64,000 nt of DNA from Sporanaerobium hydrogeniformans (GTDB taxonomy: Bacteria; Bacillota; Clostridia; Lachnospirales; Cellulosilyticaceae): contig NZ_PEDL01000001.1 in assembly GCF_002735925.1 (NCBI RefSeq), positions 496,001 to 560,000 on the forward strand. The letters are read 5' to 3'. Each line of letters begins with the position of its first letter. Positions within the stretch are counted from its first letter, which is position 1. The position numbers and the translations under genes were made by a program. Under the pieces are notes generated by a model. It made no database searches. It was not told where the DNA came from and saw only the letters and a list, made by a program, of their open reading frames with translations. Positions 1 to 64,000 of this stretch are shown in pieces.

Positions 1-1
1 T

Positions 2-529
2 ATTATTATGGTAGGAGAAATGCGTGATAGTGAAACCAGTAGTATTGCTATACGCGCTGCTATAACAGGACATTTGGTACTCAGTACCTTACATACGAAT
101 GATGCACCAAGTAGCATAGCACGGCTTATTGATATGGGAACAGAACCTTTTATGGTAGGAGCTGCTTTAAAGGGAGTTATTTCTCAGCGATTAGTGCGCA
201 AAGTCTGTCCGAATTGTAAACAAAAATATACAGTTACTTCAGCAGATGAACTCATTTATAAGGTACCAAAGGGGACAGTAGTCTATGCCCCAAGAGGATG
301 TAGTATGTGTCATTATACAGGCTATAAGGGGCGAATTGCCATTCATGAGATTATGCTCGTAGACAGTATATTAGAAGGATTCATTGCAGCTAATCATTTA
401 AGTAATGAAGAACTTAAAATAGAGTGTATAAAACGAGGGATGCGTACCTTATGGGATAATGCATATTATAATGTTTTAGAAGGTCATACAACGTTACAAG
501 AAATGCTGCGTATAGCTTATGAACAATAA
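2..529 (+). CDS. pilB: Type IV pilus assembly ATPase PilB/GspE, C-terminal part
   Basis: This is the C-terminal end of a secretion-type ATPase that powers pilus extension from the cytoplasmic side of the membrane; the 5' end lies outside the window. The open frame runs in from the window edge, and the visible Met at position 8 is internal, because it follows Ile-Ile and leads directly into the Walker B/Asp-box stretch MVGEMRD. A His-containing box (GHLVLSTLHTNDA) follows. A four-cysteine zinc site comes next (CPNC and, about 34 residues later, CSMC), which is typical of PilB/GspE and absent from PilT. The pilT gene starts 15 bases after the stop codon, so the two are probably co-transcribed. 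The family assignment is secure; only the N-terminal domains cannot be checked. Confidence 0.93.
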   Translation: MIMVGEMRDSETSSIAIRAAITGHLVLSTLHTNDAPSSIARLIDMGTEPFMVGAALKGVISQRLVRKVCPNCKQKYTVTSADELIYKVPKGTVVYAPRGCSMCHYTGYKGRIAIHEIMLVDSILEGFIAANHLSNEELKIECIKRGMRTLWDNAYYNVLEGHTTLQEMLRIAYEQ

Positions 530-544
530 GATAAGGGGTCGGTA

Positions 545-1612
545 ATGGATATTAATAAATTATTAGAATTAACGAATGAAAAAAAAGCGTCAGACCTTCA
601 CATTACCACAGGGATACCACCCATGGTACGTATTAATGGGGATTTACAACCCCTAAGCTTGCCATCTTTAGGACCTGAGGATTCAAAGGAAATTGTAGAG
701 CAACTTTTAAAAAAGGATAAATCGATTTATGAGAGGTTTTTAGAAAAAGGTGAGGTAGATTTTTCATTTGCAGTGCCTCAGCTTGGCAGATACCGTGTCA
801 ATGTTTTTAAACAACGTGGTACTTATGCAGCGGCTTTAAGAACAGTAGGGATTCATATTCCTACTATGGAGGCATTAGGGCTTCCTACTCCTATTTTAAA
901 ATCACTTGCTGATAATGCACGTGGTTTGATTTTAGTAACAGGGCCAACAGGAAGTGGTAAGTCGACTACTTTAGCAACTATGATTAATTATATTAATGAT
1001 AGTAAGAAGTGTCATGTGCTAACTTTAGAAGATCCTATAGAATATCTGCATAAGCATAAAAATAGTATTGTTAATCAAAGAGAAATTGGTATTGATAGTA
1101 GAAGCTATGGAGAAGCTTTAAGAGCTGCACTACGAGAGGATCCAGATGTGATATTAGTAGGGGAAATGCGTGATCAAGAGACAATTTCAACAGCTATTAC
1201 AGCAGCTGAAACAGGACATTTAGTACTCAGCACTTTACATACCATTGGAGCGCCACAGACCATTGATCGCATCATTGATGTATTTCCACCTCACCAGCAA
1301 CAACAAATTAAAGTGCAATTGGCTAATATTTTAAAAGGCGTTCTATCTCAGCAACTTCTACCACGTTATGATGTAAAGGGACGTTGTGTTGCCTTAGAAA
1401 TTATGATTAATAACCCAGCTATCACTAATCTTATTCGTGAGGGTAAAACCCATCAGATTTATTCTCAGATTCAAACAGGTGGTTTAAGTGGTATGGTAAC
1501 CATGGATAGCTCCATTGCTAAACTCTATAAAGAAGGTAGGATTTCGCTAGAAACAGCAAATCAGTATGCGCAAATCAAAGATGAACTCAAGCGTTTATTA
1601 GAACGCCGATAA
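545..1612 (+). CDS. pilT: Twitching motility ATPase PilT
   Basis: This 355-residue hexameric ATPase drives pilus retraction. The protein has an N-terminal PAS-like domain, then a RecA-like core with Walker A GPTGSGKST at about residues 133-141, an Asp box (TLEDPIEY), Walker B (VILVGEMRD, about 202-210) and a His box (GHLVLSTLHT). It lacks the tetracysteine zinc site seen in the preceding PilB. The length is normal for PilT. The ATG follows a GGGG-containing ribosome site. It lies between pilB and pilC, as in other clostridial pilus operons, so the organism probably makes retractable pili. Confidence 0.95.
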   Translation: MDINKLLELTNEKKASDLHITTGIPPMVRINGDLQPLSLPSLGPEDSKEIVEQLLKKDKSIYERFLEKGEVDFSFAVPQLGRYRVNVFKQRGTYAAALRTVGIHIPTMEALGLPTPILKSLADNARGLILVTGPTGSGKSTTLATMINYINDSKKCHVLTLEDPIEYLHKHKNSIVNQREIGIDSRSYGEALRAALREDPDVILVGEMRDQETISTAITAAETGHLVLSTLHTIGAPQTIDRIIDVFPPHQQQQIKVQLANILKGVLSQQLLPRYDVKGRCVALEIMINNPAITNLIREGKTHQIYSQIQTGGLSGMVTMDSSIAKLYKEGRISLETANQYAQIKDELKRLLERR

Positions 1613-1637
1613 ACAAGGAAGGAAAGGAGGGCGTTTT

Positions 1638-2852
1638 TTGGCTGTTTACTTATATAAAGCAAAAGATATTATCAATAATAAAATTATAAGAGGAGAATTA
1701 GAGTTAGAAAACGAGCAATTGGTTAAAAAGTTTTTGTCAGATAAATATTTTTATCCTATTTCTATACGTAAGAAGAACGTCCTAAATAGTGATCTAAGTG
1801 AGATAGGTATTTTTAAGACAAGAGTTAAAATGAGTGATATTACCTTCTTTTGTAAGCAATTTGCCGCTATGATTCAAGCGGGGATTAGTATTGGTCGTGC
1901 TCTTGAAATTTGCATCCAACAAGCAACCAATAGGTCTTTTAAAAAGAATCTCATAAATATCCATGAAGAAGTGAATAAGGGAATAACTTTATCAGAAGCT
2001 TGTAAAAAAGAAGGTATTTTTCCTGATATATTAGTTAGTATGATAGAGTGTGGAGAAGTTTCCGGTAATTTAGATGTGGTACTTCATCAAGTGGTAGAAC
2101 ATTTTGATACACAGTTAGGGACAGCGCGTAAATTAAAGAAAGCACTTACCTATCCAGCACTGACTTTGATGATTGTTATTGCAGTTGTTATTATCATGAT
2201 GGTAAAGGTTATTCCAGCCTTTGTGGAAATGTTTGAGTCAACAGGTGTGGAGCTACCCTTACCTACCCAAATCATGATGAAGGTAAGCCATTTTATGGTA
2301 GCTAATGGCTGGATTTTAGGTATTATGACCGTTGGTCTTGTCATAGGGATTATAAATATCAAAAAAATTGAAACGGGACGAAAGTTTGTAGATGAACTCT
2401 CGCTTAAATTGCCACTTTTTGGTGACTTAAATAAAAAGGCATTATCGGCTACTTTTGCTAAAACACTAGCGATGTTAGTTGCATCAGGACTACCCATGCT
2501 TCAAGCTATGGAAATTGTAAAAAAGGTTATGAATCATGCAGTAGCCTGGGAAGAAATAGATCAAGCAATTGAGGAGTTAAAACATGGAAGTACCCTTCAT
2601 AGAGCCTTAAAGGGAAGTAGGATTTATCCTGCTATTATGTTTAGTATGATTCATGTAGGGGAAGAAACAGGGGCTTTAGATGAAATGATGGTTAAGATAG
2701 GCAATTATTTTAATGAAGAGGTACAAACGACCATAGATAGCCTCATGGTACTTATTGAACCTGCCTTAACCGTGCTTATTGCCTTTGTAGTAGGAGGGAT
2801 TATGCTAGCTGTTATTTTACCCACCTTTACTATGGCAACAGCAATGATGTAG
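1638..2852 (+). CDS. pilC: Type IV pilus inner-membrane platform protein PilC/GspF
   Basis: This 404-residue polytopic membrane protein forms the platform on which the PilB and PilT motors act. It has two homologous GspF repeats, roughly residues 65-190 and 265-395. Each starts with a cytoplasmic helical part (FCKQFAAMIQAGISI; then FAKTLAMLVASGLPM) and ends in hydrophobic membrane segments. The start is TTG at 1638; a strong AAAGGAGG site ends 7 bases upstream, and no ATG fits better. The spacing of 25 bases to pilT supports one operon. Length and repeat layout are those of intact family members. Confidence 0.94.
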   Translation: MAVYLYKAKDIINNKIIRGELELENEQLVKKFLSDKYFYPISIRKKNVLNSDLSEIGIFKTRVKMSDITFFCKQFAAMIQAGISIGRALEICIQQATNRSFKKNLINIHEEVNKGITLSEACKKEGIFPDILVSMIECGEVSGNLDVVLHQVVEHFDTQLGTARKLKKALTYPALTLMIVIAVVIIMMVKVIPAFVEMFESTGVELPLPTQIMMKVSHFMVANGWILGIMTVGLVIGIINIKKIETGRKFVDELSLKLPLFGDLNKKALSATFAKTLAMLVASGLPMLQAMEIVKKVMNHAVAWEEIDQAIEELKHGSTLHRALKGSRIYPAIMFSMIHVGEETGALDEMMVKIGNYFNEEVQTTIDSLMVLIEPALTVLIAFVVGGIMLAVILPTFTMATAMM

Positions 2853-2905
2853 TAAATTCCTAATTGGATTTACATAAATCTATTAAAATTAAAGGAGTGA
2901 TTATA

Positions 2906-3382
2906 GTGGAGAATAGGAAACATAATCAAGGAGGTTTTACCATGATCGAATTAATCATTGTATTAGCGATTATGGGTATTTTAGGAGCAGTACTGGTACC
3001 AAGCTTTATAAATATGCGTAACAATGCAAAAATAACAGGGGATATTACCACAATTAAAACAGTTCAACGTGCAATGGATGTATACTTTATAGATTTAGAT
3101 ACAGATAAAATTGGAACAGGTAGCAATCTTATTACTAAAGGTGAAGGACTAGGAGCAACACCTAGTAAAACTGCTACTTCATCTAATTTGTTAACAGATA
3201 GTACTGGTATTATCAAGGCTTTGCATGATGCTGGTTATATGGATACAACACAACAAAACTTACAAGTAAGTAATGCAGGTATTGGATATGATGGTAATCA
3301 TTTATTCTTAGAAATACCTAATAAGTTATTAGATAAATATAATGATTCAGCAAAGAATAAAGATCAAGGTTGGCTTAAATAG
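2906..3382 (+). CDS. pilA: Type IV major pilin (class III signal peptide)
   Basis: This is a 158-residue prepilin and probably the main pilus subunit. From the GTG at 2906 it has a short basic leader ending in Gly-Gly, cleaved before FTMIELIIVLAIMG. That is the canonical prepilin peptidase site with Glu at +5 and a hydrophobic helix. The reading frame is open further upstream to a TTG at 2864, but the GTG has an AAAGGAG site 8 bases upstream and gives a normal leader length, so I prefer it. The globular domain is short, with acidic/glycine-rich loops and no cysteines. A terminator-like hairpin follows directly, as expected for a pilin made in excess over downstream products. Confidence 0.9.
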   Translation: MENRKHNQGGFTMIELIIVLAIMGILGAVLVPSFINMRNNAKITGDITTIKTVQRAMDVYFIDLDTDKIGTGSNLITKGEGLGATPSKTATSSNLLTDSTGIIKALHDAGYMDTTQQNLQVSNAGIGYDGNHLFLEIPNKLLDKYNDSAKNKDQGWLK

Positions 3383-3401
3383 TAGGTATAAATATGGTAA
3401 G

Positions 3402-3432
3402 GCAGATATTCTGTGGAATATCTGCTTTCTTT
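3402..3432 (+). terminator. Hairpin and T-rich tail after the pilin gene
   Basis: A perfect 10-bp inverted repeat (GCAGATATTC at 3402-3411, GAATATCTGC at 3416-3425) with a 4-base loop is followed by TTTCTTT. It lies between the pilin and prepilin peptidase genes. It could act as an intrinsic terminator or partial attenuator that keeps pilin mRNA more abundant than the downstream minor-pilin message; that role is inferred. Confidence 0.65.
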
Positions 3433-3447
3433 AAAAGGAGTTAGTTT

Positions 3448-4225
3448 ATGTTAAATAGCATTTTATTTTTTATTCTAGGTTTAGTGATAGGGAGTTTTTT
3501 GAATGTATGTATTTATCGCCTTCCTAAAGGAGAAAGTCTTATTTATCCTGGTTCTCACTGCACGCATTGTGGTCATGCCTTAAGTACATATGATCTTATC
3601 CCTATAGTGAGTTATTGCTGTTTAAATGGCAAGTGCAGGTATTGTAAGGAGAAAATTTCACCTTACTATGCCTTAGTAGAAGGGGGAACAGGTTTACTGT
3701 ATGCTTTACTTTTCCATACTTTTGGTTGGAGCTTAGAGTTGCCTCTTTATATGCTCTTTATAAGCATCCTTATTGTTTTGACGCTCATTGATTGGGAATA
3801 TATGCTTTTACCTACACCTATCCTTGTTTTTGGATGCGTTTTAGGGAGCATTTTTAGAGGTTTACAAGCAGCACGGTATCAAAATACAGCGTATTTATGG
3901 GCTCCTCTATTAGGCGCTTTAGTAGGGTTTGGACTTTTTTTTTGTTCTCTTTTTTGTTGGGAAATGGTTTTATAAAAAGGAATGCCTAGGTTTTGGAGAT
4001 GTACGCCTTATGGCACTTATTGGGCTTTACGTATCCATTGACCTCCTTTTTTTGACTTTATTTTTAGCCTCCGTGTTAGCGGCTTTTTATGGAATTATTT
4101 TATTCTTTAAAAATAAGAAAAGTGAGGCGTATCCTTTTGCCCCCTTTATTAATGGAGCCGCACTTATTGCTATTTTATATGGATATCCTATTTTAGATTG
4201 GTACGGTCAATTAAGGGGGTTTTAG
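3448..4225 (+). pseudogene. pilD: Prepilin peptidase PilD, frame disrupted at a run of nine T
   Basis: PilD is an aspartic membrane protease that cleaves and often N-methylates prepilins. The first frame (3448-3975) gives the N-terminal region with two CxxC pairs (CTHC, CRYC) and the first membrane segments, including an aspartate in LTLIDWEYMLLPTP. The second frame, open from about 3929 to 4225, gives the conserved GFGDVRLMALIG with the second catalytic Asp and the last membrane segments. The frames join cleanly if one T is removed from the nine-T run at 3935-3943, which restores a protein of about 258 residues, normal for the family. As written the gene is split. It may be a sequencing error, a real mutation, a phase-variable switch, or corrected by slippage at the T run. 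Five or more prepilins in the window need this enzyme, so a functional product seems likely. Confidence 0.85.
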
Positions 4226-4242
4226 GTATAGGGAGTGAGTGT

Positions 4243-4743
4243 ATGAAGTGGAAAGAAAACGGTTTTTCTCTTTTAGAAATAGCAGTAATATTGGCCCTTA
4301 TTGGTCTCCTAGGTATAGCAGCACTTCCCAATATGCAAATGATTTATAAACAACAGACCAATAAATTAGCTAAAGAGATGGCACTTGATTTAACTACCCA
4401 GCGTGCCCAATGTATTTTATCTGCCACAACAGGAGAAGTCTTATTAACGCAATCAGTAATAGGTGGAAATTATGACTGCTATCAGCTATCACCAGCTAAT
4501 ATAGATATAACAGGAAGAGAAGTGTCTCAAAATGAGGGGGGATCTTCTCAGATGAAAATTATTATGCAGACTTCAACAGCTTCCTTAGTGGCACCCACTC
4601 TTATGGTAAAATTTGACCCAGAAGGTAAGATAAGGGACACATTAGATACTGAAGTATTAGAGCTTACAATAAATATTAGTTATAACAAGGCCCAGACAGA
4701 ACTAAAGATGAATGGTCTAACAGGTCAATTTGAAATCAAGTAA
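4243..4743 (+). CDS. Prepilin-like minor pilin (GspH-type)
   Basis: This 166-residue pseudopilin has a very short leader (MKWKENG) cleaved before FSLLEIAVILALIG, with Glu at +5 and a hydrophobic N-terminal helix. The globular part has two cysteines that could form a disulphide (around residues 63 and 82). The ATG at 4243 gives the normal short leader and is preceded by a GGGAGTGAG site. It probably sits at the pilus tip or primes assembly together with the neighbouring minor pilins; its exact role is inferred from position and class. Confidence 0.85.
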   Translation: MKWKENGFSLLEIAVILALIGLLGIAALPNMQMIYKQQTNKLAKEMALDLTTQRAQCILSATTGEVLLTQSVIGGNYDCYQLSPANIDITGREVSQNEGGSSQMKIIMQTSTASLVAPTLMVKFDPEGKIRDTLDTEVLELTINISYNKAQTELKMNGLTGQFEIK

Positions 4744-4759
4744 GAGAGGGGGGAGAAAG

Positions 4760-5305
4760 GTGAAGACAAGAAATCAAAAGGGTTTTTCTCTGTTAGAAGC
4801 TGTTTTAGCATTACTTTTATTTACTTTACTCCTTGAGGGATTATTTGATTTTTTCGCTAAAACCTATGCAGGTTATGTTTACTTTGATCATAAGGCAACC
4901 AATATAAATGAAGCAAGGGTAGTGAGTGACTTTATTCGTAGAGAAATACGAGAGGCAGATGAAGTTGCGATTCATTTAATGGATACAACGGTTATTACAA
5001 GAGGTAATATGGAAGGGGTAACGGGAAGCACATTAAAACAAATAATGACTACTTCCGCAGGAATGGGGCTTAGGACTTTAAAGCTAGAAGCTAATGCAAC
5101 GACAGAGGGAGCTCGCTATAAGTTAAGTTACAATTCAGGGGGAAGAACAGCTTTAGTATCCAATCAGATAGAAGATATTATTGTTCGAAAAGCTACAGAT
5201 AGTCAGCTGATAAGTTTCCAGTGTAAGATATATAAAAAGAACCAAAATTATAAAAGTCAACGAATGGAGAGTACATTTACTGAAAATCTCTATTATAAGG
5301 AGTAG
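4760..5305 (+). CDS. Prepilin-like minor pilin (PulG/PilW-type)
   Basis: This 181-residue protein has the leader MKTRNQKG cleaved before FSLLEAVLALLLF, a canonical type III signal. The frame is open upstream to a TTG at 4730, but the GTG at 4760 is preceded by a GAGGGGGGAG site at 4745-4754 and gives a normal leader. The body is mostly polar, with an acidic-basic stretch and no recognisable catalytic residues. It lies 16 bases after the preceding minor pilin and 35 before pilM. It is probably a minor pilin of the priming or tip complex. Confidence 0.82.
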   Translation: MKTRNQKGFSLLEAVLALLLFTLLLEGLFDFFAKTYAGYVYFDHKATNINEARVVSDFIRREIREADEVAIHLMDTTVITRGNMEGVTGSTLKQIMTTSAGMGLRTLKLEANATTEGARYKLSYNSGGRTALVSNQIEDIIVRKATDSQLISFQCKIYKKNQNYKSQRMESTFTENLYYKE

Positions 5306-5340
5306 CAAATATAAAGTAAAAAAGAATAGGGGGTGACCAT

Positions 5341-6363
5341 ATGGCAAAGAGAATAATGGGGATTGAATTAGGAAATCACACTATTAAATTATTAGAGGTA
5401 ACAAAAAAAGCAGCAACTTTAAAGGTTGAAAAATTTGCACTCCTAGAGATCCCTAAAGAAGCCATGGAGAATGGAATAATTACAGATAGAGAAGCCATTT
5501 GTCAAATGATTCGAGAAGAGAAAGCGTTGCAGAGGTTTAAAGCAAAAAAAGTGGTAGTGGTAATACAAAATAATGGGACAATTATTCGTCATGTAGTGAT
5601 GGATAAAAAACCTGAAAAGTTAGTGAGAGAGCTTCTAGCTATCAAACCAGAGGAATATTTGCCAATCGAGCAAGGACACTATCAAATTGACTTTAAAGTG
5701 GTACGTGAATGGGAGGAAGAAGGACAAACAAAGATGGAGGTTCTTTTAGTAGCGGCACCCAATAGTGTTATATTACCGATGATGGATATGATAGAAAATC
5801 TAAAGCTTGAGCCTATTTCCATGACAATTCCTTCTGAAGCACTTGCAAAGGTATTTGGCATGAGTAACCGTATGGTACATGATACGGAAGAAGATGTTCT
5901 TATTTTAGATATAGGAGGTAAGTCTACAACAGCTACTATTATTGCAAGTGGGCAAGCTGTACTAACACGTATGATTGAATTTGGAATGGAGGTTATCAAT
6001 GAAACGATCAATAGTTCATTTATTCGCTTAGATGCATCCACTATGGATCAAGAAAGTAAAAAAGAATATGACTTATATATCGAAGAACTTATTAAGCCTC
6101 AAATTGAATACAGTATTATTGCTGAACTTGAACGTATTTTACAGTTTTACTATTCACGTTTTGAAAATAGACCGATTAAAAAGGTTTACTTAATTGGTGG
6201 AGGAACACGTATTAAAGGATTAAGGCGTTATATTAAAGAAACTCTTAATATTCCTACTCAAGTGGTTAAGGAATTCAGTACAGTTATTGAAAGTCCAGAT
6301 ATTGATTTTGCAAGTTCAAGAGTATTTTTTGTGAATTTATTAGGAGCACTTAATAGTTTATAG
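5341..6363 (+). CDS. pilM: Type IV pilus assembly protein PilM (actin-like)
   Basis: This 340-residue cytoplasmic actin-fold protein binds the N-terminus of PilN and links the PilN/PilO membrane proteins to the ATPases. Recognisable features are the N-terminal phosphate loop region GIELGNHTIKLLEV, a second phosphate-type loop (ILDIGGKSTTATII) near residue 195, and the adenosine-site loop YLIGGGTRIKGL near residue 285. The ATG follows an AGGGGGTGA site. It starts a pilM-pilN-pilO run with tight spacing (14 bases, then 1-base overlap), the usual alignment subcomplex order. Confidence 0.92.
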   Translation: MAKRIMGIELGNHTIKLLEVTKKAATLKVEKFALLEIPKEAMENGIITDREAICQMIREEKALQRFKAKKVVVVIQNNGTIIRHVVMDKKPEKLVRELLAIKPEEYLPIEQGHYQIDFKVVREWEEEGQTKMEVLLVAAPNSVILPMMDMIENLKLEPISMTIPSEALAKVFGMSNRMVHDTEEDVLILDIGGKSTTATIIASGQAVLTRMIEFGMEVINETINSSFIRLDASTMDQESKKEYDLYIEELIKPQIEYSIIAELERILQFYYSRFENRPIKKVYLIGGGTRIKGLRRYIKETLNIPTQVVKEFSTVIESPDIDFASSRVFFVNLLGALNSL

Positions 6364-6377
6364 AAAGGGGAGAAGAC

Positions 6378-7025
6378 ATGGGGGCAAAAAGGAAAGAGAT
6401 TAATCTCATACCTAAAGAATACATACAAGCACAGCAAATTAAACGGCTTAAACGACTTGTTTTAGGGCTATTAATTATAGAGACAATAGTTTTTATGGGC
6501 ACAGCTGTTGTTTCCCCTTATCTAGATAAAAAATATGAGCAAGCTGTATTAAATGAATTAGAATATATGAAAACAGACCCCAAATATGTAGTAGTTAATA
6601 AAAAAATAGCAGAGTTAAATGAAGCTAAGCAGGATTTGGAATTTTGGTCTCAAAAATATAATCAGCTGAAAGAAAAGAGTTTTGTAAGTACAGAGCTTTT
6701 AGATGGGATAAGCGCAAGGCTTCCTTTAGGTATGAAGATAAGTAGCCTTAGTCTTCTAGATACACAGAGTGTCAAAATAGAAGGGGAAAGTGAAAGTGAA
6801 GAACCGTTTAGTAGTTATCTTGTTTTACTTGAAAGCACCTATGGAGAAGCGAGTATAGTGTATTCTTTGTCAGAAGAAGAGGAGCGGTATAGGTATCATA
6901 TTGAATTACAGTTTCCAGTGCCATTATCAGATGAAGCAAATGCAGCAGAAGCAACTGAAACAAATGAAGAGGGAATGCTAACCATGAATGAAGCGATGCA
7001 AACAGAAGCAGGAGGTGAGGAGTAA
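6378..7025 (+). CDS. pilN: PilN-like pilus assembly membrane protein
   Basis: This 215-residue bitopic membrane protein opens with the PilN cytoplasmic signature KEINLIPKEY, where Asn-Leu-Ile-Pro is the PilM-binding motif. A single membrane segment follows at about residues 29-48, then a coiled-coil-prone stretch and a small periplasm-equivalent domain. The C-terminus is acidic (many Glu). It overlaps the next gene by one base (TAATG). The assignment rests on the motif, topology and position between pilM and a PilO-like gene. Confidence 0.88.
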   Translation: MGAKRKEINLIPKEYIQAQQIKRLKRLVLGLLIIETIVFMGTAVVSPYLDKKYEQAVLNELEYMKTDPKYVVVNKKIAELNEAKQDLEFWSQKYNQLKEKSFVSTELLDGISARLPLGMKISSLSLLDTQSVKIEGESESEEPFSSYLVLLESTYGEASIVYSLSEEEERYRYHIELQFPVPLSDEANAAEATETNEEGMLTMNEAMQTEAGGEE

Positions 7026-8182
7026 TGCAAACTTTAAAATCACCTCAAAATATAGGGTTTTTAGCGTTGGTTATTTTAGTGTTATCCCTTCAAATGTATT
7101 ATATGATGAATGTACGCAGTCAAACGATTAATCAAATACTTAATATTCAGCAAGAAAGTCTTTTAAAACAAACAGAAATCATGGTACAGGAGAAGAACTT
7201 AAGTGAAATAAGCGAATTTGAAGAGGAACTTAGACAAGTTCATTCTCAAACAAATGGGATAACCAGTATGTTGCCAACCGTCTCTTCAGATATTCAAGAG
7301 CTTATTGAATTTCGCGGATTAATGGCAGCCAATGGCTTTAAAGATTTGCAAGTAGAACAATTAGGTCAAATACTTCATGAAGATGAAAAAGCACATATCA
7401 TTGAAAATCAATACCAACTCACCTATATTTCAACTTATACTGCAACAAAGGAGTTCCTGCTTAACTTACGCCACTCTAATCAGCTTATTAATATTTCATC
7501 TTTTGAGATGACCACTGCACCACAAGAAGAGGCAGAGAATGGGGAGGAGTATGGCAGTCAAATAGGTGAAGTTATTCAAGCTAAAATTGTTCTTTCTACT
7601 TTTTGTTTAAAAGGCGAAGGTCAAGAAGAAACGTATATACCTTATATAATAGGAACGAGTCATGTGAGTAAAGGTATAGAAAATAGTAAAGGAATGAGTC
7701 AACAAGAGGAGATAGAGGTTAACAGCGATACGGTAGCACAGCCTCACTTAACAAAACCACAGCCTCAAATGAATGATTTTTATTTGAATCTATGGGATAC
7801 CTTGGTAGCGGGTGAAAATTTTACCTTTTCAGGACCAGCCCCCTTGCAACGCAGTTTTACAGGCTTACGTTCAGGAGCAAATGTTTATGTTACTTTAACC
7901 TTAAGAGAAGATGGGTATGATGTGAGCTTGGAAGATGAGGAGGGGAAAGTTCAACAAAATAGTGTGCAATATAGCCTAGAGGACTTAAAATTAATTGTGG
8001 ATTCCAATATTGCACGTATTAAGGAAGTAATGCCAACGGTTCAAATATTTATTCGTAATTATACCAATCAAATGATAGAAGTACAGTGTAAAGGTTCTAA
8101 CTTGGATTTAATAACCATTTATAATGAGTATGATGAAATGGTAAAGCCTGGTGAAGTAAAAGGAAAGGTAAAACGGATTTAA
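7025..8182 (+). CDS. pilO: PilO-like pilus assembly membrane protein
   Basis: This 385-residue protein has one N-terminal membrane segment (about residues 10-30), a coiled-coil region (about 35-75) and an extracytoplasmic domain resembling PilO. It is longer than proteobacterial PilO (about 200 residues) because of a second C-terminal domain (about 245-385) after a low-complexity Gln/Ser/Glu linker. The start overlaps the pilN stop, which implies translational coupling. It probably forms the alignment complex with PilN. The added C-terminal domain is of unknown function and could contact the cell wall, but that is speculation. Confidence 0.75.
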   Translation: MQTLKSPQNIGFLALVILVLSLQMYYMMNVRSQTINQILNIQQESLLKQTEIMVQEKNLSEISEFEEELRQVHSQTNGITSMLPTVSSDIQELIEFRGLMAANGFKDLQVEQLGQILHEDEKAHIIENQYQLTYISTYTATKEFLLNLRHSNQLINISSFEMTTAPQEEAENGEEYGSQIGEVIQAKIVLSTFCLKGEGQEETYIPYIIGTSHVSKGIENSKGMSQQEEIEVNSDTVAQPHLTKPQPQMNDFYLNLWDTLVAGENFTFSGPAPLQRSFTGLRSGANVYVTLTLREDGYDVSLEDEEGKVQQNSVQYSLEDLKLIVDSNIARIKEVMPTVQIFIRNYTNQMIEVQCKGSNLDLITIYNEYDEMVKPGEVKGKVKRI

Positions 8183-8203
8183 GAGGAAGTAGGGGAGTGA
8201 AGC

Positions 8204-9340
8204 ATGCTAAAGTACACAAAAAAGATAGAGGGAATGTCTTATTTAGAAATAATTGTTTGCCTTGTCATTGTGTCCATGATGGTTTTACCTTTATCTGCTT
8301 CCTTTGTTTCTTCAACTCGGATGAGAGAAGAGGGAGTTGATTTAACACAAATCACCTTTACTACCGAACGGCTTATGGAAGAGGTTAAGGAACAGTTAAG
8401 AGTGGATTTAAAGGATGCTTACCTGTTAGAAACAACAGGGAATACTGGTGCAACCTATGCCTATTATCTTGATCCAGGCATAGGAAATAAGTATGAGATT
8501 CACTGGTTAAGTGACTTTTTTAGAAGTAAACCTTCCACCTATGTAGAGACAACCTATGACATCAATCGTTATGAATATGAGGTTGCTATCTGGCCTTTAG
8601 AGAATTATCCGGGAGGAGCAGTTATTGAGATGGCATCGGTAGGGAGTGAACCCGCCTTTAAACTACATACTTCTACAACAGATGCGGCTCTAGCTTTTCA
8701 TTACAGTACGGAAGATAAAAAAAAGCTACCTAAGTTGGATCCTCTTTTAAGTGGGCAACAACTTTTCGGAGAAAAGCTTTACTTAAGTGCTACAGACTTT
8801 GATGGAAACCCATTATCAAAGATTAATGGAATGGTGACACTTCGCTTAGAAAAGGAGACAAGTGCTAGTCCTAAAATTTTAAAGATGGGCCTAACGTATC
8901 AGAATCTAATCATTACACCTATGAACTTAAAAACCAGTAGTGGTCAAATCGGTTATAAAATTAAACTAAATACGAGCATACCTGGTAGAGTAGAACCCAA
9001 TCTGATGCTGATTGATACACGTCTTATTAGTAGCTATGAAGATATGCAGATTAAAGCAACTTGCCTCGAAATAGAAAATGCTAGTAAAGCACCTTTATGG
9101 ATTAAGTTAATAGGGCGAAAGGATGAATGGGATAAATTAGATGAGATGTTACATATTCTTATAGAGGATAAAGAGTTAATAGGAAAGACTACTTTAGAAA
9201 AAGTAATAGTCACTCATACAAATAGGAGTTACTTGATTGGTATTGTAGTGAGAGATAAAAAGCCGGTTATGGGGGAAAGTGGAAAAATTGTTAAAACAAT
9301 GATGGATTTATTAACCTATGAACCTAATGAAAGGGAGTAA
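8204..9340 (+). CDS. Prepilin-like minor pilin of about 378 residues
   Basis: The N-terminus KKIEG is followed by MSYLEIIVCLVIVSM, which fits a prepilin peptidase site (Gly before Met, Glu at +5) and a hydrophobic helix. The body is long for a pseudopilin and comparable to PilW/PilV or GspK-type tip subunits. It contains no obvious enzyme motif. The GGGGAGTGA site is 7 bases before the ATG. The gene lies between pilO and the very large PilX-like gene, and both probably form the tip complex of the pilus. Confidence 0.72.
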   Translation: MLKYTKKIEGMSYLEIIVCLVIVSMMVLPLSASFVSSTRMREEGVDLTQITFTTERLMEEVKEQLRVDLKDAYLLETTGNTGATYAYYLDPGIGNKYEIHWLSDFFRSKPSTYVETTYDINRYEYEVAIWPLENYPGGAVIEMASVGSEPAFKLHTSTTDAALAFHYSTEDKKKLPKLDPLLSGQQLFGEKLYLSATDFDGNPLSKINGMVTLRLEKETSASPKILKMGLTYQNLIITPMNLKTSSGQIGYKIKLNTSIPGRVEPNLMLIDTRLISSYEDMQIKATCLEIENASKAPLWIKLIGRKDEWDKLDEMLHILIEDKELIGKTTLEKVIVTHTNRSYLIGIVVRDKKPVMGESGKIVKTMMDLLTYEPNERE

Positions 9341-9350
9341 GGAGGAAAGT

Positions 9351-12275
9351 ATGCAGCAGTCACATAATAGCCTAAATAACTTAAAAATCAATCAAAAGGG
9401 TGAAGCTATGCTGATTACCACTATTTTACTCCTTGTACTTGTTGTAATCATGGCAGGTCTTGCTAATATTTCAGGTATGCAGTGGAATCTAGCTTATTTA
9501 CAACGTAATACCAGTAATACGTATTATTTAGCTCAGTCAGGAGTAGAAAAAGGAGCAGACATTATTAACAAGGCTTTACAAGCTAAGCTACCAGAGATAG
9601 CAGAAAGGGTAAGAGACACCTATTTAACAGAGGTAACAAGTTTAAGTCAGGTACGTAGCAAAGCTGCAGATTTAGTAGATGCAGAGAGTAATCTCTATTA
9701 TACCAATGGGCTACGTTATGGAAGCGATGGTTTTTATATTGAGCAAGAAGCTTTAAGTCGCTTCATTAAGAAAGAGCTTTATCATTTTATAGCCACACAT
9801 TATAGTGGCAAAACCATGAACTATGAGCTTAAAGGAGATGGGCAACACAATTTAGACACAAAAATTGAAATAGCTTTTAATCCAGATGCAACCTACGATA
9901 TTACTAAGATAGATAATCCTACTGAAAAGGAATATACAGATAAGCCACGTTTTCTTATTACAGCTACTGCAAAGGTGATGGAGGGTAGCAAAGTCAAAGA
10001 TATCAAAAAGGTGGAGGGAAGAATGGAATTAGATATTCCTTCCAAGCTGAATAATATTCTTAGTGAAGCGTATAACTGGCTGTATAATCCACCAGAAATA
10101 CTAGATAGTGCCATAACTTGCTTTGGAGATATGGTGGTTACCAGTGGTGCCGAACTTGTTGTGGAGGGTGATATACGAGTCAAAGGAACTCAAGGAGGTA
10201 AAACGACAACGCGTCAGGGGATATTAGTAGGGTCAGACTATGCAATTGATTTGGTTGTACCTCCTATTACTTCTACAGGAGGATTGGTTGTAAGTAATGG
10301 TGGGAGTTTAACGGTTAAAAAAGATGGGGCAGCTATCTTTTCGCGTCCAGAAACATCTTACTTGTCAAATAAGAACAGGGTGGTTATGTCCAATAGCCAG
10401 AGGCTTTTAGCTAGTAGCAGTGCTATAAGCCAGCCCACGACTAGCTCCCATTACACTTCTAATTCGGGGAGTATCTATTGCGAAGGCAATGTGATTGTGA
10501 CGCAAGGGTGGGCAGCAAATGATGCAGATGTGAGTCGATACAATACAGCCTATAGAGGGAAACTTGATGTAGTAGGTGATATAATTGCCAATACTGTAGC
10601 TATTTGTGATGATGCACAAGGTGGTTATAATTCTATGCCTCACCAGGAAGAGAGAAAAGGGAAAGGGCATGAAATCAAAGTAGGAGGAAATATCTTTGTA
10701 GAAAATGATGTACGTATTACGAGGTATATAACTAGCCAAAGTAATATTAAGGTAGATGGAGCTATCTTTGGTATTTCAGATGGAGATACAACAACTTATG
10801 CTGTAATGGCTGTATCAGGTACACCACCAACTGAAACGTTAATACCTCTTGAAATGAAGGATCCTAATGCCTCCAGTGGTGTGTTTAATGAAGGTGGGGA
10901 CAATACTACCGGTTCAACAATGATACAAGCAACAGGTATGTACGTAAATGGACAACCCTTTATTGACTTTGGTGATGGTAACTACTATCACTTGTGGGAG
11001 AGTATTGGAGAGCCTTTTAAGGATGTTCGTTTTTTCTATGATCTTGCAGGACTTAAGATTGAAGGAAAAAATATATATTTAAATGATTCGCTATTAGGAG
11101 CAGAAATTAAGCAAAATAAAATATGGATAGGAGATAAAAATAGGATTTATGCCCCCAATACAGGCAAGATATCTGGTTTGTTTGGAGGAGCAACATGGAG
11201 TGATGGAACACCCGAAACAATTACGCCCCCCAACGTTAGAATAGCAAACAAAGATCAGGCGAGAGGGGTATTTTATTTAGGAGACTATGGTCCGGCAGGT
11301 GCTCTAGGAGCACTTACACTAAGTAATTTAACAACTAAAAAGGAGGGTTATAGTAATGCAGCCTATTTTAATCAAGATATACTGTATTATACAGGAGACC
11401 CTTCACTTTATAGTTCCAATCAACAGGACATGTACTTCAAATATTTTAAAGATATAACCACAGCGAACAATCTAGGATTAAGGGGATATATGAATTCCAA
11501 AAAAAGTATTTTTTATGGAGCAAATACACTAGGAGTTAAAGAAGAAATACCTGTATTAAACTTTGATGATGTAATAAGGGGCTTTGCATTTGGAAACACA
11601 TGGTTTAATACGTTAAGAAGTTGGAGTTATGATACACCTATTGAATATATAGAAGGAGGAGCTGTTGATATTAGCAAGTATTACATAGAGGAGATAAAGG
11701 AAGGAGAGGTAAGTGGCATAGCAACCCCTTGCCCTACTATTCTTATCAATACAAGTACAACTAGCAGTAATCCTTTAACTTTATACACCAGTGACCAAAT
11801 GAAATCAACTTTTAGAGGCATTATTATTAGTAAGGGCAGTGTTGAGATAAGGGGAACCTCTGCTGCTCCCAATATAAATATTGAAGGCAGTTTGATTGTT
11901 GATGGTGGAGAGCAGCATCATGCACAAGAGCGTATGGAAGGAAAAGCGGTAGGACTTTCTGTAATCGGACAGGATACAAAAGTACACATCAGGCATAATC
12001 CAGATATTTTATTACAGGTAAAGGCGAAGGATAAAAAGAGGTATCATCAAGTCTTAGACGCCCTAAAGATTACACAGTTTAAAGACTTTCAAAGTAGCAC
12101 CTCTAAAGCTATAATGAGTGAAATATTAGGACCCTATGATAGGAGTCAAATACCTATATTGGATCCCATTATTTATACGACAGGACGGGTGAAGCTTTCA
12201 GCTCATTCAATCCTAGAAATAGAAACGCAAAAAATTAGGGTACGAATTAAAAATATGAAAAAGATTAATGGGTAA
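9351..12275 (+). CDS. Very large PilX-like pilus-associated protein
   Basis: From the ATG at 9351 (GGAGGAAAG site just upstream) this is about 974 residues. The frame stays open upstream into the previous gene, but that extension lacks a better site. The N-terminus has a basic leader ending NQKG, then EAMLITTILLLVLVVIMAGLA, a PilX-type helix that lacks Glu at +5, then an AQSGVEKGAD segment typical of PilX N-terminal domains. The rest is Gly/Asn/Ser/Thr-rich, with many beta-strand-like repeats of the form 'sGsl.V.G.i.V', which suggests a beta-helix or polymer-like surface domain. It probably caps the pilus as an adhesin. Size and repeat character are unusual for a minor pilin. Confidence 0.68.
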   Translation: MQQSHNSLNNLKINQKGEAMLITTILLLVLVVIMAGLANISGMQWNLAYLQRNTSNTYYLAQSGVEKGADIINKALQAKLPEIAERVRDTYLTEVTSLSQVRSKAADLVDAESNLYYTNGLRYGSDGFYIEQEALSRFIKKELYHFIATHYSGKTMNYELKGDGQHNLDTKIEIAFNPDATYDITKIDNPTEKEYTDKPRFLITATAKVMEGSKVKDIKKVEGRMELDIPSKLNNILSEAYNWLYNPPEILDSAITCFGDMVVTSGAELVVEGDIRVKGTQGGKTTTRQGILVGSDYAIDLVVPPITSTGGLVVSNGGSLTVKKDGAAIFSRPETSYLSNKNRVVMSNSQRLLASSSAISQPTTSSHYTSNSGSIYCEGNVIVTQGWAANDADVSRYNTAYRGKLDVVGDIIANTVAICDDAQGGYNSMPHQEERKGKGHEIKVGGNIFVENDVRITRYITSQSNIKVDGAIFGISDGDTTTYAVMAVSGTPPTETLIPLEMKDPNASSGVFNEGGDNTTGSTMIQATGMYVNGQPFIDFGDGNYYHLWESIGEPFKDVRFFYDLAGLKIEGKNIYLNDSLLGAEIKQNKIWIGDKNRIYAPNTGKISGLFGGATWSDGTPETITPPNVRIANKDQARGVFYLGDYGPAGALGALTLSNLTTKKEGYSNAAYFNQDILYYTGDPSLYSSNQQDMYFKYFKDITTANNLGLRGYMNSKKSIFYGANTLGVKEEIPVLNFDDVIRGFAFGNTWFNTLRSWSYDTPIEYIEGGAVDISKYYIEEIKEGEVSGIATPCPTILINTSTTSSNPLTLYTSDQMKSTFRGIIISKGSVEIRGTSAAPNINIEGSLIVDGGEQHHAQERMEGKAVGLSVIGQDTKVHIRHNPDILLQVKAKDKKRYHQVLDALKITQFKDFQSSTSKAIMSEILGPYDRSQIPILDPIIYTTGRVKLSAHSILEIETQKIRVRIKNMKKING

Positions 12276-12289
12276 GGGAGGTTGAAAAA

Positions 12290-13588
12290 ATGAAAAGAAG
12301 ATTAGGGATAGTGATGATGCTGAGTCTAGGATCTTTAGTAGGCTGCACCTCAGTACAGCGTACACCCTTTCCAACATTTAGCAATTTAGCACCTATAGAA
12401 GTTGAAAAGAAAGAAAAAGATGAATTGATAAACGAAAAACAGCTTCAAACTTTTTTTAGTAACTATTTATCCTTATCAGAGGAGGGAATGTTACTCATGA
12501 ATGTGCAGCCACAATTAGGGGATGAGGACTATGAAGAATACTTTAGGCTGTATCGTGAGAAGCTTAAAAATTTATTAGGGGAACAACTCGCTTCATCTGC
12601 TAAGGAGAAGTTGAAAGAGGCGTATCGTACTTATGATTTTCACTTACCTAAAAAATTATCAATTAATGGATATGTTACTTATGGGCCTGCAAAGGTAGAG
12701 CAGGTAGAAATTTTAGCAACACGCTTCGTAGAAGACTCTATTCTTTATAAAGTAGCTGTAACAACGGAGCATAGTGTTGAAAACTTAGCTGCAGCAAATA
12801 GTAACTATCGCTGGGATGAAAGCAAGGGTTATTATGTACAAAACAAGGAGCCTACTCAGGGTGAAAATACCTTTCATTCAGATAAAGAGGATAGAGGTGG
12901 TTTAGAAGAATCATTTTATTATTTGCAAGAAACGCCAGAAGATACAGAGGATGCAATTAAACTTATAGAATATTATTGGGTGAAGGTTGAACAAGGTGAG
13001 AGTTTAAAGGTAGAAAGTATTAAAGAAGGGTCACCCATTAATGTAAATGAGAAAAAAAGGCAACTAGCTACCAATACTAAACATGTAAAACGGATTGCCT
13101 ATAATGAGCAAGCTTCTAGTAAGGAGTTAGAAATGATTAAAAAGGTATTTACGAAACTCTTTAGTCAGCCTAAAGAATTTTATACGTACTATAGTGAACT
13201 TCTTTCAACCCATGATGTAGCTTTAAAGGATGTATGGTGGAATCAATTGGATTTAAGTAAAGAGGTATTAATTCCAAAAAAACAAAGTAAAGATGCTTTC
13301 AATGGAGTGATTAACCCTTATAAGGATAATTTAAAAAGCATAGCGGTTGATAGGGAGCAACTTGTAGTGAAGCCAAGTATTTATGGAACGAAAAAGCAAC
13401 CGCGCTTTCGTGTGTTTATCCCTGCTAAAGGAGTAGACATAGATGATAACCAATTGTACTACCTTTTTGAGTACTATGTAGGGATGGAACAAGGAAAAAT
13501 CGAATACATTTATTATGTGAAAAGAAGTGAACTTTCAGAAGAAGATTACGGAAAAGTCATACAAGGTGAAGAAATAACCCTTGAATAG
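12290..13588 (+). CDS. Predicted lipoprotein of the pilus cluster
   Basis: This 432-residue protein starts with a lipoprotein signal: basic MKRR, a hydrophobic stretch and the lipobox LVGC with Cys19. It should therefore be lipid-anchored on the outer face of the membrane. The mature part is charged (many Lys and Glu) and shows no catalytic motif I recognise. It lies 14 bases after the PilX-like gene and closes the pilus operon. It may act as an envelope-anchored assembly or docking factor analogous to PilP or TsaP, but nothing in the sequence proves that. Confidence 0.65.
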   Translation: MKRRLGIVMMLSLGSLVGCTSVQRTPFPTFSNLAPIEVEKKEKDELINEKQLQTFFSNYLSLSEEGMLLMNVQPQLGDEDYEEYFRLYREKLKNLLGEQLASSAKEKLKEAYRTYDFHLPKKLSINGYVTYGPAKVEQVEILATRFVEDSILYKVAVTTEHSVENLAAANSNYRWDESKGYYVQNKEPTQGENTFHSDKEDRGGLEESFYYLQETPEDTEDAIKLIEYYWVKVEQGESLKVESIKEGSPINVNEKKRQLATNTKHVKRIAYNEQASSKELEMIKKVFTKLFSQPKEFYTYYSELLSTHDVALKDVWWNQLDLSKEVLIPKKQSKDAFNGVINPYKDNLKSIAVDREQLVVKPSIYGTKKQPRFRVFIPAKGVDIDDNQLYYLFEYYVGMEQGKIEYIYYVKRSELSEEDYGKVIQGEEITLE

Positions 13589-13600
13589 AAAAGCCTCATA

Positions 13601-13629
13601 TAGCCAATGTATAAAAAATAGTGTATACT
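13601..13629 (+). promoter_or_regulatory. Candidate sigma-A promoter for yqeG-aroE
   Basis: TAGCCA (13601-13606), a 17-base spacer and TATACT (13624-13629) lie in the 84-base gap after the pilus lipoprotein gene. A second TATACT lies at 13636-13641. The -35 match is weak, so this is only a candidate, but a new transcript is expected where the gene theme changes from pili to housekeeping. Confidence 0.33.
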
Positions 13630-13672
13630 ACAACATATACTTTAAATAAACTAAATAACGAGGCGTTTGGTG

Positions 13673-14182
13673 ATGAATAAATTTTTTCCAACAGAATATT
13701 TACCATCTATTTATGAGATAGACATTGATGAATTAAAAAAGAGAGGGAAAAAGGGTATTATCTTTGATATTGATAATACCCTTGTTCCGTATGACGTAGC
13801 AGAACCTCCACAGTCTATTATTGCTTTTTTTGAAAAGATAAGACAAGCAGGTATTAAGATTACACTGGTTTCTAATAATACAGAAGACAGAGTAACACGT
13901 TTTAACCAAAACCTAAAAGTATTTGCACTCCATAAATCTCAAAAACCTTTTACTAAAAGCTTTAAAAAGGCATTAGAGCTTATGGACTGCAGTAAAGAAG
14001 AGGCTCTCATTGTAGGAGATCAAATATTTACAGATGTCTATGGTGGCAATAGTGCTGGTATAGAGACTATTTTGGTTGTGCCAGTCAGTGATAAAGATGA
14101 GTGGATAACCAAAATCAAACGTGGATTAGAAAAAAGGGTGATTAAACATTATGAAAAACAACGTGCAAAGCATAACAGGTAA
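13673..14182 (+). CDS. yqeG: HAD-family phosphatase YqeG
   Basis: This 169-residue HAD phosphatase of subfamily IIIA has the nucleophile motif IIFDIDNTLVPYD near residue 30, motif II (TLVSNNTE) near residue 65 and motif III/IV GDQIFTDVYGG near residue 118. Three in-frame starts lie together (TTG 13667, GTG 13670, ATG 13673). The ATG sits 9 bases from the GAGG site and is preferred. Its gene overlaps aroE by 32 bases, a pairing common in Firmicutes. The related PTPMT/Gep4 family acts on phosphatidylglycerophosphate, but the substrate here is not evident. Confidence 0.88.
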   Translation: MNKFFPTEYLPSIYEIDIDELKKRGKKGIIFDIDNTLVPYDVAEPPQSIIAFFEKIRQAGIKITLVSNNTEDRVTRFNQNLKVFALHKSQKPFTKSFKKALELMDCSKEEALIVGDQIFTDVYGGNSAGIETILVVPVSDKDEWITKIKRGLEKRVIKHYEKQRAKHNR

Positions 14183-15020
14183 ATATGCAGTATGTGGGGT
14201 AATAGGTGATCCTATTACCCACACTTTGTCACCAAGGATACATAATGCTCTAGCTTTTGCTTATCATTTACCAAGTATTTATGTACCTTATCCTGTGAAA
14301 AAAGAAAAACTAGGTGAGGCCATTAAAGGGGCTCATGCTTTAGGGATAAAGGGTTTAAATGCCACCATGCCCCATAAGCAAGAGCTTTTTAAATATGTAC
14401 ATAAAGTAGATGTTTCTGCTGAGCGGGTAGGGGCTATTAATACCCTTGTTTATGAAGAAGGAGGGTATATAGGTTATAATACCGATGCAGTAGGTCTTTT
14501 TATGGCCTTAAAAGAACGGGGGATTGAATGGAAAGGTAAAAATGTGGCGATTATAGGTAGTGGAGGAGCAGCTTATGCCACTTACGTGGCCGTTGCCGAA
14601 GAGGCCAGTTCTATCCATTTATTTAATCGGACACGAGCGAATCTTGAAAAGTTAAAAAGCCATATGGAAGCTTATTACGAAGTGCCTACCTTTCTTTATG
14701 AAATGGATACACCTTGTGAAACACATTTTGACATGGTGATTCAAACAACCGGTATTGGGATGGGAATTTATGAAGGGCAAATGCCCACTTGTACGGAACA
14801 AGTCTTAAAACATGCAGGTGTGGCGGTAGACCTTATTTATGCGCCTAAAGAAACAGCCTTTTTAAAAGTAGCTAAAGCCAAAGGTTGTCTTTGTGAAAAT
14901 GGATTTGGAATGCTTTTTTATCAGGCAGTCAAGGCTTTTGAATGGATGCATGGCATAACCTGCAAAGAAGAATGGAACCAGCAAATCAAAAAACAAATGA
15001 TACAGGATTTACACTTATAG
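14151..15020 (+). CDS. aroE: Shikimate dehydrogenase AroE
   Basis: This 289-residue NADPH-dependent enzyme reduces 3-dehydroshikimate to shikimate. Shikimate-binding residues appear in HTLSPRIHNA (about residues 23-32), with the catalytic Lys in NATMPHKQ near residue 72 and Asn/Asp in INTLVYEEG and YNTDAVG. The Rossmann loop is IGSGGAAYAT (about 134) and the cofactor motif NRTR follows. The C-terminal G-x-x-M-x-x-x-Q (GFGMLFYQA) is present. It overlaps yqeG at its start and a pseudopilin gene at its end. It forms a local shikimate-pathway group with aroK and aroQ. Confidence 0.95.
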   Translation: MKNNVQSITGKYAVCGVIGDPITHTLSPRIHNALAFAYHLPSIYVPYPVKKEKLGEAIKGAHALGIKGLNATMPHKQELFKYVHKVDVSAERVGAINTLVYEEGGYIGYNTDAVGLFMALKERGIEWKGKNVAIIGSGGAAYATYVAVAEEASSIHLFNRTRANLEKLKSHMEAYYEVPTFLYEMDTPCETHFDMVIQTTGIGMGIYEGQMPTCTEQVLKHAGVAVDLIYAPKETAFLKVAKAKGCLCENGFGMLFYQAVKAFEWMHGITCKEEWNQQIKKQMIQDLHL

Positions 15021-15430
15021 AAACAGTACTTGTACTCTTTTTAAGTAGTTTTTTAATAGGAGCTCTATTAGGAGGGGTTAAGCAACTTGAACGTGCACGA
15101 TTTGAGGCGTATTTAAAAGAGGTGCAAACAGGCATTTTAAGTGCACAGCAAATGGCGACTTTGACAGGGACAAGTTATACGTTATACTGTGGAAGTAGAG
15201 ACATCTTTATACTTAAGGGTGGAGTGAGTTTCTATCGCTTCCCTATGAGTAGGAAGGTGGAAATGCTACCAGATGAAACAACGTTACAAAGAGGTACGTT
15301 TAATGGGAGTAGCCGTTCTTGTGCAGGGAGTATTGTACTAGTTCACCGTGGACTTAAAGAAAAGGCAACCTTTACAATTCGTGTAGCTTCTGGAAAGTTG
15401 ACGCTTTACAAAGAGCCGTACAAATATTAA
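14972..15430 (+). CDS. Prepilin-like pseudopilin nested between aroE and aroK
   Basis: From the ATG at 14972 this is about 152 residues. The leader MEPANQKTNDTG is cleaved before FTLIETVLVLFLSS, a canonical prepilin site with Glu at +5. An upstream in-frame ATG (14942) would add ten residues; the inner start gives a normal leader. Its first 49 bases overlap the end of aroE in another frame, so it may be translationally coupled to aroE. The rest resembles GspH/FimT pseudopilins, with a possible disulphide pair. It is separated by two genes from the pilus cluster and is presumably processed by the same peptidase. Confidence 0.8.
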   Translation: MEPANQKTNDTGFTLIETVLVLFLSSFLIGALLGGVKQLERARFEAYLKEVQTGILSAQQMATLTGTSYTLYCGSRDIFILKGGVSFYRFPMSRKVEMLPDETTLQRGTFNGSSRSCAGSIVLVHRGLKEKATFTIRVASGKLTLYKEPYKY

Positions 15431-15442
15431 AGGGGAGATAGG

Positions 15443-15958
15443 ATGAGACGTATTTATTTAGTTGGCTTTATGGGGTGCGGAAAGTCTGTTATTGGACAGC
15501 ATTTGGCTACAAAATTAGGATATGCATGGGTAGATTTGGATACACTTTTAGTGAAAAGGCAAGGATGCGAAATTGCTCAGATCTTCGATACCTATGGAGA
15601 AGCTTATTTTAGAAAATTAGAAACTTTACTTTTAAGAGAAAGTAAAAAATGGAATAAGGTAGTTATTTCAACAGGTGGCGGTATAGTCATGCAGGAGGAA
15701 AATAGGTTTTTACTAAAAGAAGAGGAGACATTTTATCTCGCGTGGGAAGGAAAAACTTTATATGAACGTGTATTAGCAGATCCGTCAAGACCTTTGGCAA
15801 GCAATAGGGAGAAGCTAGAGACTCTTTATGAGCTGCGACTTCCTCTTTATGAGGATATTGCAGCTCATAAAGTATGGTGTGAAGGTAAAACACCCCAAAG
15901 GGTTGTTGAAGAAATTATAAAAGCAATGGAGGAAACAAATGAAAATAGTTGTCATTAA
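15443..15958 (+). CDS. aroK: Shikimate kinase AroK
   Basis: This 171-residue P-loop kinase phosphorylates shikimate at the 3-hydroxyl. Walker A GFMGCGKS is at residues 8-15, the DLD pair (WVDLDTLL) near residue 33, the shikimate-binding Arg in YFRKLE near residue 57, the GGG motif (STGGGIV) near residue 79, and the lid Arg in DPSRPLA near residue 117. The length is typical. The ATG follows AGGGGAGATAGG. Its last 20 bases overlap aroQ, so both are translated from one message. Confidence 0.94.
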   Translation: MRRIYLVGFMGCGKSVIGQHLATKLGYAWVDLDTLLVKRQGCEIAQIFDTYGEAYFRKLETLLLRESKKWNKVVISTGGGIVMQEENRFLLKEEETFYLAWEGKTLYERVLADPSRPLASNREKLETLYELRLPLYEDIAAHKVWCEGKTPQRVVEEIIKAMEETNENSCH

Positions 15959-16406
15959 TGGACCCAATTTGAATTTTTTAGGTATCAGGGAACCTCACAT
16001 ATATGGAAACAGTTCTCTGAATGATTTAGAGAAAAAAATAAAAAACTATAGTTGTGAAAGACAAATAGATGTGCAGTTTTTTCAATCTAATTCAGAAGGA
16101 GCACTCATTGATTATCTGCAGAGTTGCTATTATGAGAAGGTAGAGGGCATTATTATCAATCCAGGTGCCTATACCCATTATAGTTATGCCCTTAGTGATG
16201 CTATTAAAAGTATTTCTATTCCAACAATAGAGGTGCATATTTCTCATATACATAATCGAGAGGAGTTTAGAAAGCATTCGGTAACGGCGTCTTCTTGTAT
16301 CGGAGTTATTGAAGGCTTTGGAATGGAAAGCTATCGCATTGCCTTAGATGCCATGCTGTATTATTTAGAGAAGCAAAAAAGTGAGGAGACAGAAAATGAA
16401 AACTAG
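15939..16406 (+). CDS. aroQ: Type II 3-dehydroquinate dehydratase AroQ
   Basis: This 155-residue enzyme dehydrates 3-dehydroquinate. It is usually a dodecamer. The family signature NGPNLNFLGIREPHIYG is near the N-terminus with the catalytic Arg and Tyr. Also visible are INPGAYTHYSYAL around residue 74 and the substrate-binding EVHISHIHNREEFRKHS around residue 99. The gene start overlaps aroK and the end overlaps the leader of the peptidase gene. Length and motifs indicate an intact enzyme. Confidence 0.94.
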   Translation: MKIVVINGPNLNFLGIREPHIYGNSSLNDLEKKIKNYSCERQIDVQFFQSNSEGALIDYLQSCYYEKVEGIIINPGAYTHYSYALSDAIKSISIPTIEVHISHIHNREEFRKHSVTASSCIGVIEGFGMESYRIALDAMLYYLEKQKSEETENEN

Positions 16407-17478
16407 AATTCAAAAATTACTTTGCAAGATGGAAGAACTAAAGATAGAGGCTATGCTTATTGATAGTCGTACCAATAGACGGTATATGAGTGGGTTTTCA
16501 GGTTCCAGTGCCATGCTCTATATTACCTCTAAGAGACAAATACTCATTACTGATTTTCGCTATTTAGAACAAGCTGCTAAAGAGTGCCCAGACTATGAAA
16601 TTATTAGTCAAGGTAATCTCGGTTTACTTAAAACAGCTTTAAAATATGCAAGTGAAGAAGGCATAAAGGTATTAGGCTTTGAAAGTGAACATGTCAGTTA
16701 TGCGACCTATTTAACTTTTGCTGAGCAGAAGTCATTTACTTTTATTCCTACTCAAAAAGTCATTGAAGATTTTAGAAAAATTAAAGATAATGAGGAAATC
16801 AAAAAAATTGCTAAAGCAGAAAGCATTGGTGATTTAGCTTTTTCTCATATTATAGAATTTCTTAAAGAGGGATACCATCAAGGCATTACAGAAAATGATG
16901 TAGCTCTTGAAATCGAACGTGTTATGCGTAAAAATGGTGCTACGGGTACCTCTTTTGATTCCATTGTAGCAACAGGTGTAAAATCTTCTCTTCCACATGC
17001 TCAGCCAAGTAACTGTACATTTAAAAAGGGGGATTTTGTTGTAATGGATTTTGGCTGTATTTATGAAGGCTATTGTTCTGATATGACACGTACCGTTGTG
17101 ATAGGAGAAGCAAATCAAAAGCAAGTAGCAATTTATAACACGGTATTAGAGGCACAACATAAGGCTCTAGAAGTTATTCAGCCAGGTATGAAAGGTAAAG
17201 AAGTGGATCAAATTGCACGTGATATTATTGCAAAAGCGGGATATGATACTTATTTTGGACATGGTTTAGGTCATTCTTTAGGTCTTGATATCCATGAAAA
17301 TCCTCGATTTTCACCACTTGAGGAGGCAACTATTGAAGTGGGAATGTGTATGACTGTAGAACCGGGAATCTATATTCCTGACTTTGGAGGTGTGCGCATT
17401 GAAGATGTTGTAGTAGTGACTGAGACAGGTATTTTAAATCTTACCCACTCACCTAAAGAGCTAATTGTCATTAAGTAA
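16396..17478 (+). CDS. pepP: Xaa-Pro aminopeptidase family protein (M24B)
   Basis: This is about 360 residues of a cytoplasmic dimetal peptidase that removes N-terminal residues preceding proline. The N-terminal creatinase-like domain is followed by the pita-bread fold. Metal ligands are seen as two Asp in VMDFGCIYEGYCSDMTR (about residues 219-232), His in GHGLGHSLGLDIHEN (about 295), Glu in MTVEPGIYIP and Glu in VRIEDVVVV. The ATG at 16396 has GTGAGGAG upstream, better than the upstream GTG at 16381. It sits directly before efp, a conserved link that fits EF-P's role at polyproline stretches. Confidence 0.92.
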   Translation: MKTRIQKLLCKMEELKIEAMLIDSRTNRRYMSGFSGSSAMLYITSKRQILITDFRYLEQAAKECPDYEIISQGNLGLLKTALKYASEEGIKVLGFESEHVSYATYLTFAEQKSFTFIPTQKVIEDFRKIKDNEEIKKIAKAESIGDLAFSHIIEFLKEGYHQGITENDVALEIERVMRKNGATGTSFDSIVATGVKSSLPHAQPSNCTFKKGDFVVMDFGCIYEGYCSDMTRTVVIGEANQKQVAIYNTVLEAQHKALEVIQPGMKGKEVDQIARDIIAKAGYDTYFGHGLGHSLGLDIHENPRFSPLEEATIEVGMCMTVEPGIYIPDFGGVRIEDVVVVTETGILNLTHSPKELIVIK

Positions 17479-17490
17479 CAAAAAAAATCG

Positions 17491-17519
17491 TTGAAAAATT
17501 GAAAAATGTAGTTTACACT
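17491..17519 (+). promoter_or_regulatory. Sigma-A-type promoter for efp
   Basis: TTGAAA at 17491-17496, a 17-base spacer and TACACT at 17514-17519 lie 33 bases before the efp start. Both hexamers are close to consensus and the spacing is ideal, so efp is probably transcribed on its own as well as by read-through. Confidence 0.6.
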
Positions 17520-17551
17520 ATATGAAGAAAAGATAATTAGGAGGAAATAGA

Positions 17552-18109
17552 ATGATTTCAGCAGGCGATTTTAGAAATGGTGTTACTATCGAATTTGAAG
17601 GTAGCTTATACCAAATTATTGAATTCCAACATGTAAAGCCAGGTAAAGGTGCAGCGTTCGTGCGTTGTAAAATTAAAAATATAAAAACAGGTGGCGTGGT
17701 AGAAAGAACCTTCCGTCCTACTGAAAAAGTGCCAAAAGCACATATAGACCGTAAAGATATGCAATATCTTTATTCAGATGGTGAACTTTTCCACTTTATG
17801 GATGTTAATACCTATGATCAAATTGCAGTTAATGCAGATGCAGTAGGAGATAATTTGAAATTTGTTAAAGAGAATGAAATGGTAAAAGTTATCTCTCATG
17901 AAGGAACTGTATTTGATATTGAAGCACCACTTAGTGTAGAGCTTCAAATCGTTGAAACAGAACCAGGTTTTAAAGGTGATACCGCTCAAGGTGCTACAAA
18001 ACCAGCGATTGTAGAGACAGGGGCTAAAGTAATGGTACCTTTATTCATTGAACAAGGTGAAGTCATCCGTATTGATACACGTACTGGAGAATATACAGGT
18101 AGAGCATAA
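17552..18109 (+). CDS. efp: Translation elongation factor P
   Basis: This 185-residue factor relieves ribosome stalling at consecutive prolines. It shows the KOW-like N-terminal domain with the modification loop [12 protein letters not shown], in which the tip Lys at about residue 32 is conserved, followed by two OB-type domains ending in the signature [15 protein letters not shown]. Length is standard. A strong AGGAGG site lies 8 bases upstream, and a promoter and a terminator bracket the gene. Confidence 0.97.
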
Positions 18110-18123
18110 GGATAAATAGGAAA

Positions 18124-18151
18124 GGCTGTTACATTAAGTAGCAGTCTTTTT
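18124..18151 (+). terminator. Intrinsic terminator after efp
   Basis: Stem GGCTGTTAC (18124-18132) pairs with GTAGCAGTC (18138-18146), including G-U pairs, with a 5-base loop and a run of five T. It separates efp from the following sulfatase gene. Confidence 0.7.
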
Positions 18152-18181
18152 CATTCCATTTTGAGCTGAGGGGAGAAGAAT

Positions 18182-19906
18182 ATGAAACAAAAAGAAAGAG
18201 AATTACAGTTGCCCCTTTTAAAAAATGTGGGGTTATGGCTTATTTTTAACTTGCTCTTATGTTTAACTGTTGAGATGATTGGGACATTAAATGGGATAGA
18301 ACGTCTTATTTATCTTATTGTGCATAGTGATGTATTCCTGATGAATTACATTGTTTTGCTTATCTTAACCTCTCCCGCTCTCTTTTTTAATAAGATGCCC
18401 TTTGTATTTAATTTAATAGCTGTTTTCCTTATGGGTGTGGCCCATGCCAGTCGTATCTTATTAATAGTAAGGGGACTTCCTTTAACTTGGGGAGATTTTT
18501 TTATTGCAAAAGAAGGGTTATCCATTGCAGACAAATATGTATCTCCCTCACTTATTGGTATGATGATAGGTTTACTTATATTGGGGGTTTTGCTACTTTA
18601 TTATTCCTATAAAATACGATTGGTTGAGTATTATACTAAAAGAGGAATGTTGTTTTTATTTATTATGACAAGTATCAACATCCTTATTATTTCAGAGGCA
18701 CATAGGCAAAATAAAGTAAGTGAGATAGTAGATGAAAAACAAGAGGTAACAAGTAGTGAAGAAGGAACACTTTATGCATTTATAACCTCTTATAAAGGAA
18801 ATAAGGATGAAATTGCAGAGACTTATACCCCTCAAGTTATAGATGCTATTCGAGAGAAATTAAGTAATCAACCCATAAAGGATTTGGGAAATAAGAATCC
18901 TAATATTTTATTTGTTCAGGTAGAGTCCTTCATTGACCCGTATAGTTTAAAAGGAATAACTTATAGTGAAGACCCTATCCCTTATATGCGCCCTTATTTA
19001 GAAACACAGTGGAGTGGTCTAATGGAAGTACCAGATGTGAATACAGCACGTACTGAGTTTGAAATATTAACAGGCATTCGTATAAAAGATTTCTTTGAAT
19101 ATCAGGTACCTTATACCAGTGATGTGTTAGATGGAAGAGTAATTGAGTCTATTGCTCATCTTTTAAAGAGAAAAGAGTATAGCACAACAGCTATACATAA
19201 TAATGAAGGAAGCTTTTATAGCCGAGATAAAATATATGGTTTACTTGGTTTTAAACGTTTTATTGCTTTAGAAGATATGACAGGTGTTACTTATAGTAAA
19301 AATTGGCCCAAGGATGAAGTCTTAAGAACTTATATTCAAAAAACACTTAAAGGAACAAGGGAAAGGGACTTTATTTATACAGTAACAGTAGGAACGCATT
19401 CAAGTTATGATACTCAGTACAACAGCCCTTCTTCTGTAATCAAAGTAGGAGGAACAGCTTCAACTGAAGCTATTTGCCAAGTACAAGACTACATTGACCG
19501 TTTACATGAGACTGATGCGATGCTAGGTAAATTGATGCATGATCTAAGGGCATCGGTGGAGCCAACCGTTTTAGTTGTGTATGGAGATCATATTCCTGCT
19601 TTGGAGGCACTCACCATGGATTCTACTTATGTAAAAAACAAAGTACCTTACTTTGTTATGAGTAATTATGTGCTTCAAGGTAACATGCCAAAAGATACGA
19701 CCTCTTATCGTTTATATACAGAAGTACTAAACCTACTGGGGATACAAGGAGGAACCTTGCAAGCAGCTCATAATAGCTTAGCAAAAGATGGAGATTATTT
19801 TAAAGAATTGGATTTGATTGCATATGATATGCTGATTGGAGAATGTAGGATAAACAAAGGAAAAGTGACCTATGAGATACAAGATTTACAAAGAGGAGCA
19901 CCATAA
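18182..19906 (+). CDS. LTA synthase family sulfatase-type membrane protein
   Basis: This 574-residue protein has four to five N-terminal membrane segments (up to about residue 175) and an extracellular sulfatase-fold domain. Metal and nucleophile features of the lipoteichoic acid synthase family are visible: Glu in FVQVESFIDP near residue 248, the Thr nucleophile in NTARTEFEILTG near residue 297, and GDHIPAL near residue 463. Such enzymes transfer glycerol-phosphate groups from phosphatidylglycerol to cell-envelope polymers. Whether it makes lipoteichoic acid or modifies another glycan cannot be read from the sequence. It is bracketed by terminators, so it is probably monocistronic. Confidence 0.86.
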   Translation: MKQKERELQLPLLKNVGLWLIFNLLLCLTVEMIGTLNGIERLIYLIVHSDVFLMNYIVLLILTSPALFFNKMPFVFNLIAVFLMGVAHASRILLIVRGLPLTWGDFFIAKEGLSIADKYVSPSLIGMMIGLLILGVLLLYYSYKIRLVEYYTKRGMLFLFIMTSINILIISEAHRQNKVSEIVDEKQEVTSSEEGTLYAFITSYKGNKDEIAETYTPQVIDAIREKLSNQPIKDLGNKNPNILFVQVESFIDPYSLKGITYSEDPIPYMRPYLETQWSGLMEVPDVNTARTEFEILTGIRIKDFFEYQVPYTSDVLDGRVIESIAHLLKRKEYSTTAIHNNEGSFYSRDKIYGLLGFKRFIALEDMTGVTYSKNWPKDEVLRTYIQKTLKGTRERDFIYTVTVGTHSSYDTQYNSPSSVIKVGGTASTEAICQVQDYIDRLHETDAMLGKLMHDLRASVEPTVLVVYGDHIPALEALTMDSTYVKNKVPYFVMSNYVLQGNMPKDTTSYRLYTEVLNLLGIQGGTLQAAHNSLAKDGDYFKELDLIAYDMLIGECRINKGKVTYEIQDLQRGAP

Positions 19907-19914
19907 GGAAGAGA

Positions 19915-19946
19915 GACTACTAGGAGAACTAGTGGTCTTTTTTTTT
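19915..19946 (+). terminator. Intrinsic terminator upstream of spoIIIA
   Basis: GACTACTAG (19915-19923) and CTAGTGGTC (19929-19937) form a 9-bp stem (one G-U) with a GAGAA loop, followed by nine T. It ends the sulfatase transcript and isolates the sporulation operon. Confidence 0.82.
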
Positions 19947-20033
19947 GTCCATTTTTTCTGTTCTAGCCTTTTCTTTTTTGGCATATATTGAATTAATGAT
20001 ACAAGCAGTTCATGTTTACAGAGGAGGAAATAT

Positions 20034-20981
20034 ATGTTAAAGGAAGAAATCATAAGTATTATGCCCTCTCCTCTACGCGAGATGTTTTTAAGGCTAGAGG
20101 AAGAGGATTATAAATGGTTACAAGAAATAAGGTTGCGAGTCGGACAACCCGTTTTACTTAGAGTCAATAATCAAGAACTGGGAATTAATCTTCAAGGGAA
20201 ATGTGAAGTCAAATACAGCTACCAAGTCATAGGACAGGATATTGAAGGTTTACTAAAATATTTAAGTGGCTTTTCACTTTATGCATTGGAAGATGAAATC
20301 AGGCAAGGCTATGTGACGATTCGAGGTGGGCACCGCATCGGACTGAGTGGCAAAATGGTAGTAGAAAATATGCAAATCAAAACAATGAAGTATATAAATA
20401 GTATAAATATTCGTATAGCACATCAAATTATTGGCTGTAGTAAAAGAGTAATGCCCTATTTAGTCAGCCGTGAGAAGGTTTATCACACATTAATTGTATC
20501 ACCACCTAAATGTGGGAAAACAACTTTACTGCGAGATATAGTAAGATACTTAAGCGAAGGCTATAGTGGCTATGGTCCTTATCGTGTAGGTGTTGTAGAT
20601 GAACGATCTGAGATTGCAGGGTGTTACCAAGGTATTCCTCAAAATGATGTAGGGATGCGAACAGATGTATTAGATGGTTGCCCTAAAATAGAAGGCATGA
20701 AAATGCTTTTAAGGGCAATGTCACCCGAGGTGATTGCGGTAGATGAAATTGGAAAAGAAGGTGATTTATTGGCCTTGCAAGAAGTACTAAGTGCAGGGGT
20801 TTCTATTATAAGCACCGTTCATGGTAAGAATATAGAGGATTGTAAGCATAGACCATTATTAAAGGAATTATTAGGAGAAGGTTTATTTGAGAGAATTATC
20901 CTTTTATCCAATAGGCAAGGACCTTGTACAATAGAAGGCATTCTAGAAGGAAGGACTTATACTCATTTATCAGGAGGCTAA
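20034..20981 (+). CDS. spoIIIAA: Stage III sporulation protein AA (ATPase)
   Basis: This 315-residue secretion-type ATPase is made in the mother cell and is thought to power the SpoIIIA-SpoIIQ feeding channel into the forespore. Walker A is SPPKCGKTTLLRDI near residue 158, and Walker B VIAVDEIG near residue 232. The N-terminal region has the conserved EIRLRVGQPV and GYVTIRGGHRIG. The ATG follows a GAGGAGG site by 8 bases. It is the first gene of the eight-gene operon and is expected to need the mother-cell sigma factor SigE, although I cannot assign the promoter with confidence in the AT-rich leader. Confidence 0.96.
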   Translation: MLKEEIISIMPSPLREMFLRLEEEDYKWLQEIRLRVGQPVLLRVNNQELGINLQGKCEVKYSYQVIGQDIEGLLKYLSGFSLYALEDEIRQGYVTIRGGHRIGLSGKMVVENMQIKTMKYINSINIRIAHQIIGCSKRVMPYLVSREKVYHTLIVSPPKCGKTTLLRDIVRYLSEGYSGYGPYRVGVVDERSEIAGCYQGIPQNDVGMRTDVLDGCPKIEGMKMLLRAMSPEVIAVDEIGKEGDLLALQEVLSAGVSIISTVHGKNIEDCKHRPLLKELLGEGLFERIILLSNRQGPCTIEGILEGRTYTHLSGG

Positions 20982-20995
20982 AAGGAGGAAGAAAG

Positions 20996-21511
20996 ATGCG
21001 ATTAGTGGGGATTGGCATAGTCTTTATAAGCTGCACCCTAGCAGGGTTTGTTTTAGATAGCTATGAAAGAAAGAGACTTACAGAACTCGAGCAGTTTGTG
21101 TATATTTTTGAACTTTTACGTGCTGAGATTGAGTATCGACTGACACCATTAGAAGAAGCTTGCTATGTAATGACTCAATTTGCTTCTTTTGCAATTGGTA
21201 AAGTATGGGAAGATTTCGCTAATCTCTTAAAAGGAAAGCAGTCAGTTAATGTGACTCAAATGTGGGAAGAGGCACTTATGGGAAGTAAAATATACTTTCA
21301 TTTAAAAGATAAGGATTACGAAATACTAGAGAGCTTTGGTAAAGCTTGTGGCTACTTAGATAAAAACATGCAAAGTCGTAATATTGATATGCTTATTGTA
21401 AGGTTAAAAGAAGAACTGGAAAAGGCTAAGGTACAGTATGAGAAGCAAGGTAAGTTAAATCGTTCCTTAGGCATTTTAGTAGGAGCTTGTCTAAGTTTAT
21501 TTTTAATATAG
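20996..21511 (+). CDS. spoIIIAB: Stage III sporulation protein AB
   Basis: This 171-residue membrane protein resembles GspF, with an N-terminal and a C-terminal hydrophobic helix around a helical cytoplasmic part. The family feature DSYERKRLTELEQFV near residue 24 and EIEYRLTPLEEA near residue 46 are evident. The frame is open upstream into spoIIIAA (from 20924), but the ATG at 20996 follows AAAGGAGG and gives the family's usual length. It is the second gene of the operon. Confidence 0.93.
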   Translation: MRLVGIGIVFISCTLAGFVLDSYERKRLTELEQFVYIFELLRAEIEYRLTPLEEACYVMTQFASFAIGKVWEDFANLLKGKQSVNVTQMWEEALMGSKIYFHLKDKDYEILESFGKACGYLDKNMQSRNIDMLIVRLKEELEKAKVQYEKQGKLNRSLGILVGACLSLFLI

Positions 21512-21523
21512 GGGGTAAAGGAT

Positions 21524-21736
21524 ATGTTTAATATGAGTGGACTAGATTTGATGGTTATCTTTAAGCTAGCAGGTATTGGGCTAGGGACGACACTTATTAA
21601 TCAACTCTTAAAGAAAACAGATGCAGGGGAATGGGTATTTTATACAACAACCATGGGGATTATTTTTGGGCTTCTTATTGTCCTTCAATATGTGCTCCAA
21701 TTTTTTGAAGCAGTACAGACCATGTTTACCTTTTAA
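21524..21736 (+). CDS. spoIIIAC: Stage III sporulation protein AC
   Basis: This 70-residue protein has two membrane helices and a short loop with the conserved LLKKTDAGEW. It is a small component of the SpoIIIA channel and pairs with SpoIIIAD in other spore formers. The ATG follows GGGGGTAAAGG at normal spacing. It is intact, and its size matches the family. Confidence 0.93.
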   Translation: MFNMSGLDLMVIFKLAGIGLGTTLINQLLKKTDAGEWVFYTTTMGIIFGLLIVLQYVLQFFEAVQTMFTF

Positions 21737-21748
21737 GGGGGGATGAAA

Positions 21749-22141
21749 GTGGAAATCCTGCAATTAATCGGTTTTGCCATGACCTCTGTGATGCTTATTA
21801 TGTTGGTTGGCAAATACAATAATAGTACAAAGGCATTTAGCTTAATTATTCGGCTGGCTACTGTAGTCCTTTTTATGCTCTTTATTGTGCAACAACTAGG
21901 TGATGTTTTCCGCGTCATTCAAGAGCTGGCAAGTAAGGTCAATATGGAGAGTGGCTATTTAAATATTATTTTAAAGATTATAGGTATTGCCTATATTGCA
22001 GAGTTTGGCTATCAACTTTGTAAGGATGCAGGTGAAGAAGCCATTGGTTCAAAAATACAGCTAGCTGGTAAAGTTATGATTTTTGTCATCTCAGCCCCTG
22101 TTATTTTTGCAGTTGTTGAGATGGTAGCGGGCTTATTGTAG
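21749..22141 (+). CDS. spoIIIAD: Stage III sporulation protein AD
   Basis: This is about 130 residues with several membrane helices and the conserved YLNIILKIIGIAYIAEFG and CKDAGEEAIGSKI stretches of the SpoIIIAC/AD family. An in-frame ATG at 21743 is directly against the GGGGGG site, leaving no spacer, whereas the GTG at 21749 has a spacing of about 6 bases. I therefore choose the GTG, which starts MEILQLIGF. It is the fourth gene of the operon, and its stop codon lies 18 bases before spoIIIAE. Confidence 0.92.
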   Translation: MEILQLIGFAMTSVMLIMLVGKYNNSTKAFSLIIRLATVVLFMLFIVQQLGDVFRVIQELASKVNMESGYLNIILKIIGIAYIAEFGYQLCKDAGEEAIGSKIQLAGKVMIFVISAPVIFAVVEMVAGLL

Positions 22142-22159
22142 GTGGATAGGAGGTTGAGG

Positions 22160-23422
22160 ATGAAACGAAAGAAAATCCTAGGATTAGGGTTATTGCTCTT
22201 TTGCTTATTTGGGATAAGTCCCTTATATGGAGCGGAAGTCGAAGACATACAAACAAAGGAGCAAGAAGAACAAATTTTAGAATATCAACTCAATTTTTTT
22301 AACTGGCAAGGTATCGAAGAGATGGAGAAGAGCCTTAAGGAAACCATGCCTACTTTAGAAAGCTTTGATTTAAAACAAGAGGTGCAAAGCTTAATAAAAG
22401 GGGAGAAAAGCTTCTCGCTAGATTATCTGATAAAAAAGATAGGGAGTAGTCTCTTCCAAGAATTAGGAGTGTTTATTCGGTTAGGTGCTAGGTTTATTCT
22501 TATTGTGCTATTGTGCAACTTATTGCAAACCTTAAGTAGTTCCTTTGAGTCTAAGGGGACAACACAAATTAGCTTTTTTGTATGCTATCTCGTTATTATT
22601 TATAGCGTGATGCAATCTCTCTTGGTGATGGTGGATTTGGCGAGTCGTACAATCAGCGGAATGAACCAGGTGATGACTGCATGTATTCCAACACTTATAG
22701 CTTTTATGACCACATCAGGTTATGGTTCTTCGGGCTATGCCATGGCACCTGTTATTAGCTCTGCTCTGACGTTAAGTACTTATTTTTTACAAAAGCTTGT
22801 TTTGCCGAGTATCATTTCTGTTATTTTATTACAACTTATCAGTACCATGAGTGACTCTTTTAAAATAGATAAATTGATAGACTTATTTTATCGTCTAATG
22901 AAATGGGTACTAAGAGGTGTACTTATTGTAGCAATTGGTGTACTTAGTGTTTACAAGGCTACACTTCCTTATGTGGATATGACAGTTAAAAAGGCAGCTA
23001 TTAGTGTCTCTAAAACCTTTATTCCTATTGTAGGAGATGCAGTAGGAGGAGCAGTAGATTTTATGATGAATTGTTCTTTTTTAGTTAAAAATAGCTTTTG
23101 TATTGGCGTGATGTTACTAGTCATTAGCCTAGTGAGCATTCCACTTATTAAAATTTTAGCCTATTGTCTTATTTACCATGTAGCAGGCGCAGTCATTGAA
23201 CCTCTAGGAGATAAAAGGATGGCGAGTCTTGCCACACATTTAGCAAAGGGCTGCGAATTTATTATGAGTACCGTTGGAGTCGTAGCTATTTTGTGTCTCT
23301 TTGTCCTGGTGATATGTATGGGTGTAGGTACACAGCGTTTGGAGGTTAGCGATGAAAGAGTATTTACAAATGCTGATATGGGTCATGCTCTTTGTGCTTG
23401 TGGTAGAAATGATTTTCCCTGA
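22160..23422 (+). CDS. spoIIIAE: Stage III sporulation protein AE
   Basis: This 420-residue polytopic protein has an N-terminal signal-like helix, a charged extracytoplasmic region and about seven membrane segments. The ATG at 22160 follows TAGGAGG with normal spacing; the upstream GTG at 22142 precedes that site. The last 23 residues (after MGVGTQRLEV) are encoded in DNA that also encodes the start of spoIIIAF, a 71-base overlap. Because these last residues look non-membrane and arbitrary, a shifted stop codon is possible. The rest looks complete. Confidence 0.92.
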   Translation: MKRKKILGLGLLLFCLFGISPLYGAEVEDIQTKEQEEQILEYQLNFFNWQGIEEMEKSLKETMPTLESFDLKQEVQSLIKGEKSFSLDYLIKKIGSSLFQELGVFIRLGARFILIVLLCNLLQTLSSSFESKGTTQISFFVCYLVIIYSVMQSLLVMVDLASRTISGMNQVMTACIPTLIAFMTTSGYGSSGYAMAPVISSALTLSTYFLQKLVLPSIISVILLQLISTMSDSFKIDKLIDLFYRLMKWVLRGVLIVAIGVLSVYKATLPYVDMTVKKAAISVSKTFIPIVGDAVGGAVDFMMNCSFLVKNSFCIGVMLLVISLVSIPLIKILAYCLIYHVAGAVIEPLGDKRMASLATHLAKGCEFIMSTVGVVAILCLFVLVICMGVGTQRLEVSDERVFTNADMGHALCACGRNDFP

Positions 23423-23930
23423 TTCGGCTTATCGCAAATATTTAAAACTTATTTTAGGCTGCATTATTTTATATACCTTATTAAATCCACTTAAAAATTG
23501 GCTTACATTAGATGGAAGAAGCTATGATAGCTACGTAGGTTACTATCAAAATCAGTTTACCTTAACAACAGGACAAGGTTTCACAGAAGCTTATCAAGAG
23601 GAAAAGGAAAAGCAACAGGAGGTTCTTAAAAAAACAGTGAAGGAAAATATGATAAAGCTTATTGAAAAAGAGGTAGATGTGACAGTAGCAAGTTTAGAGC
23701 TGCAGTGGGAGGAGAGTAACGAAGGAACTCTTATAAAAGAAATAAACTTAATAGTGAGGGATAAAGTAGAAAAGGGAAAGATTGAAATACCTCGTATCCA
23801 AATAGGTGAGAAGAGTCATACGGTAAATGGGGATGAGACGAGTTTAAAAAATAAAATAAAAACTTGTCTTAAAAACTTCTATAACGTACAAGTCTGTAAT
23901 ATACATATTACAGTACAAAAGAATGATTAG
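23352..23930 (+). CDS. spoIIIAF: Stage III sporulation protein AF
   Basis: This 192-residue protein has two N-terminal membrane helices (about residues 5-50) and a soluble ring-building domain related to SpoIIIAG and SpoIIIAH. The ATG is preceded by GGAGG at 23340-23344. It overlaps the end of spoIIIAE. The family features FPDSAYRKYLKLILG and LLNPLK are clear. It is predicted to sit in the mother-cell membrane of the engulfed forespore. Confidence 0.9.
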   Translation: MKEYLQMLIWVMLFVLVVEMIFPDSAYRKYLKLILGCIILYTLLNPLKNWLTLDGRSYDSYVGYYQNQFTLTTGQGFTEAYQEEKEKQQEVLKKTVKENMIKLIEKEVDVTVASLELQWEESNEGTLIKEINLIVRDKVEKGKIEIPRIQIGEKSHTVNGDETSLKNKIKTCLKNFYNVQVCNIHITVQKND

Positions 23931-23941
23931 GGGGCAGAAAG

Positions 23942-24502
23942 ATGCTAGAGAAATGGTTTAATAAAGTGAAAGGACCACAAAACAAAAAAGGATTAACGGG
24001 TGTTTTATTACTCTTACTTTTAGGACTAGGAATTACTTTCTTTCCTATAAGTCCTAGAGAAACACCAACCAAAGCAGTTGTTACACCAAGTAGTGAAGCA
24101 GCAAAAGAACCTTTAACTTATGAGGAAGCCTTAGAAAAGAGGTTAACTATCATTTTACAAAAAATGGAGGGAGTTGGTCAGGTAAATGTGATGATTACAA
24201 CCGTTTCCGATAAGGAAAAAATATTGGCAGAAGAAAAGACGCAGAGTCATCAAAAGCAGCAGGAAACCGACCAAGGCGGAGGAACGAGAATCACAGAGAA
24301 GGAGGATATGCAAAATAAAATTATTCTTCAGACGGGAAACGTCCCTTATGTGATCAAAGAAAATAAGCCCATTATAAAAGGGGTTCTTGTTATAGCTGAA
24401 GGAGCAGAAAACAGTGAGGTAAAAAGTAATATTATTCAATCGGTTACTTCACTTCTAGATGTTCCAGTACATAAAGTAGCTGTTTATAAAAAAGGGAAAT
24501 AG
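23942..24502 (+). CDS. spoIIIAG: Stage III sporulation protein AG
   Basis: This 186-residue protein has one membrane helix (about residues 20-37), a Thr/Pro-rich linker and a ring-building motif domain. In other species it forms a large oligomeric ring in the space between the two membranes. The motif ILQKMEGVGQVNVMITT near residue 70 and VLVIAEGAENSEVK near residue 145 are typical. The gene is 11 bases after spoIIIAF and 11 before spoIIIAH. Confidence 0.93.
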   Translation: MLEKWFNKVKGPQNKKGLTGVLLLLLLGLGITFFPISPRETPTKAVVTPSSEAAKEPLTYEEALEKRLTIILQKMEGVGQVNVMITTVSDKEKILAEEKTQSHQKQQETDQGGGTRITEKEDMQNKIILQTGNVPYVIKENKPIIKGVLVIAEGAENSEVKSNIIQSVTSLLDVPVHKVAVYKKGK

Positions 24503-24513
24503 GAGGAAATCAA

Positions 24514-25374
24514 ATGTTTACATTTAAAAGAAATCAAATTATTATTACGGTACTTGTTTTTATGATTGCTGTAGCTGCTTATTTAAATACAAAGGAACCT
24601 GTAGCAGGGGTAAAACCTCAGCTTGTTGAAGTGCCAGGAGAAGAAATGGAAGAAAAAGACTTTTTTGAAAATTACAACTCTGTGATTCAAGAGCTTCCAC
24701 CCGATGGTGAAGAAGTGAGCCTAAGTCAGGTAGAGCCTAACCAAATGACGGTTACCAATGAAACAGTAGCTCCTAATCAAGCTATTGATGCGAATCAAGC
24801 AGTAGACTCCAAGCAAGTAGTTGATGCGAATCAAGCAGTAGACTCTAGCCAAGCTATTGATGCCAGTCAAGTAGTAGACTCTAATCAAGTATTAATAACA
24901 AAAAACACTGCTCCTCAAAGCTTTACAGCAACCATTACTAAAAAAGAAATGTTAAATAGTGAAGAAGTAGCAGAAGCTAGCAGTAATAAAAATCTTGAAG
25001 TAAGCTATTTTGTAGAAGAGAAAATCTTAAGAGAACAATCTCGTGCAGAGCAAATCGAACAGCTTAGCCAGTATGTAGCTAATGAGAGTTTAGACAAAGA
25101 ATCTAAGTCAAAAGCTGCTGCAAGTTTATTAGCTATTCAAGAACGTATTGAAAAAGAAAGCAGTGCAGAAGCTCTTTTAAGAGCAAAAGGGTTCAAAGAA
25201 GTTTATGTGCGTATTGATGAAGACAGTGTAGATGTAGTCATTAATAAAGCAGATTTAACGGATTCTGATATTGCTCAAATAGAAGAGATTGTTAATCGTA
25301 AAACAGGTTATAGTGTAGGTAAAATTAAAATCACACCTTTAAAAGGCTTAAGTCAAGATGCCCAAAATAAGTAA
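24514..25374 (+). CDS. spoIIIAH: Stage III sporulation protein AH with a repeat linker
   Basis: This 286-residue protein has one N-terminal membrane helix (about residues 7-25), a long linker, a coiled coil and a YscJ-like ring-building domain at about residues 215-280 (ALLRAKGFKEVYVRIDED). In other spore formers this domain binds forespore SpoIIQ. The linker carries a tract of six-residue repeats at residues 88-126 (consensus VDxxQA), which makes the protein longer than usual. It is the last gene of the operon and is followed by a strong terminator. Confidence 0.9.
   Translation: MFTFKRNQIIITVLVFMIAVAAYLNTKEPVAGVKPQLVEVPGEEMEEKDFFENYNSVIQELPPDGEEVSLSQVEPNQMTVTNETVAPNQAIDANQAVDSKQVVDANQAVDSSQAIDASQVVDSNQVLITKNTAPQSFTATITKKEMLNSEEVAEASSNKNLEVSYFVEEKILREQSRAEQIEQLSQYVANESLDKESKSKAAASLLAIQERIEKESSAEALLRAKGFKEVYVRIDEDSVDVVINKADLTDSDIAQIEEIVNRKTGYSVGKIKITPLKGLSQDAQNK
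24775..24891 (+). repeat. 18-base tandem repeats within spoIIIAH
   Basis: About six and a half copies of an 18-base unit encode N-Q-A-V-D-S/A type hexapeptides. A 23-base segment at 24787-24809 recurs exactly at 24823-24845, 36 bases (two units) away. Unit number could vary by slippage without breaking the reading frame. Confidence 0.85.
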
Positions 25375-25396
25375 TAGCCATCTTTTTAGTAAAGTA

Positions 25397-25433
25397 GGCG
25401 TTGTAAAATAAAATTGCAACGCCTCTCTTTTTT
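25397..25433 (+). terminator. Intrinsic terminator after spoIIIAH
   Basis: GGCGTTG (25397-25403) pairs with CAACGCC (25417-25423), extended by A-T pairs, and is followed by TCTCTTTTTT. It ends the spoIIIA operon. Confidence 0.83.
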
Positions 25434-25442
25434 GTATATAAT
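25414..25442 (+). promoter_or_regulatory. Sigma-A promoter for the asp23-nusB-isoprenoid operon
   Basis: TTGCAA (25414-25419), a 17-base spacer and TATAAT (25437-25442) lie 43 bases before the asp23 start. The -35 element overlaps the descending arm of the preceding terminator, a compact arrangement. The perfect -10 and spacing suggest a strong vegetative promoter. Confidence 0.66.
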
Positions 25443-25484
25443 AAGAGAATAAGAAAAAGATATATTATATAGGAGGCGAATGAT

Positions 25485-25871
25485 ATGAGTGAACAACAAA
25501 TTATAGGAATAGATACTGAACACGAAATGGATCAAGTACAAATTGCAGATGATGTCATTGCAGTGATTGCAGAAATTGCTACTTTAGAAGTAGAAGGTAT
25601 GGTAGATACAGCTCAAAGTAAAACAGATTTTGTACAAGCTGCTATTAGCCGTAAGAAAGCACCCAAAGGTGTAAAAGTAGAAGTGGCTCAAGGTGAAGTA
25701 TTTATTGACATAGCAGCTATTGTAAAATACGGTGTAAAGATTAATAAAGTATGTTTAGAAGCACAAGAAAAAGTAAAGAATTCAGTAGAAACAATGACAG
25801 GGTTACATGTAGCTTCTGTGAACATTCACGTTGTAGGTGTAACTTTTGATAAAGAACAAAAAGAAGCTTAA
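25485..25871 (+). CDS. Asp23/Gls24 family envelope stress protein (YqhY-like)
   Basis: This 128-residue soluble protein of the Asp23 family has the typical VIAVIAEIATLEVEGM near residue 22 and KVKNSVETMTGLHVASVNIHVVGV near the end. In Bacillus the homologue YqhY sits next to nusB and is linked to fatty-acid synthesis control; its biochemical function is not known. The same neighbourhood is seen here, with nusB 63 bases downstream. The GGAGG site is 8 bases before the ATG. Confidence 0.9.
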   Translation: MSEQQIIGIDTEHEMDQVQIADDVIAVIAEIATLEVEGMVDTAQSKTDFVQAAISRKKAPKGVKVEVAQGEVFIDIAAIVKYGVKINKVCLEAQEKVKNSVETMTGLHVASVNIHVVGVTFDKEQKEA

Positions 25872-25934
25872 TAAAAGAAGGTACCTTAAGCTAACCCTAT
25901 GCCTTGGGTTAGCTTAATTGCTAAGGAGGATAAA

Positions 25935-26369
25935 ATGACAAGAAGACAAGCTAGAGAGGCCATTATGCAGATGCTTTATGCCTGTGATTTTCATGAGGAG
26001 CAGGATAGAGAGCGCCTTTTAGAAGAAAAGTGTGCTGCCCTAAAAGAAGAAGAAAAGCAAAATCATGAAAAGGGTAGCAATAAAGCGATGTATAGTTTTA
26101 TTGAAAAGGAGTTTCATGGTATTTTAGAACACCTAGAAGAAATTGATACACTGATTAAAGAAAGTGCAACCAACTGGTCAATTGAGCGTATTGCTAAGGT
26201 GGATCATATGATTTTGCGCTTAGCTATTTATGAACTGAAGTGGACAGATATCCCGCCTAAGGTTGTAGTCAATGAAGCAGTAGAGATTGCAAAAGGCTAT
26301 AGTACCGATAAATCACCTAAGTTCATTAATGGTGTATTAGGAAATATTATCAAGTTAATAGAGGGTTAA
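25935..26369 (+). CDS. nusB: Transcription antitermination factor NusB
   Basis: This 144-residue all-helical protein binds boxA RNA with NusE for rRNA antitermination. The N-terminal [17 protein letters not shown] and the C-terminal [19 protein letters not shown] and [10 protein letters not shown] signatures are clear. The frame is open upstream to 25899, but the ATG at 25935 follows AAGGAGG with good spacing. The short gap to asp23 contains a weak AGGTACC-type hairpin (GGTTAGCTTA region) but no clear terminator. Confidence 0.94.
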
Positions 26370-26371
26370 AA

Positions 26372-27583
26372 ATGAAAAGAAAAATCCTGTCGGTTTGGCA
26401 ACTTAATCATTATGTAAGTGGGCTTATAGAGCAAGATTATATGCTAAGTGATGTATGGGTTTCGGGTGAAATATCTAACTGTAAATATCATCAGTCTGGC
26501 CATGTGTATTTTACCCTTAAGGATGAAAGGGCAAGCATTAATGCAGTACTTTTTGAAAGAGATGCACAAAAACTTACCTTTCACCTTGTAGAAGGGATGA
26601 AAATTTTTGCAAGAGCTAGACTTGCGATTTACGAAAAAACAGGCGCTTATCAAGCCTATGTTTTTGATGTTGAAAAACAAGGTAAAGGACTTTTGTATGA
26701 GCAATTTGAGGCTCTTAAAAAGCGCTTAGAACAAGAGGGTTTATTTGATACACAATATAAAAAGCCGATTCCTAAATACCCCAAAAGAGTAGGAATCATC
26801 ACTTCAGCTACAGGAGCTGCTATAGAAGATATTTGTCAAATTTCAAAAAGACGTAATGCGAGCATTCCTCTTTATATTTATCCCGTACATGTACAAGGTG
26901 ATTTGGCTGTTCCAGAAATCATAGCAGCTATTAGAAAAGCCAATGAAGATGACTTAGTAGATGTTCTCATTGTAGGACGTGGTGGTGGTTCCATAGAGGA
27001 TCTTTGGGCCTTTAATGAAGAAGAAGTAGCGCGTACAATTTTTAACTCAAGGCTCCCTATTGTATCAGCAGTAGGACATGAAATTGACTTTACAATTGCA
27101 GACTTTGTAAGTGATTTAAGAGCAGCAACACCTTCAGCAGCAGCAGAGCTTGTGATTTACTCACAGGCTGAAGTCAAAGAACAAGTAGAGCGCTACGCAG
27201 CACATTTAACTTATATGATGAAACAGCAGCTTGGGTTAGCACAAGGTAAGCTAGAAGCCCTTTTAAATAGACCTGTTTACCGGTCAAAAGATAAATACTA
27301 TAAAGATAAGATGCAGGAAGTGGATCTTTTGATGCAGCAACTCCATAAAGAGTATAAGCATCAAGTGCAAGATAAAGTGCGCCTCTATGAATTAGCACTA
27401 GAGAAGCTTGAGAAGCTTTCTCCACTTACCACTTTAAAAAGAGGGTATAGTTTAGTGACTAATGAGAGAGGGCAAGTAGTGACTTCTATAAAAATGCTTG
27501 AAAAGGGTGAACACTTGCAGCTCACATTAAAGGATGGGAGCATAGGTGTGCAGGTTCAGGAAGAGGTGAAAACAAATGGCTAA
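26372..27583 (+). CDS. xseA: Exodeoxyribonuclease VII large subunit
   Basis: This 403-residue catalytic subunit of the single-strand-specific exonuclease has an N-terminal OB-fold (VSGEISNCKYHQSGHVYFTLKD), then the catalytic domain with GIITSATGAAIEDI near residue 137, VGRGGGSIEDLWAFNEE near residue 200 and SAVGHEIDFTIADFVSDLRAATPSAAAE near residue 230, and a C-terminal coiled coil. It starts 2 bases after the nusB stop and overlaps xseB by 8 bases. Both subunits are therefore probably made together. Confidence 0.95.
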   Translation: MKRKILSVWQLNHYVSGLIEQDYMLSDVWVSGEISNCKYHQSGHVYFTLKDERASINAVLFERDAQKLTFHLVEGMKIFARARLAIYEKTGAYQAYVFDVEKQGKGLLYEQFEALKKRLEQEGLFDTQYKKPIPKYPKRVGIITSATGAAIEDICQISKRRNASIPLYIYPVHVQGDLAVPEIIAAIRKANEDDLVDVLIVGRGGGSIEDLWAFNEEEVARTIFNSRLPIVSAVGHEIDFTIADFVSDLRAATPSAAAELVIYSQAEVKEQVERYAAHLTYMMKQQLGLAQGKLEALLNRPVYRSKDKYYKDKMQEVDLLMQQLHKEYKHQVQDKVRLYELALEKLEKLSPLTTLKRGYSLVTNERGQVVTSIKMLEKGEHLQLTLKDGSIGVQVQEEVKTNG

Positions 27584-27797
27584 AAAACAAAAAAAATTTG
27601 AAGAAGCTTTAGGTGAACTGGAACAAATTATTACGAACCTAGAAGCTGGAAATATGACGTTAGAAGAAAGCATTAAGAGATATAAAGAGGGCATGGATCT
27701 AGCGACAGAGTGTTTAACTGTGCTTAAAAAAGCGGAGCAGGAGATTTTTATTTATGAGCAGGAAGGGTATAAGAAATTAGAGGGGGTGACTAAATGA
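27576..27797 (+). CDS. xseB: Exodeoxyribonuclease VII small subunit
   Basis: This 73-residue helical subunit has the family core FEEALGELEQIITNLEAGNMTLEESIKRYKEGM. It binds the coiled coil of XseA. The ATG lies inside the xseA end and the stop overlaps the ispA start by 4 bases (ATGA-type coupling), so translation along xseA-xseB-ispA is linked. Confidence 0.95.
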   Translation: MAKKQKKFEEALGELEQIITNLEAGNMTLEESIKRYKEGMDLATECLTVLKKAEQEIFIYEQEGYKKLEGVTK

Positions 27798-28669
27798 AAA
27801 AGACACTAAATGCCTATAGTGAGCAAATGAATCAATTGATGGGGAAAGCCATTTGTCTCCCACATGGTCCTTTTAGTGAGCTTCACGAGGCCATGCGCTA
27901 TAGTCTTAATGCCGGTGGTAAGCGTATTCGGCCTGTTTTGATGCAGCTTTGTTATGAGGCAGTAGGTGGTAAAGAAGAAATTGAGAGCTTCTTAATGGCT
28001 ATTGAGATGATTCATACCTATTCACTTATTCACGATGATTTACCTGCTATGGATGATGATGACTTAAGAAGAGGGAAACCTACCAATCATATGGTTTTTG
28101 GTGAAGCAACAGCCATTTTAGCAGGGGATGCTCTTTTAACAGAAGCTTTTCAAATAATGCTCAGTGATGCACTGAGGCATGGGGGACTAGAACGTATACG
28201 TGCTGCCCATATTTTAAGCGAAGCCAGTGGTATGGGAGGGATGATTGGTGGACAAATCTTAGATATGGCAAGTGAAAATAAAACCATTGATTTAGCCACT
28301 TTAGATTGTATTCAACTTCATAAAACAGGTGCACTTATTGCTGCAGCAACTAAAATGGGGGCAGTTTTAGGTGGTGGAGGTAGCAAGGAAATAGCTGCTT
28401 TAGAAGCTTATGGTAAGTATATAGGGAAGGTATTTCAAATCGTAGATGATATCCTAGATGCTATTTCTACAGCAGAAGAGCTAGGTAAACCTGTGCATAG
28501 TGATGAAAAAAATGAAAAAAATACTTACTTAAGTTTTTACTCCATTGAAGAGAGCTATGCTATTGCAAAGGCGTTAACAGACAAAGCACTTAAGCTTCTT
28601 GAACAGATACCAGGGGATACCAGCTTGTTAGCAGAAATTGCTGAGACACTTATAAAAAGAAAAAATTAG
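27794..28669 (+). CDS. ispA: Polyprenyl (farnesyl/geranyl) diphosphate synthase
   Basis: This 291-residue prenyltransferase condenses isopentenyl diphosphate with allylic diphosphates. The first Asp-rich motif is in IHDDLPAMDDDDLRRGKP near residue 82, the second is DDILDAI near residue 215, and GGKRIRP near residue 36 binds the diphosphate. The short-chain family is clear; the exact product length (C10, C15 or C20) is not certain from motifs. It shares an operon with dxs, which supplies the precursor pathway. Confidence 0.94.
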   Translation: MKKTLNAYSEQMNQLMGKAICLPHGPFSELHEAMRYSLNAGGKRIRPVLMQLCYEAVGGKEEIESFLMAIEMIHTYSLIHDDLPAMDDDDLRRGKPTNHMVFGEATAILAGDALLTEAFQIMLSDALRHGGLERIRAAHILSEASGMGGMIGGQILDMASENKTIDLATLDCIQLHKTGALIAAATKMGAVLGGGGSKEIAALEAYGKYIGKVFQIVDDILDAISTAEELGKPVHSDEKNEKNTYLSFYSIEESYAIAKALTDKALKLLEQIPGDTSLLAEIAETLIKRKN

Positions 28670-28678
28670 GAGGAAGCG

Positions 28679-29128
28679 ATGAACTACATTGCACAAATCA
28701 GTAGAAATTCAGTTCTATGGGTGTCTATTTTAAGTTGGTTTACGGCTCAAGTTTTGAAAATAGTGATTACACTTTTTGAAGAACATCGTTTAGACCTTAA
28801 ACTTTTTTTTGCATCAGGGGGGATGCCGAGTTCACATAGTTCTTTTGTTACAGCCTTAGCTGTTAGTATAGGGCAACTTTATGGCTATGACAGTCCATTT
28901 TTTGCAATAGCGGCTGTTTTTAGTTTTATTGTTATGTATGATGCGGCACATGTACGTTTGCAAGCTGGGAAACAAGCCGTTATGATTAATCAAATTATTG
29001 AAATATTAGGTAATCCTAATTTAAATCCGGAACAACGTTTAAAGGAAATATTAGGTCATACACCTGTGCAAGTAGCGGCTGGTGCCATACTAGGTGTAGT
29101 CATTGCTCTCATTTTCTTTGGTGTATAA
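28679..29128 (+). CDS. Divergent PAP2 family membrane protein (DUF212, YuiD-like)
   Basis: This 149-residue membrane protein has the conserved GGMPSSHSSFVTALA near residue 49 and MYDAAHVRLQAGKQA near residue 92, which match the DUF212/acid phosphatase-like family. The SSH and R/H residues resemble the PAP2 phosphatase motifs. In this operon a role in dephosphorylating a polyprenyl diphosphate is plausible but unproven. It lies between ispA and the OLE RNA region, and a GGAGGAAG site precedes the ATG. Confidence 0.88.
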   Translation: MNYIAQISRNSVLWVSILSWFTAQVLKIVITLFEEHRLDLKLFFASGGMPSSHSSFVTALAVSIGQLYGYDSPFFAIAAVFSFIVMYDAAHVRLQAGKQAVMINQIIEILGNPNLNPEQRLKEILGHTPVQVAAGAILGVVIALIFFGV

Positions 29129-29169
29129 AGACAGTTGAAAAAATAAATTGAGACTGCTATAATGTGTTA

Positions 29170-29805
29170 AAAGCGACTTATGACACGCTTTTCAAAAGAT
29201 AAGATGCAGTATTCTAGTCAAGCTGGCATGTTTTGAAGACGGGCCTAAAAATCCGTTTTAGGGCATATCGATGAAGTTCCTGGTGTTGGCTTGTAGCGCC
29301 CCGTTATGGGCTGATGCTGGGGGTTAAGGTTTGAGGGCGATCCATAAGGGCATATGGGCGTTGACCCTTTTACCGTGGAGACCTATGTTTGTGCTTATTC
29401 CTATGGGAATAATGTATGACTTAGGATGAAACCTACCATGCGGTATAGGCTGTGGGTAGAGTAGCCTGCCTTGAGTGATGGTGGGAGGACACTCATTTAC
29501 CTTTTTCTTTCTCGGCCAAGAAGGGAGGAGGATTGTGGGTAGAAACCTAATTCGCAAAAGAGGATAGGAACATGATAGCTTGCGCGAGGAAAACTCCTAG
29601 ACTGTTTCAAAGGAAGGTCTTAAATGGATTACAGTGTGGTTTCAAGGCGATCTGGCTTGGCACTTAGGTGCTGGGGCTTCTTTAAAGGGAAACCACTCAT
29701 TTGGTGACAAAAGAGTAGAGGCTTGGGAAAACCTGCTAGACCATATGCCACAAAATTTACATTTTAGGCTGTCTCATCTTTTGAAGAGTGGGTGATAAGT
29801 CGTTT
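29170..29805 (+). ncRNA. ole: OLE RNA (ornate large extremophilic RNA)
   Basis: There is no plausible gene here for about 640 bases, yet the DNA is GC-rich relative to its surroundings and full of GNRA-like and paired blocks. The ends pair: CGACTTAT (29174-29181) with ATAAGTCG (29795-29802), CAC (29184-29186) with GTG (29792-29794), and the 13-mer 29188-29200 with 29776-29788 apart from one G-U pair. This forms a long closing stem. The length (about 630 nt), the location between ispA and dxs, and the following gene for a membrane protein of the OapA type are all characteristic of OLE RNA, a membrane-associated RNA of Gram-positive anaerobes and extremophiles. The identification rests on context, size and closing stem; I could not run a covariance search. 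Confidence 0.88.
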
Positions 29806-29825
29806 ACAAAAGGAGCAAAAAAGAA

Positions 29826-30413
29826 ATGCCAAAACCCAAAAAAGCAAAAGTCAAATTTAAAAAGGTAAAGCTTAAAAAGCAATCTATAAAAACCTTTGAG
29901 ATTATTATAGGTGTTACTTTTATCATAGCGACTTCGTTTAGTTATATTTTTGAGGTACTTATGGCAGATGTGCCCCTTTTGGTGGCTTTTCTAATGCTTG
30001 TTAGTATTATTATTATAGGAATTATTTGTGACGGTATTGGTAATGCCGTTGTATCTGTTGATGAAGTAACCTTTCATTCCATGGCAGCCCAAAAAGTAAA
30101 GGGTGCTAAGGAGAGTATCAAACTGGTGCGAAATGCTCCTATGGTAGCCAATATTTTTAATGATGTCATAGGTGACATTGCAGGGATTATATCAGGGAGT
30201 ACAGGGACTGCCATTGTCCTGGCTCTAGAAGAAGGCTTTGGTCGTAAATCCATCCTTTTATCCATTGCAATGAGTGGCTTTATTGCTGCTATGACAGTCG
30301 GTGGTAAAGCATTAGGTAAGAGTTATGCCATTATGTATTCACGCTACATTGTTTATTATGTAGGTGTATGCCTTTACTATATGAAGCGGCTATTTAGTAG
30401 AAAAAAGAACTAG
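29826..30413 (+). CDS. oapA: OLE-associated membrane protein OapA
   Basis: This 195-residue protein has a very basic start (about 14 Lys in the first 25 residues) and about four membrane segments (residues 28-65, 118-135, 140-160, 165-180). Conserved-looking motifs include CDGIGNAV near residue 61 and NDVIGDIAG near residue 110, resembling DUF21/CNNM-type transporters. In Bacillus halodurans the homologue binds OLE RNA and localises it to the membrane. The gene lies 21 bases after the RNA end with an AAAGGAGC site. A basic N-terminus fits RNA contact, although that is inference. Confidence 0.88.
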   Translation: MPKPKKAKVKFKKVKLKKQSIKTFEIIIGVTFIIATSFSYIFEVLMADVPLLVAFLMLVSIIIIGIICDGIGNAVVSVDEVTFHSMAAQKVKGAKESIKLVRNAPMVANIFNDVIGDIAGIISGSTGTAIVLALEEGFGRKSILLSIAMSGFIAAMTVGGKALGKSYAIMYSRYIVYYVGVCLYYMKRLFSRKKN

Positions 30414-30444
30414 AATGACAATCAATGGGGTTGTCATTTTTTTT
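30414..30444 (+). terminator. Intrinsic terminator between oapA and dxs
   Basis: AATGACAA (30414-30421) pairs with TTGTCATT (30431-30438) across a 9-base loop, followed by a T run to 30444. The stem is AT-rich, so termination may be partial. It starts right after the oapA stop codon. Confidence 0.6.
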
Positions 30445-30494
30445 AAGTGATAGATGGAAAAGAAAGACAGATTACAGTAAAAGTGAGGCGTCGT

Positions 30495-32369
30495 ATGCTA
30501 AAATTATTAAAACAAATTAAAGGACCAGAAAATTTAAAGGCCTTAAAAGAAGAGGAACTAATAGAACTTGCTAAAGAGGTGAGGCAATTCCTTGTTCAAT
30601 CTCTTGCACAAACAGGAGGACATTTAGCCTCTAATCTCGGTGTCGTAGAACTTACCATTGCACTACATTATGTGTTTAATTCTCCGCAAGATAAGATGAT
30701 ATGGGATGTAGGTCACCAAGCGTATGTGCATAAATTACTTACGGGTAGGCGTAAAGGTTTTCAGTCCCTCAGACAATTTGGAGGAATGAGTGGTTTTCCT
30801 AAAACAAAGGAGAGTGCTCATGATGTTTTTGAAACAGGGCATAGCTCTACATCTATCTCAGCAGCCCTTGGAATGGCAGTGGCTAGAGATTTAAAGGGAG
30901 AAGACCATCAAGTGATTGCAATTATTGGGGATGGTGCCTTAACAGGTGGTATGGCTTTTGAAGCACTTAATAATGCAGGGCGTGGACATACTCACCTTAT
31001 TGTTATTTTAAATGATAATGAAATGTCTATTTCGAAAAATGTAGGGGGCATGGTAAAGTATTTAACGAAGCTTCGTTCTAGCAGAGATTATTTAAGAGCT
31101 AAAGAAGGTGTAGAAGATGCTTTAAATCAAGTGCCAGTTATTGGCGAGCATATGGTACACACCATTAAACGTACAAAAGGTAAATTCAAAAGCTTTTTAA
31201 TTGAAAATACACTTTTTGAACAATTGGGTGTTACCTATCTAGGACCTATTGATGGACATTCTTATGAAGAACTTCTAGATATTTTGGAGAATGCAAAGGG
31301 GATGAAGGGGCCTGTTCTTATTCATGTAAAGACTAAGAAGGGCAAAGGTTACCGTCTAGCGGAAGAAAATCCTTCGGCCTTCCATGGAGTTTCCTCCTTT
31401 AATATTGCAACAGGAGAAATAAGTAAAAAATGTGAAGGAAAAAGCTTTTCTTCTGCTTTTGGTGAAGCCATGTTGCAAATGGCTTCTGAAAGAGAGGATG
31501 TGGTAGCTATTTCTGCAGCTATGCCAGAGGGAACAGGGCTTTTAGAGTTTTCAAAAGCATATCCTCGTCGCTTTTTTGATGTAGGGATAGCAGAACAACA
31601 TAGTATTACTTTTGCAGCAGGCTTAGCTGCGCAAGGTATACGACCTGTAGCCGCTATTTATTCTTCTTTCTTACAACGTGCCTATGATCAAATTTTACAT
31701 GATGTTTGTTTGCAAAACTTGCCCGTTATTTTGGGGATAGATAGAGCGGGGCTTGTAGGTGAAGATGGAGCAACGCATCAAGGTCTATATGATATAGCCT
31801 ACTTAAGTAGTATGCCTAATATGCATATTTTAGCTCCTAAGGTACCAGAAGAAGTAGAGGGGGCTATCCGTTATGCATTACATCTTAATGCACCTGTTGC
31901 TATCCGTTATCCAAGGGGAACGGCTACCCTAGAAGTAGCTTATCATCATGACTATAAAGACGTAAGTTTGAAAACCTTAAAAGCTGGTCATACTAGAGCT
32001 ATATTAGCTTGTGGGAAGTTTGTAGGCTTAGCGCTTGAGGTAAGTCAATTACTTGAAGAACAAGGAGAGAGTTTGGCTGTTATAGAAGCACCTTGTTGTT
32101 ATCCTCTTGATAAGGAAGGGCTTTTAAAGATTGCTCAAGGATATGACTACCTCTTTACACTAGAAGATGGTATACTATTAGGAGGCTTTGGTGAGAAGGT
32201 CTTTAGCCTACTTATTCAAGAAGGCTATACTATAAAAGGCCATCAGTTCGGATATGAGAGTGGCATTGTTGAGCATGGAGATATTGCTCATTTATTAGAA
32301 AAAGAAGGTCTTACACCTCAGAAGATCAGTGTGCAAATACAAAGATTATGTGGGAAAGAGAGCAAATAG
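30495..32369 (+). CDS. dxs: 1-deoxy-D-xylulose-5-phosphate synthase
   Basis: This is about 624 residues. The thiamine-diphosphate enzyme joins pyruvate and glyceraldehyde 3-phosphate to start the MEP isoprenoid pathway. Features include GGHLASNLGVVELT near residue 45, WDVGHQAYVHKLLTGR near residue 75, the cofactor motif GDGALTGGMAFEALNNAG near residue 150, and the transketolase-like region FDVGIAEQHSITFAAGLA near residue 370. The frame is open upstream to a GTG at 30447, but the ATG at 30495 follows GTGAGG with a 6-base spacing and matches the usual N-terminus. Confidence 0.95.
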   Translation: MLKLLKQIKGPENLKALKEEELIELAKEVRQFLVQSLAQTGGHLASNLGVVELTIALHYVFNSPQDKMIWDVGHQAYVHKLLTGRRKGFQSLRQFGGMSGFPKTKESAHDVFETGHSSTSISAALGMAVARDLKGEDHQVIAIIGDGALTGGMAFEALNNAGRGHTHLIVILNDNEMSISKNVGGMVKYLTKLRSSRDYLRAKEGVEDALNQVPVIGEHMVHTIKRTKGKFKSFLIENTLFEQLGVTYLGPIDGHSYEELLDILENAKGMKGPVLIHVKTKKGKGYRLAEENPSAFHGVSSFNIATGEISKKCEGKSFSSAFGEAMLQMASEREDVVAISAAMPEGTGLLEFSKAYPRRFFDVGIAEQHSITFAAGLAAQGIRPVAAIYSSFLQRAYDQILHDVCLQNLPVILGIDRAGLVGEDGATHQGLYDIAYLSSMPNMHILAPKVPEEVEGAIRYALHLNAPVAIRYPRGTATLEVAYHHDYKDVSLKTLKAGHTRAILACGKFVGLALEVSQLLEEQGESLAVIEAPCCYPLDKEGLLKIAQGYDYLFTLEDGILLGGFGEKVFSLLIQEGYTIKGHQFGYESGIVEHGDIAHLLEKEGLTPQKISVQIQRLCGKESK

Positions 32370-32373
32370 ATAT

Positions 32374-33177
32374 ATGGATGAAAAAGAAAGACTAGATGTG
32401 CTCTTAGTAGAGCTAGGACTTGCTGAGTCAAGAGAAAAAGCAAAAGCCTATATTATGGCTGGTGTTGTCTATGTAGAAGGACAAAAGGAAGATAAACCAG
32501 GTCTTAAGGTGAAACGCTCTGCTCAGTTAGAGGTAAGAGAGCGAATGAAATATGTAAGCCGAGGTGGGCTTAAATTAGAAAAAGCTATGACAAGCTTTGG
32601 CGTGCCATTAGAAGGTAAAACGTGTATGGATGTAGGTGCTTCAACAGGTGGTTTTACAGACTGTATGCTTCAAAATGGCGCTATAAAAGTATATGCGGTA
32701 GATGTGGGATATGGACAACTTGCATGGAAGCTTCGTCAAGATGAGCGAGTGGTGTGTATGGAGAAAACCAACATTCGTTATGTGACACCAGAAGCAATTG
32801 GTGAAACAATTGATTTTAGCTCCATTGATGTCTCCTTTATTTCTCTAACGAAAGTATTAGAGCCACTTTCTCATCTTTTAAGTGAGGGAGCCGACGTAGT
32901 AGCACTTATTAAACCACAATTTGAAGCAGGCAGAGATCAAGTTGAAAAGCATGGTGTTGTGCGTAAGCCAAAGGTACATGAGCAAGTTATTTATGATGTT
33001 TGGAACTATGCAAAAAGTATTGGCTTTGGTATACAAGGATTAGATTTTTCACCTATTAAAGGTCCAGAAGGTAATATAGAATACCTCATTCACCTAAAAA
33101 AAGATGGGGAAGATCTGTTAGCAAATCAAGAAGAAAGCATTAGCCAAGTAGTCACTTCATCACATCAAAGCTTATAA
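32374..33177 (+). CDS. tlyA: TlyA-family RNA 2'-O-methyltransferase
   Basis: This 267-residue protein combines an N-terminal S4 RNA-binding domain (RLDVLLVELGLAESREKAKAYIMAG) with an FtsJ-type methyltransferase domain. The SAM motif is CMDVGASTGGFTDCMLQNGA near residue 82. TlyA homologues methylate 16S and 23S rRNA nucleotides, and the old name 'hemolysin' is misleading. The ATG at 32374 lies 4 bases after the dxs stop. The site upstream is weak, consistent with coupling to dxs translation. Confidence 0.92.
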   Translation: MDEKERLDVLLVELGLAESREKAKAYIMAGVVYVEGQKEDKPGLKVKRSAQLEVRERMKYVSRGGLKLEKAMTSFGVPLEGKTCMDVGASTGGFTDCMLQNGAIKVYAVDVGYGQLAWKLRQDERVVCMEKTNIRYVTPEAIGETIDFSSIDVSFISLTKVLEPLSHLLSEGADVVALIKPQFEAGRDQVEKHGVVRKPKVHEQVIYDVWNYAKSIGFGIQGLDFSPIKGPEGNIEYLIHLKKDGEDLLANQEESISQVVTSSHQSL

Positions 33178-33189
33178 GAGGGGGCAGGT

Positions 33190-34050
33190 ATGAAGACGAT
33201 AGGGATTATTCCTAATTTATTAAAGGATACAGAGTTAGAGATTACAAAGCATGTGGTAGATTGGCTCATAGGTGAAGGTTATAAGACGTATGGTTCAAGT
33301 CATATTGCAGATCAAGTAAAGGGCTTATCTCCTTGTGAAAGTGAAGAAGAACTTTATATAAACAGTGATATTCTCATTGCTATAGGCGGAGATGGCACTA
33401 TTTTAGCAGCAGCAGAAAAAGCGAGCTTAGCCGATGTACCTATTATAGGGATTAATTTAGGACGCTTAGGTTTTTTAGCAGACATAGAGCCACAAGATAT
33501 TACCGCCTCTTTGCATAAGCTTTTACAGGAAAATTACCGTATTGAAGAGCGTATGATGCTTCGAGCCAAAATCATTACACCTGGGGGGAAGGAGTATATC
33601 TTCAATGCTCTTAATGATATCAATATTATAAGGGGGAATGTGTCAAGGCTGACTGAGTTTGAAATTTTAGTAAATGATGAGCTCTGTGATATTTATCCAG
33701 CGGATGGTATTATTGTTTCAACACCTACAGGTTCGACCGCTTATAATCTGTCAGCAGGAGGACCTATTGTTTTACCTCATACGAAGGCGTATATTTTAAC
33801 ACCTATTTGTCCACATACGATTTATTCTAAGTCCATTATTCTAGCAGAAGAAGATGTTGTTCAAATCAAAACCTGTAACCATGATAATATGAATATGGCT
33901 TTAAATATTGATGGAAATATAAAGATGTATTTAACGCCCAATCATTTTATACAAATTGATAAGTCCCCTTATGTAACGAGACTGATTAAATTATCAGAGT
34001 TGAAGTTTTTTGATATTCTTAGAAAAAAAATAGTAGAAAGGCGAAGATAA
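33190..34050 (+). CDS. nadK: NAD kinase
   Basis: This 286-residue enzyme phosphorylates NAD to NADP. The diagnostic GGDG motif is in IAIGGDGTILAAAEKA near residue 66; NDINIIRG near residue 143 and DGIIVSTPTGSTAYNLSAGGPIV near residue 176 line the active site. Length and motifs are standard. The ATG follows AGAGGGGGCAGG, and the gene is 1 base before argR. Confidence 0.95.
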   Translation: MKTIGIIPNLLKDTELEITKHVVDWLIGEGYKTYGSSHIADQVKGLSPCESEEELYINSDILIAIGGDGTILAAAEKASLADVPIIGINLGRLGFLADIEPQDITASLHKLLQENYRIEERMMLRAKIITPGGKEYIFNALNDINIIRGNVSRLTEFEILVNDELCDIYPADGIIVSTPTGSTAYNLSAGGPIVLPHTKAYILTPICPHTIYSKSIILAEEDVVQIKTCNHDNMNMALNIDGNIKMYLTPNHFIQIDKSPYVTRLIKLSELKFFDILRKKIVERRR

Positions 34051-34051
34051 G

Positions 34052-34510
34052 ATGGGAATGAAGGAACAAAGACAATCGGCAATCCTTAGTTTGATTCAAA
34101 AACATGAGATTGAGACACAGGAGGACTTAGCAACTTCTTTAGAGAATCAAGGCTTTCGTGTAACACAGGCTACTGTATCACGTGATATTCGTGAGCTCAA
34201 GCTTACCAAGGTAGCTAGTAAAAGTGGGGGACAAAAATATGTTGCCCTTACTAATTATGAGCAGCAAGTATCAGAAAAGGTTATTCGTGTTTTTAAGGAT
34301 GCTTTTGTAGGGATGGAATGTGCAGGCAATATCCTGGTTATTCGGACATTAATAGGTATGGGAAATGCAGTAGCAGCAGCTATTGATGCTTTTAACTTTG
34401 AAGAAATTGTAGGTACACTAGCTGGAGATGATACTATTTTTTGTGTAATTAAAACAGTAGATGAGATGAATACTATAATGAATAAGTTTAAAGAGATACT
34501 GGGTTCATAA
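34052..34510 (+). CDS. argR: Arginine repressor ArgR
   Basis: This 152-residue regulator has an N-terminal winged helix (QATVSRDIRELKL near residue 47) and a C-terminal oligomerisation/arginine-binding domain (GTLAGDDTIFCVIKT near residue 124). It represses arginine biosynthesis and activates catabolism in other bacteria. The conserved argR-recN adjacency is present, with recN 19 bases downstream. No arginine genes are nearby, so its targets are elsewhere. Confidence 0.94.
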   Translation: MGMKEQRQSAILSLIQKHEIETQEDLATSLENQGFRVTQATVSRDIRELKLTKVASKSGGQKYVALTNYEQQVSEKVIRVFKDAFVGMECAGNILVIRTLIGMGNAVAAAIDAFNFEEIVGTLAGDDTIFCVIKTVDEMNTIMNKFKEILGS

Positions 34511-34529
34511 GGTAAGGAGTGATGCATAA

Positions 34530-36221
34530 ATGCTCAAGTCTATTAAGGCCAATAACATAGCACTTATTGAAAAAGTACATCTTGAATTAGACAAGCATTT
34601 AAATATTTTTAGTGGGGAGACAGGAGCAGGTAAATCCATGCTTATTGACTCTATTCAGTTTGCTATAGGTAATCGTACTTCACGTCAAATTATTCGAAAA
34701 GGGCAAGACTGTGGGACAGTAGAAATTCTTTTTAAAGATGAAGGCGGTTGGGGATTAGAGTATTTAGAAACCAATGGTATTCCTTATGAGGACAAAGAGA
34801 TTTGTATTGCTAGGGCACTTTATCAATCGGGACGTACGACCTATAAGATTAATGGGATGATGGCAACCAGGCAGATGGTAAAGGAGCTTTCAGCCCTGCT
34901 TATAGATGTCCATGGTCAACATGAACCCCAATCTCTTTTAGATGTTACTAAACATATTCAAATGTTAGATTGCTTTGGAGGTGAGGCGTTTAAAAAGCAA
35001 AAAGCAACTTATAAAAAGCTATATGAACGTCTACAAGGTGTAAGGGCACAGCTTTCTAAAATAGGTGATAATGATAGAAGGCGTTTACAGCTGAAGGACA
35101 TGCTCAGCTTTCAGATTAATGAAATTGCAAGTTGCCAGCTGAAACCTGAGGAGGAAGAGGAGCTTAAAGCACATTATCAAATCCTATCTCATGCTGAGAA
35201 AATCATGCGTCAATGCCAAAAGGCGTATACGTATTTAGATGGTGAAAGTGAGATGAGTGCCTCCTTACTACTAGGAAAAGCGCTTCAAGCATTGCAAGAT
35301 ATTAGTCATATTAGCCCAGAGACAGGTAGTCTTTATGAACAGTTAAGTGCCTTAGAGGCTGAACTTCAAGAAGCTACTTATGCGATTAGGCGTTTTGTCG
35401 ATCAAGTAGATTATTCACCAGAGGCCCTAGAAGAGGCACAAAGTCGGTTAGATAGTATTTATCGTCTTAAACAAAAATATGGAAACACTATAGAAGATAT
35501 ATTGGACTATAAAGCACAGTGTGAAAAAGAGCTAGAAGAATTAGTAGATGGAGAAAATAGTAGAGAAAAGCTTCAAAAAGAAGAGAAAGAGCTTCAAGCA
35601 GAGTTAGATGTGTTAGCTACTGCACTTTCCAAGGGACGTCAAGTTATTGCTAGTAGTATTGAAAAGGAGATAGATACCCATCTACATGATTTGCAGATGC
35701 CTTATGCTAAGTTTGAAGTAGCTATTAATGAGTTAGATACTTTTAATAATATGGGTAAAAATGATGTAGAATTTCTTATTCGTACTAATTTAGGAGAAGA
35801 TATGCATCCTCTTTCTAAAATCGCATCAGGTGGAGAGATTTCACGTGTGATGTTAGCTATTAAAACAGTGCTTGTTTTAGGGGATGTGATTGATACAGTT
35901 ATTTTTGATGAAATCGATACTGGAATCAGTGGCGTTGCAGCACAAAAGGTAGGGGAAAAGCTGGCGCTTATTGCAAGAGGACGCCAAGTACTATGTATTA
36001 CCCATTTACCGCAAATTGCAGCCATGGCAGATAGTCATTTTCTCATTGAGAAGAGAGTGGATGAGAAAATGACAACGACAGTGCTTCGGGTATTAGAAGA
36101 GCAGGGCATTCAGGAAGAGCTTTGCCGGATGATGGGTGGTTTTGTGACAGAAAATACATTGCAAGGTGCTAAAGAAATACGTCATATGGCTGAAAATTAC
36201 AAAAAGAGCTTATGTGGTTAA
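34530..36221 (+). CDS. recN: DNA repair protein RecN
   Basis: This 563-residue SMC-like ATPase acts at double-strand breaks. Walker A is FSGETGAGKSML near residue 31, with coiled coil in the middle and the C-terminal signature LSKIASGGEISRVMLAI near residue 430, Walker B VIFDEIDTGISG near residue 456, and a His switch (CITHLPQIAAMAD). The stop codon is inside the stem of the terminator that follows. It looks complete. Confidence 0.95.
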   Translation: MLKSIKANNIALIEKVHLELDKHLNIFSGETGAGKSMLIDSIQFAIGNRTSRQIIRKGQDCGTVEILFKDEGGWGLEYLETNGIPYEDKEICIARALYQSGRTTYKINGMMATRQMVKELSALLIDVHGQHEPQSLLDVTKHIQMLDCFGGEAFKKQKATYKKLYERLQGVRAQLSKIGDNDRRRLQLKDMLSFQINEIASCQLKPEEEEELKAHYQILSHAEKIMRQCQKAYTYLDGESEMSASLLLGKALQALQDISHISPETGSLYEQLSALEAELQEATYAIRRFVDQVDYSPEALEEAQSRLDSIYRLKQKYGNTIEDILDYKAQCEKELEELVDGENSREKLQKEEKELQAELDVLATALSKGRQVIASSIEKEIDTHLHDLQMPYAKFEVAINELDTFNNMGKNDVEFLIRTNLGEDMHPLSKIASGGEISRVMLAIKTVLVLGDVIDTVIFDEIDTGISGVAAQKVGEKLALIARGRQVLCITHLPQIAAMADSHFLIEKRVDEKMTTTVLRVLEEQGIQEELCRMMGGFVTENTLQGAKEIRHMAENYKKSLCG

Positions 36222-36240
36222 GAACCCATAAGCTCTTTTT
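36204..36240 (+). terminator. Intrinsic terminator overlapping the recN stop
   Basis: AAGAGCTTATG pairs with CATAAGCTCTT, extended by GGTT/AACC, and ends in five T. The recN stop codon lies in the loop side of the stem. It separates recN from spoIVB. Confidence 0.82.
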
Positions 36241-36328
36241 GTATGAAAACCTTTTTCTGGCTGTATAAATGCTTTTAAAAAAGGATATTTTAAAAACATG
36301 ACAGCAAAAGACAGAGTAGGTGAACAGA

Positions 36329-37612
36329 ATGAAAAATAAGAAAAAAGGTTTTTTTTTGAAAAGCTCTATGGTGTTTATACTAGGACTTTTAATAAGTAGT
36401 CCTTTTATTATTTCTTACTACTATTTACCAGGAGAAGTGAAGCTTATTGCAGGCAGAGAGCATGTGTTTAATTTTGATATTCCTCTTTATGCCAGTATAC
36501 TTAAAAGTGAAACGCTTACTATTAAAGGTATGGATGATGACCACTTCAAAAAGAGCAGTATTCCTTTAAATCGTCCCCTTTATGTAAGCATGGAAGAAGA
36601 AGGCGAAACAGATATCAAGCTTTCACTTTTAGGCATTCCAGTAAAGACCGTTTCTGTACAAGCTATTAAAGACCGACAAGTCATTCCTTGTGGAAAAATT
36701 GTAGGGATTAAAGTAGATACACAGGGACTTCTTGTTTTAGGAATAGGTCAGTTTGAGAAGGCAGGACGTATGGTTTCTCCTGCTAAAGGAATCCTAGAGG
36801 TAGGTGATATGATTTTAACATGTAATGGCACTCCTTTAGAAATCAAAGAAGATTTAAAAGACGCTATAGAAGCATCCCAAAATCAGCCTATGAAGCTTAA
36901 AGTCATGCGAGAGGGAAAAATGCATGAAGTACAGGTTCAGCCTATCTATTGTGACAGTGAAGGAGTCTATAAGCTAGGTGTTTGGATTCGAGATAGTACA
37001 CAAGGTATAGGAACCCTTACTTATGTAGATCCTGAAACAGGAGTTTTTGGTGCGCTAGGGCATGGGATTACTGATGTAGATACAAAGAAACTGATGCCCA
37101 TACGTGAAGGGACTATTATTAGTGCAACAGTTACTAATATTAAAAAAGGGCAAAAAGGGACACCAGGCGAAATTAGTGGGACTATTCACTACGATGGGGG
37201 GAGTATTATTGGAGAAGTAGAGAATAATACAGCAATCGGCATCTATGGCGTTTTAAGTGCAGAGGCACTTCACCATTTAGATGCTCAGAAAGTACCTATT
37301 GCCTTTCAAGATGAGGTTCATGAAGGAAAAGCAAGTATTTTAGTAGATTTAAGAGATGGGATTATTAAAGAATATGGGGTAACTATACAAAAAGTTTCAC
37401 GTTATAGTAATGAACCTGCTAAAGGGATGGTTATTAAAATTACAGATGAAGAATTATTAAGGCTTACGAATGGAATCGTACAGGGGATGAGTGGAAGTCC
37501 TATTTTACAAGACGGTAAACTTATTGGTGCAGTTACGCATGTTTTTGTGCAGGACCCTACCCGAGGTTACGGTATTTTCATTGAAAATATGATTAATAAT
37601 GAAAAAAAGTAG
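36329..37612 (+). CDS. spoIVB: SpoIVB peptidase (S55)
   Basis: This is about 427 residues. The forespore serine protease signals to the mother-cell SigK pathway in Bacillus. It has an N-terminal membrane anchor (residues 8-28), a PDZ domain (about 115-195; GKIVGIKVDTQGLLVLG then ILEVGDMILTCNGTPL) and the S55 catalytic domain with His in GALGHGITDVDT and Ser in VQGMSGSPILQDGKLIGAVTH. The ATG at 36329 follows GAGTAGG; an upstream GTG (36320) lies within that site. The conserved spoIVB-spo0A neighbourhood supports the name. Confidence 0.93.
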   Translation: MKNKKKGFFLKSSMVFILGLLISSPFIISYYYLPGEVKLIAGREHVFNFDIPLYASILKSETLTIKGMDDDHFKKSSIPLNRPLYVSMEEEGETDIKLSLLGIPVKTVSVQAIKDRQVIPCGKIVGIKVDTQGLLVLGIGQFEKAGRMVSPAKGILEVGDMILTCNGTPLEIKEDLKDAIEASQNQPMKLKVMREGKMHEVQVQPIYCDSEGVYKLGVWIRDSTQGIGTLTYVDPETGVFGALGHGITDVDTKKLMPIREGTIISATVTNIKKGQKGTPGEISGTIHYDGGSIIGEVENNTAIGIYGVLSAEALHHLDAQKVPIAFQDEVHEGKASILVDLRDGIIKEYGVTIQKVSRYSNEPAKGMVIKITDEELLRLTNGIVQGMSGSPILQDGKLIGAVTHVFVQDPTRGYGIFIENMINNEKK

Positions 37613-37653
37613 GATGAAATGTAAAAAAAAAATAAAAATTACAAAATTTGGTA

Positions 37654-37682
37654 TTGTAATATGAATAGAGTTTAGTTATAAT
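37654..37682 (+). promoter_or_regulatory. Candidate sigma-A promoter for spo0A
   Basis: TTGTAA (37654-37659), a 17-base spacer and TATAAT (37677-37682) lie 49 bases before the spo0A start in a very AT-rich gap. A SigH promoter and Spo0A-binding boxes are expected here from other species, but I could not recognise them securely. Confidence 0.45.
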
Positions 37683-37731
37683 TAATTTAGATTTTTCAAA
37701 ATATAAATAAATAATCCGGGGGGGGATATTT

Positions 37732-38556
37732 TTGTTTGAGCAAAAAATGAAAATATTGATAGCAGACGACAACAAGGACTTTGCTGACATTTTAAGAGAG
37801 TTTATTGACAGACAGGAAGATATGGAAGTAGTGGAAGTAGCAGGTAATGGTGAAGAAGCTTTTACACTCATCCAAGAGCTTGGGCCAGACATCGTTATAT
37901 TAGATGTGATTATGCCCTATTTAGATGGGATTGGTGTTCTAGAGAAAATAAGTGTAACAGAACTGAATAAAAGACCACTCTTTATTATGCTTTCAGCAGT
38001 AGGACAAGATAAAATTACGGAAAGAGCTATGGCATTAGGCGCAGAATACTATATTGTAAAACCCTTTGACATGGAAACATTAATTAATCGTATTCGCCAA
38101 TTAAAGTCTATGACAAGCTCTATTAAATCAAATGGAATGAATTTAACAGGCGTAGCTTCCTCTAAGCCATTTTTACCAAAAGCAAAGGGTATGCCTACAC
38201 AACATAGTTTAGAAACAGAAGTAACTAGCGTTATACATGAAATTGGCGTTCCTGCTCACATTAAAGGCTATCAATATCTTCGTGATGCTATTATTATGGT
38301 TATTAATGACATGGATGTTCTTAATTCCATTACCAAACAACTGTATCCATCTATCGCTAAACAATACAATACTACTCCAAGTCGTGTAGAGCGTGCTATT
38401 CGTCATGCGATCGAAGTAGCATGGAGTCGTGGCAAGATGGATACCATTGATAAACTCTTTGGTTATACCGTAAACAACGGCAAAGGCAAACCTACTAATT
38501 CAGAATTCATCGCACTCATTGCTGACAGATTACGTCTTGAAATGCAAGTGGGTTAA
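37732..38556 (+). CDS. spo0A: Sporulation master regulator Spo0A
   Basis: This 274-residue response regulator has an N-terminal receiver domain with phosphoacceptor Asp in [12 protein letters not shown] near residue 61, Thr/Ser switch and Lys in IVKPFD, a flexible linker (about 130-160), and the effector domain with the DNA-recognition helix in [22 protein letters not shown] take the TTG at 37732 as start because a GGGGGGG site ends 6 to 7 bases upstream; ATG at 37747 is the alternative and would still leave the receiver domain intact. It controls entry into sporulation and, in clostridia, often solventogenesis. Confidence 0.95.
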
Positions 38557-38599
38557 AGTTTTAGGGGATAAGGGGTTAAAAATCATATAATTAAATGTA

Positions 38600-38652
38600 A
38601 AAACTCTCTTGATTGATTGGATAAAATATAATCCATAAATGAGGAGAGTTTT
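38600..38652 (+). terminator. Hairpin downstream of spo0A
   Basis: AAAACTCTC (38600-38608) pairs with GAGAGTTTT (38644-38652), and an inner TGGAT/ATCCA pair shortens the loop. A short T-rich stretch follows. It probably ends the spo0A message, although the U tract is weak. Confidence 0.5.
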
Positions 38653-38875
38653 ATGTATTTATAGATGTGATATTGGGTTAAAATTGAAGATAAGTAAACT
38701 ATTATATAAGAAGCCTATCAGAAAGCAAAACAGTTTTACCAAAAGCAGCAACTAGAATGGCAAGTTGTTGAGGTGATGGATAGGGGACTTGCATTTTATT
38801 ATACTGGCAGAAAATATGAAAAAGCAGGGAATATAAAAGAGTAAGAAAGAAATAGATTAAAGAATAAATGGATTT
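38653..38875. other. Non-coding stretch with an open-frame relic
   Basis: With the hairpin above, 38557-38875 is about 319 bases without a gene. One frame is open from about 38712 to 38844 and reads like a helical protein tail (AYQKAKQFYQKQQLEWQ), but it has no start codon and begins right after a stop. It is probably a gene remnant. I see no RNA gene here. Confidence 0.4.
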
Positions 38876-39364
38876 TTAGAACTCTAAAATCATATCATAC
38901 CAAGTAGCTCCACCGTGAACAGAATGAGAAAGACCTTGATTCGTGTAGCCAAACTTTGAATAGTAAGGAATAAGCTGTTTTTTACAAGTAAGAATAACAC
39001 CTTTACAACCTCTCGTCTTAGCAGCTGCAATCATATGCTGCATAAGTAAGGCAGCAACACCTTGCCTTCTGTATTCGGGCAGAACATCTAGTCCAAAAAT
39101 AGCTTGATAAATACCTTTTGGATCATGAGAGCTAGCAGACTCGAAAAGTTTATCAGAAATTGTTTTATCTTGCGTACAGCAACCATTAATAAAGCCTATC
39201 ATTTTACCTTGATATTCGGCTACAAAGAAGCAGTCAGGGAAAGTTTCTATACGTTCTTTAAAAGTTGCAAAGGATGCTGCTTCAGCAATAGGAAAACAAA
39301 GGGCTTCAATTTGTGTTATAGTATCAATATCTTGGGCTGTAACAGAGCGAATAGAAAGGGTCAT
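38876..39364 (-). CDS. GNAT family N-acetyltransferase
   Basis: This 162-residue acetyltransferase is the only clear - strand gene. The acetyl-CoA loop appears as PEYRRQGVAALLMQHMIAAA (Q/RxxGxG/A region) near residue 98, after a beta strand (IFGLDVLP), and a C-terminal strand follows with YYSKFGYTNQG. The start at 39364 has AAAGGAGA on the minus strand; the frame is open for two more codons upstream. The substrate is unknown. The protein is related to general amine or peptide acetyltransferases. Confidence 0.85.
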   Translation of the reverse strand: MTLSIRSVTAQDIDTITQIEALCFPIAEAASFATFKERIETFPDCFFVAEYQGKMIGFINGCCTQDKTISDKLFESASSHDPKGIYQAIFGLDVLPEYRRQGVAALLMQHMIAAAKTRGCKGVILTCKKQLIPYYSKFGYTNQGLSHSVHGGATWYDMILEF

Positions 39365-39426
39365 AACCAATCTCCTTTTAGTAAGAATATAGATTATTTT
39401 ATCATAAAAGATAGAATAATGGAATC

Positions 39427-39473
39427 AAAAATAGCAGTGCAGCCTTATAAATGAAGGTGGCAGTGCTATTTTT
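39427..39473. repeat. Inverted repeat between divergent genes
   Basis: AAAAATAGCA (39427-39436) and TGCTATTTTT (39464-39473) form a 10-bp stem with a structured 27-base loop. It lies upstream of both the - strand acetyltransferase gene and the + strand asparaginase gene, so neither obviously needs a terminator here. It may be a leader structure, a leftover terminator or a regulatory site. Confidence 0.5.
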
Positions 39474-39571
39474 AGAGGGTGGAAAAGTAAAAAGGTAAAA
39501 AATAATAAAAGAAAAGGTGTATGGAAAGGCTAAAAGGAAGTATAATCTAAAAAGTAAAGGAAGTGACTTCA

Positions 39572-40564
39572 ATGAATAAACCTAAAGTATGTATTGTTTT
39601 TACAGGAGGCACCATTTCCATGACAGTGGATGAACAAATGGGTGCAGCTATTCCAACTTTATCTGGAGAACAAATTTTATCTATGGTCTCTAATATTGAT
39701 AAATTAGCTGATAGCGAAGTTATCAACTTTTCTGAGATTCCAGGACCTCATATGACTATTGATAAATTGATAGAGCTTAAAAAGCTGATTCAAAAAAAGC
39801 TTAATGAGCCAGGTATCACCGGAGTGATTGTAACACATGGGACGGATTCCTTAGAGGAGACAGCTTACTTTTTAGATTTAACGATTCAGCATATGAAGCC
39901 TGTTGTTATTGTTGGGGCTATGCGAAGTAGCTCAGAGCTAGGCTATGATGGTTCTAGCAATCTAGCAGCTGCTGTTTGTACAGCCATTTCTGAAAAAGCT
40001 AAGAACCGTGGTGTATTGGTGGTACTTAATAATGAAGTGAACTTAGCATCAGAGGTAACTAAAACGAGTACCATTGCCCTTAATACCTTCCAATCACCTT
40101 ATGGACCATTAGGTGCAGTGGATGCCAATGACCTCATTTTATACCGTGATATTGCTTATAGGCAGTATATTGATACGGATAGAGTGGAACGAAGAGTGGA
40201 TTTAATTAAAGCGGTGCTAGATATGGATGGACGCTTTATTAACTATGCGGTGGATTCAGGTGCAGTAGGCCTTGTTATTGAAGCCATGGGACGTGGGAAT
40301 TTGCCACTTGCTATGGTAGAAGGCATCAAGTATGCTTTAAGTAAGGGGTGTATTGTGGTGGTGGTATCACGTTGTCATTCAGGTAGGGTATTTGAAAGCT
40401 ATGGTTATGCAGGTGGTGGTAAAGAGCTCTCAGATTTAGGTGTCATTATGGGCGGTGATATGCGTGGTCCCAAAGCACGCTTAAAGCTAATGCTTGCTCT
40501 TGGTAAAACCCGTGATAGAGAAAAGATTCGAGCACTCTTCAAAGAAGAGAATTATAATTTATAG
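39572..40564 (+). CDS. ansA: L-asparaginase (type I-like)
   Basis: This 330-residue enzyme hydrolyses asparagine to aspartate and ammonia. The two active-site threonines appear in FTGGTISM near residue 12 and in THGTDSLEETAYFLDLT near residue 90, the latter with the TDS triad. A Lys in SEVTKTSTIALNTFQSP near residue 165 fits the family. No signal peptide is present, so it is cytoplasmic. The ATG at 39572 follows AAAGGAAG and is preferred over an upstream GTG. A TATAAT is seen at 39541 but has no convincing -35. Confidence 0.93.
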   Translation: MNKPKVCIVFTGGTISMTVDEQMGAAIPTLSGEQILSMVSNIDKLADSEVINFSEIPGPHMTIDKLIELKKLIQKKLNEPGITGVIVTHGTDSLEETAYFLDLTIQHMKPVVIVGAMRSSSELGYDGSSNLAAAVCTAISEKAKNRGVLVVLNNEVNLASEVTKTSTIALNTFQSPYGPLGAVDANDLILYRDIAYRQYIDTDRVERRVDLIKAVLDMDGRFINYAVDSGAVGLVIEAMGRGNLPLAMVEGIKYALSKGCIVVVVSRCHSGRVFESYGYAGGGKELSDLGVIMGGDMRGPKARLKLMLALGKTRDREKIRALFKEENYNL

Positions 40565-40583
40565 AGAAATAAGGAGATTAAAA

Positions 40584-42761
40584 ATGGGAAAAACTTTGGT
40601 ACTAGCTGAAAAGCCTAGCGTAGGAAAGGATATTGCTCGTGTACTTCGATGTACAAAGAGTGGAAATGGCTACTTAGAGGGAGATAAGTATGTGGTGACA
40701 TGGGCACTTGGCCATTTAGTAGGCCTTGCAGACCCAGAAGCCTATGGTGATCACTATAAGACATGGAGCATGGAAACCCTTCCAATGCTTCCAAAGGAAA
40801 TGAAGCTAGTCACCTTAAAAGGAACAGGCAAGCAATATGGCATTGTGAAAGAGCTACTTGGACGTAAGGAAGTAATAGATATTATCATTGCCACAGATGC
40901 AGGACGTGAAGGCGAGTTAGTTGCGAGGTGGATTTTAGAAAAAGCACATTGTAAAAAACCTATTAAACGTCTTTGGATTTCTTCAGTAACCGATAAGGCA
41001 ATTCGGGAAGGCTTTAATAAGCTAGAGCCTGGAAGTCGTTATGATAACCTTTATAAGGCAGCAGTTTGTCGTGCAAAGGGTGACTGGTTAGTGGGGCTTA
41101 ATGTGACACGGGCTTTAACCTGCCGTTACAATGCCCAGCTCTCAGCAGGCCGCGTACAGTCTGCTGCTTTAGCTATGATTGTAGCTAGAGAGGAAGCTAT
41201 TAAAAATTTTGTGGCAAAGCCTTACTATACATTAACAGCCAAAGCACCTGGATTTGAGCTTACTCATCAAGCTTCACAGCAGAAGCGTGTTTGGGAAGAA
41301 AAAGAAATCGATACACTACTTCAAAAGTGTAAAGGGCAGAAAGCAGAAGTAATAAAAGTGATGGAGTCGGTAAAGAAGCAATATGCACCAGGACTTTATG
41401 ATTTAACAGAGCTTCAACGTGATGCCAATCGCCTCTTTGGCTTTAGCCCAAAGGAAACCTTATCTATTATGCAGCGCCTTTATGAAAGCCATAAAATTCT
41501 TACGTATCCCCGTACAGACTCTCGGTATCTTTCAGAGGATATTGTCCCTACCCTTAAGGAACGTTTGAAAAGTGTTGCAATTGGACCTTATCGCGGAGCT
41601 GCTTCTACCCTCTTAAACAAAGGTTTTAAAGTCAATAAAAGTTTTGTGGATAATAGCAAAGTATCTGACCATCATGCCATTATTCCAACAGAAGAAACAG
41701 TCCTTCTCGCTAAACTCAGTCAAGAGGAAAGGAAAATTTATGATTTAGTAGTAAAACGCTTTTTAAGTGTCCTACTTCCTCCTATCCTCTATAACGCCCT
41801 TCAAGTAGAAGTTAAGATAGGAGAAGAAATTTTTACAGCTCACGGTAGAAACATTATAGACAAAGGCTGGAAAATGGTTTATGAGCAAGATGAAACAGTA
41901 GAAGATGATGAAGACAGAGAAGATAAAGAGCAAAAGCTTCCACTTTTAAGTAAGGGAGAGCAGCTTCACATACTAAGTCTTCAAAAAAATAAAAAGCTTA
42001 CGAAAGCCCCTGCACGCTTTACGGAAGCTACTTTATTATCAGCGATGGAAAAGCCACATAACTATGTACAGGTGGATAAACAAGCAGCAAAAACATTAGG
42101 TGAAACAGGTGGAATTGGTACAGTAGCCACACGCGCTGACATTATCGAAAAGCTCTATGCTATGTTTTATATTGAAAAAAGTGGCAAGGAGATTGTCCCT
42201 ACATCTAAAGGGAAACAGCTGATTGAATTAGTACCAGAAGAACTCAAGTCCCCCCTTTTAACAGCCAAATGGGAAATGGATTTAGAGAAAATTAGTAAAG
42301 GAAAAGCAAGTGACCAAAGCTTTATGAAGGAGATTACAGCTTACAGTGCCAGTCTTGTACAACAAGTGAAAAATAGCAAAGAGCGTTATGTACATGATAA
42401 TATGACAGGTAAGCGCTGCCCCGAATGTGGTAAATTCCTTTTAGAAGTTAAAGGAAAGCACGGTATGATGTATGTATGTCAAGACCGAAGTTGTGGCTAT
42501 AAAGAAACAGTGAGTCGCTTTACGAATACAAGGTGTCCAAACTGCCATAAGCGTTTAGAATTAAGAGGAGAGGGAGAAGGGCAAATTTATGTGTGCCCTA
42601 CCTGTACTTTCCGTGAAAAAGCTGCTTCTTTTAATAAAAAGTATCGTAGTACACCTGGAAAGGTAGATAAAAAAACTGTGCAAAATTATTTGAAAAAGCA
42701 GCAAAAAGAAGAGGAAGGTAACTTTGCCTTTGCAGAAGCTTTTGCCAAATTTAAAAAGTAA
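40584..42761 (+). CDS. topB: DNA topoisomerase III (TopB-like)
   Basis: This is about 725 residues of a type IA topoisomerase. It has the Toprim domain with LAEKPSVGKDIARVL at the N-terminus and DAGREGELVARWI near residue 105, and the catalytic Tyr in TYPRTDSRYL near residue 310. Two C-terminal zinc-ribbon repeats (CPEC...CQDRSC and CPNC...CPTC) follow at about residues 610-680. Type III enzymes decatenate DNA. The frame is open upstream for 30 codons, but the ATG at 40584 follows AAGGAG and is the clear start. It looks intact and chromosomal, although similar genes also occur on mobile elements. Confidence 0.94.
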   Translation: MGKTLVLAEKPSVGKDIARVLRCTKSGNGYLEGDKYVVTWALGHLVGLADPEAYGDHYKTWSMETLPMLPKEMKLVTLKGTGKQYGIVKELLGRKEVIDIIIATDAGREGELVARWILEKAHCKKPIKRLWISSVTDKAIREGFNKLEPGSRYDNLYKAAVCRAKGDWLVGLNVTRALTCRYNAQLSAGRVQSAALAMIVAREEAIKNFVAKPYYTLTAKAPGFELTHQASQQKRVWEEKEIDTLLQKCKGQKAEVIKVMESVKKQYAPGLYDLTELQRDANRLFGFSPKETLSIMQRLYESHKILTYPRTDSRYLSEDIVPTLKERLKSVAIGPYRGAASTLLNKGFKVNKSFVDNSKVSDHHAIIPTEETVLLAKLSQEERKIYDLVVKRFLSVLLPPILYNALQVEVKIGEEIFTAHGRNIIDKGWKMVYEQDETVEDDEDREDKEQKLPLLSKGEQLHILSLQKNKKLTKAPARFTEATLLSAMEKPHNYVQVDKQAAKTLGETGGIGTVATRADIIEKLYAMFYIEKSGKEIVPTSKGKQLIELVPEELKSPLLTAKWEMDLEKISKGKASDQSFMKEITAYSASLVQQVKNSKERYVHDNMTGKRCPECGKFLLEVKGKHGMMYVCQDRSCGYKETVSRFTNTRCPNCHKRLELRGEGEGQIYVCPTCTFREKAASFNKKYRSTPGKVDKKTVQNYLKKQQKEEEGNFAFAEAFAKFKK

Positions 42762-42783
42762 AAAATAGAAAAAGCACTGTACT

Positions 42784-42833
42784 AACAGAATGTGAAGAGT
42801 AGGAATATACTACTAAGAGCATTCTGTTTTTTT
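42784..42833 (+). terminator. Intrinsic terminator after topB
   Basis: AACAGAATG (42784-42792) pairs with CATTCTGTT (42820-42828), a further inner pair TAG/CTA is possible, and seven T follow. Confidence 0.75.
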
Positions 42834-42897
42834 GTGTGATAAGAACGACTTGTTTGAGTCAAACTAATAAAAAGCATGTATTTTAATGAGGGATTTT

Positions 42898-43809
42898 ATG
42901 ATTATAATAATCAGTATTTTTGTGATTCTTTTAAGTGTTTTAGGGGTTTTAGGTGGGTGTGGATATTTAGCTTATTGCATGATTCATGCACAGTCAGAAG
43001 CCATTACACAAACACCTACAGATTATGGTTTATACTATGAGGACATTACTTTTGAGGGAATGAAGGATAAAATTCATTTATCTGGTTGGTGGATTCCTGC
43101 TCAAAGTAAAAGCAGGTTCATTTCTTCTAATCACACCATTATTTTATCCCATGGCTATCATAACGCACGAAGTCTAGAAGGTATTCAGCTTCTAGATTTG
43201 GTACGCGTTCTTGTACGAAGTAGATACAATGTAATGATGTATGATTTACGTAACTGTGGGTATTCACAAAAGACGGTTATAACAGGTGGCTATCTTGAAA
43301 AATACGATTTACTTGGGGCGATTGAGTATGTCAAAAAAAATAAGCAAAGCTCACACATTGCTCTTATGGGATGGTCTATGGGAGCGGCAATTTCTCTTTT
43401 TGCAGGGATTTTGTCAGAAGACGTAGAGGTGATTATTGCAGATAGTCCTTTTTCAGATTTAGAGGAATGTTTAAATGTGACGATGCCTGTTTATACAAAA
43501 TTACCCCGTTTCCCTTTTACAGTAGTAACTCTTCGAATAGTCAGCCGGCTTTTAAAAATTGATATGAAGGAATTACGCCCTATCGAAGCGATACGTTCTT
43601 TAAAAGACAAGCCTCTTCTTTTGATTCATGCCAAAGAAGATGAAATTATACCTTCTGAGGAGACAAAGGCTATTTATGAAGCCATTCCTCATAAAGGAAA
43701 AGTAGAGCTTTGGATTCCCAATATTAAAGGGCATATCCTAGGGCATAAGTTGCAAAAAAAGGAGTACCAAAGACGGGTTTTATATTTCCTTAAAAAATAT
43801 TTTAGATAA
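42898..43809 (+). CDS. Alpha/beta hydrolase, membrane-anchored
   Basis: This is about 303 residues. An N-terminal membrane helix (residues 1-25) is followed by an alpha/beta hydrolase domain with the oxyanion HG motif in ILSHGYHNARS near residue 84, the nucleophile elbow GWSMGAA near residue 160, Asp in LLIHAKEDEIIP near residue 245 and a final His near residue 278. The start could be ATG 42886 or 42898; TGAGGG upstream of the second gives proper spacing. The substrate cannot be inferred. Similar proteins are annotated as lysophospholipase- or peptidase-like. Confidence 0.85.
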   Translation: MIIIISIFVILLSVLGVLGGCGYLAYCMIHAQSEAITQTPTDYGLYYEDITFEGMKDKIHLSGWWIPAQSKSRFISSNHTIILSHGYHNARSLEGIQLLDLVRVLVRSRYNVMMYDLRNCGYSQKTVITGGYLEKYDLLGAIEYVKKNKQSSHIALMGWSMGAAISLFAGILSEDVEVIIADSPFSDLEECLNVTMPVYTKLPRFPFTVVTLRIVSRLLKIDMKELRPIEAIRSLKDKPLLLIHAKEDEIIPSEETKAIYEAIPHKGKVELWIPNIKGHILGHKLQKKEYQRRVLYFLKKYFR

Positions 43810-43885
43810 GAAGGCAAGTTGTATTTAAAAGAACCCCATGCTAAAATAAAAATAAAATGAAACAAAAGAAAAAGAGGGAATGAAA

Positions 43886-44374
43886 ATGAATATTGTACTT
43901 CACGAGCCTGAAATTCCACAAAATACAGGTAATATTGCAAGAACCTGTGCAGCAACAGGGGCCAAGCTTCATCTTATTGAACCTTTAGGCTTTTCTTTAG
44001 AGGAGAAACAAATTAAACGTGCAGGATTAGACTACTGGCATCTTGTAGAGATTTTTACTTATAAAAACTATGAAGAGTTTCTTGAAAAAAACAATGACCC
44101 TAAAATTTATATGGCCACAACAAAATCTAAACAAACCTATGTAGATGTTCAATATGAAGAAGATGCCTATATCATGTTTGGTAAGGAAACAGCAGGTATT
44201 CCAGAAGAAATCCTCCTTCAAAATAAAGAAAACTGTATTCGTATTCCCATGCGTGAAGAAGCAAGGTCTTTAAATCTGTCTAACTCTGTTAATATTGTAC
44301 TTTATGAGGCATTACGCCAAAATCAATTTTTAGGATTAAAGGCAGAAGGTGAGCTTCACCGTTATCATTGGTAA
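43886..44374 (+). CDS. trmL: tRNA (cytidine/uridine-2'-O)-methyltransferase TrmL
   Basis: This is about 162 residues of a SPOUT-class enzyme that methylates the wobble base of tRNA-Leu. Characteristic are VLHEPEIPQNTGNIARTCAATG at the N-terminus, the MFGKETAGIPEEIL motif near residue 100, and RIPMREEARSLNLSNSVNIVLYEALRQ at the knot. Two ATGs lie close together (43880 and 43886); the GAGGGA site favours the second. No terminator was found after it. Confidence 0.94.
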   Translation: MNIVLHEPEIPQNTGNIARTCAATGAKLHLIEPLGFSLEEKQIKRAGLDYWHLVEIFTYKNYEEFLEKNNDPKIYMATTKSKQTYVDVQYEEDAYIMFGKETAGIPEEILLQNKENCIRIPMREEARSLNLSNSVNIVLYEALRQNQFLGLKAEGELHRYHW

Positions 44375-44480
44375 AAATACTAAGGCCTAATGTGTATAAA
44401 AATATAAAAAAGTCTTCATACTATCAAATGTGAATTTTTAAATAACTAATTCATTTTTGAAAGTCATGAAGGAGGCAACA

Positions 44481-45182
44481 ATGAAAGGACTAAGGAGATG
44501 TGTATTACTTGTAAGTTTTATTTGTCTGACAGTGGTGCAGGTCTACGCTAGTGAAACCAAAAGTCAAAAACTCTTCCCCGAGGCTATAGGGATTATTGGG
44601 CAAATTCGTGGGACGAACATTAATATAAGAAGCTACCCTAATTTATATGCCAAAGTGATTATACGAACAAGTAGCAAAAAAGTATATGTGCTTGGTCAAA
44701 ATAGCGAGTGGTATAAGATTAAATTAAATGGAGAAGAAGGCTGGGTTTATAAACAATATGTAGAGCTAGACTCCAGTCAGGCTATTCCTTATAGTAAAGT
44801 TTTAGGAGATGAGATTGTAGACTACTGTAAGCAGTTTATTGGCACACCTTATGTATGGGGTGGCAATGATCTAAAGCGTGGTGTAGACTGTTCAGGACTT
44901 ACGCAGGAAGTTTATAAAACCTTTGATATTGATATTAGTCGTGTATCTTATATGCAGGCTAAGGATGGCAAACAAATTGCCAAATCAGAACTCATGCCTG
45001 GTGATTTAGTGTTTTTTGATACCTCAGGGAAAAATAGAGGTAATATTTCACACGTAGGGATTTATGCTGGGAATGATAAGTTTGTACATGCGGATGGTAC
45101 CAAAGGTGTTATGATTAGTAACCTAAACAGTGCTTATTATAAGAGGAACTATGTGGCAAGTACTCGAGTTCTCCATTCATAA
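44481..45182 (+). CDS. NlpC/P60 cell-wall hydrolase with SH3 domain
   Basis: This is about 233 residues. A signal peptide (ending VYA before SETK), a bacterial SH3 domain (TNINIRSYP near residue 42; WYKIKLNGEEGWV near residue 78) and a C-terminal NlpC/P60 peptidase domain are in order. The catalytic Cys is in GVDCSGLTQEV near residue 137 and His in ISHVGIYAG near residue 191. Such enzymes cut peptidoglycan stem peptides. The ATG has GGAGGC upstream; the open frame before it has no good site. It is secreted or wall-bound. Confidence 0.92.
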   Translation: MKGLRRCVLLVSFICLTVVQVYASETKSQKLFPEAIGIIGQIRGTNINIRSYPNLYAKVIIRTSSKKVYVLGQNSEWYKIKLNGEEGWVYKQYVELDSSQAIPYSKVLGDEIVDYCKQFIGTPYVWGGNDLKRGVDCSGLTQEVYKTFDIDISRVSYMQAKDGKQIAKSELMPGDLVFFDTSGKNRGNISHVGIYAGNDKFVHADGTKGVMISNLNSAYYKRNYVASTRVLHS

Positions 45183-45192
45183 GACACATTTT

Positions 45193-45220
45193 ATCCTCGG
45201 AAGGTTAACCTGCCGAGGAT
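45193..45220 (+). terminator. Hairpin after the NlpC/P60 gene
   Basis: ATCCTCGG (45193-45200) pairs with CCGAGGAT (45213-45220), and the loop contains the palindrome AGGTTAACCT. A short T-containing stretch follows. It may terminate transcription, although a T run is lacking. Confidence 0.5.
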
Positions 45221-45244
45221 TTACATATTTTCAAAAAGCCCAAC

Positions 45245-45272
45245 TTGTGCCATAATAAGGATAAGGTAAAAT
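45245..45272 (+). promoter_or_regulatory. Candidate promoter for mutS2
   Basis: TTGTGC (45245-45250), a 16-base spacer and TAAAAT (45267-45272) precede the mutS2 start at 45292. The match is fair, and the location after a hairpin fits a new transcript. Confidence 0.4.
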
Positions 45273-45291
45273 AAGGGATAAGAGGTAGAAA

Positions 45292-47703
45292 ATGAACGTA
45301 AAAAGTCTATATAAATTAGAATTTCCAAAAGTAAAAGCACTTGTTACTCATTTTGCACTGACTGAAGGTGGCAAAGAGATTTGTGAAAAAATGGAGCCTC
45401 AAGTGCATTTTGAGGTTGTGGATAGGCTTCAAAGAGAGACTGCAGATGCCTTAGCAATGAGTGTGAAAAAGGGGCGTTTGCCCTTAGGAAGTTTAAAACA
45501 AGTAGCAGCTATTATCAAACGGGTAGAAATTGGAGCCATTTTAAGTAGTACAGAAGTTTTAAATGTAGGGTCTGTTTTGAAAGCTTCACGTACAGTAAAA
45601 AATTATCAACGGGAAGGTGACCAAAAAGAAATACCTTATCCTGCTATTGATGATTATTTTGAGGCTATTACCACACACGCCCAAGTAGAAAAAGAAATTG
45701 AACGTTGCATAGTAGGACCTGATCAATTTAGTGATGAGGCAACACCAGAGCTTTACCAAATTAGGCGTCAAATGAAACAACTCCAAAATAAAATTAAAGA
45801 AGCCTTACAAGGAATTATCTATTCAACCCGTTATCAAGATATGCTACAAGACCCTGTTATTACTATACGTCGGGAACGTTACTGTATACCTATTAAGGTA
45901 GAGTATAAGACCCAGTTCAAAGGGATTGTGCATGACCAATCTGCAACAGGGGCAACTGTTTTTATGGAGCCTATGACGGTAGTAGAACTTAATAATGAAC
46001 TTAAAAGCTTAGAAGCTAAAGAACAAGAAGAAATCGAAAAAATACTTATTGATTTAACAACTCAAATACAGGGAATAGCACCCTATGTTCTTACTAACTA
46101 TACACAGTTAGTGAAGTTAGATGCCATCTTTGCTAGAGCAGAATTTTCTTTAAAATATAATTGCAGACAACCTCGGCTTAATACGGAGGGGCGGGTTAAG
46201 TTAAAAAAAGCGCGTCATCCTCTTTTACAAGTCGAGCAAGTGGTACCCATTGACGTAGAAGTGGGAGATACCTTTTCCACGCTACTCATTACAGGTCCCA
46301 ATACAGGTGGTAAAACAGTTACCCTTAAAACAGTAGGCTTATTTGCTGTGATGACTGCTTGTGGTCTTCAAATACCAGCAGGAGAAGGGAGTGAAATGGC
46401 TATTTTTGATGAAATCTATGCAGATTTAGGGGATGAACAAAGTATTGAACAAAGTCTGAGTACTTTTTCGGCTCATATGACAAATATTGTAAGTATCTTA
46501 CAAAATGTAACCCCTCAGTCACTCGTACTTCTTGATGAAGTAGGTTCAGGAACAGATCCTATTGAAGGAGCCGCCTTAGCCATGTCCATCTTAGAAAACT
46601 TGCGAAAAGGTAAAATCCGCACAGTAGCTACAACTCATTATAGTGAGTTAAAGTTATATGCTCTTTCAACAGAAGGGGTAGAAAATGCTAGCTGTGAATT
46701 TGATGTAGAATCCTTACGTCCAACCTACCGCCTACTCACTGGTATTCCAGGCAAGAGCAATGCTTTTGCTATTTCCATGAGGTTAGGTTTGCCTTCTTAT
46801 ATTATTGAACGTGCAAAGACATACTTAGAAAAAGAAAATGTCAATATGGAAAGTATTTTAGTGGATTTAGAAGAGAGTAAAAAGCTGGCTGAACTTGAAA
46901 GTGAGCGTGCGAAAGAGTACCGTGCTGAAGCAGAACGTCTAAAAGAGGAAATTGCCAAAGAACGTAAAAAGATTGATCATGCAAGGAAGAAAATATTAGA
47001 AAAAGCCGAAATAAAAGCAAAAGAAATGTTAAAGGCAGCAGAATTAGAAACCGATAAAGCTCTTAAAGAGGTGCGTGCAGCAGCGCGTAAAGCACAGGTA
47101 TTAATCGATGAAAAGGACTTGCAAGCTGCCAAACAAGGTATGAGTGAGACCATTGAAGGGCAGAATAAGAAGATTAATAAGATAACAGGGCGTAATCAAA
47201 AAAATACACCTAAACTTAAGACCGTAGCAGTAGGAGAGGAAGTGCTTGTTGCTTCCTTAATGCAGCAAGGCACAGTGATTGAAGCACCAGATAGTAATGG
47301 TAATGTAGTTGTAAGGCTTGGCATTATGCCAATGAAAATCCATATTTCCCAGTTGGAGCGTATAAGTGAGCCCAAAGAAGAGGTAACAAAGAGTAAAAGT
47401 AAGAATAAAATGCCAAAATCAGCAGGTGGAGTAAGCTATAATCTTTCTAAAACCAGTACCATTTCCACACAAGTGGATGTACGAGGTATGATGGTGGATG
47501 AGGCACTTCCCATTGTCGATAAATATTTAGACGATGCCTATTTATCAGGGCTTAAACAAGTAACTATTATTCATGGGAAAGGAACAGGGGCTCTTCGAGC
47601 GGCTGTTAATACCATGTTAAGAAGGCATCCTCATGTAGAAGGATACCGCCCTGGTAAATATGGAGAGGGAGAAATGGGAGTAACAGTTGTCACAATCAAG
47701 TAA
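45292..47703 (+). CDS. mutS2: Endonuclease MutS2
   Basis: This 803-residue MutS-family ATPase is implicated in suppressing recombination and, in Bacillus, in rescuing collided ribosomes. Walker A is ITGPNTGGKTVTLKT near residue 335, Walker B VLLDEVGSGTDPIEG near residue 410, and a coiled coil (about residues 515-620) leads to the C-terminal Smr nuclease domain with VDVRGMMVDEALP near residue 725 and IIHGKGTGALR near residue 760. Length and order are typical, and the mismatch-recognition domain of MutS1 is absent, as expected. Confidence 0.95.
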   Translation: MNVKSLYKLEFPKVKALVTHFALTEGGKEICEKMEPQVHFEVVDRLQRETADALAMSVKKGRLPLGSLKQVAAIIKRVEIGAILSSTEVLNVGSVLKASRTVKNYQREGDQKEIPYPAIDDYFEAITTHAQVEKEIERCIVGPDQFSDEATPELYQIRRQMKQLQNKIKEALQGIIYSTRYQDMLQDPVITIRRERYCIPIKVEYKTQFKGIVHDQSATGATVFMEPMTVVELNNELKSLEAKEQEEIEKILIDLTTQIQGIAPYVLTNYTQLVKLDAIFARAEFSLKYNCRQPRLNTEGRVKLKKARHPLLQVEQVVPIDVEVGDTFSTLLITGPNTGGKTVTLKTVGLFAVMTACGLQIPAGEGSEMAIFDEIYADLGDEQSIEQSLSTFSAHMTNIVSILQNVTPQSLVLLDEVGSGTDPIEGAALAMSILENLRKGKIRTVATTHYSELKLYALSTEGVENASCEFDVESLRPTYRLLTGIPGKSNAFAISMRLGLPSYIIERAKTYLEKENVNMESILVDLEESKKLAELESERAKEYRAEAERLKEEIAKERKKIDHARKKILEKAEIKAKEMLKAAELETDKALKEVRAAARKAQVLIDEKDLQAAKQGMSETIEGQNKKINKITGRNQKNTPKLKTVAVGEEVLVASLMQQGTVIEAPDSNGNVVVRLGIMPMKIHISQLERISEPKEEVTKSKSKNKMPKSAGGVSYNLSKTSTISTQVDVRGMMVDEALPIVDKYLDDAYLSGLKQVTIIHGKGTGALRAAVNTMLRRHPHVEGYRPGKYGEGEMGVTVVTIK

Positions 47704-47715
47704 AAGGAGAAAAAT

Positions 47716-48396
47716 ATGATAAAAATACTCATAGTAGATGATGATACGAACATTGCCGAGCTCATTTCACTTTATCTAAAAAAAGAAGGTTATCAAACCC
47801 AAGAAGTATTTAGTGGGCGTAAGGCATTAGAGGTTTTTGAAGACTATGCACCAGACCTTGTTATACTCGATATTATGCTACCAGAAATAGATGGGTATGA
47901 CGTATGTAAAGAAATTCGTAAACATAGTAAGACTCCTATCATTATGCTAACTGCTAAGGGAGAGGTTTTTGACCGAGTACTTGGGCTCGAGTTAGGTGCA
48001 GATGACTATATTATAAAACCTTTTGATCCGAAAGAGTTAATTGCTAGGGTAAAAGCTGTTTTAAGGCGTACTATTCAGCAAGTAGAACCTCAGACGAACA
48101 GAAAACGTATTGTTCTTGATAATCTGATTATAGATAAGGACAATTATTCAGTAACTTATCAAGGTCAACTTGTGGAGCTGCCTCCTAAAGAGTTAGAAGT
48201 TCTTTATTTTTTAGCAAGTCATCCTAAACAAGTTTTCACAAGAGAACAGCTCTTAGATAAGATTTGGGGTTACGATTTTGTTGGAGATACCCGTACAGTA
48301 GATGTACACATTAAAAGGCTACGGGATAAATTTGAAGGTGATCACACATGGAGTATAAAAACCGTATGGGGAGTTGGGTACAAATTCGAGAGATAA
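47716..48396 (+). CDS. OmpR/PhoB-family response regulator
   Basis: This 226-residue regulator has a receiver domain with acidic pocket (VDDDTN), phosphoacceptor Asp in VILDIMLPEIDGYD near residue 53, and Lys in IIKPFDPKE near residue 104, plus a winged-helix DNA-binding domain (TRTVDVHIKRLRDKFE and WSIKTVWGVGYKF). It lies 13 bases after mutS2 and overlaps the sensor kinase gene by 49 bases. The pair resembles WalRK/PhoPR/ResDE-type systems but cannot be named further from the sequence. Confidence 0.93.
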   Translation: MIKILIVDDDTNIAELISLYLKKEGYQTQEVFSGRKALEVFEDYAPDLVILDIMLPEIDGYDVCKEIRKHSKTPIIMLTAKGEVFDRVLGLELGADDYIIKPFDPKELIARVKAVLRRTIQQVEPQTNRKRIVLDNLIIDKDNYSVTYQGQLVELPPKELEVLYFLASHPKQVFTREQLLDKIWGYDFVGDTRTVDVHIKRLRDKFEGDHTWSIKTVWGVGYKFER

Positions 48397-49859
48397 AAAA
48401 GAAGATAGTTTTCCCCACCCTTTTTAGTCGATTAGTAACAGTTTATATTAGCATATTAGTAGTAACACTTATTGTACTATTTGTGGCCTTTACCAATGCT
48501 TTTCAATCTTATTTTGTAGAATACACGCAAAATATCATGATTAAACAAGCTACTGGTTTAGCAGAAGAGTATTATCAGATAGGAACTTATAGTACATCAA
48601 GAGAAGATATATTAGCTAAAATGATGTATCGCATTAAGGTAATGGATAGTTATTTAGAATCCACAACGTGGCTTATTGACCGTAATTATGGTGTAGTAGT
48701 GGTCTCTGAACATGCTAGTCAAAACAAAAGTCAAATTATTGTTCCAAACCAAAAAGATGTGCAGCAGGTTTTAGAAGGCAATATTGTACGCATTGAGAAT
48801 GGTTTTAAGGAATATTTTTCTACACCTGTTTTGACCATTGGCTATCCTATACAAATGCGAAACGAGGTACAGTATGCTCTTTTTATTCATACACCTATGC
48901 CTCTTATTTTACGCACCATTGATGAAGTCAGAAATATTATCTTAAAAGTAGTAGCTATTACAGGAACCATTGTTTTTTTATGGATTTATATGATTTCTAA
49001 ACAAATGTCTAAGCCTCTTAAGCAAATGAATGCAGTGGCTAAACAAATTGCCAGTGGACAGTTTAGTAAACGTATAGAGGTAAGTGGAAGAGATGAGATT
49101 GCACAGCTCGGGCTTTCACTTAACAATATGGCTTATGAACTCAATAAAATTGAGGATAAGCGCAAAAAGTTTTTAGCAAATGTATCCCATGACTTACGTT
49201 CGCCTCTTACATCTATACAAGGGTTTGTAACGGCTATTTTAGATGGGACTATCCCACCAGAAAGCGCAGAAAAATATTTAAAGATTGTTCTTAATGAATC
49301 ACGACGGATGATTACGATGACGAATACCATTTTAGAGCTCAGCCGAGTAGAGGAAGGGGTAACGCCTCTTCGTAGAGTGTCTTTTCATATGGGGTGTTTA
49401 GTGAAATCTTCTTTAGCTAGTTTTGAACCGATTATGCATGAGCGTAAGATAGGCGTTTTTACCCATTTTGAAAAAGATGAACCTTATGTATGGGGAGATA
49501 TAGATATGATGAGTCGTGTACTTCAAAATCTCATGGATAATGCCTTTAAGTTTGTAAATGAAGGTGGTAGAATAGAGATTACTACAAAGCTTAAATACGG
49601 TAAGCTTTGGACAGTCGTGAGTAATACAGGGTCTTATATTCCAGAAGAAGAGCAAAAAGAAATATGGGACCGCTTTTATAAGGGAGATGGTTCACGAGGA
49701 AAAGATAAGAAAGGACTTGGACTTGGACTTGTCATTGTTAAAGAGATTTTAAAGCAGCATGATGAAAATATAAAGGTAAATTCATCAGAGAAAGATGGCA
49801 TGGTGAGTTTTTGTTTTTCATTGCCTCTTGCAAAAGATGTTTCTAATCATAAGATATAA
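48348..49859 (+). CDS. Membrane sensor histidine kinase
   Basis: This is about 503 residues from the first start. Two membrane helices (about residues 24-47 and 195-215) flank an extracytoplasmic sensor domain, then HAMP (about 215-270), the phosphoacceptor His in FLANVSHDLRSPLTSIQG near residue 280, and an ATPase domain with an N box (LQNLMDNAFKF) and G boxes (KGLGLGLVIVKEI). Start codons at 48348 and 48366 lie inside the regulator gene; neither has a clear site, so translation may depend on coupling. It partners the preceding regulator and is followed by an HtrA gene, which may be regulated by it. Confidence 0.92.
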   Translation: MEYKNRMGSWVQIREIKKKIVFPTLFSRLVTVYISILVVTLIVLFVAFTNAFQSYFVEYTQNIMIKQATGLAEEYYQIGTYSTSREDILAKMMYRIKVMDSYLESTTWLIDRNYGVVVVSEHASQNKSQIIVPNQKDVQQVLEGNIVRIENGFKEYFSTPVLTIGYPIQMRNEVQYALFIHTPMPLILRTIDEVRNIILKVVAITGTIVFLWIYMISKQMSKPLKQMNAVAKQIASGQFSKRIEVSGRDEIAQLGLSLNNMAYELNKIEDKRKKFLANVSHDLRSPLTSIQGFVTAILDGTIPPESAEKYLKIVLNESRRMITMTNTILELSRVEEGVTPLRRVSFHMGCLVKSSLASFEPIMHERKIGVFTHFEKDEPYVWGDIDMMSRVLQNLMDNAFKFVNEGGRIEITTKLKYGKLWTVVSNTGSYIPEEEQKEIWDRFYKGDGSRGKDKKGLGLGLVIVKEILKQHDENIKVNSSEKDGMVSFCFSLPLAKDVSNHKI

Positions 49860-49943
49860 AGCTTTTAAGGGTGGATTTTTACAGTTTCTTCATAATTACC
49901 GTTTATACTCACACTTGAAAAATTGAATGAGGAGGCAGATGCC

Positions 49944-51266
49944 ATGTTTGATGAGGATTTAAATAAAGAGATGCATTCAGGAGATAAAGAAATGGAAGAA
50001 GAGACACAGTCCTATGAATGGCAATCTTCAAGAGAGGATGCAAGTTTTAAAGAGGAGTCACAAGCAACATGGACGGAGCCTGTTCACAAAGCATCCCAAA
50101 AGAAAAAAAGTAGTTTTGGACGCTTTGTAGTAGGTCTTTTGATTGTCAGTGTAGTAGGTGGAGGAGCCATAGGTACAAGCTTTGCCTTTTTATCACCTTA
50201 TGCCACTGACTATTATAATACACGTTATAATAAGGGAGGTACCCTTTCACCCAATGGTACGGATATTCAGCAAGGACAAGAAGTTGCGCCTAAACTTGTG
50301 GCGACTACAACGCCTGTTGTAGATATTGCAAAAAACATCGGGCCTTGTGTTGTTTCTATTAAAAATAACAAAGTAGTAGCTACCTGGTTTGGAGAATTCA
50401 ATCAATCAGGTTTAGGTTCAGGAGTTATTTTTAAAGAAGATGATAGCAAAATTTATATTGTAACCAATGCGCATGTGGTAGAAGGTGCCAATAGTTTAGT
50501 TGTTAATTTTTTAGGTAATACGAAAGTAGAAGCAGAATTAATTGGTGGAGATACATTGACGGACATTGCCGTAGTAGCGGTGGCGAAAAAAAATGTGCCT
50601 GAGGAAGCTTTAGCACAGATTCGGATTGCCCCTCTTGGTGATAGTGATAAATTACAAGTAGGTGAGCTGGCTGTAGCTATAGGGACACCTATTGGAGAGG
50701 CCTATAATAATACAGTAACAGGTGGTTATATTAGTGCCCTTAATCGCGAAGTGCAAATTTCACAAGGCGAAAAAACGCTTAATCTGATTCAAACAGATGC
50801 AGCTATCAACCCTGGGAATAGTGGTGGGGCATTGGTAGGAGCTACAGGTGAAGTAATAGGGATTAATAGTGTGAAACTAGCTGGTGAAGTAGAAGGAATG
50901 GGTTTTGCCATTCCCATCAATGATGTGAAGCCTATTATTGCTGAGATTTTAACAAGTGGTAGGATTTCACGTCCTGTTTTAGGTATTGTAGGGACAGATA
51001 TTAGTGCTAAAAGCTCAGAATTATTTGAACTCCCTATGGGGATTTATATTGAGCAAGTTGTTGAAGGTGGAAGTGCGGACCTAGCAGGTATAAAAGTAGA
51101 TGATATTTTATTTGAGTTTGATGGCGTAAAAATAACGGGTATGACTCAACTCAAGGAATTGTTAAATAAAAAGAAGGTGGGCGATGTGGTACAAGTGAAA
51201 GTATTAAGGGGTAACGGCAAAAAGACCATTGATGTAAAATTAAGAGAAGCACCCTCTGCATATTAA
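49944..51266 (+). CDS. HtrA/DegP-like membrane serine protease
   Basis: This is about 440 residues. A charged N-terminal cytoplasmic part of about 55 residues, one membrane helix (about 58-78), a trypsin-like domain and a C-terminal PDZ domain are in order. The triad is His in IVTNAHVVEG near residue 175, Asp in LTDIAVVAV near residue 206 and Ser in INPGNSGGALVG near residue 290. PDZ begins around residue 345. The start at 49944 follows GAGGAGGC; an in-frame TTG upstream is less likely. It handles misfolded envelope proteins. The neighbouring two-component genes suggest stress control. Confidence 0.93.
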   Translation: MFDEDLNKEMHSGDKEMEEETQSYEWQSSREDASFKEESQATWTEPVHKASQKKKSSFGRFVVGLLIVSVVGGGAIGTSFAFLSPYATDYYNTRYNKGGTLSPNGTDIQQGQEVAPKLVATTTPVVDIAKNIGPCVVSIKNNKVVATWFGEFNQSGLGSGVIFKEDDSKIYIVTNAHVVEGANSLVVNFLGNTKVEAELIGGDTLTDIAVVAVAKKNVPEEALAQIRIAPLGDSDKLQVGELAVAIGTPIGEAYNNTVTGGYISALNREVQISQGEKTLNLIQTDAAINPGNSGGALVGATGEVIGINSVKLAGEVEGMGFAIPINDVKPIIAEILTSGRISRPVLGIVGTDISAKSSELFELPMGIYIEQVVEGGSADLAGIKVDDILFEFDGVKITGMTQLKELLNKKKVGDVVQVKVLRGNGKKTIDVKLREAPSAY

Positions 51267-51276
51267 TAAAAAGTAA

Positions 51277-51327
51277 AAGGGATTGTTACAAGGTAGATAA
51301 GAAGCTTTGTAGCAATCCCTTCCTTTA
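51277..51327 (+). terminator. Intrinsic terminator after the htrA gene
   Basis: AAGGGATTG plus TACAAGG pairs with CTTTGTA plus CAATCCCTT around a short loop, giving a long stem (one mismatch) with a pyrimidine-rich tail. Confidence 0.75.
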
Positions 51328-51413
51328 TCTTTTCAAAGAGATTAAAGGTTAAGCGTTGAAAAACAACGGGGGTTTTGGTAGTATTACTTTAGAAAAAGAA
51401 TAGGAGCGATAAG

Positions 51414-52352
51414 ATGAGCTTAATTAGTGAGTTAAAACCACAAGATACTGTGAAAGGTAACTACTTGTGTAAATATAAACAACTATTAAAGAATAAAAAT
51501 GGTAAAGATTATATAAGTGTACGTCTTCAAGACCAATCAGGTAGTATAGACGGAAAAATTTGGTCCATTCACTTAGGTATTGGGGCTTTTGAAGTAAATG
51601 ATGTTGTAGAGGTAGAAGGTGAAATTCTTGTTTATCAAGAAAATTTACAATTTAATATTAATAAGATTACAGCTTTGACAGAAGATAGCTATGACTTAAG
51701 AGATTATATTCCCCATTCAGCAAAAGATATTCAAATACTGGAGGAAAGCCTTTTTAAACATATTGACTCAGTAGAAAACCCATTTATCAAAAAATTACTA
51801 GAGGAAGTATTTTATGATGAAGCTATTTATAAAGAGTTTTTGGTGCACAGTGCAGCCAAAAGTGTCCATCATGCCTATATTAGTGGTTTGCTTGAACATA
51901 GTTTAACAGTGACGGAGCTTGGGCTTAAGATGTGTGAACTCTACGAAGGGGTTCAGCGTGATTTAGTGTTAGCAGGTTGCTTATTACATGATATTGGCAA
52001 ATTGCAAGAGCTAACAGCCTTTCCACAAAATGATTATTCAGATGAGGGGCAGTTAATCGGCCATTTGGTATTAGGGAGTGAACTAATCCATGATAAAGCA
52101 AAAACTATTCCAGACTTTCCACTTCACCTTGAACAACTTTTAAAACATATTGTTTTAGCCCATCATGGGGAATATGAATATGCTTCCCCTAAACGACCTA
52201 AATGCATAGAAGCCATGATCGTTCATTTAGCAGATAATAATGATGCAAAGCTTAAGCTCCTTGAAGAAATGCTTACAAGTAGTCCTGAAAAAGAGGGCTT
52301 TATTGGCTTTAATAAGATTCTTAATCGCAATATTTGCAAGGTTAATCTATGA
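51414..52352 (+). CDS. yhaM: 3'-5' exoribonuclease YhaM family
   Basis: This 312-residue protein has an N-terminal OB-fold (residues 10-95; YISVRLQDQSGSIDGKIW) and a C-terminal HD-domain with metal ligands in VHHAYISGLLEHSLTVTELG near residue 150 and LLHDIGKLQE near residue 192, and a second His pair in LAHHGEYEYAS near residue 250. It degrades RNA and single-stranded DNA in Bacillus. It overlaps the next gene by 4 bases (ATGA), so it is translationally linked to the Cas4-like pair. Confidence 0.9.
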   Translation: MSLISELKPQDTVKGNYLCKYKQLLKNKNGKDYISVRLQDQSGSIDGKIWSIHLGIGAFEVNDVVEVEGEILVYQENLQFNINKITALTEDSYDLRDYIPHSAKDIQILEESLFKHIDSVENPFIKKLLEEVFYDEAIYKEFLVHSAAKSVHHAYISGLLEHSLTVTELGLKMCELYEGVQRDLVLAGCLLHDIGKLQELTAFPQNDYSDEGQLIGHLVLGSELIHDKAKTIPDFPLHLEQLLKHIVLAHHGEYEYASPKRPKCIEAMIVHLADNNDAKLKLLEEMLTSSPEKEGFIGFNKILNRNICKVNL

Positions 52353-52621
52353 AAAATGGAAATACAAAAATCTCTGCTAATGAAATCAACCGGTTCATTT
52401 ATTGTCCCTATCAGTGGTACTACAATCGCTATTATGGCGCTAAGGCACTAAGGCAGCAATACAAGGCGTTAGAACAGCCTACAAGCTCACATGAAGCTAA
52501 CTTTGTACGTGGACAGCAGTTCCATCAACGTTATTATAAGGCATATCGCCGAAAACGTTTCTTGCAGGTTCTCATTGTATTGATTGCCATTATTTTGTGG
52601 ATTGGATGGATAAGACGATGA
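52349..52621 (+). CDS. Membrane-anchored N-terminal piece of a split Cas4-like protein
   Basis: This 90-residue protein begins with the Cas4/Dna2-type element SANEINRFIYCPYQWYYNRYY, where Cys19 matches the first iron-sulphur cysteine of Cas4-like nucleases. It continues with FVRGQQFHQRYY, similar to the 'G..iH' segment of that family, then a basic stretch and a C-terminal membrane helix (about 70-88). It ends at TGA, which overlaps the start of the next gene as ATGA. The catalytic acidic residues are in the next gene, so the two products probably work together. Confidence 0.72.
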   Translation: MKNGNTKISANEINRFIYCPYQWYYNRYYGAKALRQQYKALEQPTSSHEANFVRGQQFHQRYYKAYRRKRFLQVLIVLIAIILWIGWIRR

Positions 52622-53163
52622 AGGATCTATTAGCAGGTAGCCTTCTCGTATGTAGCGTAGTAGCACTCTGTTGGGGACTAAGGCCAAGGTGGAAGATGAA
52701 AAATAAAAGAGAATGTGGGGTTCCTTTAGCCAGTCCTATTTACTCAGATGAAAAAGGAACCCATTTATTAGTGGCAAAACAATTAGAACTTCAAGGTAAG
52801 CCTGATTACATTTTTAAGACATGGCTAATGAGACGCTATATCCCACTAGAAATTAAAAGTGGGCAGCTAAAGGAGGATTTTCCTCATCCAGGTGATATGT
52901 ATCAATTAGCCGCCTATTTTCTTATAATAGAAGAAGTGTATGGTAAAAGGCCTCCTTATGGCAAGCTGGTATATGCCAATAAGACCTTTACCTTACGAAA
53001 TACCCGAAAGATACGCAAAGAAGTTTTAAATATAGTCGGTCAAATGCGGCAAATGCTTCAAAAGCCAAGAAGGATGGAGGTTAGCCCATCTTTTGTAAAA
53101 TGCAAGCATTGTATATGTCGCTTAACGGTCTGTGAATATTGGGAGGGAGAAGAGTCAGAATGA
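52618..53163 (+). CDS. Membrane-anchored C-terminal catalytic piece of a split Cas4-like nuclease
   Basis: This 181-residue protein starts with a membrane helix (about residues 4-20), followed by a PD-(D/E)xK-type core. Asp appears in GKPDYIF near residue 62, the E-x-K motif in IPLEIKSG near residue 78, and the QxxxY motif in GDMYQLAAYFLII near residue 97. The C-terminal cysteines C-x2-C-x6-C (CKHCICRLTVC) sit near residue 165. Together with the Cys in the upstream gene this would complete a Cas4-like four-cysteine cluster. The start is the ATG of ATGA, coupled to the upstream gene. No other cas genes are near, so it is a solo Cas4-like nuclease. Confidence 0.78.
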   Translation: MKDLLAGSLLVCSVVALCWGLRPRWKMKNKRECGVPLASPIYSDEKGTHLLVAKQLELQGKPDYIFKTWLMRRYIPLEIKSGQLKEDFPHPGDMYQLAAYFLIIEEVYGKRPPYGKLVYANKTFTLRNTRKIRKEVLNIVGQMRQMLQKPRRMEVSPSFVKCKHCICRLTVCEYWEGEESE

Positions 53164-53351
53164 AAAAAGAAGAAAAAAAGATGCATAAAGAGCAACCTAG
53201 AGAATTAGAGACCAAGGGTTCACCCTTATTAGAACGCTACATACAACGTAGCTTGTCTGATAAAATGCAACAAGTAGATGAGCAAATGATTGCAGAGGCT
53301 ATTAAAACACTCTTGTATGAGGACAAAAATCAATCTAAACATTTAAATTAG
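53160..53351 (+). CDS. Small charged protein of unknown function
   Basis: This 63-residue protein is rich in Lys, Glu and Gln and is probably soluble and helical. Its ATG overlaps the stop of the Cas4-like gene (ATGA), and GGGAGGG lies 6 to 12 bases upstream. I recognise no domain. It lies 9 bases before an rRNA methyltransferase gene, so it belongs to the same transcription unit. Confidence 0.6.
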   Translation: MKKEEKKMHKEQPRELETKGSPLLERYIQRSLSDKMQQVDEQMIAEAIKTLLYEDKNQSKHLN

Positions 53352-53360
53352 GAGATAGTT

Positions 53361-54728
53361 ATGGAACAACCTGTTAAAAAAAATGACCGCGTGCAACTTA
53401 GGATTCAAGATATGGGAAGTGAAGGAGAAGGAATTGGTAAGGTGCAGGACTTTACTCTTTTTGTACCCCATACTGTAGCAGGTGACGAGGTAGAAGTACT
53501 CGTTTTAAAGACAAAAAAGAGCTATGGCTATGGGAAGCTCCTTCGTATCCTAACACCTTCACCCCTTCGAAGTGAGCCACTCTGCCAAGTAGCTCATCAA
53601 TGCGGAGGCTGTCAGCTTCAGCACCTTCAATATAAGGAGCAGCTTAAATGGAAAACACAAAAGGTGAAAGAAGTACTACGACGCATAGGAGGGCTAGCTG
53701 ATTGTCAAGTAGAAGATACCTTAGGAATGGAAAAGCCTTTTCACTACCGTAATAAAGTACAATACCCTATTAGGCGTGAAGGTGAGACGCTTAAAATCGG
53801 TTTTTTTGCTAAAGGTTCTCATCGTGTGGTAGCTTCTGAAGTCTGTCATATTCAAGATAAACGTGCCCAGCATATTGTAGAAAAAGTACGAGACTATTTA
53901 GAAGAAGAACAAGTTCCAATCTATAATGAAGAAACCCACCAAGGGTTAGTAAGACATTTACTCATTAAAACAGCCTATCATACACCAGACATCATGGTGT
54001 GCTTAGTCATTAATGGCGAAAACTTAAAGCAGGCAGAAAAGTTAGTTGGGAAACTTCGTACCATTCCAGGTGTAGCAAGTATCTTACTGAATCATCATAA
54101 AGAAAAAAGTAATGTGATTCTGGGTGCACATACAACAGTACTCTATGGGACAGACACCATTATTGATAAAATTGGAGACTTGCAGTTTAAGATATCACCC
54201 TTATCCTTTTTTCAAGTTAATCCTATGCAAACAGAGGTGCTTTATCAGAAAGTTTTAGAGTTTGCAGACTTAACAGGAGAAGAAACTATTTGGGACGCTT
54301 ACTGTGGGATAGGTACTATTTCACTTTTCTTAGCCAAAAAGGCAAAACACGTTTATGGCGTGGAGATTGTCCCAGAAGCCATTGAAATGGCTAAAGAAAA
54401 TGCACGGCTTAATGGGCTTACTAATGTAACCTTTTTTACTGGAAAAGCAGAAGAAATCATACCCAATGCTTACAAACAAGGCATCGTTGCGGATACTATT
54501 GTAGTAGACCCACCTAGAAAAGGTTGTGACAGCCACCTACTTGCCACCCTAATAGATATGTCACCTAACAAAATTGTCTACGTTTCTTGTGACCCAGCTA
54601 CCTTAGCTAGGGATCTCAAATATCTCACCAATCAAGGCTATCAAGTGGATAAGGTTCAACCTGTAGACATGTTCCCACAGACCGTGCATTGTGAGGTTGT
54701 AACCCTGTTGCAACATTCTGAGAAATAA
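53361..54728 (+). CDS. rlmD: 23S rRNA (uracil-5-)-methyltransferase RlmD/RumA family
   Basis: This 455-residue SAM enzyme makes 5-methyluracil in 23S rRNA. It has an N-terminal TRAM domain (residues 8-65), an iron-sulphur cysteine cluster (CQVAHQCGGCQ near residue 75 and CHIQDK near 165), the SAM loop WDAYCGIGTISLFLA near residue 312, and the catalytic Cys region IVYVSCDPATLARD near residue 408, ending in CEVVTLL. It is complete. rumA-type genes are known integration targets for mobile elements in Firmicutes, and a degraded recombinase gene follows directly. Confidence 0.93.
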   Translation: MEQPVKKNDRVQLRIQDMGSEGEGIGKVQDFTLFVPHTVAGDEVEVLVLKTKKSYGYGKLLRILTPSPLRSEPLCQVAHQCGGCQLQHLQYKEQLKWKTQKVKEVLRRIGGLADCQVEDTLGMEKPFHYRNKVQYPIRREGETLKIGFFAKGSHRVVASEVCHIQDKRAQHIVEKVRDYLEEEQVPIYNEETHQGLVRHLLIKTAYHTPDIMVCLVINGENLKQAEKLVGKLRTIPGVASILLNHHKEKSNVILGAHTTVLYGTDTIIDKIGDLQFKISPLSFFQVNPMQTEVLYQKVLEFADLTGEETIWDAYCGIGTISLFLAKKAKHVYGVEIVPEAIEMAKENARLNGLTNVTFFTGKAEEIIPNAYKQGIVADTIVVDPPRKGCDSHLLATLIDMSPNKIVYVSCDPATLARDLKYLTNQGYQVDKVQPVDMFPQTVHCEVVTLLQHSEK

Positions 54729-54749
54729 AATAGAATAAAAATTAGCGAA

Positions 54750-54782
54750 AGTCGTGAGTTGAAATCAGCTCACGGCTTTTTT
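54750..54782 (+). terminator. Intrinsic terminator after rlmD, at the island border
   Basis: AGTCGTGAG (54750-54758) pairs with CTCACGGCT (54769-54777), with one G-U pair and a 10-base loop, followed by six T. It marks the end of the housekeeping block and the start of the accessory region. Confidence 0.8.
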
Positions 54783-54811
54783 GTATCTATAAATTAAGAA
54801 AAGAGGTTGAT

Positions 54812-56063
54812 GTGAAAAAACCTAGAAGAATAGTACCTACTAAAGCAGAAAATAAAAAGTTGAAGGTTGCTGCGTATTGTAGGGTTAGCACAAAATTTGA
54901 AAGTCAACAAAGCAGCATTGATTTACAAATATCTAATTATGAAACTGTCATACAAAGTAACCCTCAGTGGGAATATGCAAGTTTATTACGATTATGGTAG
55001 TGGACTAAGGCAAAAAGGTCGTTCTAATTTGGAGAACATAATAAATAAGGCTTGTTCTGGTCAATTTGATTACATTCTCACGAAATCTCTCAGTAGATTG
55101 TCTAGGAATGTTTTAGATACATTAATCATCATAAGAAAATTAAAAGAAAGGGGTATTAATATGTATTTTGAAAATGAAAACCTAAACTCAATCGAAAATG
55201 AAGCAGAATTTGCAATCACTCTTAGTGGTATTTTAGCTCAGGAGGAAAGCAGAAATCTAAGTGAGAATATTCAATGGGGGTATCAAAGGAAGTTTGAAAA
55301 CGGAGATATTTTTACGAAGTATAAAAACTTTATGGGTTATAAATGTGAAAATGGCAACTTATTTATTGTACCTGAGCAAGCAGAAGTAGTGAAAACAATA
55401 TTTATGTTATATTTAGATGGTATGACATTACAGCAGATAAAAGAGCAGTTAGAAAGTCAGTAAATCAAAACTGCTACAGGTAAAGATGTTTGGGCAACCT
55501 ATGTTATCCAGAAGATGCTTAAAAATGAAAAGTACAAAGGTTGTACCATGTTTCAGAAAACTTTTACTGAGGATTACCTTACTGGAAAAAGAAAAGTAAA
55601 TCATGGCGAGAGGGCAAAATATTATGTAGAAGATACTCACCCCGCTATTGTATCAAAAGATGTATTTGATAGAGTGCAAGAAGAGATGAAGCGTCGTGAA
55701 AGAGTTGTTCATAATGATGATGGAAGTATAGAAACGTCTAAGATTAAATTTAATAGCAAGTAAATTCTAGGCAATCTATTAGTATGTGGGGACTGTGGCG
55801 CATCCTATCGTAGAAGAACAGAACGTGGCAAAGTTTTATGGAGATGTGCCACTAGAATTGAAAAGGGTAAAAATGAGTGTTCCCTATCCCCTACGATAAA
55901 TGAAAAATGGCTAATAGAACAACTCTCAGAGCTAATATGTAACGGTACTTACAATGAAAGGCTAGTGAAGAATAAGGTGGATAGGATTGAAGTGTATGAT
56001 GGACATATTTTAATTAAAAGATACGATGTGAGAAGAGTTATTTGCTGTGTAAATATGTTATAA
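54812..56063 (+). pseudogene. Large serine recombinase, broken in three places
   Basis: This is a remnant of a large serine recombinase of about 415 codons. The first frame (GTG 54812, to about 54985) has the catalytic-domain start KLKVAAYCRVSTKFESQQSS. A one-base loss near 54985 moves the rest into another frame, where DYGSGLRQKGR, FDYILTKSLSRLSRN and LSGILAQEESRNLSENIQWG continue. In that frame an in-frame TAA at 55461-55463 and another at 55761-55763 interrupt otherwise clean coding, while the DNA-binding recombinase domain and the zinc-ribbon part (LLVCGDCGASYRRR, WRCATR) remain readable to the final TAA at 56061-56063. It is probably inactive. It marks the left end of an integrated element. 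Confidence 0.88.
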
Positions 56064-56064
56064 T
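56056..56064 (+). promoter_or_regulatory. Extended -10 promoter candidate for the STAND nuclease gene
   Basis: TG-T-TATAAT (56056-56064) is a perfect extended -10 element at the end of the recombinase remnant, about 74 bases before the next start codon. The -35 position is weak, as is common with extended -10 promoters. Confidence 0.4.
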
Positions 56065-56137
56065 TTGTATGTAAAAAGAGGAGCTACCACAAAGCTTAAA
56101 ATATATGTATTAATTTAGATAGAAAGTTGGTGGGCAC

Positions 56138-59100
56138 ATGGCGAAAAAGAAAGCAGGTAAAGCAAAAAAGATAAATTCTTGTACATCTAAGTCAACTATT
56201 CAAGAATTGCAAGTGTCAAGAACTGGAGGGCAAATTGCACTTACAGGATTTACTTATCAATTTCTATATTCATGCTATTTAATATTATCTGAAATAGATG
56301 AGAATACTGTTTTTTATTTAGAGGGAATAGAAGATATTGATAAGATTAGACTTGTAGATCCGGATGATTGTAATACTCATATACAATTAAAATATTCAAC
56401 TCAAAAACAAGATGCCAGTTTTTTAAAAGATGTTCTAAAAAACTATTTAGAAGTCTATCTTATTGATAAAAATCGAAAGTTTAAATTGATTTATGATTTT
56501 CAGGTTGCTAAGGGAAATTTGAGTAAACTTTTCGATAGCAGTTTAGATGCTACATCCAATACTTATTGGAAAAAAATAATCGAACAAATTAAAGAAGAAA
56601 ATCCTTTTTGGAATTGGAATGACTTCTCATACGATAGCTTTATCTCTAAACTTTCTTTTGAAAAAATAGAAAAAAGCACTTTATCTCAAAAAATTGAAAA
56701 GCTGTTGATAGGCACTTACGATATTGTAACAGACAATATTTCTATATTTGCAAATGGTCTTAAAATTTGTTGTTTAGAAAAAATGGAACAAAGAAATAGC
56801 ATCAATAAAAATGAGCTTGATACATTAATTTTTAATATTAAAGATGACATTAGCAAGGGTGTACATAACCCCGCACACAGTTGGATAAAAAAAGTTGTTT
56901 TTGAATCTGGAGGTAACACCGAAACAGACTATAGCTATTATGAAGGAAAAAAACCTTCTTATAAGGATATCGCACGGCACTTACCAGTTAAAAGAACTTT
57001 GTTGGAAAATGAAGTTGCTATATCTGTCAAAGAAAATAGAGTAACTGTAATTAAAGCATCGAGCGGTCAAGGCAAAACAACCTTGGCTCTTAAAGTTGCA
57101 TATGACTTGCAAGAGCAATATACAATTTATCAGCTTTTATGGTGTAATGATCATAAAGAGTTGAGTAATATAATTTCTTATTTTGCCACGAGAGTAAAAA
57201 TGGGAGAAAAGCCACTAATTATTATTGATAATCTTGATTCTCAACTTAGTGAGTGGAATAGATTAGCCCAACTTCTACAAGATGAAGTAGCATATCATTA
57301 CAGATTAGTAATAACGACCAGAGAAGATGATTGGTATAATTATAGCGGAGATTTAAGCAGCGTTAAATCCTTACAAGTAGTTAAATTGTTTCTTGGTGAA
57401 GAAGAAGCACAGGATATTTTTAAAGTGCTAGGTCAAGCAGGTAAATTGCACCCCTCAATTACAGATTGGCGAAAATCGTTTAGGATTGTTGAAAAAAAGA
57501 AATTACTGATTGAATATATTTATTTACTTACTCATGGCGAAATGCTATCAGAGCGAATCAATAATCAAATTATTCAAATTAGTGGTACTAATTCCGGTAA
57601 AATTAAGTGCGAAATTCTTCGCAAGATTTGTTTTGCGGACATATGCGGAATTAAACTTTCAGCAAATAAACTCATAGGTAGTTTAACAGAAACAACCTCT
57701 CAAGATTATGGTGAACTGCTAAAGAGCATTGAAAATGAATTTTTAATTCGTATTGATAGTACAGAAAAATATATAGAAGGATTACATCCAGTTCGTTCAC
57801 AACACATTGTTGATAAGCTGCATGAATTTATTGAGTTAGAAACTACTGCATTGCAAGTTATAAATATTGCAGATTCTACTTATTATGCCAAGCTGTTTTC
57901 TTATCTTCCTAAGCTAATAAGTAATAAAGAAAATTTTTATTTACAATTAGTTGAAGTGATATGGGATAAAACCAATTTAACCCCCTATGTAGATGCTTTG
58001 CGTGGCATTTTTTCTGGTAGTGTTATGCAATATTACCTTGCCCATCAGAGTATTTATGATAATGCAAACGAACATGGTGGTTTATTACTTTTAGATATGG
58101 AGTTAAACCCATTTACTAAATTTGAGGAGATAGACACCTCCCTAAACACTTTAGATGATATACAAAAAATAATGCCTGCTAACAAAAATATAGAATATCT
58201 ATGCAACCTTAGAAATACAACACCTAAAATAGAGTTATCAAAAACAGACATCTACTTTCTGTGTAAAGCTCTACATGAACGTTTTAAAAATGATGAAGCC
58301 TTTAATATTACATCGGACATTACTTCATATGCTACAATTATTTATTGGCTCATCAATATTGACCCTGCTTTTAATTTATCAAATAACATTTCCCTAAAAT
58401 TGCTTTGGGAGCGCTGCAACAGTTATTCGATGGATACTATATCAACTATTATGTACACTTGTTTTTGTGGAAACAGAGAAAGATACATGATGCATGTTAA
58501 TGAAAATTTAGATGGTATTTTAGCATATCTAAGGAATGAAACTGAATCACTACAAGTATATGTTAACGAGAAAAGAGATGAAATCCATGTGAATTATATT
58601 CTCTTTGCAAGCGAGATCAACAAGGGTAACGACGAAAGTGTATCAAGATTAAAAACCATATGCAAAATGCTTCCCATTTTTGATACTTATTGTGCTGACG
58701 CTATTAAACCAGTGATAGATGTACTATCTGGATATGAAATTCCTAATGATGCACATAAAACTATGCCAATCAGAAATATTGTAATTATGTTTCATCAGGA
58801 ATTTACATCCCTTTGGAGCAAGACAATTCTCAGCAATTATGAATGTGATAGCATTTATGAATGGCTAGAGCATTGGTTTCATATTAGAACCAATATCGTG
58901 AATTTGTCTAATAAAATTGTTATGTGCATCCATAAACTATTGGAGCAAAAACAATTAGGCAAGCTTGCAGATGAAATAGATGTACTTAGAGAAGAATTAA
59001 ATAAAAAACTGATTAGAGAGTATAGGTATCCTTATGAGGATAGACCTTTTGACGAAAAAGCAAATCTTCCAGAAGGGTTAAGTAAAATCAAAAGCGACTT

Positions 59101-60091
59101 TTTTCAAAGCATACAAAATTTCTATAACCAGGTGGTTGGATTTTTGAGTAGAGATAATGAGAAATCTCGATTAGCATTGATAAATTTACGGCAAGCATTG
59201 TCGACGCTAAAGAAAATGCAAACATACTTTAACGAGATATGTATAGAACAAACAATACTAATGGAAAAATATCAAGAGCTGTGCAAAAATGAAGACGAAG
59301 CATATCAACGCCTGATGAGTTCATGCCAGTATTTTAATGAAAACAAACCGAGTAAATACTTTAATAAATATCAAATAAGTATCTGGTATGAGAAGAACTA
59401 TCAAGAGAGACTTGTAAAAACTTCAGATGCTTTATGTGATTTATCAGTTGCATATTCTATAAGGTTCCCTAAACATTATTTTTTTGATGGGATACTAAGT
59501 CATTATCCTATTGTTGTGAACAATTTTGATATGACAGATGGTGATAAGATTATGCATCTCTTGTTCCTATGCACTCCTTTTGCCGAATTAGAATATGATT
59601 ATTTGATTCTCTTATGTTGCAACAAACCCAATATCTTAATTCCTAATGGGTTTAAGATTCCAAAGAGATTTTTTGAGACACTAAAACAATGTGTCGAAAA
59701 TGATGATGAGTCTTTGATAAATAAATTGAGCCCGCCTTTTCCTGTAGAGGTTACATCACAGATGGTGAACTGTTTTACAAATGAATATGAGGTTGAAAAA
59801 CCCGCTGTTACTGGATACGAAAATGTTGACCGTATAGGTGAACTTTTGTGGGCACTCTCAAAATCTCGACAAGTGTTAATCGATAATCAGGATGCAAAGT
59901 ATTTTAATATTATTGAAAAGAAGTATAAAGATGAAATTCTAAAACTTCTTGGAAAAATTAATAGTAAAATTGTAGATAAGCACTTTACTGAAATCTCCAA
60001 TATTTGCAAGGCTGTATTTGAAGGCGAGGAATTTTTGGATGTGGAACTAAATGCATTTTACAATAATCTCATCAGTATTTGCTTAAATTAA
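56138..60091 (+). CDS. STAND NTPase with N-terminal Cap4-like nuclease domain (Avs-like candidate)
   Basis: This 1317-residue protein has three parts. The basic N-terminus leads into a PD-(D/E)xK-like domain with GFTYQFLYS near residue 37, YLEGIEDID near residue 60 and the QxK motif in HIQLKYST near residue 81. This layout matches DUF4297/Cap4-type dsDNA nucleases. A STAND/NACHT-like ATPase follows, with Walker A VIKASSGQGKTTLALK at about residues 303-318 and Walker B PLIIIDNLD near residue 358. The remaining 900 or so residues are helical and probably form a sensor with a repeat-like fold. Similar architectures (Avs and related) sense phage proteins and then cleave DNA; that function is inferred here. 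The start has AGTTGG/GGGCAC upstream, which is weak. Confidence 0.75.
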   Translation: MAKKKAGKAKKINSCTSKSTIQELQVSRTGGQIALTGFTYQFLYSCYLILSEIDENTVFYLEGIEDIDKIRLVDPDDCNTHIQLKYSTQKQDASFLKDVLKNYLEVYLIDKNRKFKLIYDFQVAKGNLSKLFDSSLDATSNTYWKKIIEQIKEENPFWNWNDFSYDSFISKLSFEKIEKSTLSQKIEKLLIGTYDIVTDNISIFANGLKICCLEKMEQRNSINKNELDTLIFNIKDDISKGVHNPAHSWIKKVVFESGGNTETDYSYYEGKKPSYKDIARHLPVKRTLLENEVAISVKENRVTVIKASSGQGKTTLALKVAYDLQEQYTIYQLLWCNDHKELSNIISYFATRVKMGEKPLIIIDNLDSQLSEWNRLAQLLQDEVAYHYRLVITTREDDWYNYSGDLSSVKSLQVVKLFLGEEEAQDIFKVLGQAGKLHPSITDWRKSFRIVEKKKLLIEYIYLLTHGEMLSERINNQIIQISGTNSGKIKCEILRKICFADICGIKLSANKLIGSLTETTSQDYGELLKSIENEFLIRIDSTEKYIEGLHPVRSQHIVDKLHEFIELETTALQVINIADSTYYAKLFSYLPKLISNKENFYLQLVEVIWDKTNLTPYVDALRGIFSGSVMQYYLAHQSIYDNANEHGGLLLLDMELNPFTKFEEIDTSLNTLDDIQKIMPANKNIEYLCNLRNTTPKIELSKTDIYFLCKALHERFKNDEAFNITSDITSYATIIYWLINIDPAFNLSNNISLKLLWERCNSYSMDTISTIMYTCFCGNRERYMMHVNENLDGILAYLRNETESLQVYVNEKRDEIHVNYILFASEINKGNDESVSRLKTICKMLPIFDTYCADAIKPVIDVLSGYEIPNDAHKTMPIRNIVIMFHQEFTSLWSKTILSNYECDSIYEWLEHWFHIRTNIVNLSNKIVMCIHKLLEQKQLGKLADEIDVLREELNKKLIREYRYPYEDRPFDEKANLPEGLSKIKSDFFQSIQNFYNQVVGFLSRDNEKSRLALINLRQALSTLKKMQTYFNEICIEQTILMEKYQELCKNEDEAYQRLMSSCQYFNENKPSKYFNKYQISIWYEKNYQERLVKTSDALCDLSVAYSIRFPKHYFFDGILSHYPIVVNNFDMTDGDKIMHLLFLCTPFAELEYDYLILLCCNKPNILIPNGFKIPKRFFETLKQCVENDDESLINKLSPPFPVEVTSQMVNCFTNEYEVEKPAVTGYENVDRIGELLWALSKSRQVLIDNQDAKYFNIIEKKYKDEILKLLGKINSKIVDKHFTEISNICKAVFEGEEFLDVELNAFYNNLISICLN

Positions 60092-60106
60092 CTCCAGCTT
60101 GCATAG

Positions 60107-60355
60107 AGAAAATTATATTCGATATTAACAAAATGGAATGATTTACAGATTTACAAGTGCGAAACCAGTATCTATAGTTTCTTTTCTTATAGCGAAATAG
60201 GATTAAAAAATTGGTTCTCAATAATTGTTTTTGAAGAAAAAGGGTGCGCCAAGGAACCAGTGGGTATCCACGACATCATTATTGTCTACTCAAGGCACGT
60301 TGAAGCGATAATTCTGATGACGTATTGTGGTGATAAGGCAAAAGACGAGGGTTAA
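60107..60355 (+). pseudogene. Open-frame relic, possibly a methyltransferase tail
   Basis: One frame is open from 60107 to the stop at 60353-60355 without a usable start codon. Its end reads SRHVEAIILMTYCGDKAK. The H-V-E-x-x-x-L-M pattern resembles the C-terminal end of RumA/RlmD methyltransferases (the rlmD in this window ends HCEVVTLL). If correct it could be a displaced 3' end left by element integration. This is a tentative reading based on a short match. Confidence 0.25.
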
Positions 60356-60408
60356 ACCACAATATATAGTGGTTTTGGAGAGATTTTGGAGCGAAAAAAC
60401 AGGCAAAA

Positions 60409-60455
60409 ATGTCATCTATATGAGGGCAAAAAATAGGCCAAAATATAGATGACAT
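60409..60455. repeat. Perfect 13-base inverted repeat
   Basis: ATGTCATCTATAT (60409-60421) is exactly complementary to ATATAGATGACAT (60443-60455) with a 21-base spacer. There is no T run. It could be a regulatory binding site, a recombination or transfer site, or an element end. Confidence 0.75.
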
Positions 60456-60503
60456 ACGTAATTTTCAAGATTTTACCCATAAAACTGAATAGGAAGTAGT
60501 TAG

Positions 60504-60545
60504 ATAGTCAGTGGATCATTATAAAATCCGCTGACTATTTTTTCT
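60504..60545 (+). terminator. Intrinsic terminator in the island
   Basis: ATAGTCAG plus TGGAT pairs with ATCC plus CTGACTAT, with a 7 to 9-base loop and TTTTTTCTTT. It lies between the large STAND gene and a small unknown gene. Confidence 0.75.
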
Positions 60546-60628
60546 TTATAAATATTTTAAAAATTGTGATTTTAAAATGTCAAGTCTTTTTATAAAAATA
60601 TTTTACAAGCATAGCAAGGAGGTTTATC

Positions 60629-61036
60629 ATGAGCTGCAAAAGTATAACTGTTATTCCACCAGTGTTTAAATTTGAAAGTAGTCTTGGGATAAGAGGAAGA
60701 AACCTTAAAGTAGCATTTTTTATCCCAAACAACTTCAGCAATCCCGACATACATTCCACAGATATGGTTCTGAGACGAATGAAGTTTTTCGATTTAGTTG
60801 GTTTCTTTACAAGTGAAAAAGGTTTTCAAAGAGGAAGCCATAGAATAAGAAAAATCGTTGATTTGTATAACAAAGGTAAGCTTGATTTGCTTATCTTTAA
60901 ATCTAAAAGCGATTTGGATAGATATGAAAATACTATCGATAGTATTGAAAAATCTATTTTAAAAAGTGGTATTCCTACTTATTGTGTTAAAGATTGTATT
61001 CTAATTAAAAATGGCAACATTATTTCCCTGTCGTAG
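60629..61036 (+). CDS. Unknown 135-residue island protein
   Basis: This 135-residue protein shows no motif I recognise with certainty. It is basic, without signal peptide or membrane helix, and begins with SCKSITVIPP, then an alternating alpha/beta pattern (VAFFIPNN; LDLLIFKSKSDLDRYE). The layout loosely recalls the N-terminal catalytic fold of serine recombinases without the catalytic Ser, so it may be a recombinase-related accessory or a decayed gene. The ATG follows AAGGAGG at good spacing, which argues for translation. Confidence 0.55.
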   Translation: MSCKSITVIPPVFKFESSLGIRGRNLKVAFFIPNNFSNPDIHSTDMVLRRMKFFDLVGFFTSEKGFQRGSHRIRKIVDLYNKGKLDLLIFKSKSDLDRYENTIDSIEKSILKSGIPTYCVKDCILIKNGNIISLS

Positions 61037-61081
61037 CTTAAAAAATATCACGCACTGGTTAACCTACAAATGGATACAATA

Positions 61082-61110
61082 TTGATAATTAGGTTAATAT
61101 ATGATATAAT
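61082..61110 (+). promoter_or_regulatory. Near-consensus promoter for the Fic pair
   Basis: TTGATA (61082-61087), a 17-base spacer and TATAAT (61105-61110) lie 30 bases before the first gene of the pair. It should drive the antitoxin-Fic-STAND transcript. Confidence 0.68.
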
Positions 61111-61139
61111 AATTATATTAAATAGTGAGGTGATAAGGA

Positions 61140-61664
61140 ATGTCAGCTATTATTATAAATGAATACCAAGAGCTTTTACTAAAGAAAAATGAAATAGAAC
61201 AAACACTTCCTTCCCTTCCTGAGGGGTATATTTCTACGAAAACTATCAAAGAAAAACAATATTACTATCTACAAAATAGAGTAGATGGAAAAATAACAAG
61301 CAAGTATCTAAAAGAAAATGAAGTTGATATTGTAAAAGAACAAGTAGAGCTTTGCAAGAAATATAAAGCTGAACTTCCTAAAATTGAAGCACGCCTAAAA
61401 GAGCTGGAACAGGCAGCCAAACTGATAGATAAAAGTATTGCTAGACACCTTACCCTGCTTAAATTATCTTGTGGCATGGATTCGCTAAGTAGTGTGCAAA
61501 AAGAACGTAGTGCATCTTTTGCCAACGCACTAAATGCCATTGAGGGTATATATGCAAGCAAAACTACAGAGCAGAATATTGATAAGTGGAAGGTCGGAGA
61601 TGAATCTTTTATTTCTATATTTCAATCCACATTAAATATGTACGGCTTTACGGCGGAGGTGTAA
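61140..61664 (+). CDS. Putative Fic antitoxin-like protein
   Basis: This 174-residue protein is mostly helical, with a coiled-coil-like middle (about residues 60-105), and precedes the fic gene by 1 base. Near residue 126 it has SFANALNAIEGIYASK. This resembles the Fic inhibitory motif S/T-x-x-x-E-G/N, but the residue four before Glu is Leu rather than Ser/Thr, so the match is imperfect. By position and motif it could block Fic activity. No other family resemblance is seen. The ATG has GAGGTG about 7 bases upstream. Confidence 0.55.
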   Translation: MSAIIINEYQELLLKKNEIEQTLPSLPEGYISTKTIKEKQYYYLQNRVDGKITSKYLKENEVDIVKEQVELCKKYKAELPKIEARLKELEQAAKLIDKSIARHLTLLKLSCGMDSLSSVQKERSASFANALNAIEGIYASKTTEQNIDKWKVGDESFISIFQSTLNMYGFTAEV

Positions 61665-61665
61665 G

Positions 61666-62397
61666 ATGAGGGATCCTTATTTATATGATGATGTAGATAT
61701 ATTAAAAAATCTCGCCAATATCAAAGATCATGATTTATTAAGTAGAGCCGAGGCAGATATAACGAACTTATCTATGCTTGCTGTCTATAACCAGACTTAT
61801 AAAGTGTTTGATACAAAAACATTGCAAGATATTCACTCAAATATTTTTGGACAAATATACGATTGGGCTGGTGAGTTTCGTACAATTCAAATTGCTAAAT
61901 ATGAGGATGTACTGGGAGGAGATACGGTTAGATATACTTTCCCTAAACAGATCAAGAAAGAGCTTAATGCTGTAATGAAGGAAGTAAAGAAACTGAAAAG
62001 AACAGACAGCAATGATAAGGATATCGTGTTTCGTTTAGAGAGAATTATAGCAACAATCTGGCAGATACACCCCTTTAGAGAGGGCAACACTAGAACTTGT
62101 ATTGTATTTGCTGTACTACTAGCAAAACACCTTGGCTTTGAAGTCAATCATGAGCTCTTTAAAGTCCATTCGGCTTATGTGAGAAATGCCTTGGTATGGG
62201 CATCTCAAGGAATTTACTCGAAACACGAATATCTTGAACGAATTTTTGCCGATGCAATATTAGGCGATAGCCTTAATGAGGATGATGTTTCTGCTACTGT
62301 AACTGGAAACTATGAAAGCATTGGAGAATATAAGGTTAAAGATTATGTGGAGCGTCCACATGAGTACGTGAAAGGTAAGGAAATGCGTAACAATTAA
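61666..62397 (+). CDS. Fic/DOC family protein, probable AMP-transferase toxin
   Basis: This 243-residue protein has a helical Fido domain with the core HPFREGNTR (His135 to Arg143), compared with the usual HPFxxGNGR; the Thr in place of the second Gly is unusual. Upstream, the flap region is seen around QDIHSNIFGQIYDWAGEFRT near residue 55. Fic enzymes transfer AMP or other nucleotides to protein hydroxyls. Here it is probably a toxin paired with the preceding gene. The C-terminal region (about 195-243) is not conserved in a way I can name. Confidence 0.82.
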   Translation: MRDPYLYDDVDILKNLANIKDHDLLSRAEADITNLSMLAVYNQTYKVFDTKTLQDIHSNIFGQIYDWAGEFRTIQIAKYEDVLGGDTVRYTFPKQIKKELNAVMKEVKKLKRTDSNDKDIVFRLERIIATIWQIHPFREGNTRTCIVFAVLLAKHLGFEVNHELFKVHSAYVRNALVWASQGIYSKHEYLERIFADAILGDSLNEDDVSATVTGNYESIGEYKVKDYVERPHEYVKGKEMRNN

Positions 62398-62415
62398 AAG
62401 AAGGTGGTGTTTATA

Positions 62416-64000
62416 GTGGAGAAACAGAATAATGCTGGTGCAATAGCTTCCAATGCTGGCGATGACTTTCATCTGATTTGGGCGGGTAAAAAATTATTAG
62501 ATATATTGAAACCTAATAGTAAGCTAACAGCAATATCAGTTGAAGGTCCTACATGGGCAGACTCAATAGAAATTGAGGACGAACAAAAACTATATTCTAT
62601 TGACTTGGCCGAGTATTATGGAGGGATAGATTTTGAACAAGCTAATAGTGTTATTTTCTCGCAGTTAAAGTATAGTGCTTATCAAACGGATAAACCGTGG
62701 ACAGCATCTGGATTGTGTGCGAAGACAAGTAAAACAAAGGATAATTCCATTATCCATCGCTTGGCCGATACGTATAATGGGTTCAATACTCAGTTTGGAG
62801 ATGTTTCAGAAAAGCTAACGCTAAAATTGGTTAGTAACCGAAAATTACATCAAGAGTTTTCGGCACATATCGGTGAATGCATAACTCTTCTTAAAGAAAA
62901 AGGATATAAACGAACTGGGGACTTACTGAAAAATGTATCACCTGAATGTAAAAAGGATATTGAAAAATTGCAGAAGGCTTCCGGTCTTACATCGGCTTCC
63001 TTTATTAAATTCTTACTAATCTTAGATTTTGACGATTGCGGTACCAACATTCGGAGTATTCATAGGGCTGAAATTATCCAGCAGTTAGGTAAATGGAGTA
63101 CAGGTAATTTGCGTAGCAAATATGATTCTTTGATTAAGCATATTAGGGAAATGATGATGCCTGAAAGCTCTATCGGATTTCCCATGGATAGAAACTATGT
63201 ATTAGCCGCATTGGATACAAGTAGCAACGAACTGTTTCCTGCTCCATCAAAAATAGAAGATTTAAAAAATGGATATATCGAACGTAATTTAAGTAATATG
63301 ATTCTTGATAGCGTTCAAGATAGCCAGAAAAATATTATTTGCATTCAAGCAACTGCAGGTATTGGCAAGACAACATTTGTAAGCCATATTAAGGAACTAT
63401 TGCCAGAGAATTCTGTGTCTATTTTATACGATTGCTATGGAGGCGGTGCTTTTTTACAAGAGAGTGAGCGTAGGCATTTAACAGGGGTAGCTATCCCACA
63501 AATCTGCAATACCTTAGCAACGGAATGTGGAACAGAATGGCTTATTGGTAACCCGACGCATGTTTATGAATATTGGAGACAGTTAAACCAACGATTAGAA
63601 TCTGCCTTGTTTTATGCAAAACAACAAAATCCTGATGCCGTAGTAGCAATTATTGTTGATGCAGCTGATAATGCTATGATTGCCTCAGATTTATTTAACG
63701 AAGAATGCTTTTTAAAAGGACTGTTGCGACAGGTTCTCCCCGAAGGGGTGTTTTTGATTGTTACTACAAGAACAGAAAGAGCTCATTTAATTCCATTCAA
63801 TGACAAACCGGTGACTATAGATCTACCGGCATTTAATCTTAATGAAAGTTCACAGCATATTCGTTCTGTGTTCAATGATGCAACTGATGCAGAATGCAAA
63901 GATTTTCATTTGCTTAGCAATGAAAATCCTCGTATGCAGTCATATCTATTATCAGGAGCTTTGTCGATAGCTGACATACTGTTGCAGATAAAACCAAATG
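62416..64000 (+). CDS. Second STAND NTPase with N-terminal Cap4-like nuclease domain, cut by window end
   Basis: The frame is open for 528 codons from the GTG at 62416 to the window end. AAGGTGGTG (62401-62409) is at good spacing and the fic stop is only 18 bases upstream. Residues 7-23 read AGAIASNAGDDFHLIWA, the start of a DUF4297-like nuclease domain. Glu in SVEGP near residue 43, acidic DSIEIED near residue 49 and the QxK motif in FSQLKYSAYQ near residue 83 match a PD-(D/E)xK core. Walker A is IQATAGIGKTTF at about residues 308-319, and Walker B VAIIVDAADNA near residue 408, followed by TTRTER (a sensor-1-like Arg). It is an Avs-like defence candidate and differs from the 1317-residue protein. 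The C-terminal sensor is not in the window. Confidence 0.8.
   Translation, partial: MEKQNNAGAIASNAGDDFHLIWAGKKLLDILKPNSKLTAISVEGPTWADSIEIEDEQKLYSIDLAEYYGGIDFEQANSVIFSQLKYSAYQTDKPWTASGLCAKTSKTKDNSIIHRLADTYNGFNTQFGDVSEKLTLKLVSNRKLHQEFSAHIGECITLLKEKGYKRTGDLLKNVSPECKKDIEKLQKASGLTSASFIKFLLILDFDDCGTNIRSIHRAEIIQQLGKWSTGNLRSKYDSLIKHIREMMMPESSIGFPMDRNYVLAALDTSSNELFPAPSKIEDLKNGYIERNLSNMILDSVQDSQKNIICIQATAGIGKTTFVSHIKELLPENSVSILYDCYGGGAFLQESERRHLTGVAIPQICNTLATECGTEWLIGNPTHVYEYWRQLNQRLESALFYAKQQNPDAVVAIIVDAADNAMIASDLFNEECFLKGLLRQVLPEGVFLIVTTRTERAHLIPFNDKPVTIDLPAFNLNESSQHIRSVFNDATDAECKDFHLLSNENPRMQSYLLSGALSIADILLQIKPN

Follow-up and report, generated by a model that had tools for sequence, protein, structure and literature searches.

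A complete OLE RNA in an apparent relative of Cellulosilyticum, with loop covariation that may reflect pairing between two OLE molecules

The window, i.e. the whole stretch of 64,000 nucleotides analysed here, contains an OLE RNA that is confirmed, in terms of sequence, as genuine, complete and a well-formed member of the known class. The best overall explanation, to which I assign a probability of about 0.88, is that this full-length RNA would be the RNA part of a membrane-bound OLE ribonucleoprotein in a clostridium related to Cellulosilyticum, acting by the mechanism proposed below. Few structured bacterial RNAs that lack a known biochemical function are as large as OLE, for which a membrane-spanning dimer has been proposed. 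Beyond class membership, the present analysis adds a covariation between two loops, a putative ole-oapA cassette in this lineage, and two apparent scars of joint loss.

A full-length OLE RNA next to oapA

Scanned against Rfam at the gathering score, the whole window gave one match, OLE (RF01071), on the forward strand at 29185-29791. The match scored 447.2 bits (cmscan, E 5e-128) against a gathering score of 50 and covers the model end to end (1-616 of 616). The host genome (3.74 Mb, 64 contigs, 99.66% complete) has one OLE match. An OLE RNA had been claimed at this place by a sequence-only reading, and the covariance-model check bears the claim out, as does the length: from the predicted start near 29170 to the end of the terminal stem at 29803, the RNA would be about 634 nt, close to the length of about 630 nt given for the OLE RNA of Halalkalibacterium halodurans (PMC9723947). 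The fold of RNA 29173-29803 has an energy of -225.3 kcal/mol (z -6.5 against 20 shuffles).

The ends of the RNA form a long helix. The same reading had described a stem of 29174-29200 with 29776-29802; this stem is real but longer, pairing 29 of the 32 positions of the 5′ strand (29173-29204, forward strand) with the 3′ strand (29772-29803), with mismatches at 29182, 29185, and 29201. In the minimum-energy fold, 26 of the 32 positions pair with the opposite strand. The helix also covaries across the family's 10 OLE loci, where 271 of 315 cells pair (86%) and 8 positions have double changes; in six control versions with the helix slid by 1-3 positions, 124-171 of 315 cells pair (39-54%) and 1-2 positions are doubly changed. 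The Rfam OLE model begins 12 bases inside this helix. In other families of the order, the OLE ends also pair; at the 10 of 21 loci that could be placed by motif (11 were missed), the runs judged by eye are very roughly 9 to 20 long. The G.G mismatch 29182/29794 is present in all 10 family loci with invariant pairs on both sides, and it might position a nuclease or a protein.

The gap between the stop codon of the upstream gene (29126-29128) and the start of oapA (29826) is 697 bases; within it, the ORF list (minimum 60 aa) has a single entry, a minus-strand frame of 77 aa. The gene-free stretch of about 640 bases that the sequence-only reading described directly before an OapA-type gene is present. 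The genes around OLE are, in order, nusB, xseA, xseB, ispA, a DUF212 gene, OLE, oapA, dxs, an FtsJ/S4 protein gene, nadK, argR, recN, spoIVB, and spo0A; I take the FtsJ/S4 protein 3′ of dxs to be tlyA-like. The earlier gene order ispA-OLE-oapA-dxs gains one member: the DUF212 gene (divergent PAP2; 28679-29128) separates ispA from OLE. A DUF212 gene also precedes the dxs locus in related genomes both with and without OLE. The dxs gene most likely starts at the ATG at 30495 (30495-32369, forward strand). The longest frame starts at the GTG at 30447, but the equivalog match begins at residue 22 of this longer frame and a GAGG lies upstream of the ATG, which favours the latter. Loci L096-L099 concern a second dxs-like gene, which is 51-54% identical in its N-terminal part in three genomes of the family (G003, G004, and G005); G006 shows a gene of this type alone, 50% identical.

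Two relatives of OapA came up when named genomes were searched by pattern. The one with the higher identity (76%) belongs to Candidatus Cellulosilyticum pullistercoris, which NCBI places in the Cellulosilyticaceae of the Lachnospirales. Thus, the host appears to be a relative of Cellulosilyticum in the family Cellulosilyticaceae and, judging from its relatives, is apparently an anaerobe. A literature search for Cellulosilyticum together with OLE RNA found no paper, and kin of the host may well be among the 2,822 Bacillota OLE hits of a published species set (PMC11332333).

The locus has the features of an OLE member: the full-length model match, the oapA neighbour, and P4, P5.1, P6.1, and P9 loops that are kept and complementary. 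It shares with that of H. halodurans the full-length match, the position beside oapA and near ispA and dxs, the genes for OapA, OapB, and OapC, and a promoter of its own, which is a prediction here and a published report there (PMC9723947). It differs in the P5.1 and P6.1 loops described below, in the DUF212 gene between ispA and ole and in a terminator-like hairpin after oapA.

Might the stretch be nothing more than a structured leader that regulates oapA in cis and is never freed as a separate RNA? OLE lies directly 5′ of oapA, the ribosome-binding site of oapA (29810-29815) begins 6 bases past the terminal helix, and the stretch between OLE and oapA yielded no terminator. These features would suit a leader. 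However, the stretch matches in full a family that is known from H. halodurans as an abundant, separate RNA of about 630 nt (PMC9723947); transcription of OLE independent of its operon also occurs in that species, and the loops for dimer contact and OapB binding are kept. A leader that does nothing else is therefore very improbable, and a separate OLE RNA is the reading followed here.

Covariation between the P5.1 and P6.1 loops

Two loops with published dimer contacts are nearly invariant. The A-run of the P4 loop (29247-29251) is CTAAAAATC in 30 of 31 rows and CTAAAAATT in the other, and the GGCC palindrome of the P9 loop (29514-29517) is present in 31 of 31 rows. The P13 loop GGUGAC (29703-29708) reads GG[TC]GAC in all 31 rows and lies in the published OapB-binding region (PMC12054373). 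The P5.1 and P6.1 loops are less usual. The P5.1 loop is GCCCA in most OLE RNAs, commonly with AAUGGC in P6.1; here, the P5.1 loop is GCCCC (29298-29302) and the P6.1 loop (AAGGGCAU, 29346-29353) contains AAGGGC. All five loops are on the forward strand.

In published cryo-EM models, L5 of one OLE RNA pairs with L6 of the other (PMC12286853, PMC12412911, PMC12054373, PMC12265935), a contact named bridge B2 (PMC12286853, PMC12412911). In the passages of these papers covered here, the evolutionary support described concerns B1 and B3, with none given for B2. Literature searches on this point yielded, beyond these papers, PMC12248019 and the abstract PMC12585600. A published OLE set comprises 8,585 sequences (PMC12286853).

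I found that the last base of the P5.1 loop, 29302, covaries with 29348 in the P6.1 loop. Among 251 OLE loci, 29302 is A in 221 and C in 27, and three loci have a shorter loop. Opposite C, 26 of 27 rows have G at position 29348, the remaining locus (L012) having a deletion there. Opposite A, this position is T in 144 rows, A in 38, C in 23, and G in 16. The loci comprise a first set of 171, including the 60 best-scoring ones of class and phylum searches and 80 chosen by hand at about one per family, and 80 that were fetched once the pattern had been seen. The later 80 were taken from the upper portion of the phylum list, and weak hits are under-represented in the sampling as a whole. In these 80 alone, G stands opposite C in 6 of 6 cases and opposite A in 5 of 74. 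When the 143,916 column pairs of the first set are ordered by corrected mutual information, the pair takes rank 102, and the two columns are each other's best partner by about twofold; with all rows, it takes rank 103 of 144,991. Fourteen of the 101 higher-ranked pairs are not evident base pairs, pairing in less than 75% of rows; 29302 and 29348 pair in 75%.

Shared descent was considered with a FastTree tree built without the two hairpins from 247 rows (the three short loops and L012 were left out). On this tree, the P5.1 base changes 10 times, and C occurs in 11 families. Six independent pairs of loci differ in P5.1 across supported branches; P6.1 differs in the same way in 5.7 of them on average and in the opposite way in none (sign test, p 0.03, range 0.03-0.125). 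Conversely, 18 pairs differ in P6.1, and P5.1 follows in 5.5 and is unchanged in 12.5, G often arising opposite A. Since 61 of the 221 A rows have an unpairable A or C opposite and 16 have G, the P5.1-P6.1 pair is not strictly required.

These results may be taken as evolutionary evidence for pairing between two OLE molecules. The covariation could instead reflect sequence relatedness or a contact within one molecule: a single family supplies 10 of the 27 C rows, the independent changes are few, and covariation alone is blind to the difference between intra- and intermolecular contacts. I regard this as unlikely, given the spread of C over 11 families, the one-sided outcome of the six independent pairs, and the 6 of 6 matches in the later set. 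Moreover, the cryo-EM models set the P5.1 and P6.1 loops face to face across two molecules (PMC12265935, PMC12412911).

With pairing between molecules as the preferred reading, it seems rather probable that selection acts on OLE dimerisation in living cells. The P5.1-P6.1 contact would then come in two classes, A with mostly U and C with G, in which C is matched by G wherever P6.1 is intact, and the classes should dimerise poorly with each other. The same grade of confidence is meant to include the view, discussed below, that ole and oapA form a self-contained transcription cassette separated from dxs in this lineage.

A contact between domains 1 and 2, which would oppose the membrane-spanning model, was considered and rejected: the best cross-domain couplings rank 120 or lower, are clade-like, and have no Watson-Crick exchange. 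Between domains 1 and 2, columns 29307 and 29474 are coupled with 29641-29645, again in a clade-like manner and with no base-pair exchange.

Promoter, hairpin, and joint loss of ole and oapA

A promoter of ole is predicted at 29135-29163 on the forward strand (TTGAAA-17-TATAAT with a TG before the -10 element; 11 of 12 consensus matches). It would start transcription at about 29170, a few bases 5′ of the terminal helix. The number of promoter-like sites in 28600-30700 is in no clear excess (8 against 5.5 in shuffles). The same elements occur at the same place in 8 of the 10 family loci and are absent in L005 and L010. The upstream sequence was long enough at 248 of the 251 OLE loci. At 143 of these, a site with at least 10 of 12 matches lies within 90 nt upstream, about 10.6 being expected (4.3% of shuffles), and in 120 of these 143 a TG precedes the -10 element. 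Since an own promoter has already been reported in H. halodurans (PMC9723947), the conserved predicted promoter extends a known fact.

A terminator is predicted after oapA on the forward strand (30412-30446), consisting of a hairpin (30412-30440) and a T tract; the longer dxs frame mentioned above begins immediately past this tract. Two terminator-like sites were found in 28600-30700, which is not above chance (shuffle mean 1.4), so the case for the terminator rests on conservation. The stem letters, TG[A/G]CAATC ... G[A/G]TTGTC, are nearly invariant in the 10 family loci. In a survey of 90 loci with enough downstream sequence, 86 of which have an oapA-like frame, a hairpin with a loop of up to 30 lies within 120 nt 3′ of oapA in 10 of 10 family loci versus 8 of 76 others; the shuffle expectation is 2.5% (mononucleotide), or about 2 of 76. 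Narrower scans with loops of 3-8, which miss long-loop hairpins, gave 9 of 10 family loci versus 0 and 2 of the 76. Among the eight hairpins outside the family, those of L048, L049, L052, and L127 have stems of 8-14 pairs and the other four of 6-7. At most loci outside the family, the next frame follows close behind oapA, as judged by eye. In L048 and L049, which belong to another family of the order, the same stem letters (GACAATC ... G[A/G]TTGTC) and a T tract follow oapA.

Is this hairpin a plain terminator? It may also be a regulated element acting on dxs, such as an attenuator or a protein-binding site. Its stem letters are almost invariant in the family despite only three G-C pairs, it persists in two genomes without ole and recurs in two loci of another family, and it is unique in the genome: searches of the window and of the host genome for further copies gave one match each, the known one. 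On the other hand, a stem, a short loop, and a T tract are ordinary features, and the common letters are explicable by shared descent. Family members without OLE have terminator-like hairpins with unlike letters before dxs, as seen by eye (e.g., G021 and G023), so a plain terminator suffices. A regulated element is thus rather doubtful, and I prefer the plain terminator. These hairpins of OLE-free members also mean that the stop before dxs may predate ole or be independent of it.

In summary, ole and oapA look like a cassette with its own promoter and its own terminator, both predicted from sequence. The sequence-only reading had taken a terminator after oapA to suggest a separate balance between the expression of OLE and oapA and that of dxs. 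The hairpin is conserved in the family, which makes separate control plausible.

The two genes also seem to disappear together. OLE was found in 10 of 24 family genomes, and the same 10 have a full-length oapA; a fragment of oapA is also present in G007. In that genome, pieces of the start and of the end of oapA come directly after the DUF212 gene, with the hairpin and dxs behind them, and a search of the locus for a promoter or a piece of OLE found none. G017 retains the promoter, the 5′ helix strand, and a piece of 72 bases around P5.1-P6.1, all fused to the oapA end and the hairpin. Thus, a joint loss of ole and most of oapA appears to have taken place in two related genomes, although their assemblies are 86% (G007) and 75% (G017) complete and misassembly is possible. 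Defective OLE genes in species without OapA have been mentioned (PMC11332333).

Protein partners and a possible mechanism

The oapA gene (29826-30413, forward strand) encodes an OapA-type membrane protein of 195 aa with three hydrophobic peaks, a basic N-terminus (11 of the first 25 residues are K/R), and a DxxxD motif at residues 113-117. It has a weak match to CNNM (PF01595), a likeness to the CNNM-domain Mg2+ transporters (MpfA, CorB/CorC); as its 20.3 bits are below the cut-off of 28.4, OapA was not filed as a member of that family. A structural likeness of H. halodurans OapA to CNNM transporters has been published (PMC11332333). In contrast to these transporters, OapA has the DxxxD motif and is without the CBS and CorC domains, which a separate MpfA-type protein of the genome has.

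The genes of the other two partners lie elsewhere in the genome. OapB (93 aa; G000:C44:138933-139211) is encoded between map and infA and matches PDB 7k9b, 'OLE-associated protein B' (E 2e-8). OapC (94 aa), a YbxF-type L7Ae protein, is encoded between rpoC and rpsL; its best PDB matches are 3v7e and 4lck (YbxF; E 4e-13). A full OLE ribonucleoprotein, as had been proposed for this organism, is thus supported, at the level of genes only.

In family genomes at least 90% complete, OapC was found in 7 of 7 with OLE versus 1 of 8 without, as assigned by frame length alone (97 or 127 aa for OapC, 105-121 aa for YlxQ). The OLE-free genome with OapC is G006. Since the sole dxs seen there is just 50% identical, the main dxs locus, and perhaps OLE with it, is probably absent from that assembly. 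OapB is present in 7 of 7 such genomes with OLE and in 7 of 8 without. Its identity to the OapB of the host is 82-88% in the six other OLE genomes, 84% in G006, and 45-56% in the six remaining OLE-free genomes that have it; the lower identity could be due to lost constraint or to mere distance. A full CNNM protein was found in 24 of 24 family genomes. An anticorrelation of OLE and MpfA has been described across Bacillota, with one copy allowed in OLE species (PMC11332333); it was sought in the family and was not seen there, the mean number of full CNNM proteins being 1.5 with OLE (n=10) and 1.5 without (n=14; Mann-Whitney p 0.76).

The proposed mechanism is as follows. Transcription would start at the own promoter near 29170, with read-in from the upstream operon also possible, run through oapA, and largely stop at the hairpin behind it. 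The OLE RNA of about 630 nt would be freed from the ole-oapA transcript at the terminal helix, a cut of the RNase III type being a guess, and the remaining oapA mRNA would keep its ribosome-binding site just behind the helix. Two OLE copies may then pair via the P4, P5.1-P6.1, and P9 loops, the P5.1-P6.1 contact being C-G here where most OLE RNAs would offer A-U. The dimer would sit on OapA, the CNNM-like membrane protein. By analogy with H. halodurans, in which OLE is linked to responses to Mg2+, cold, alcohol, and poor carbon sources (PMC11332333, PMC12265935, PMC9723947, PMC10898510), the complex may support the same responses in this organism.

The dimer is known from protein-free cryo-EM; the loop covariation makes its presence in cells testable by single-base changes. 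The two loop classes would offer naturally orthogonal OLE pairs. If the joint losses are true, the genomes concerned, with close relatives that keep both genes, would be natural knockouts for comparison.
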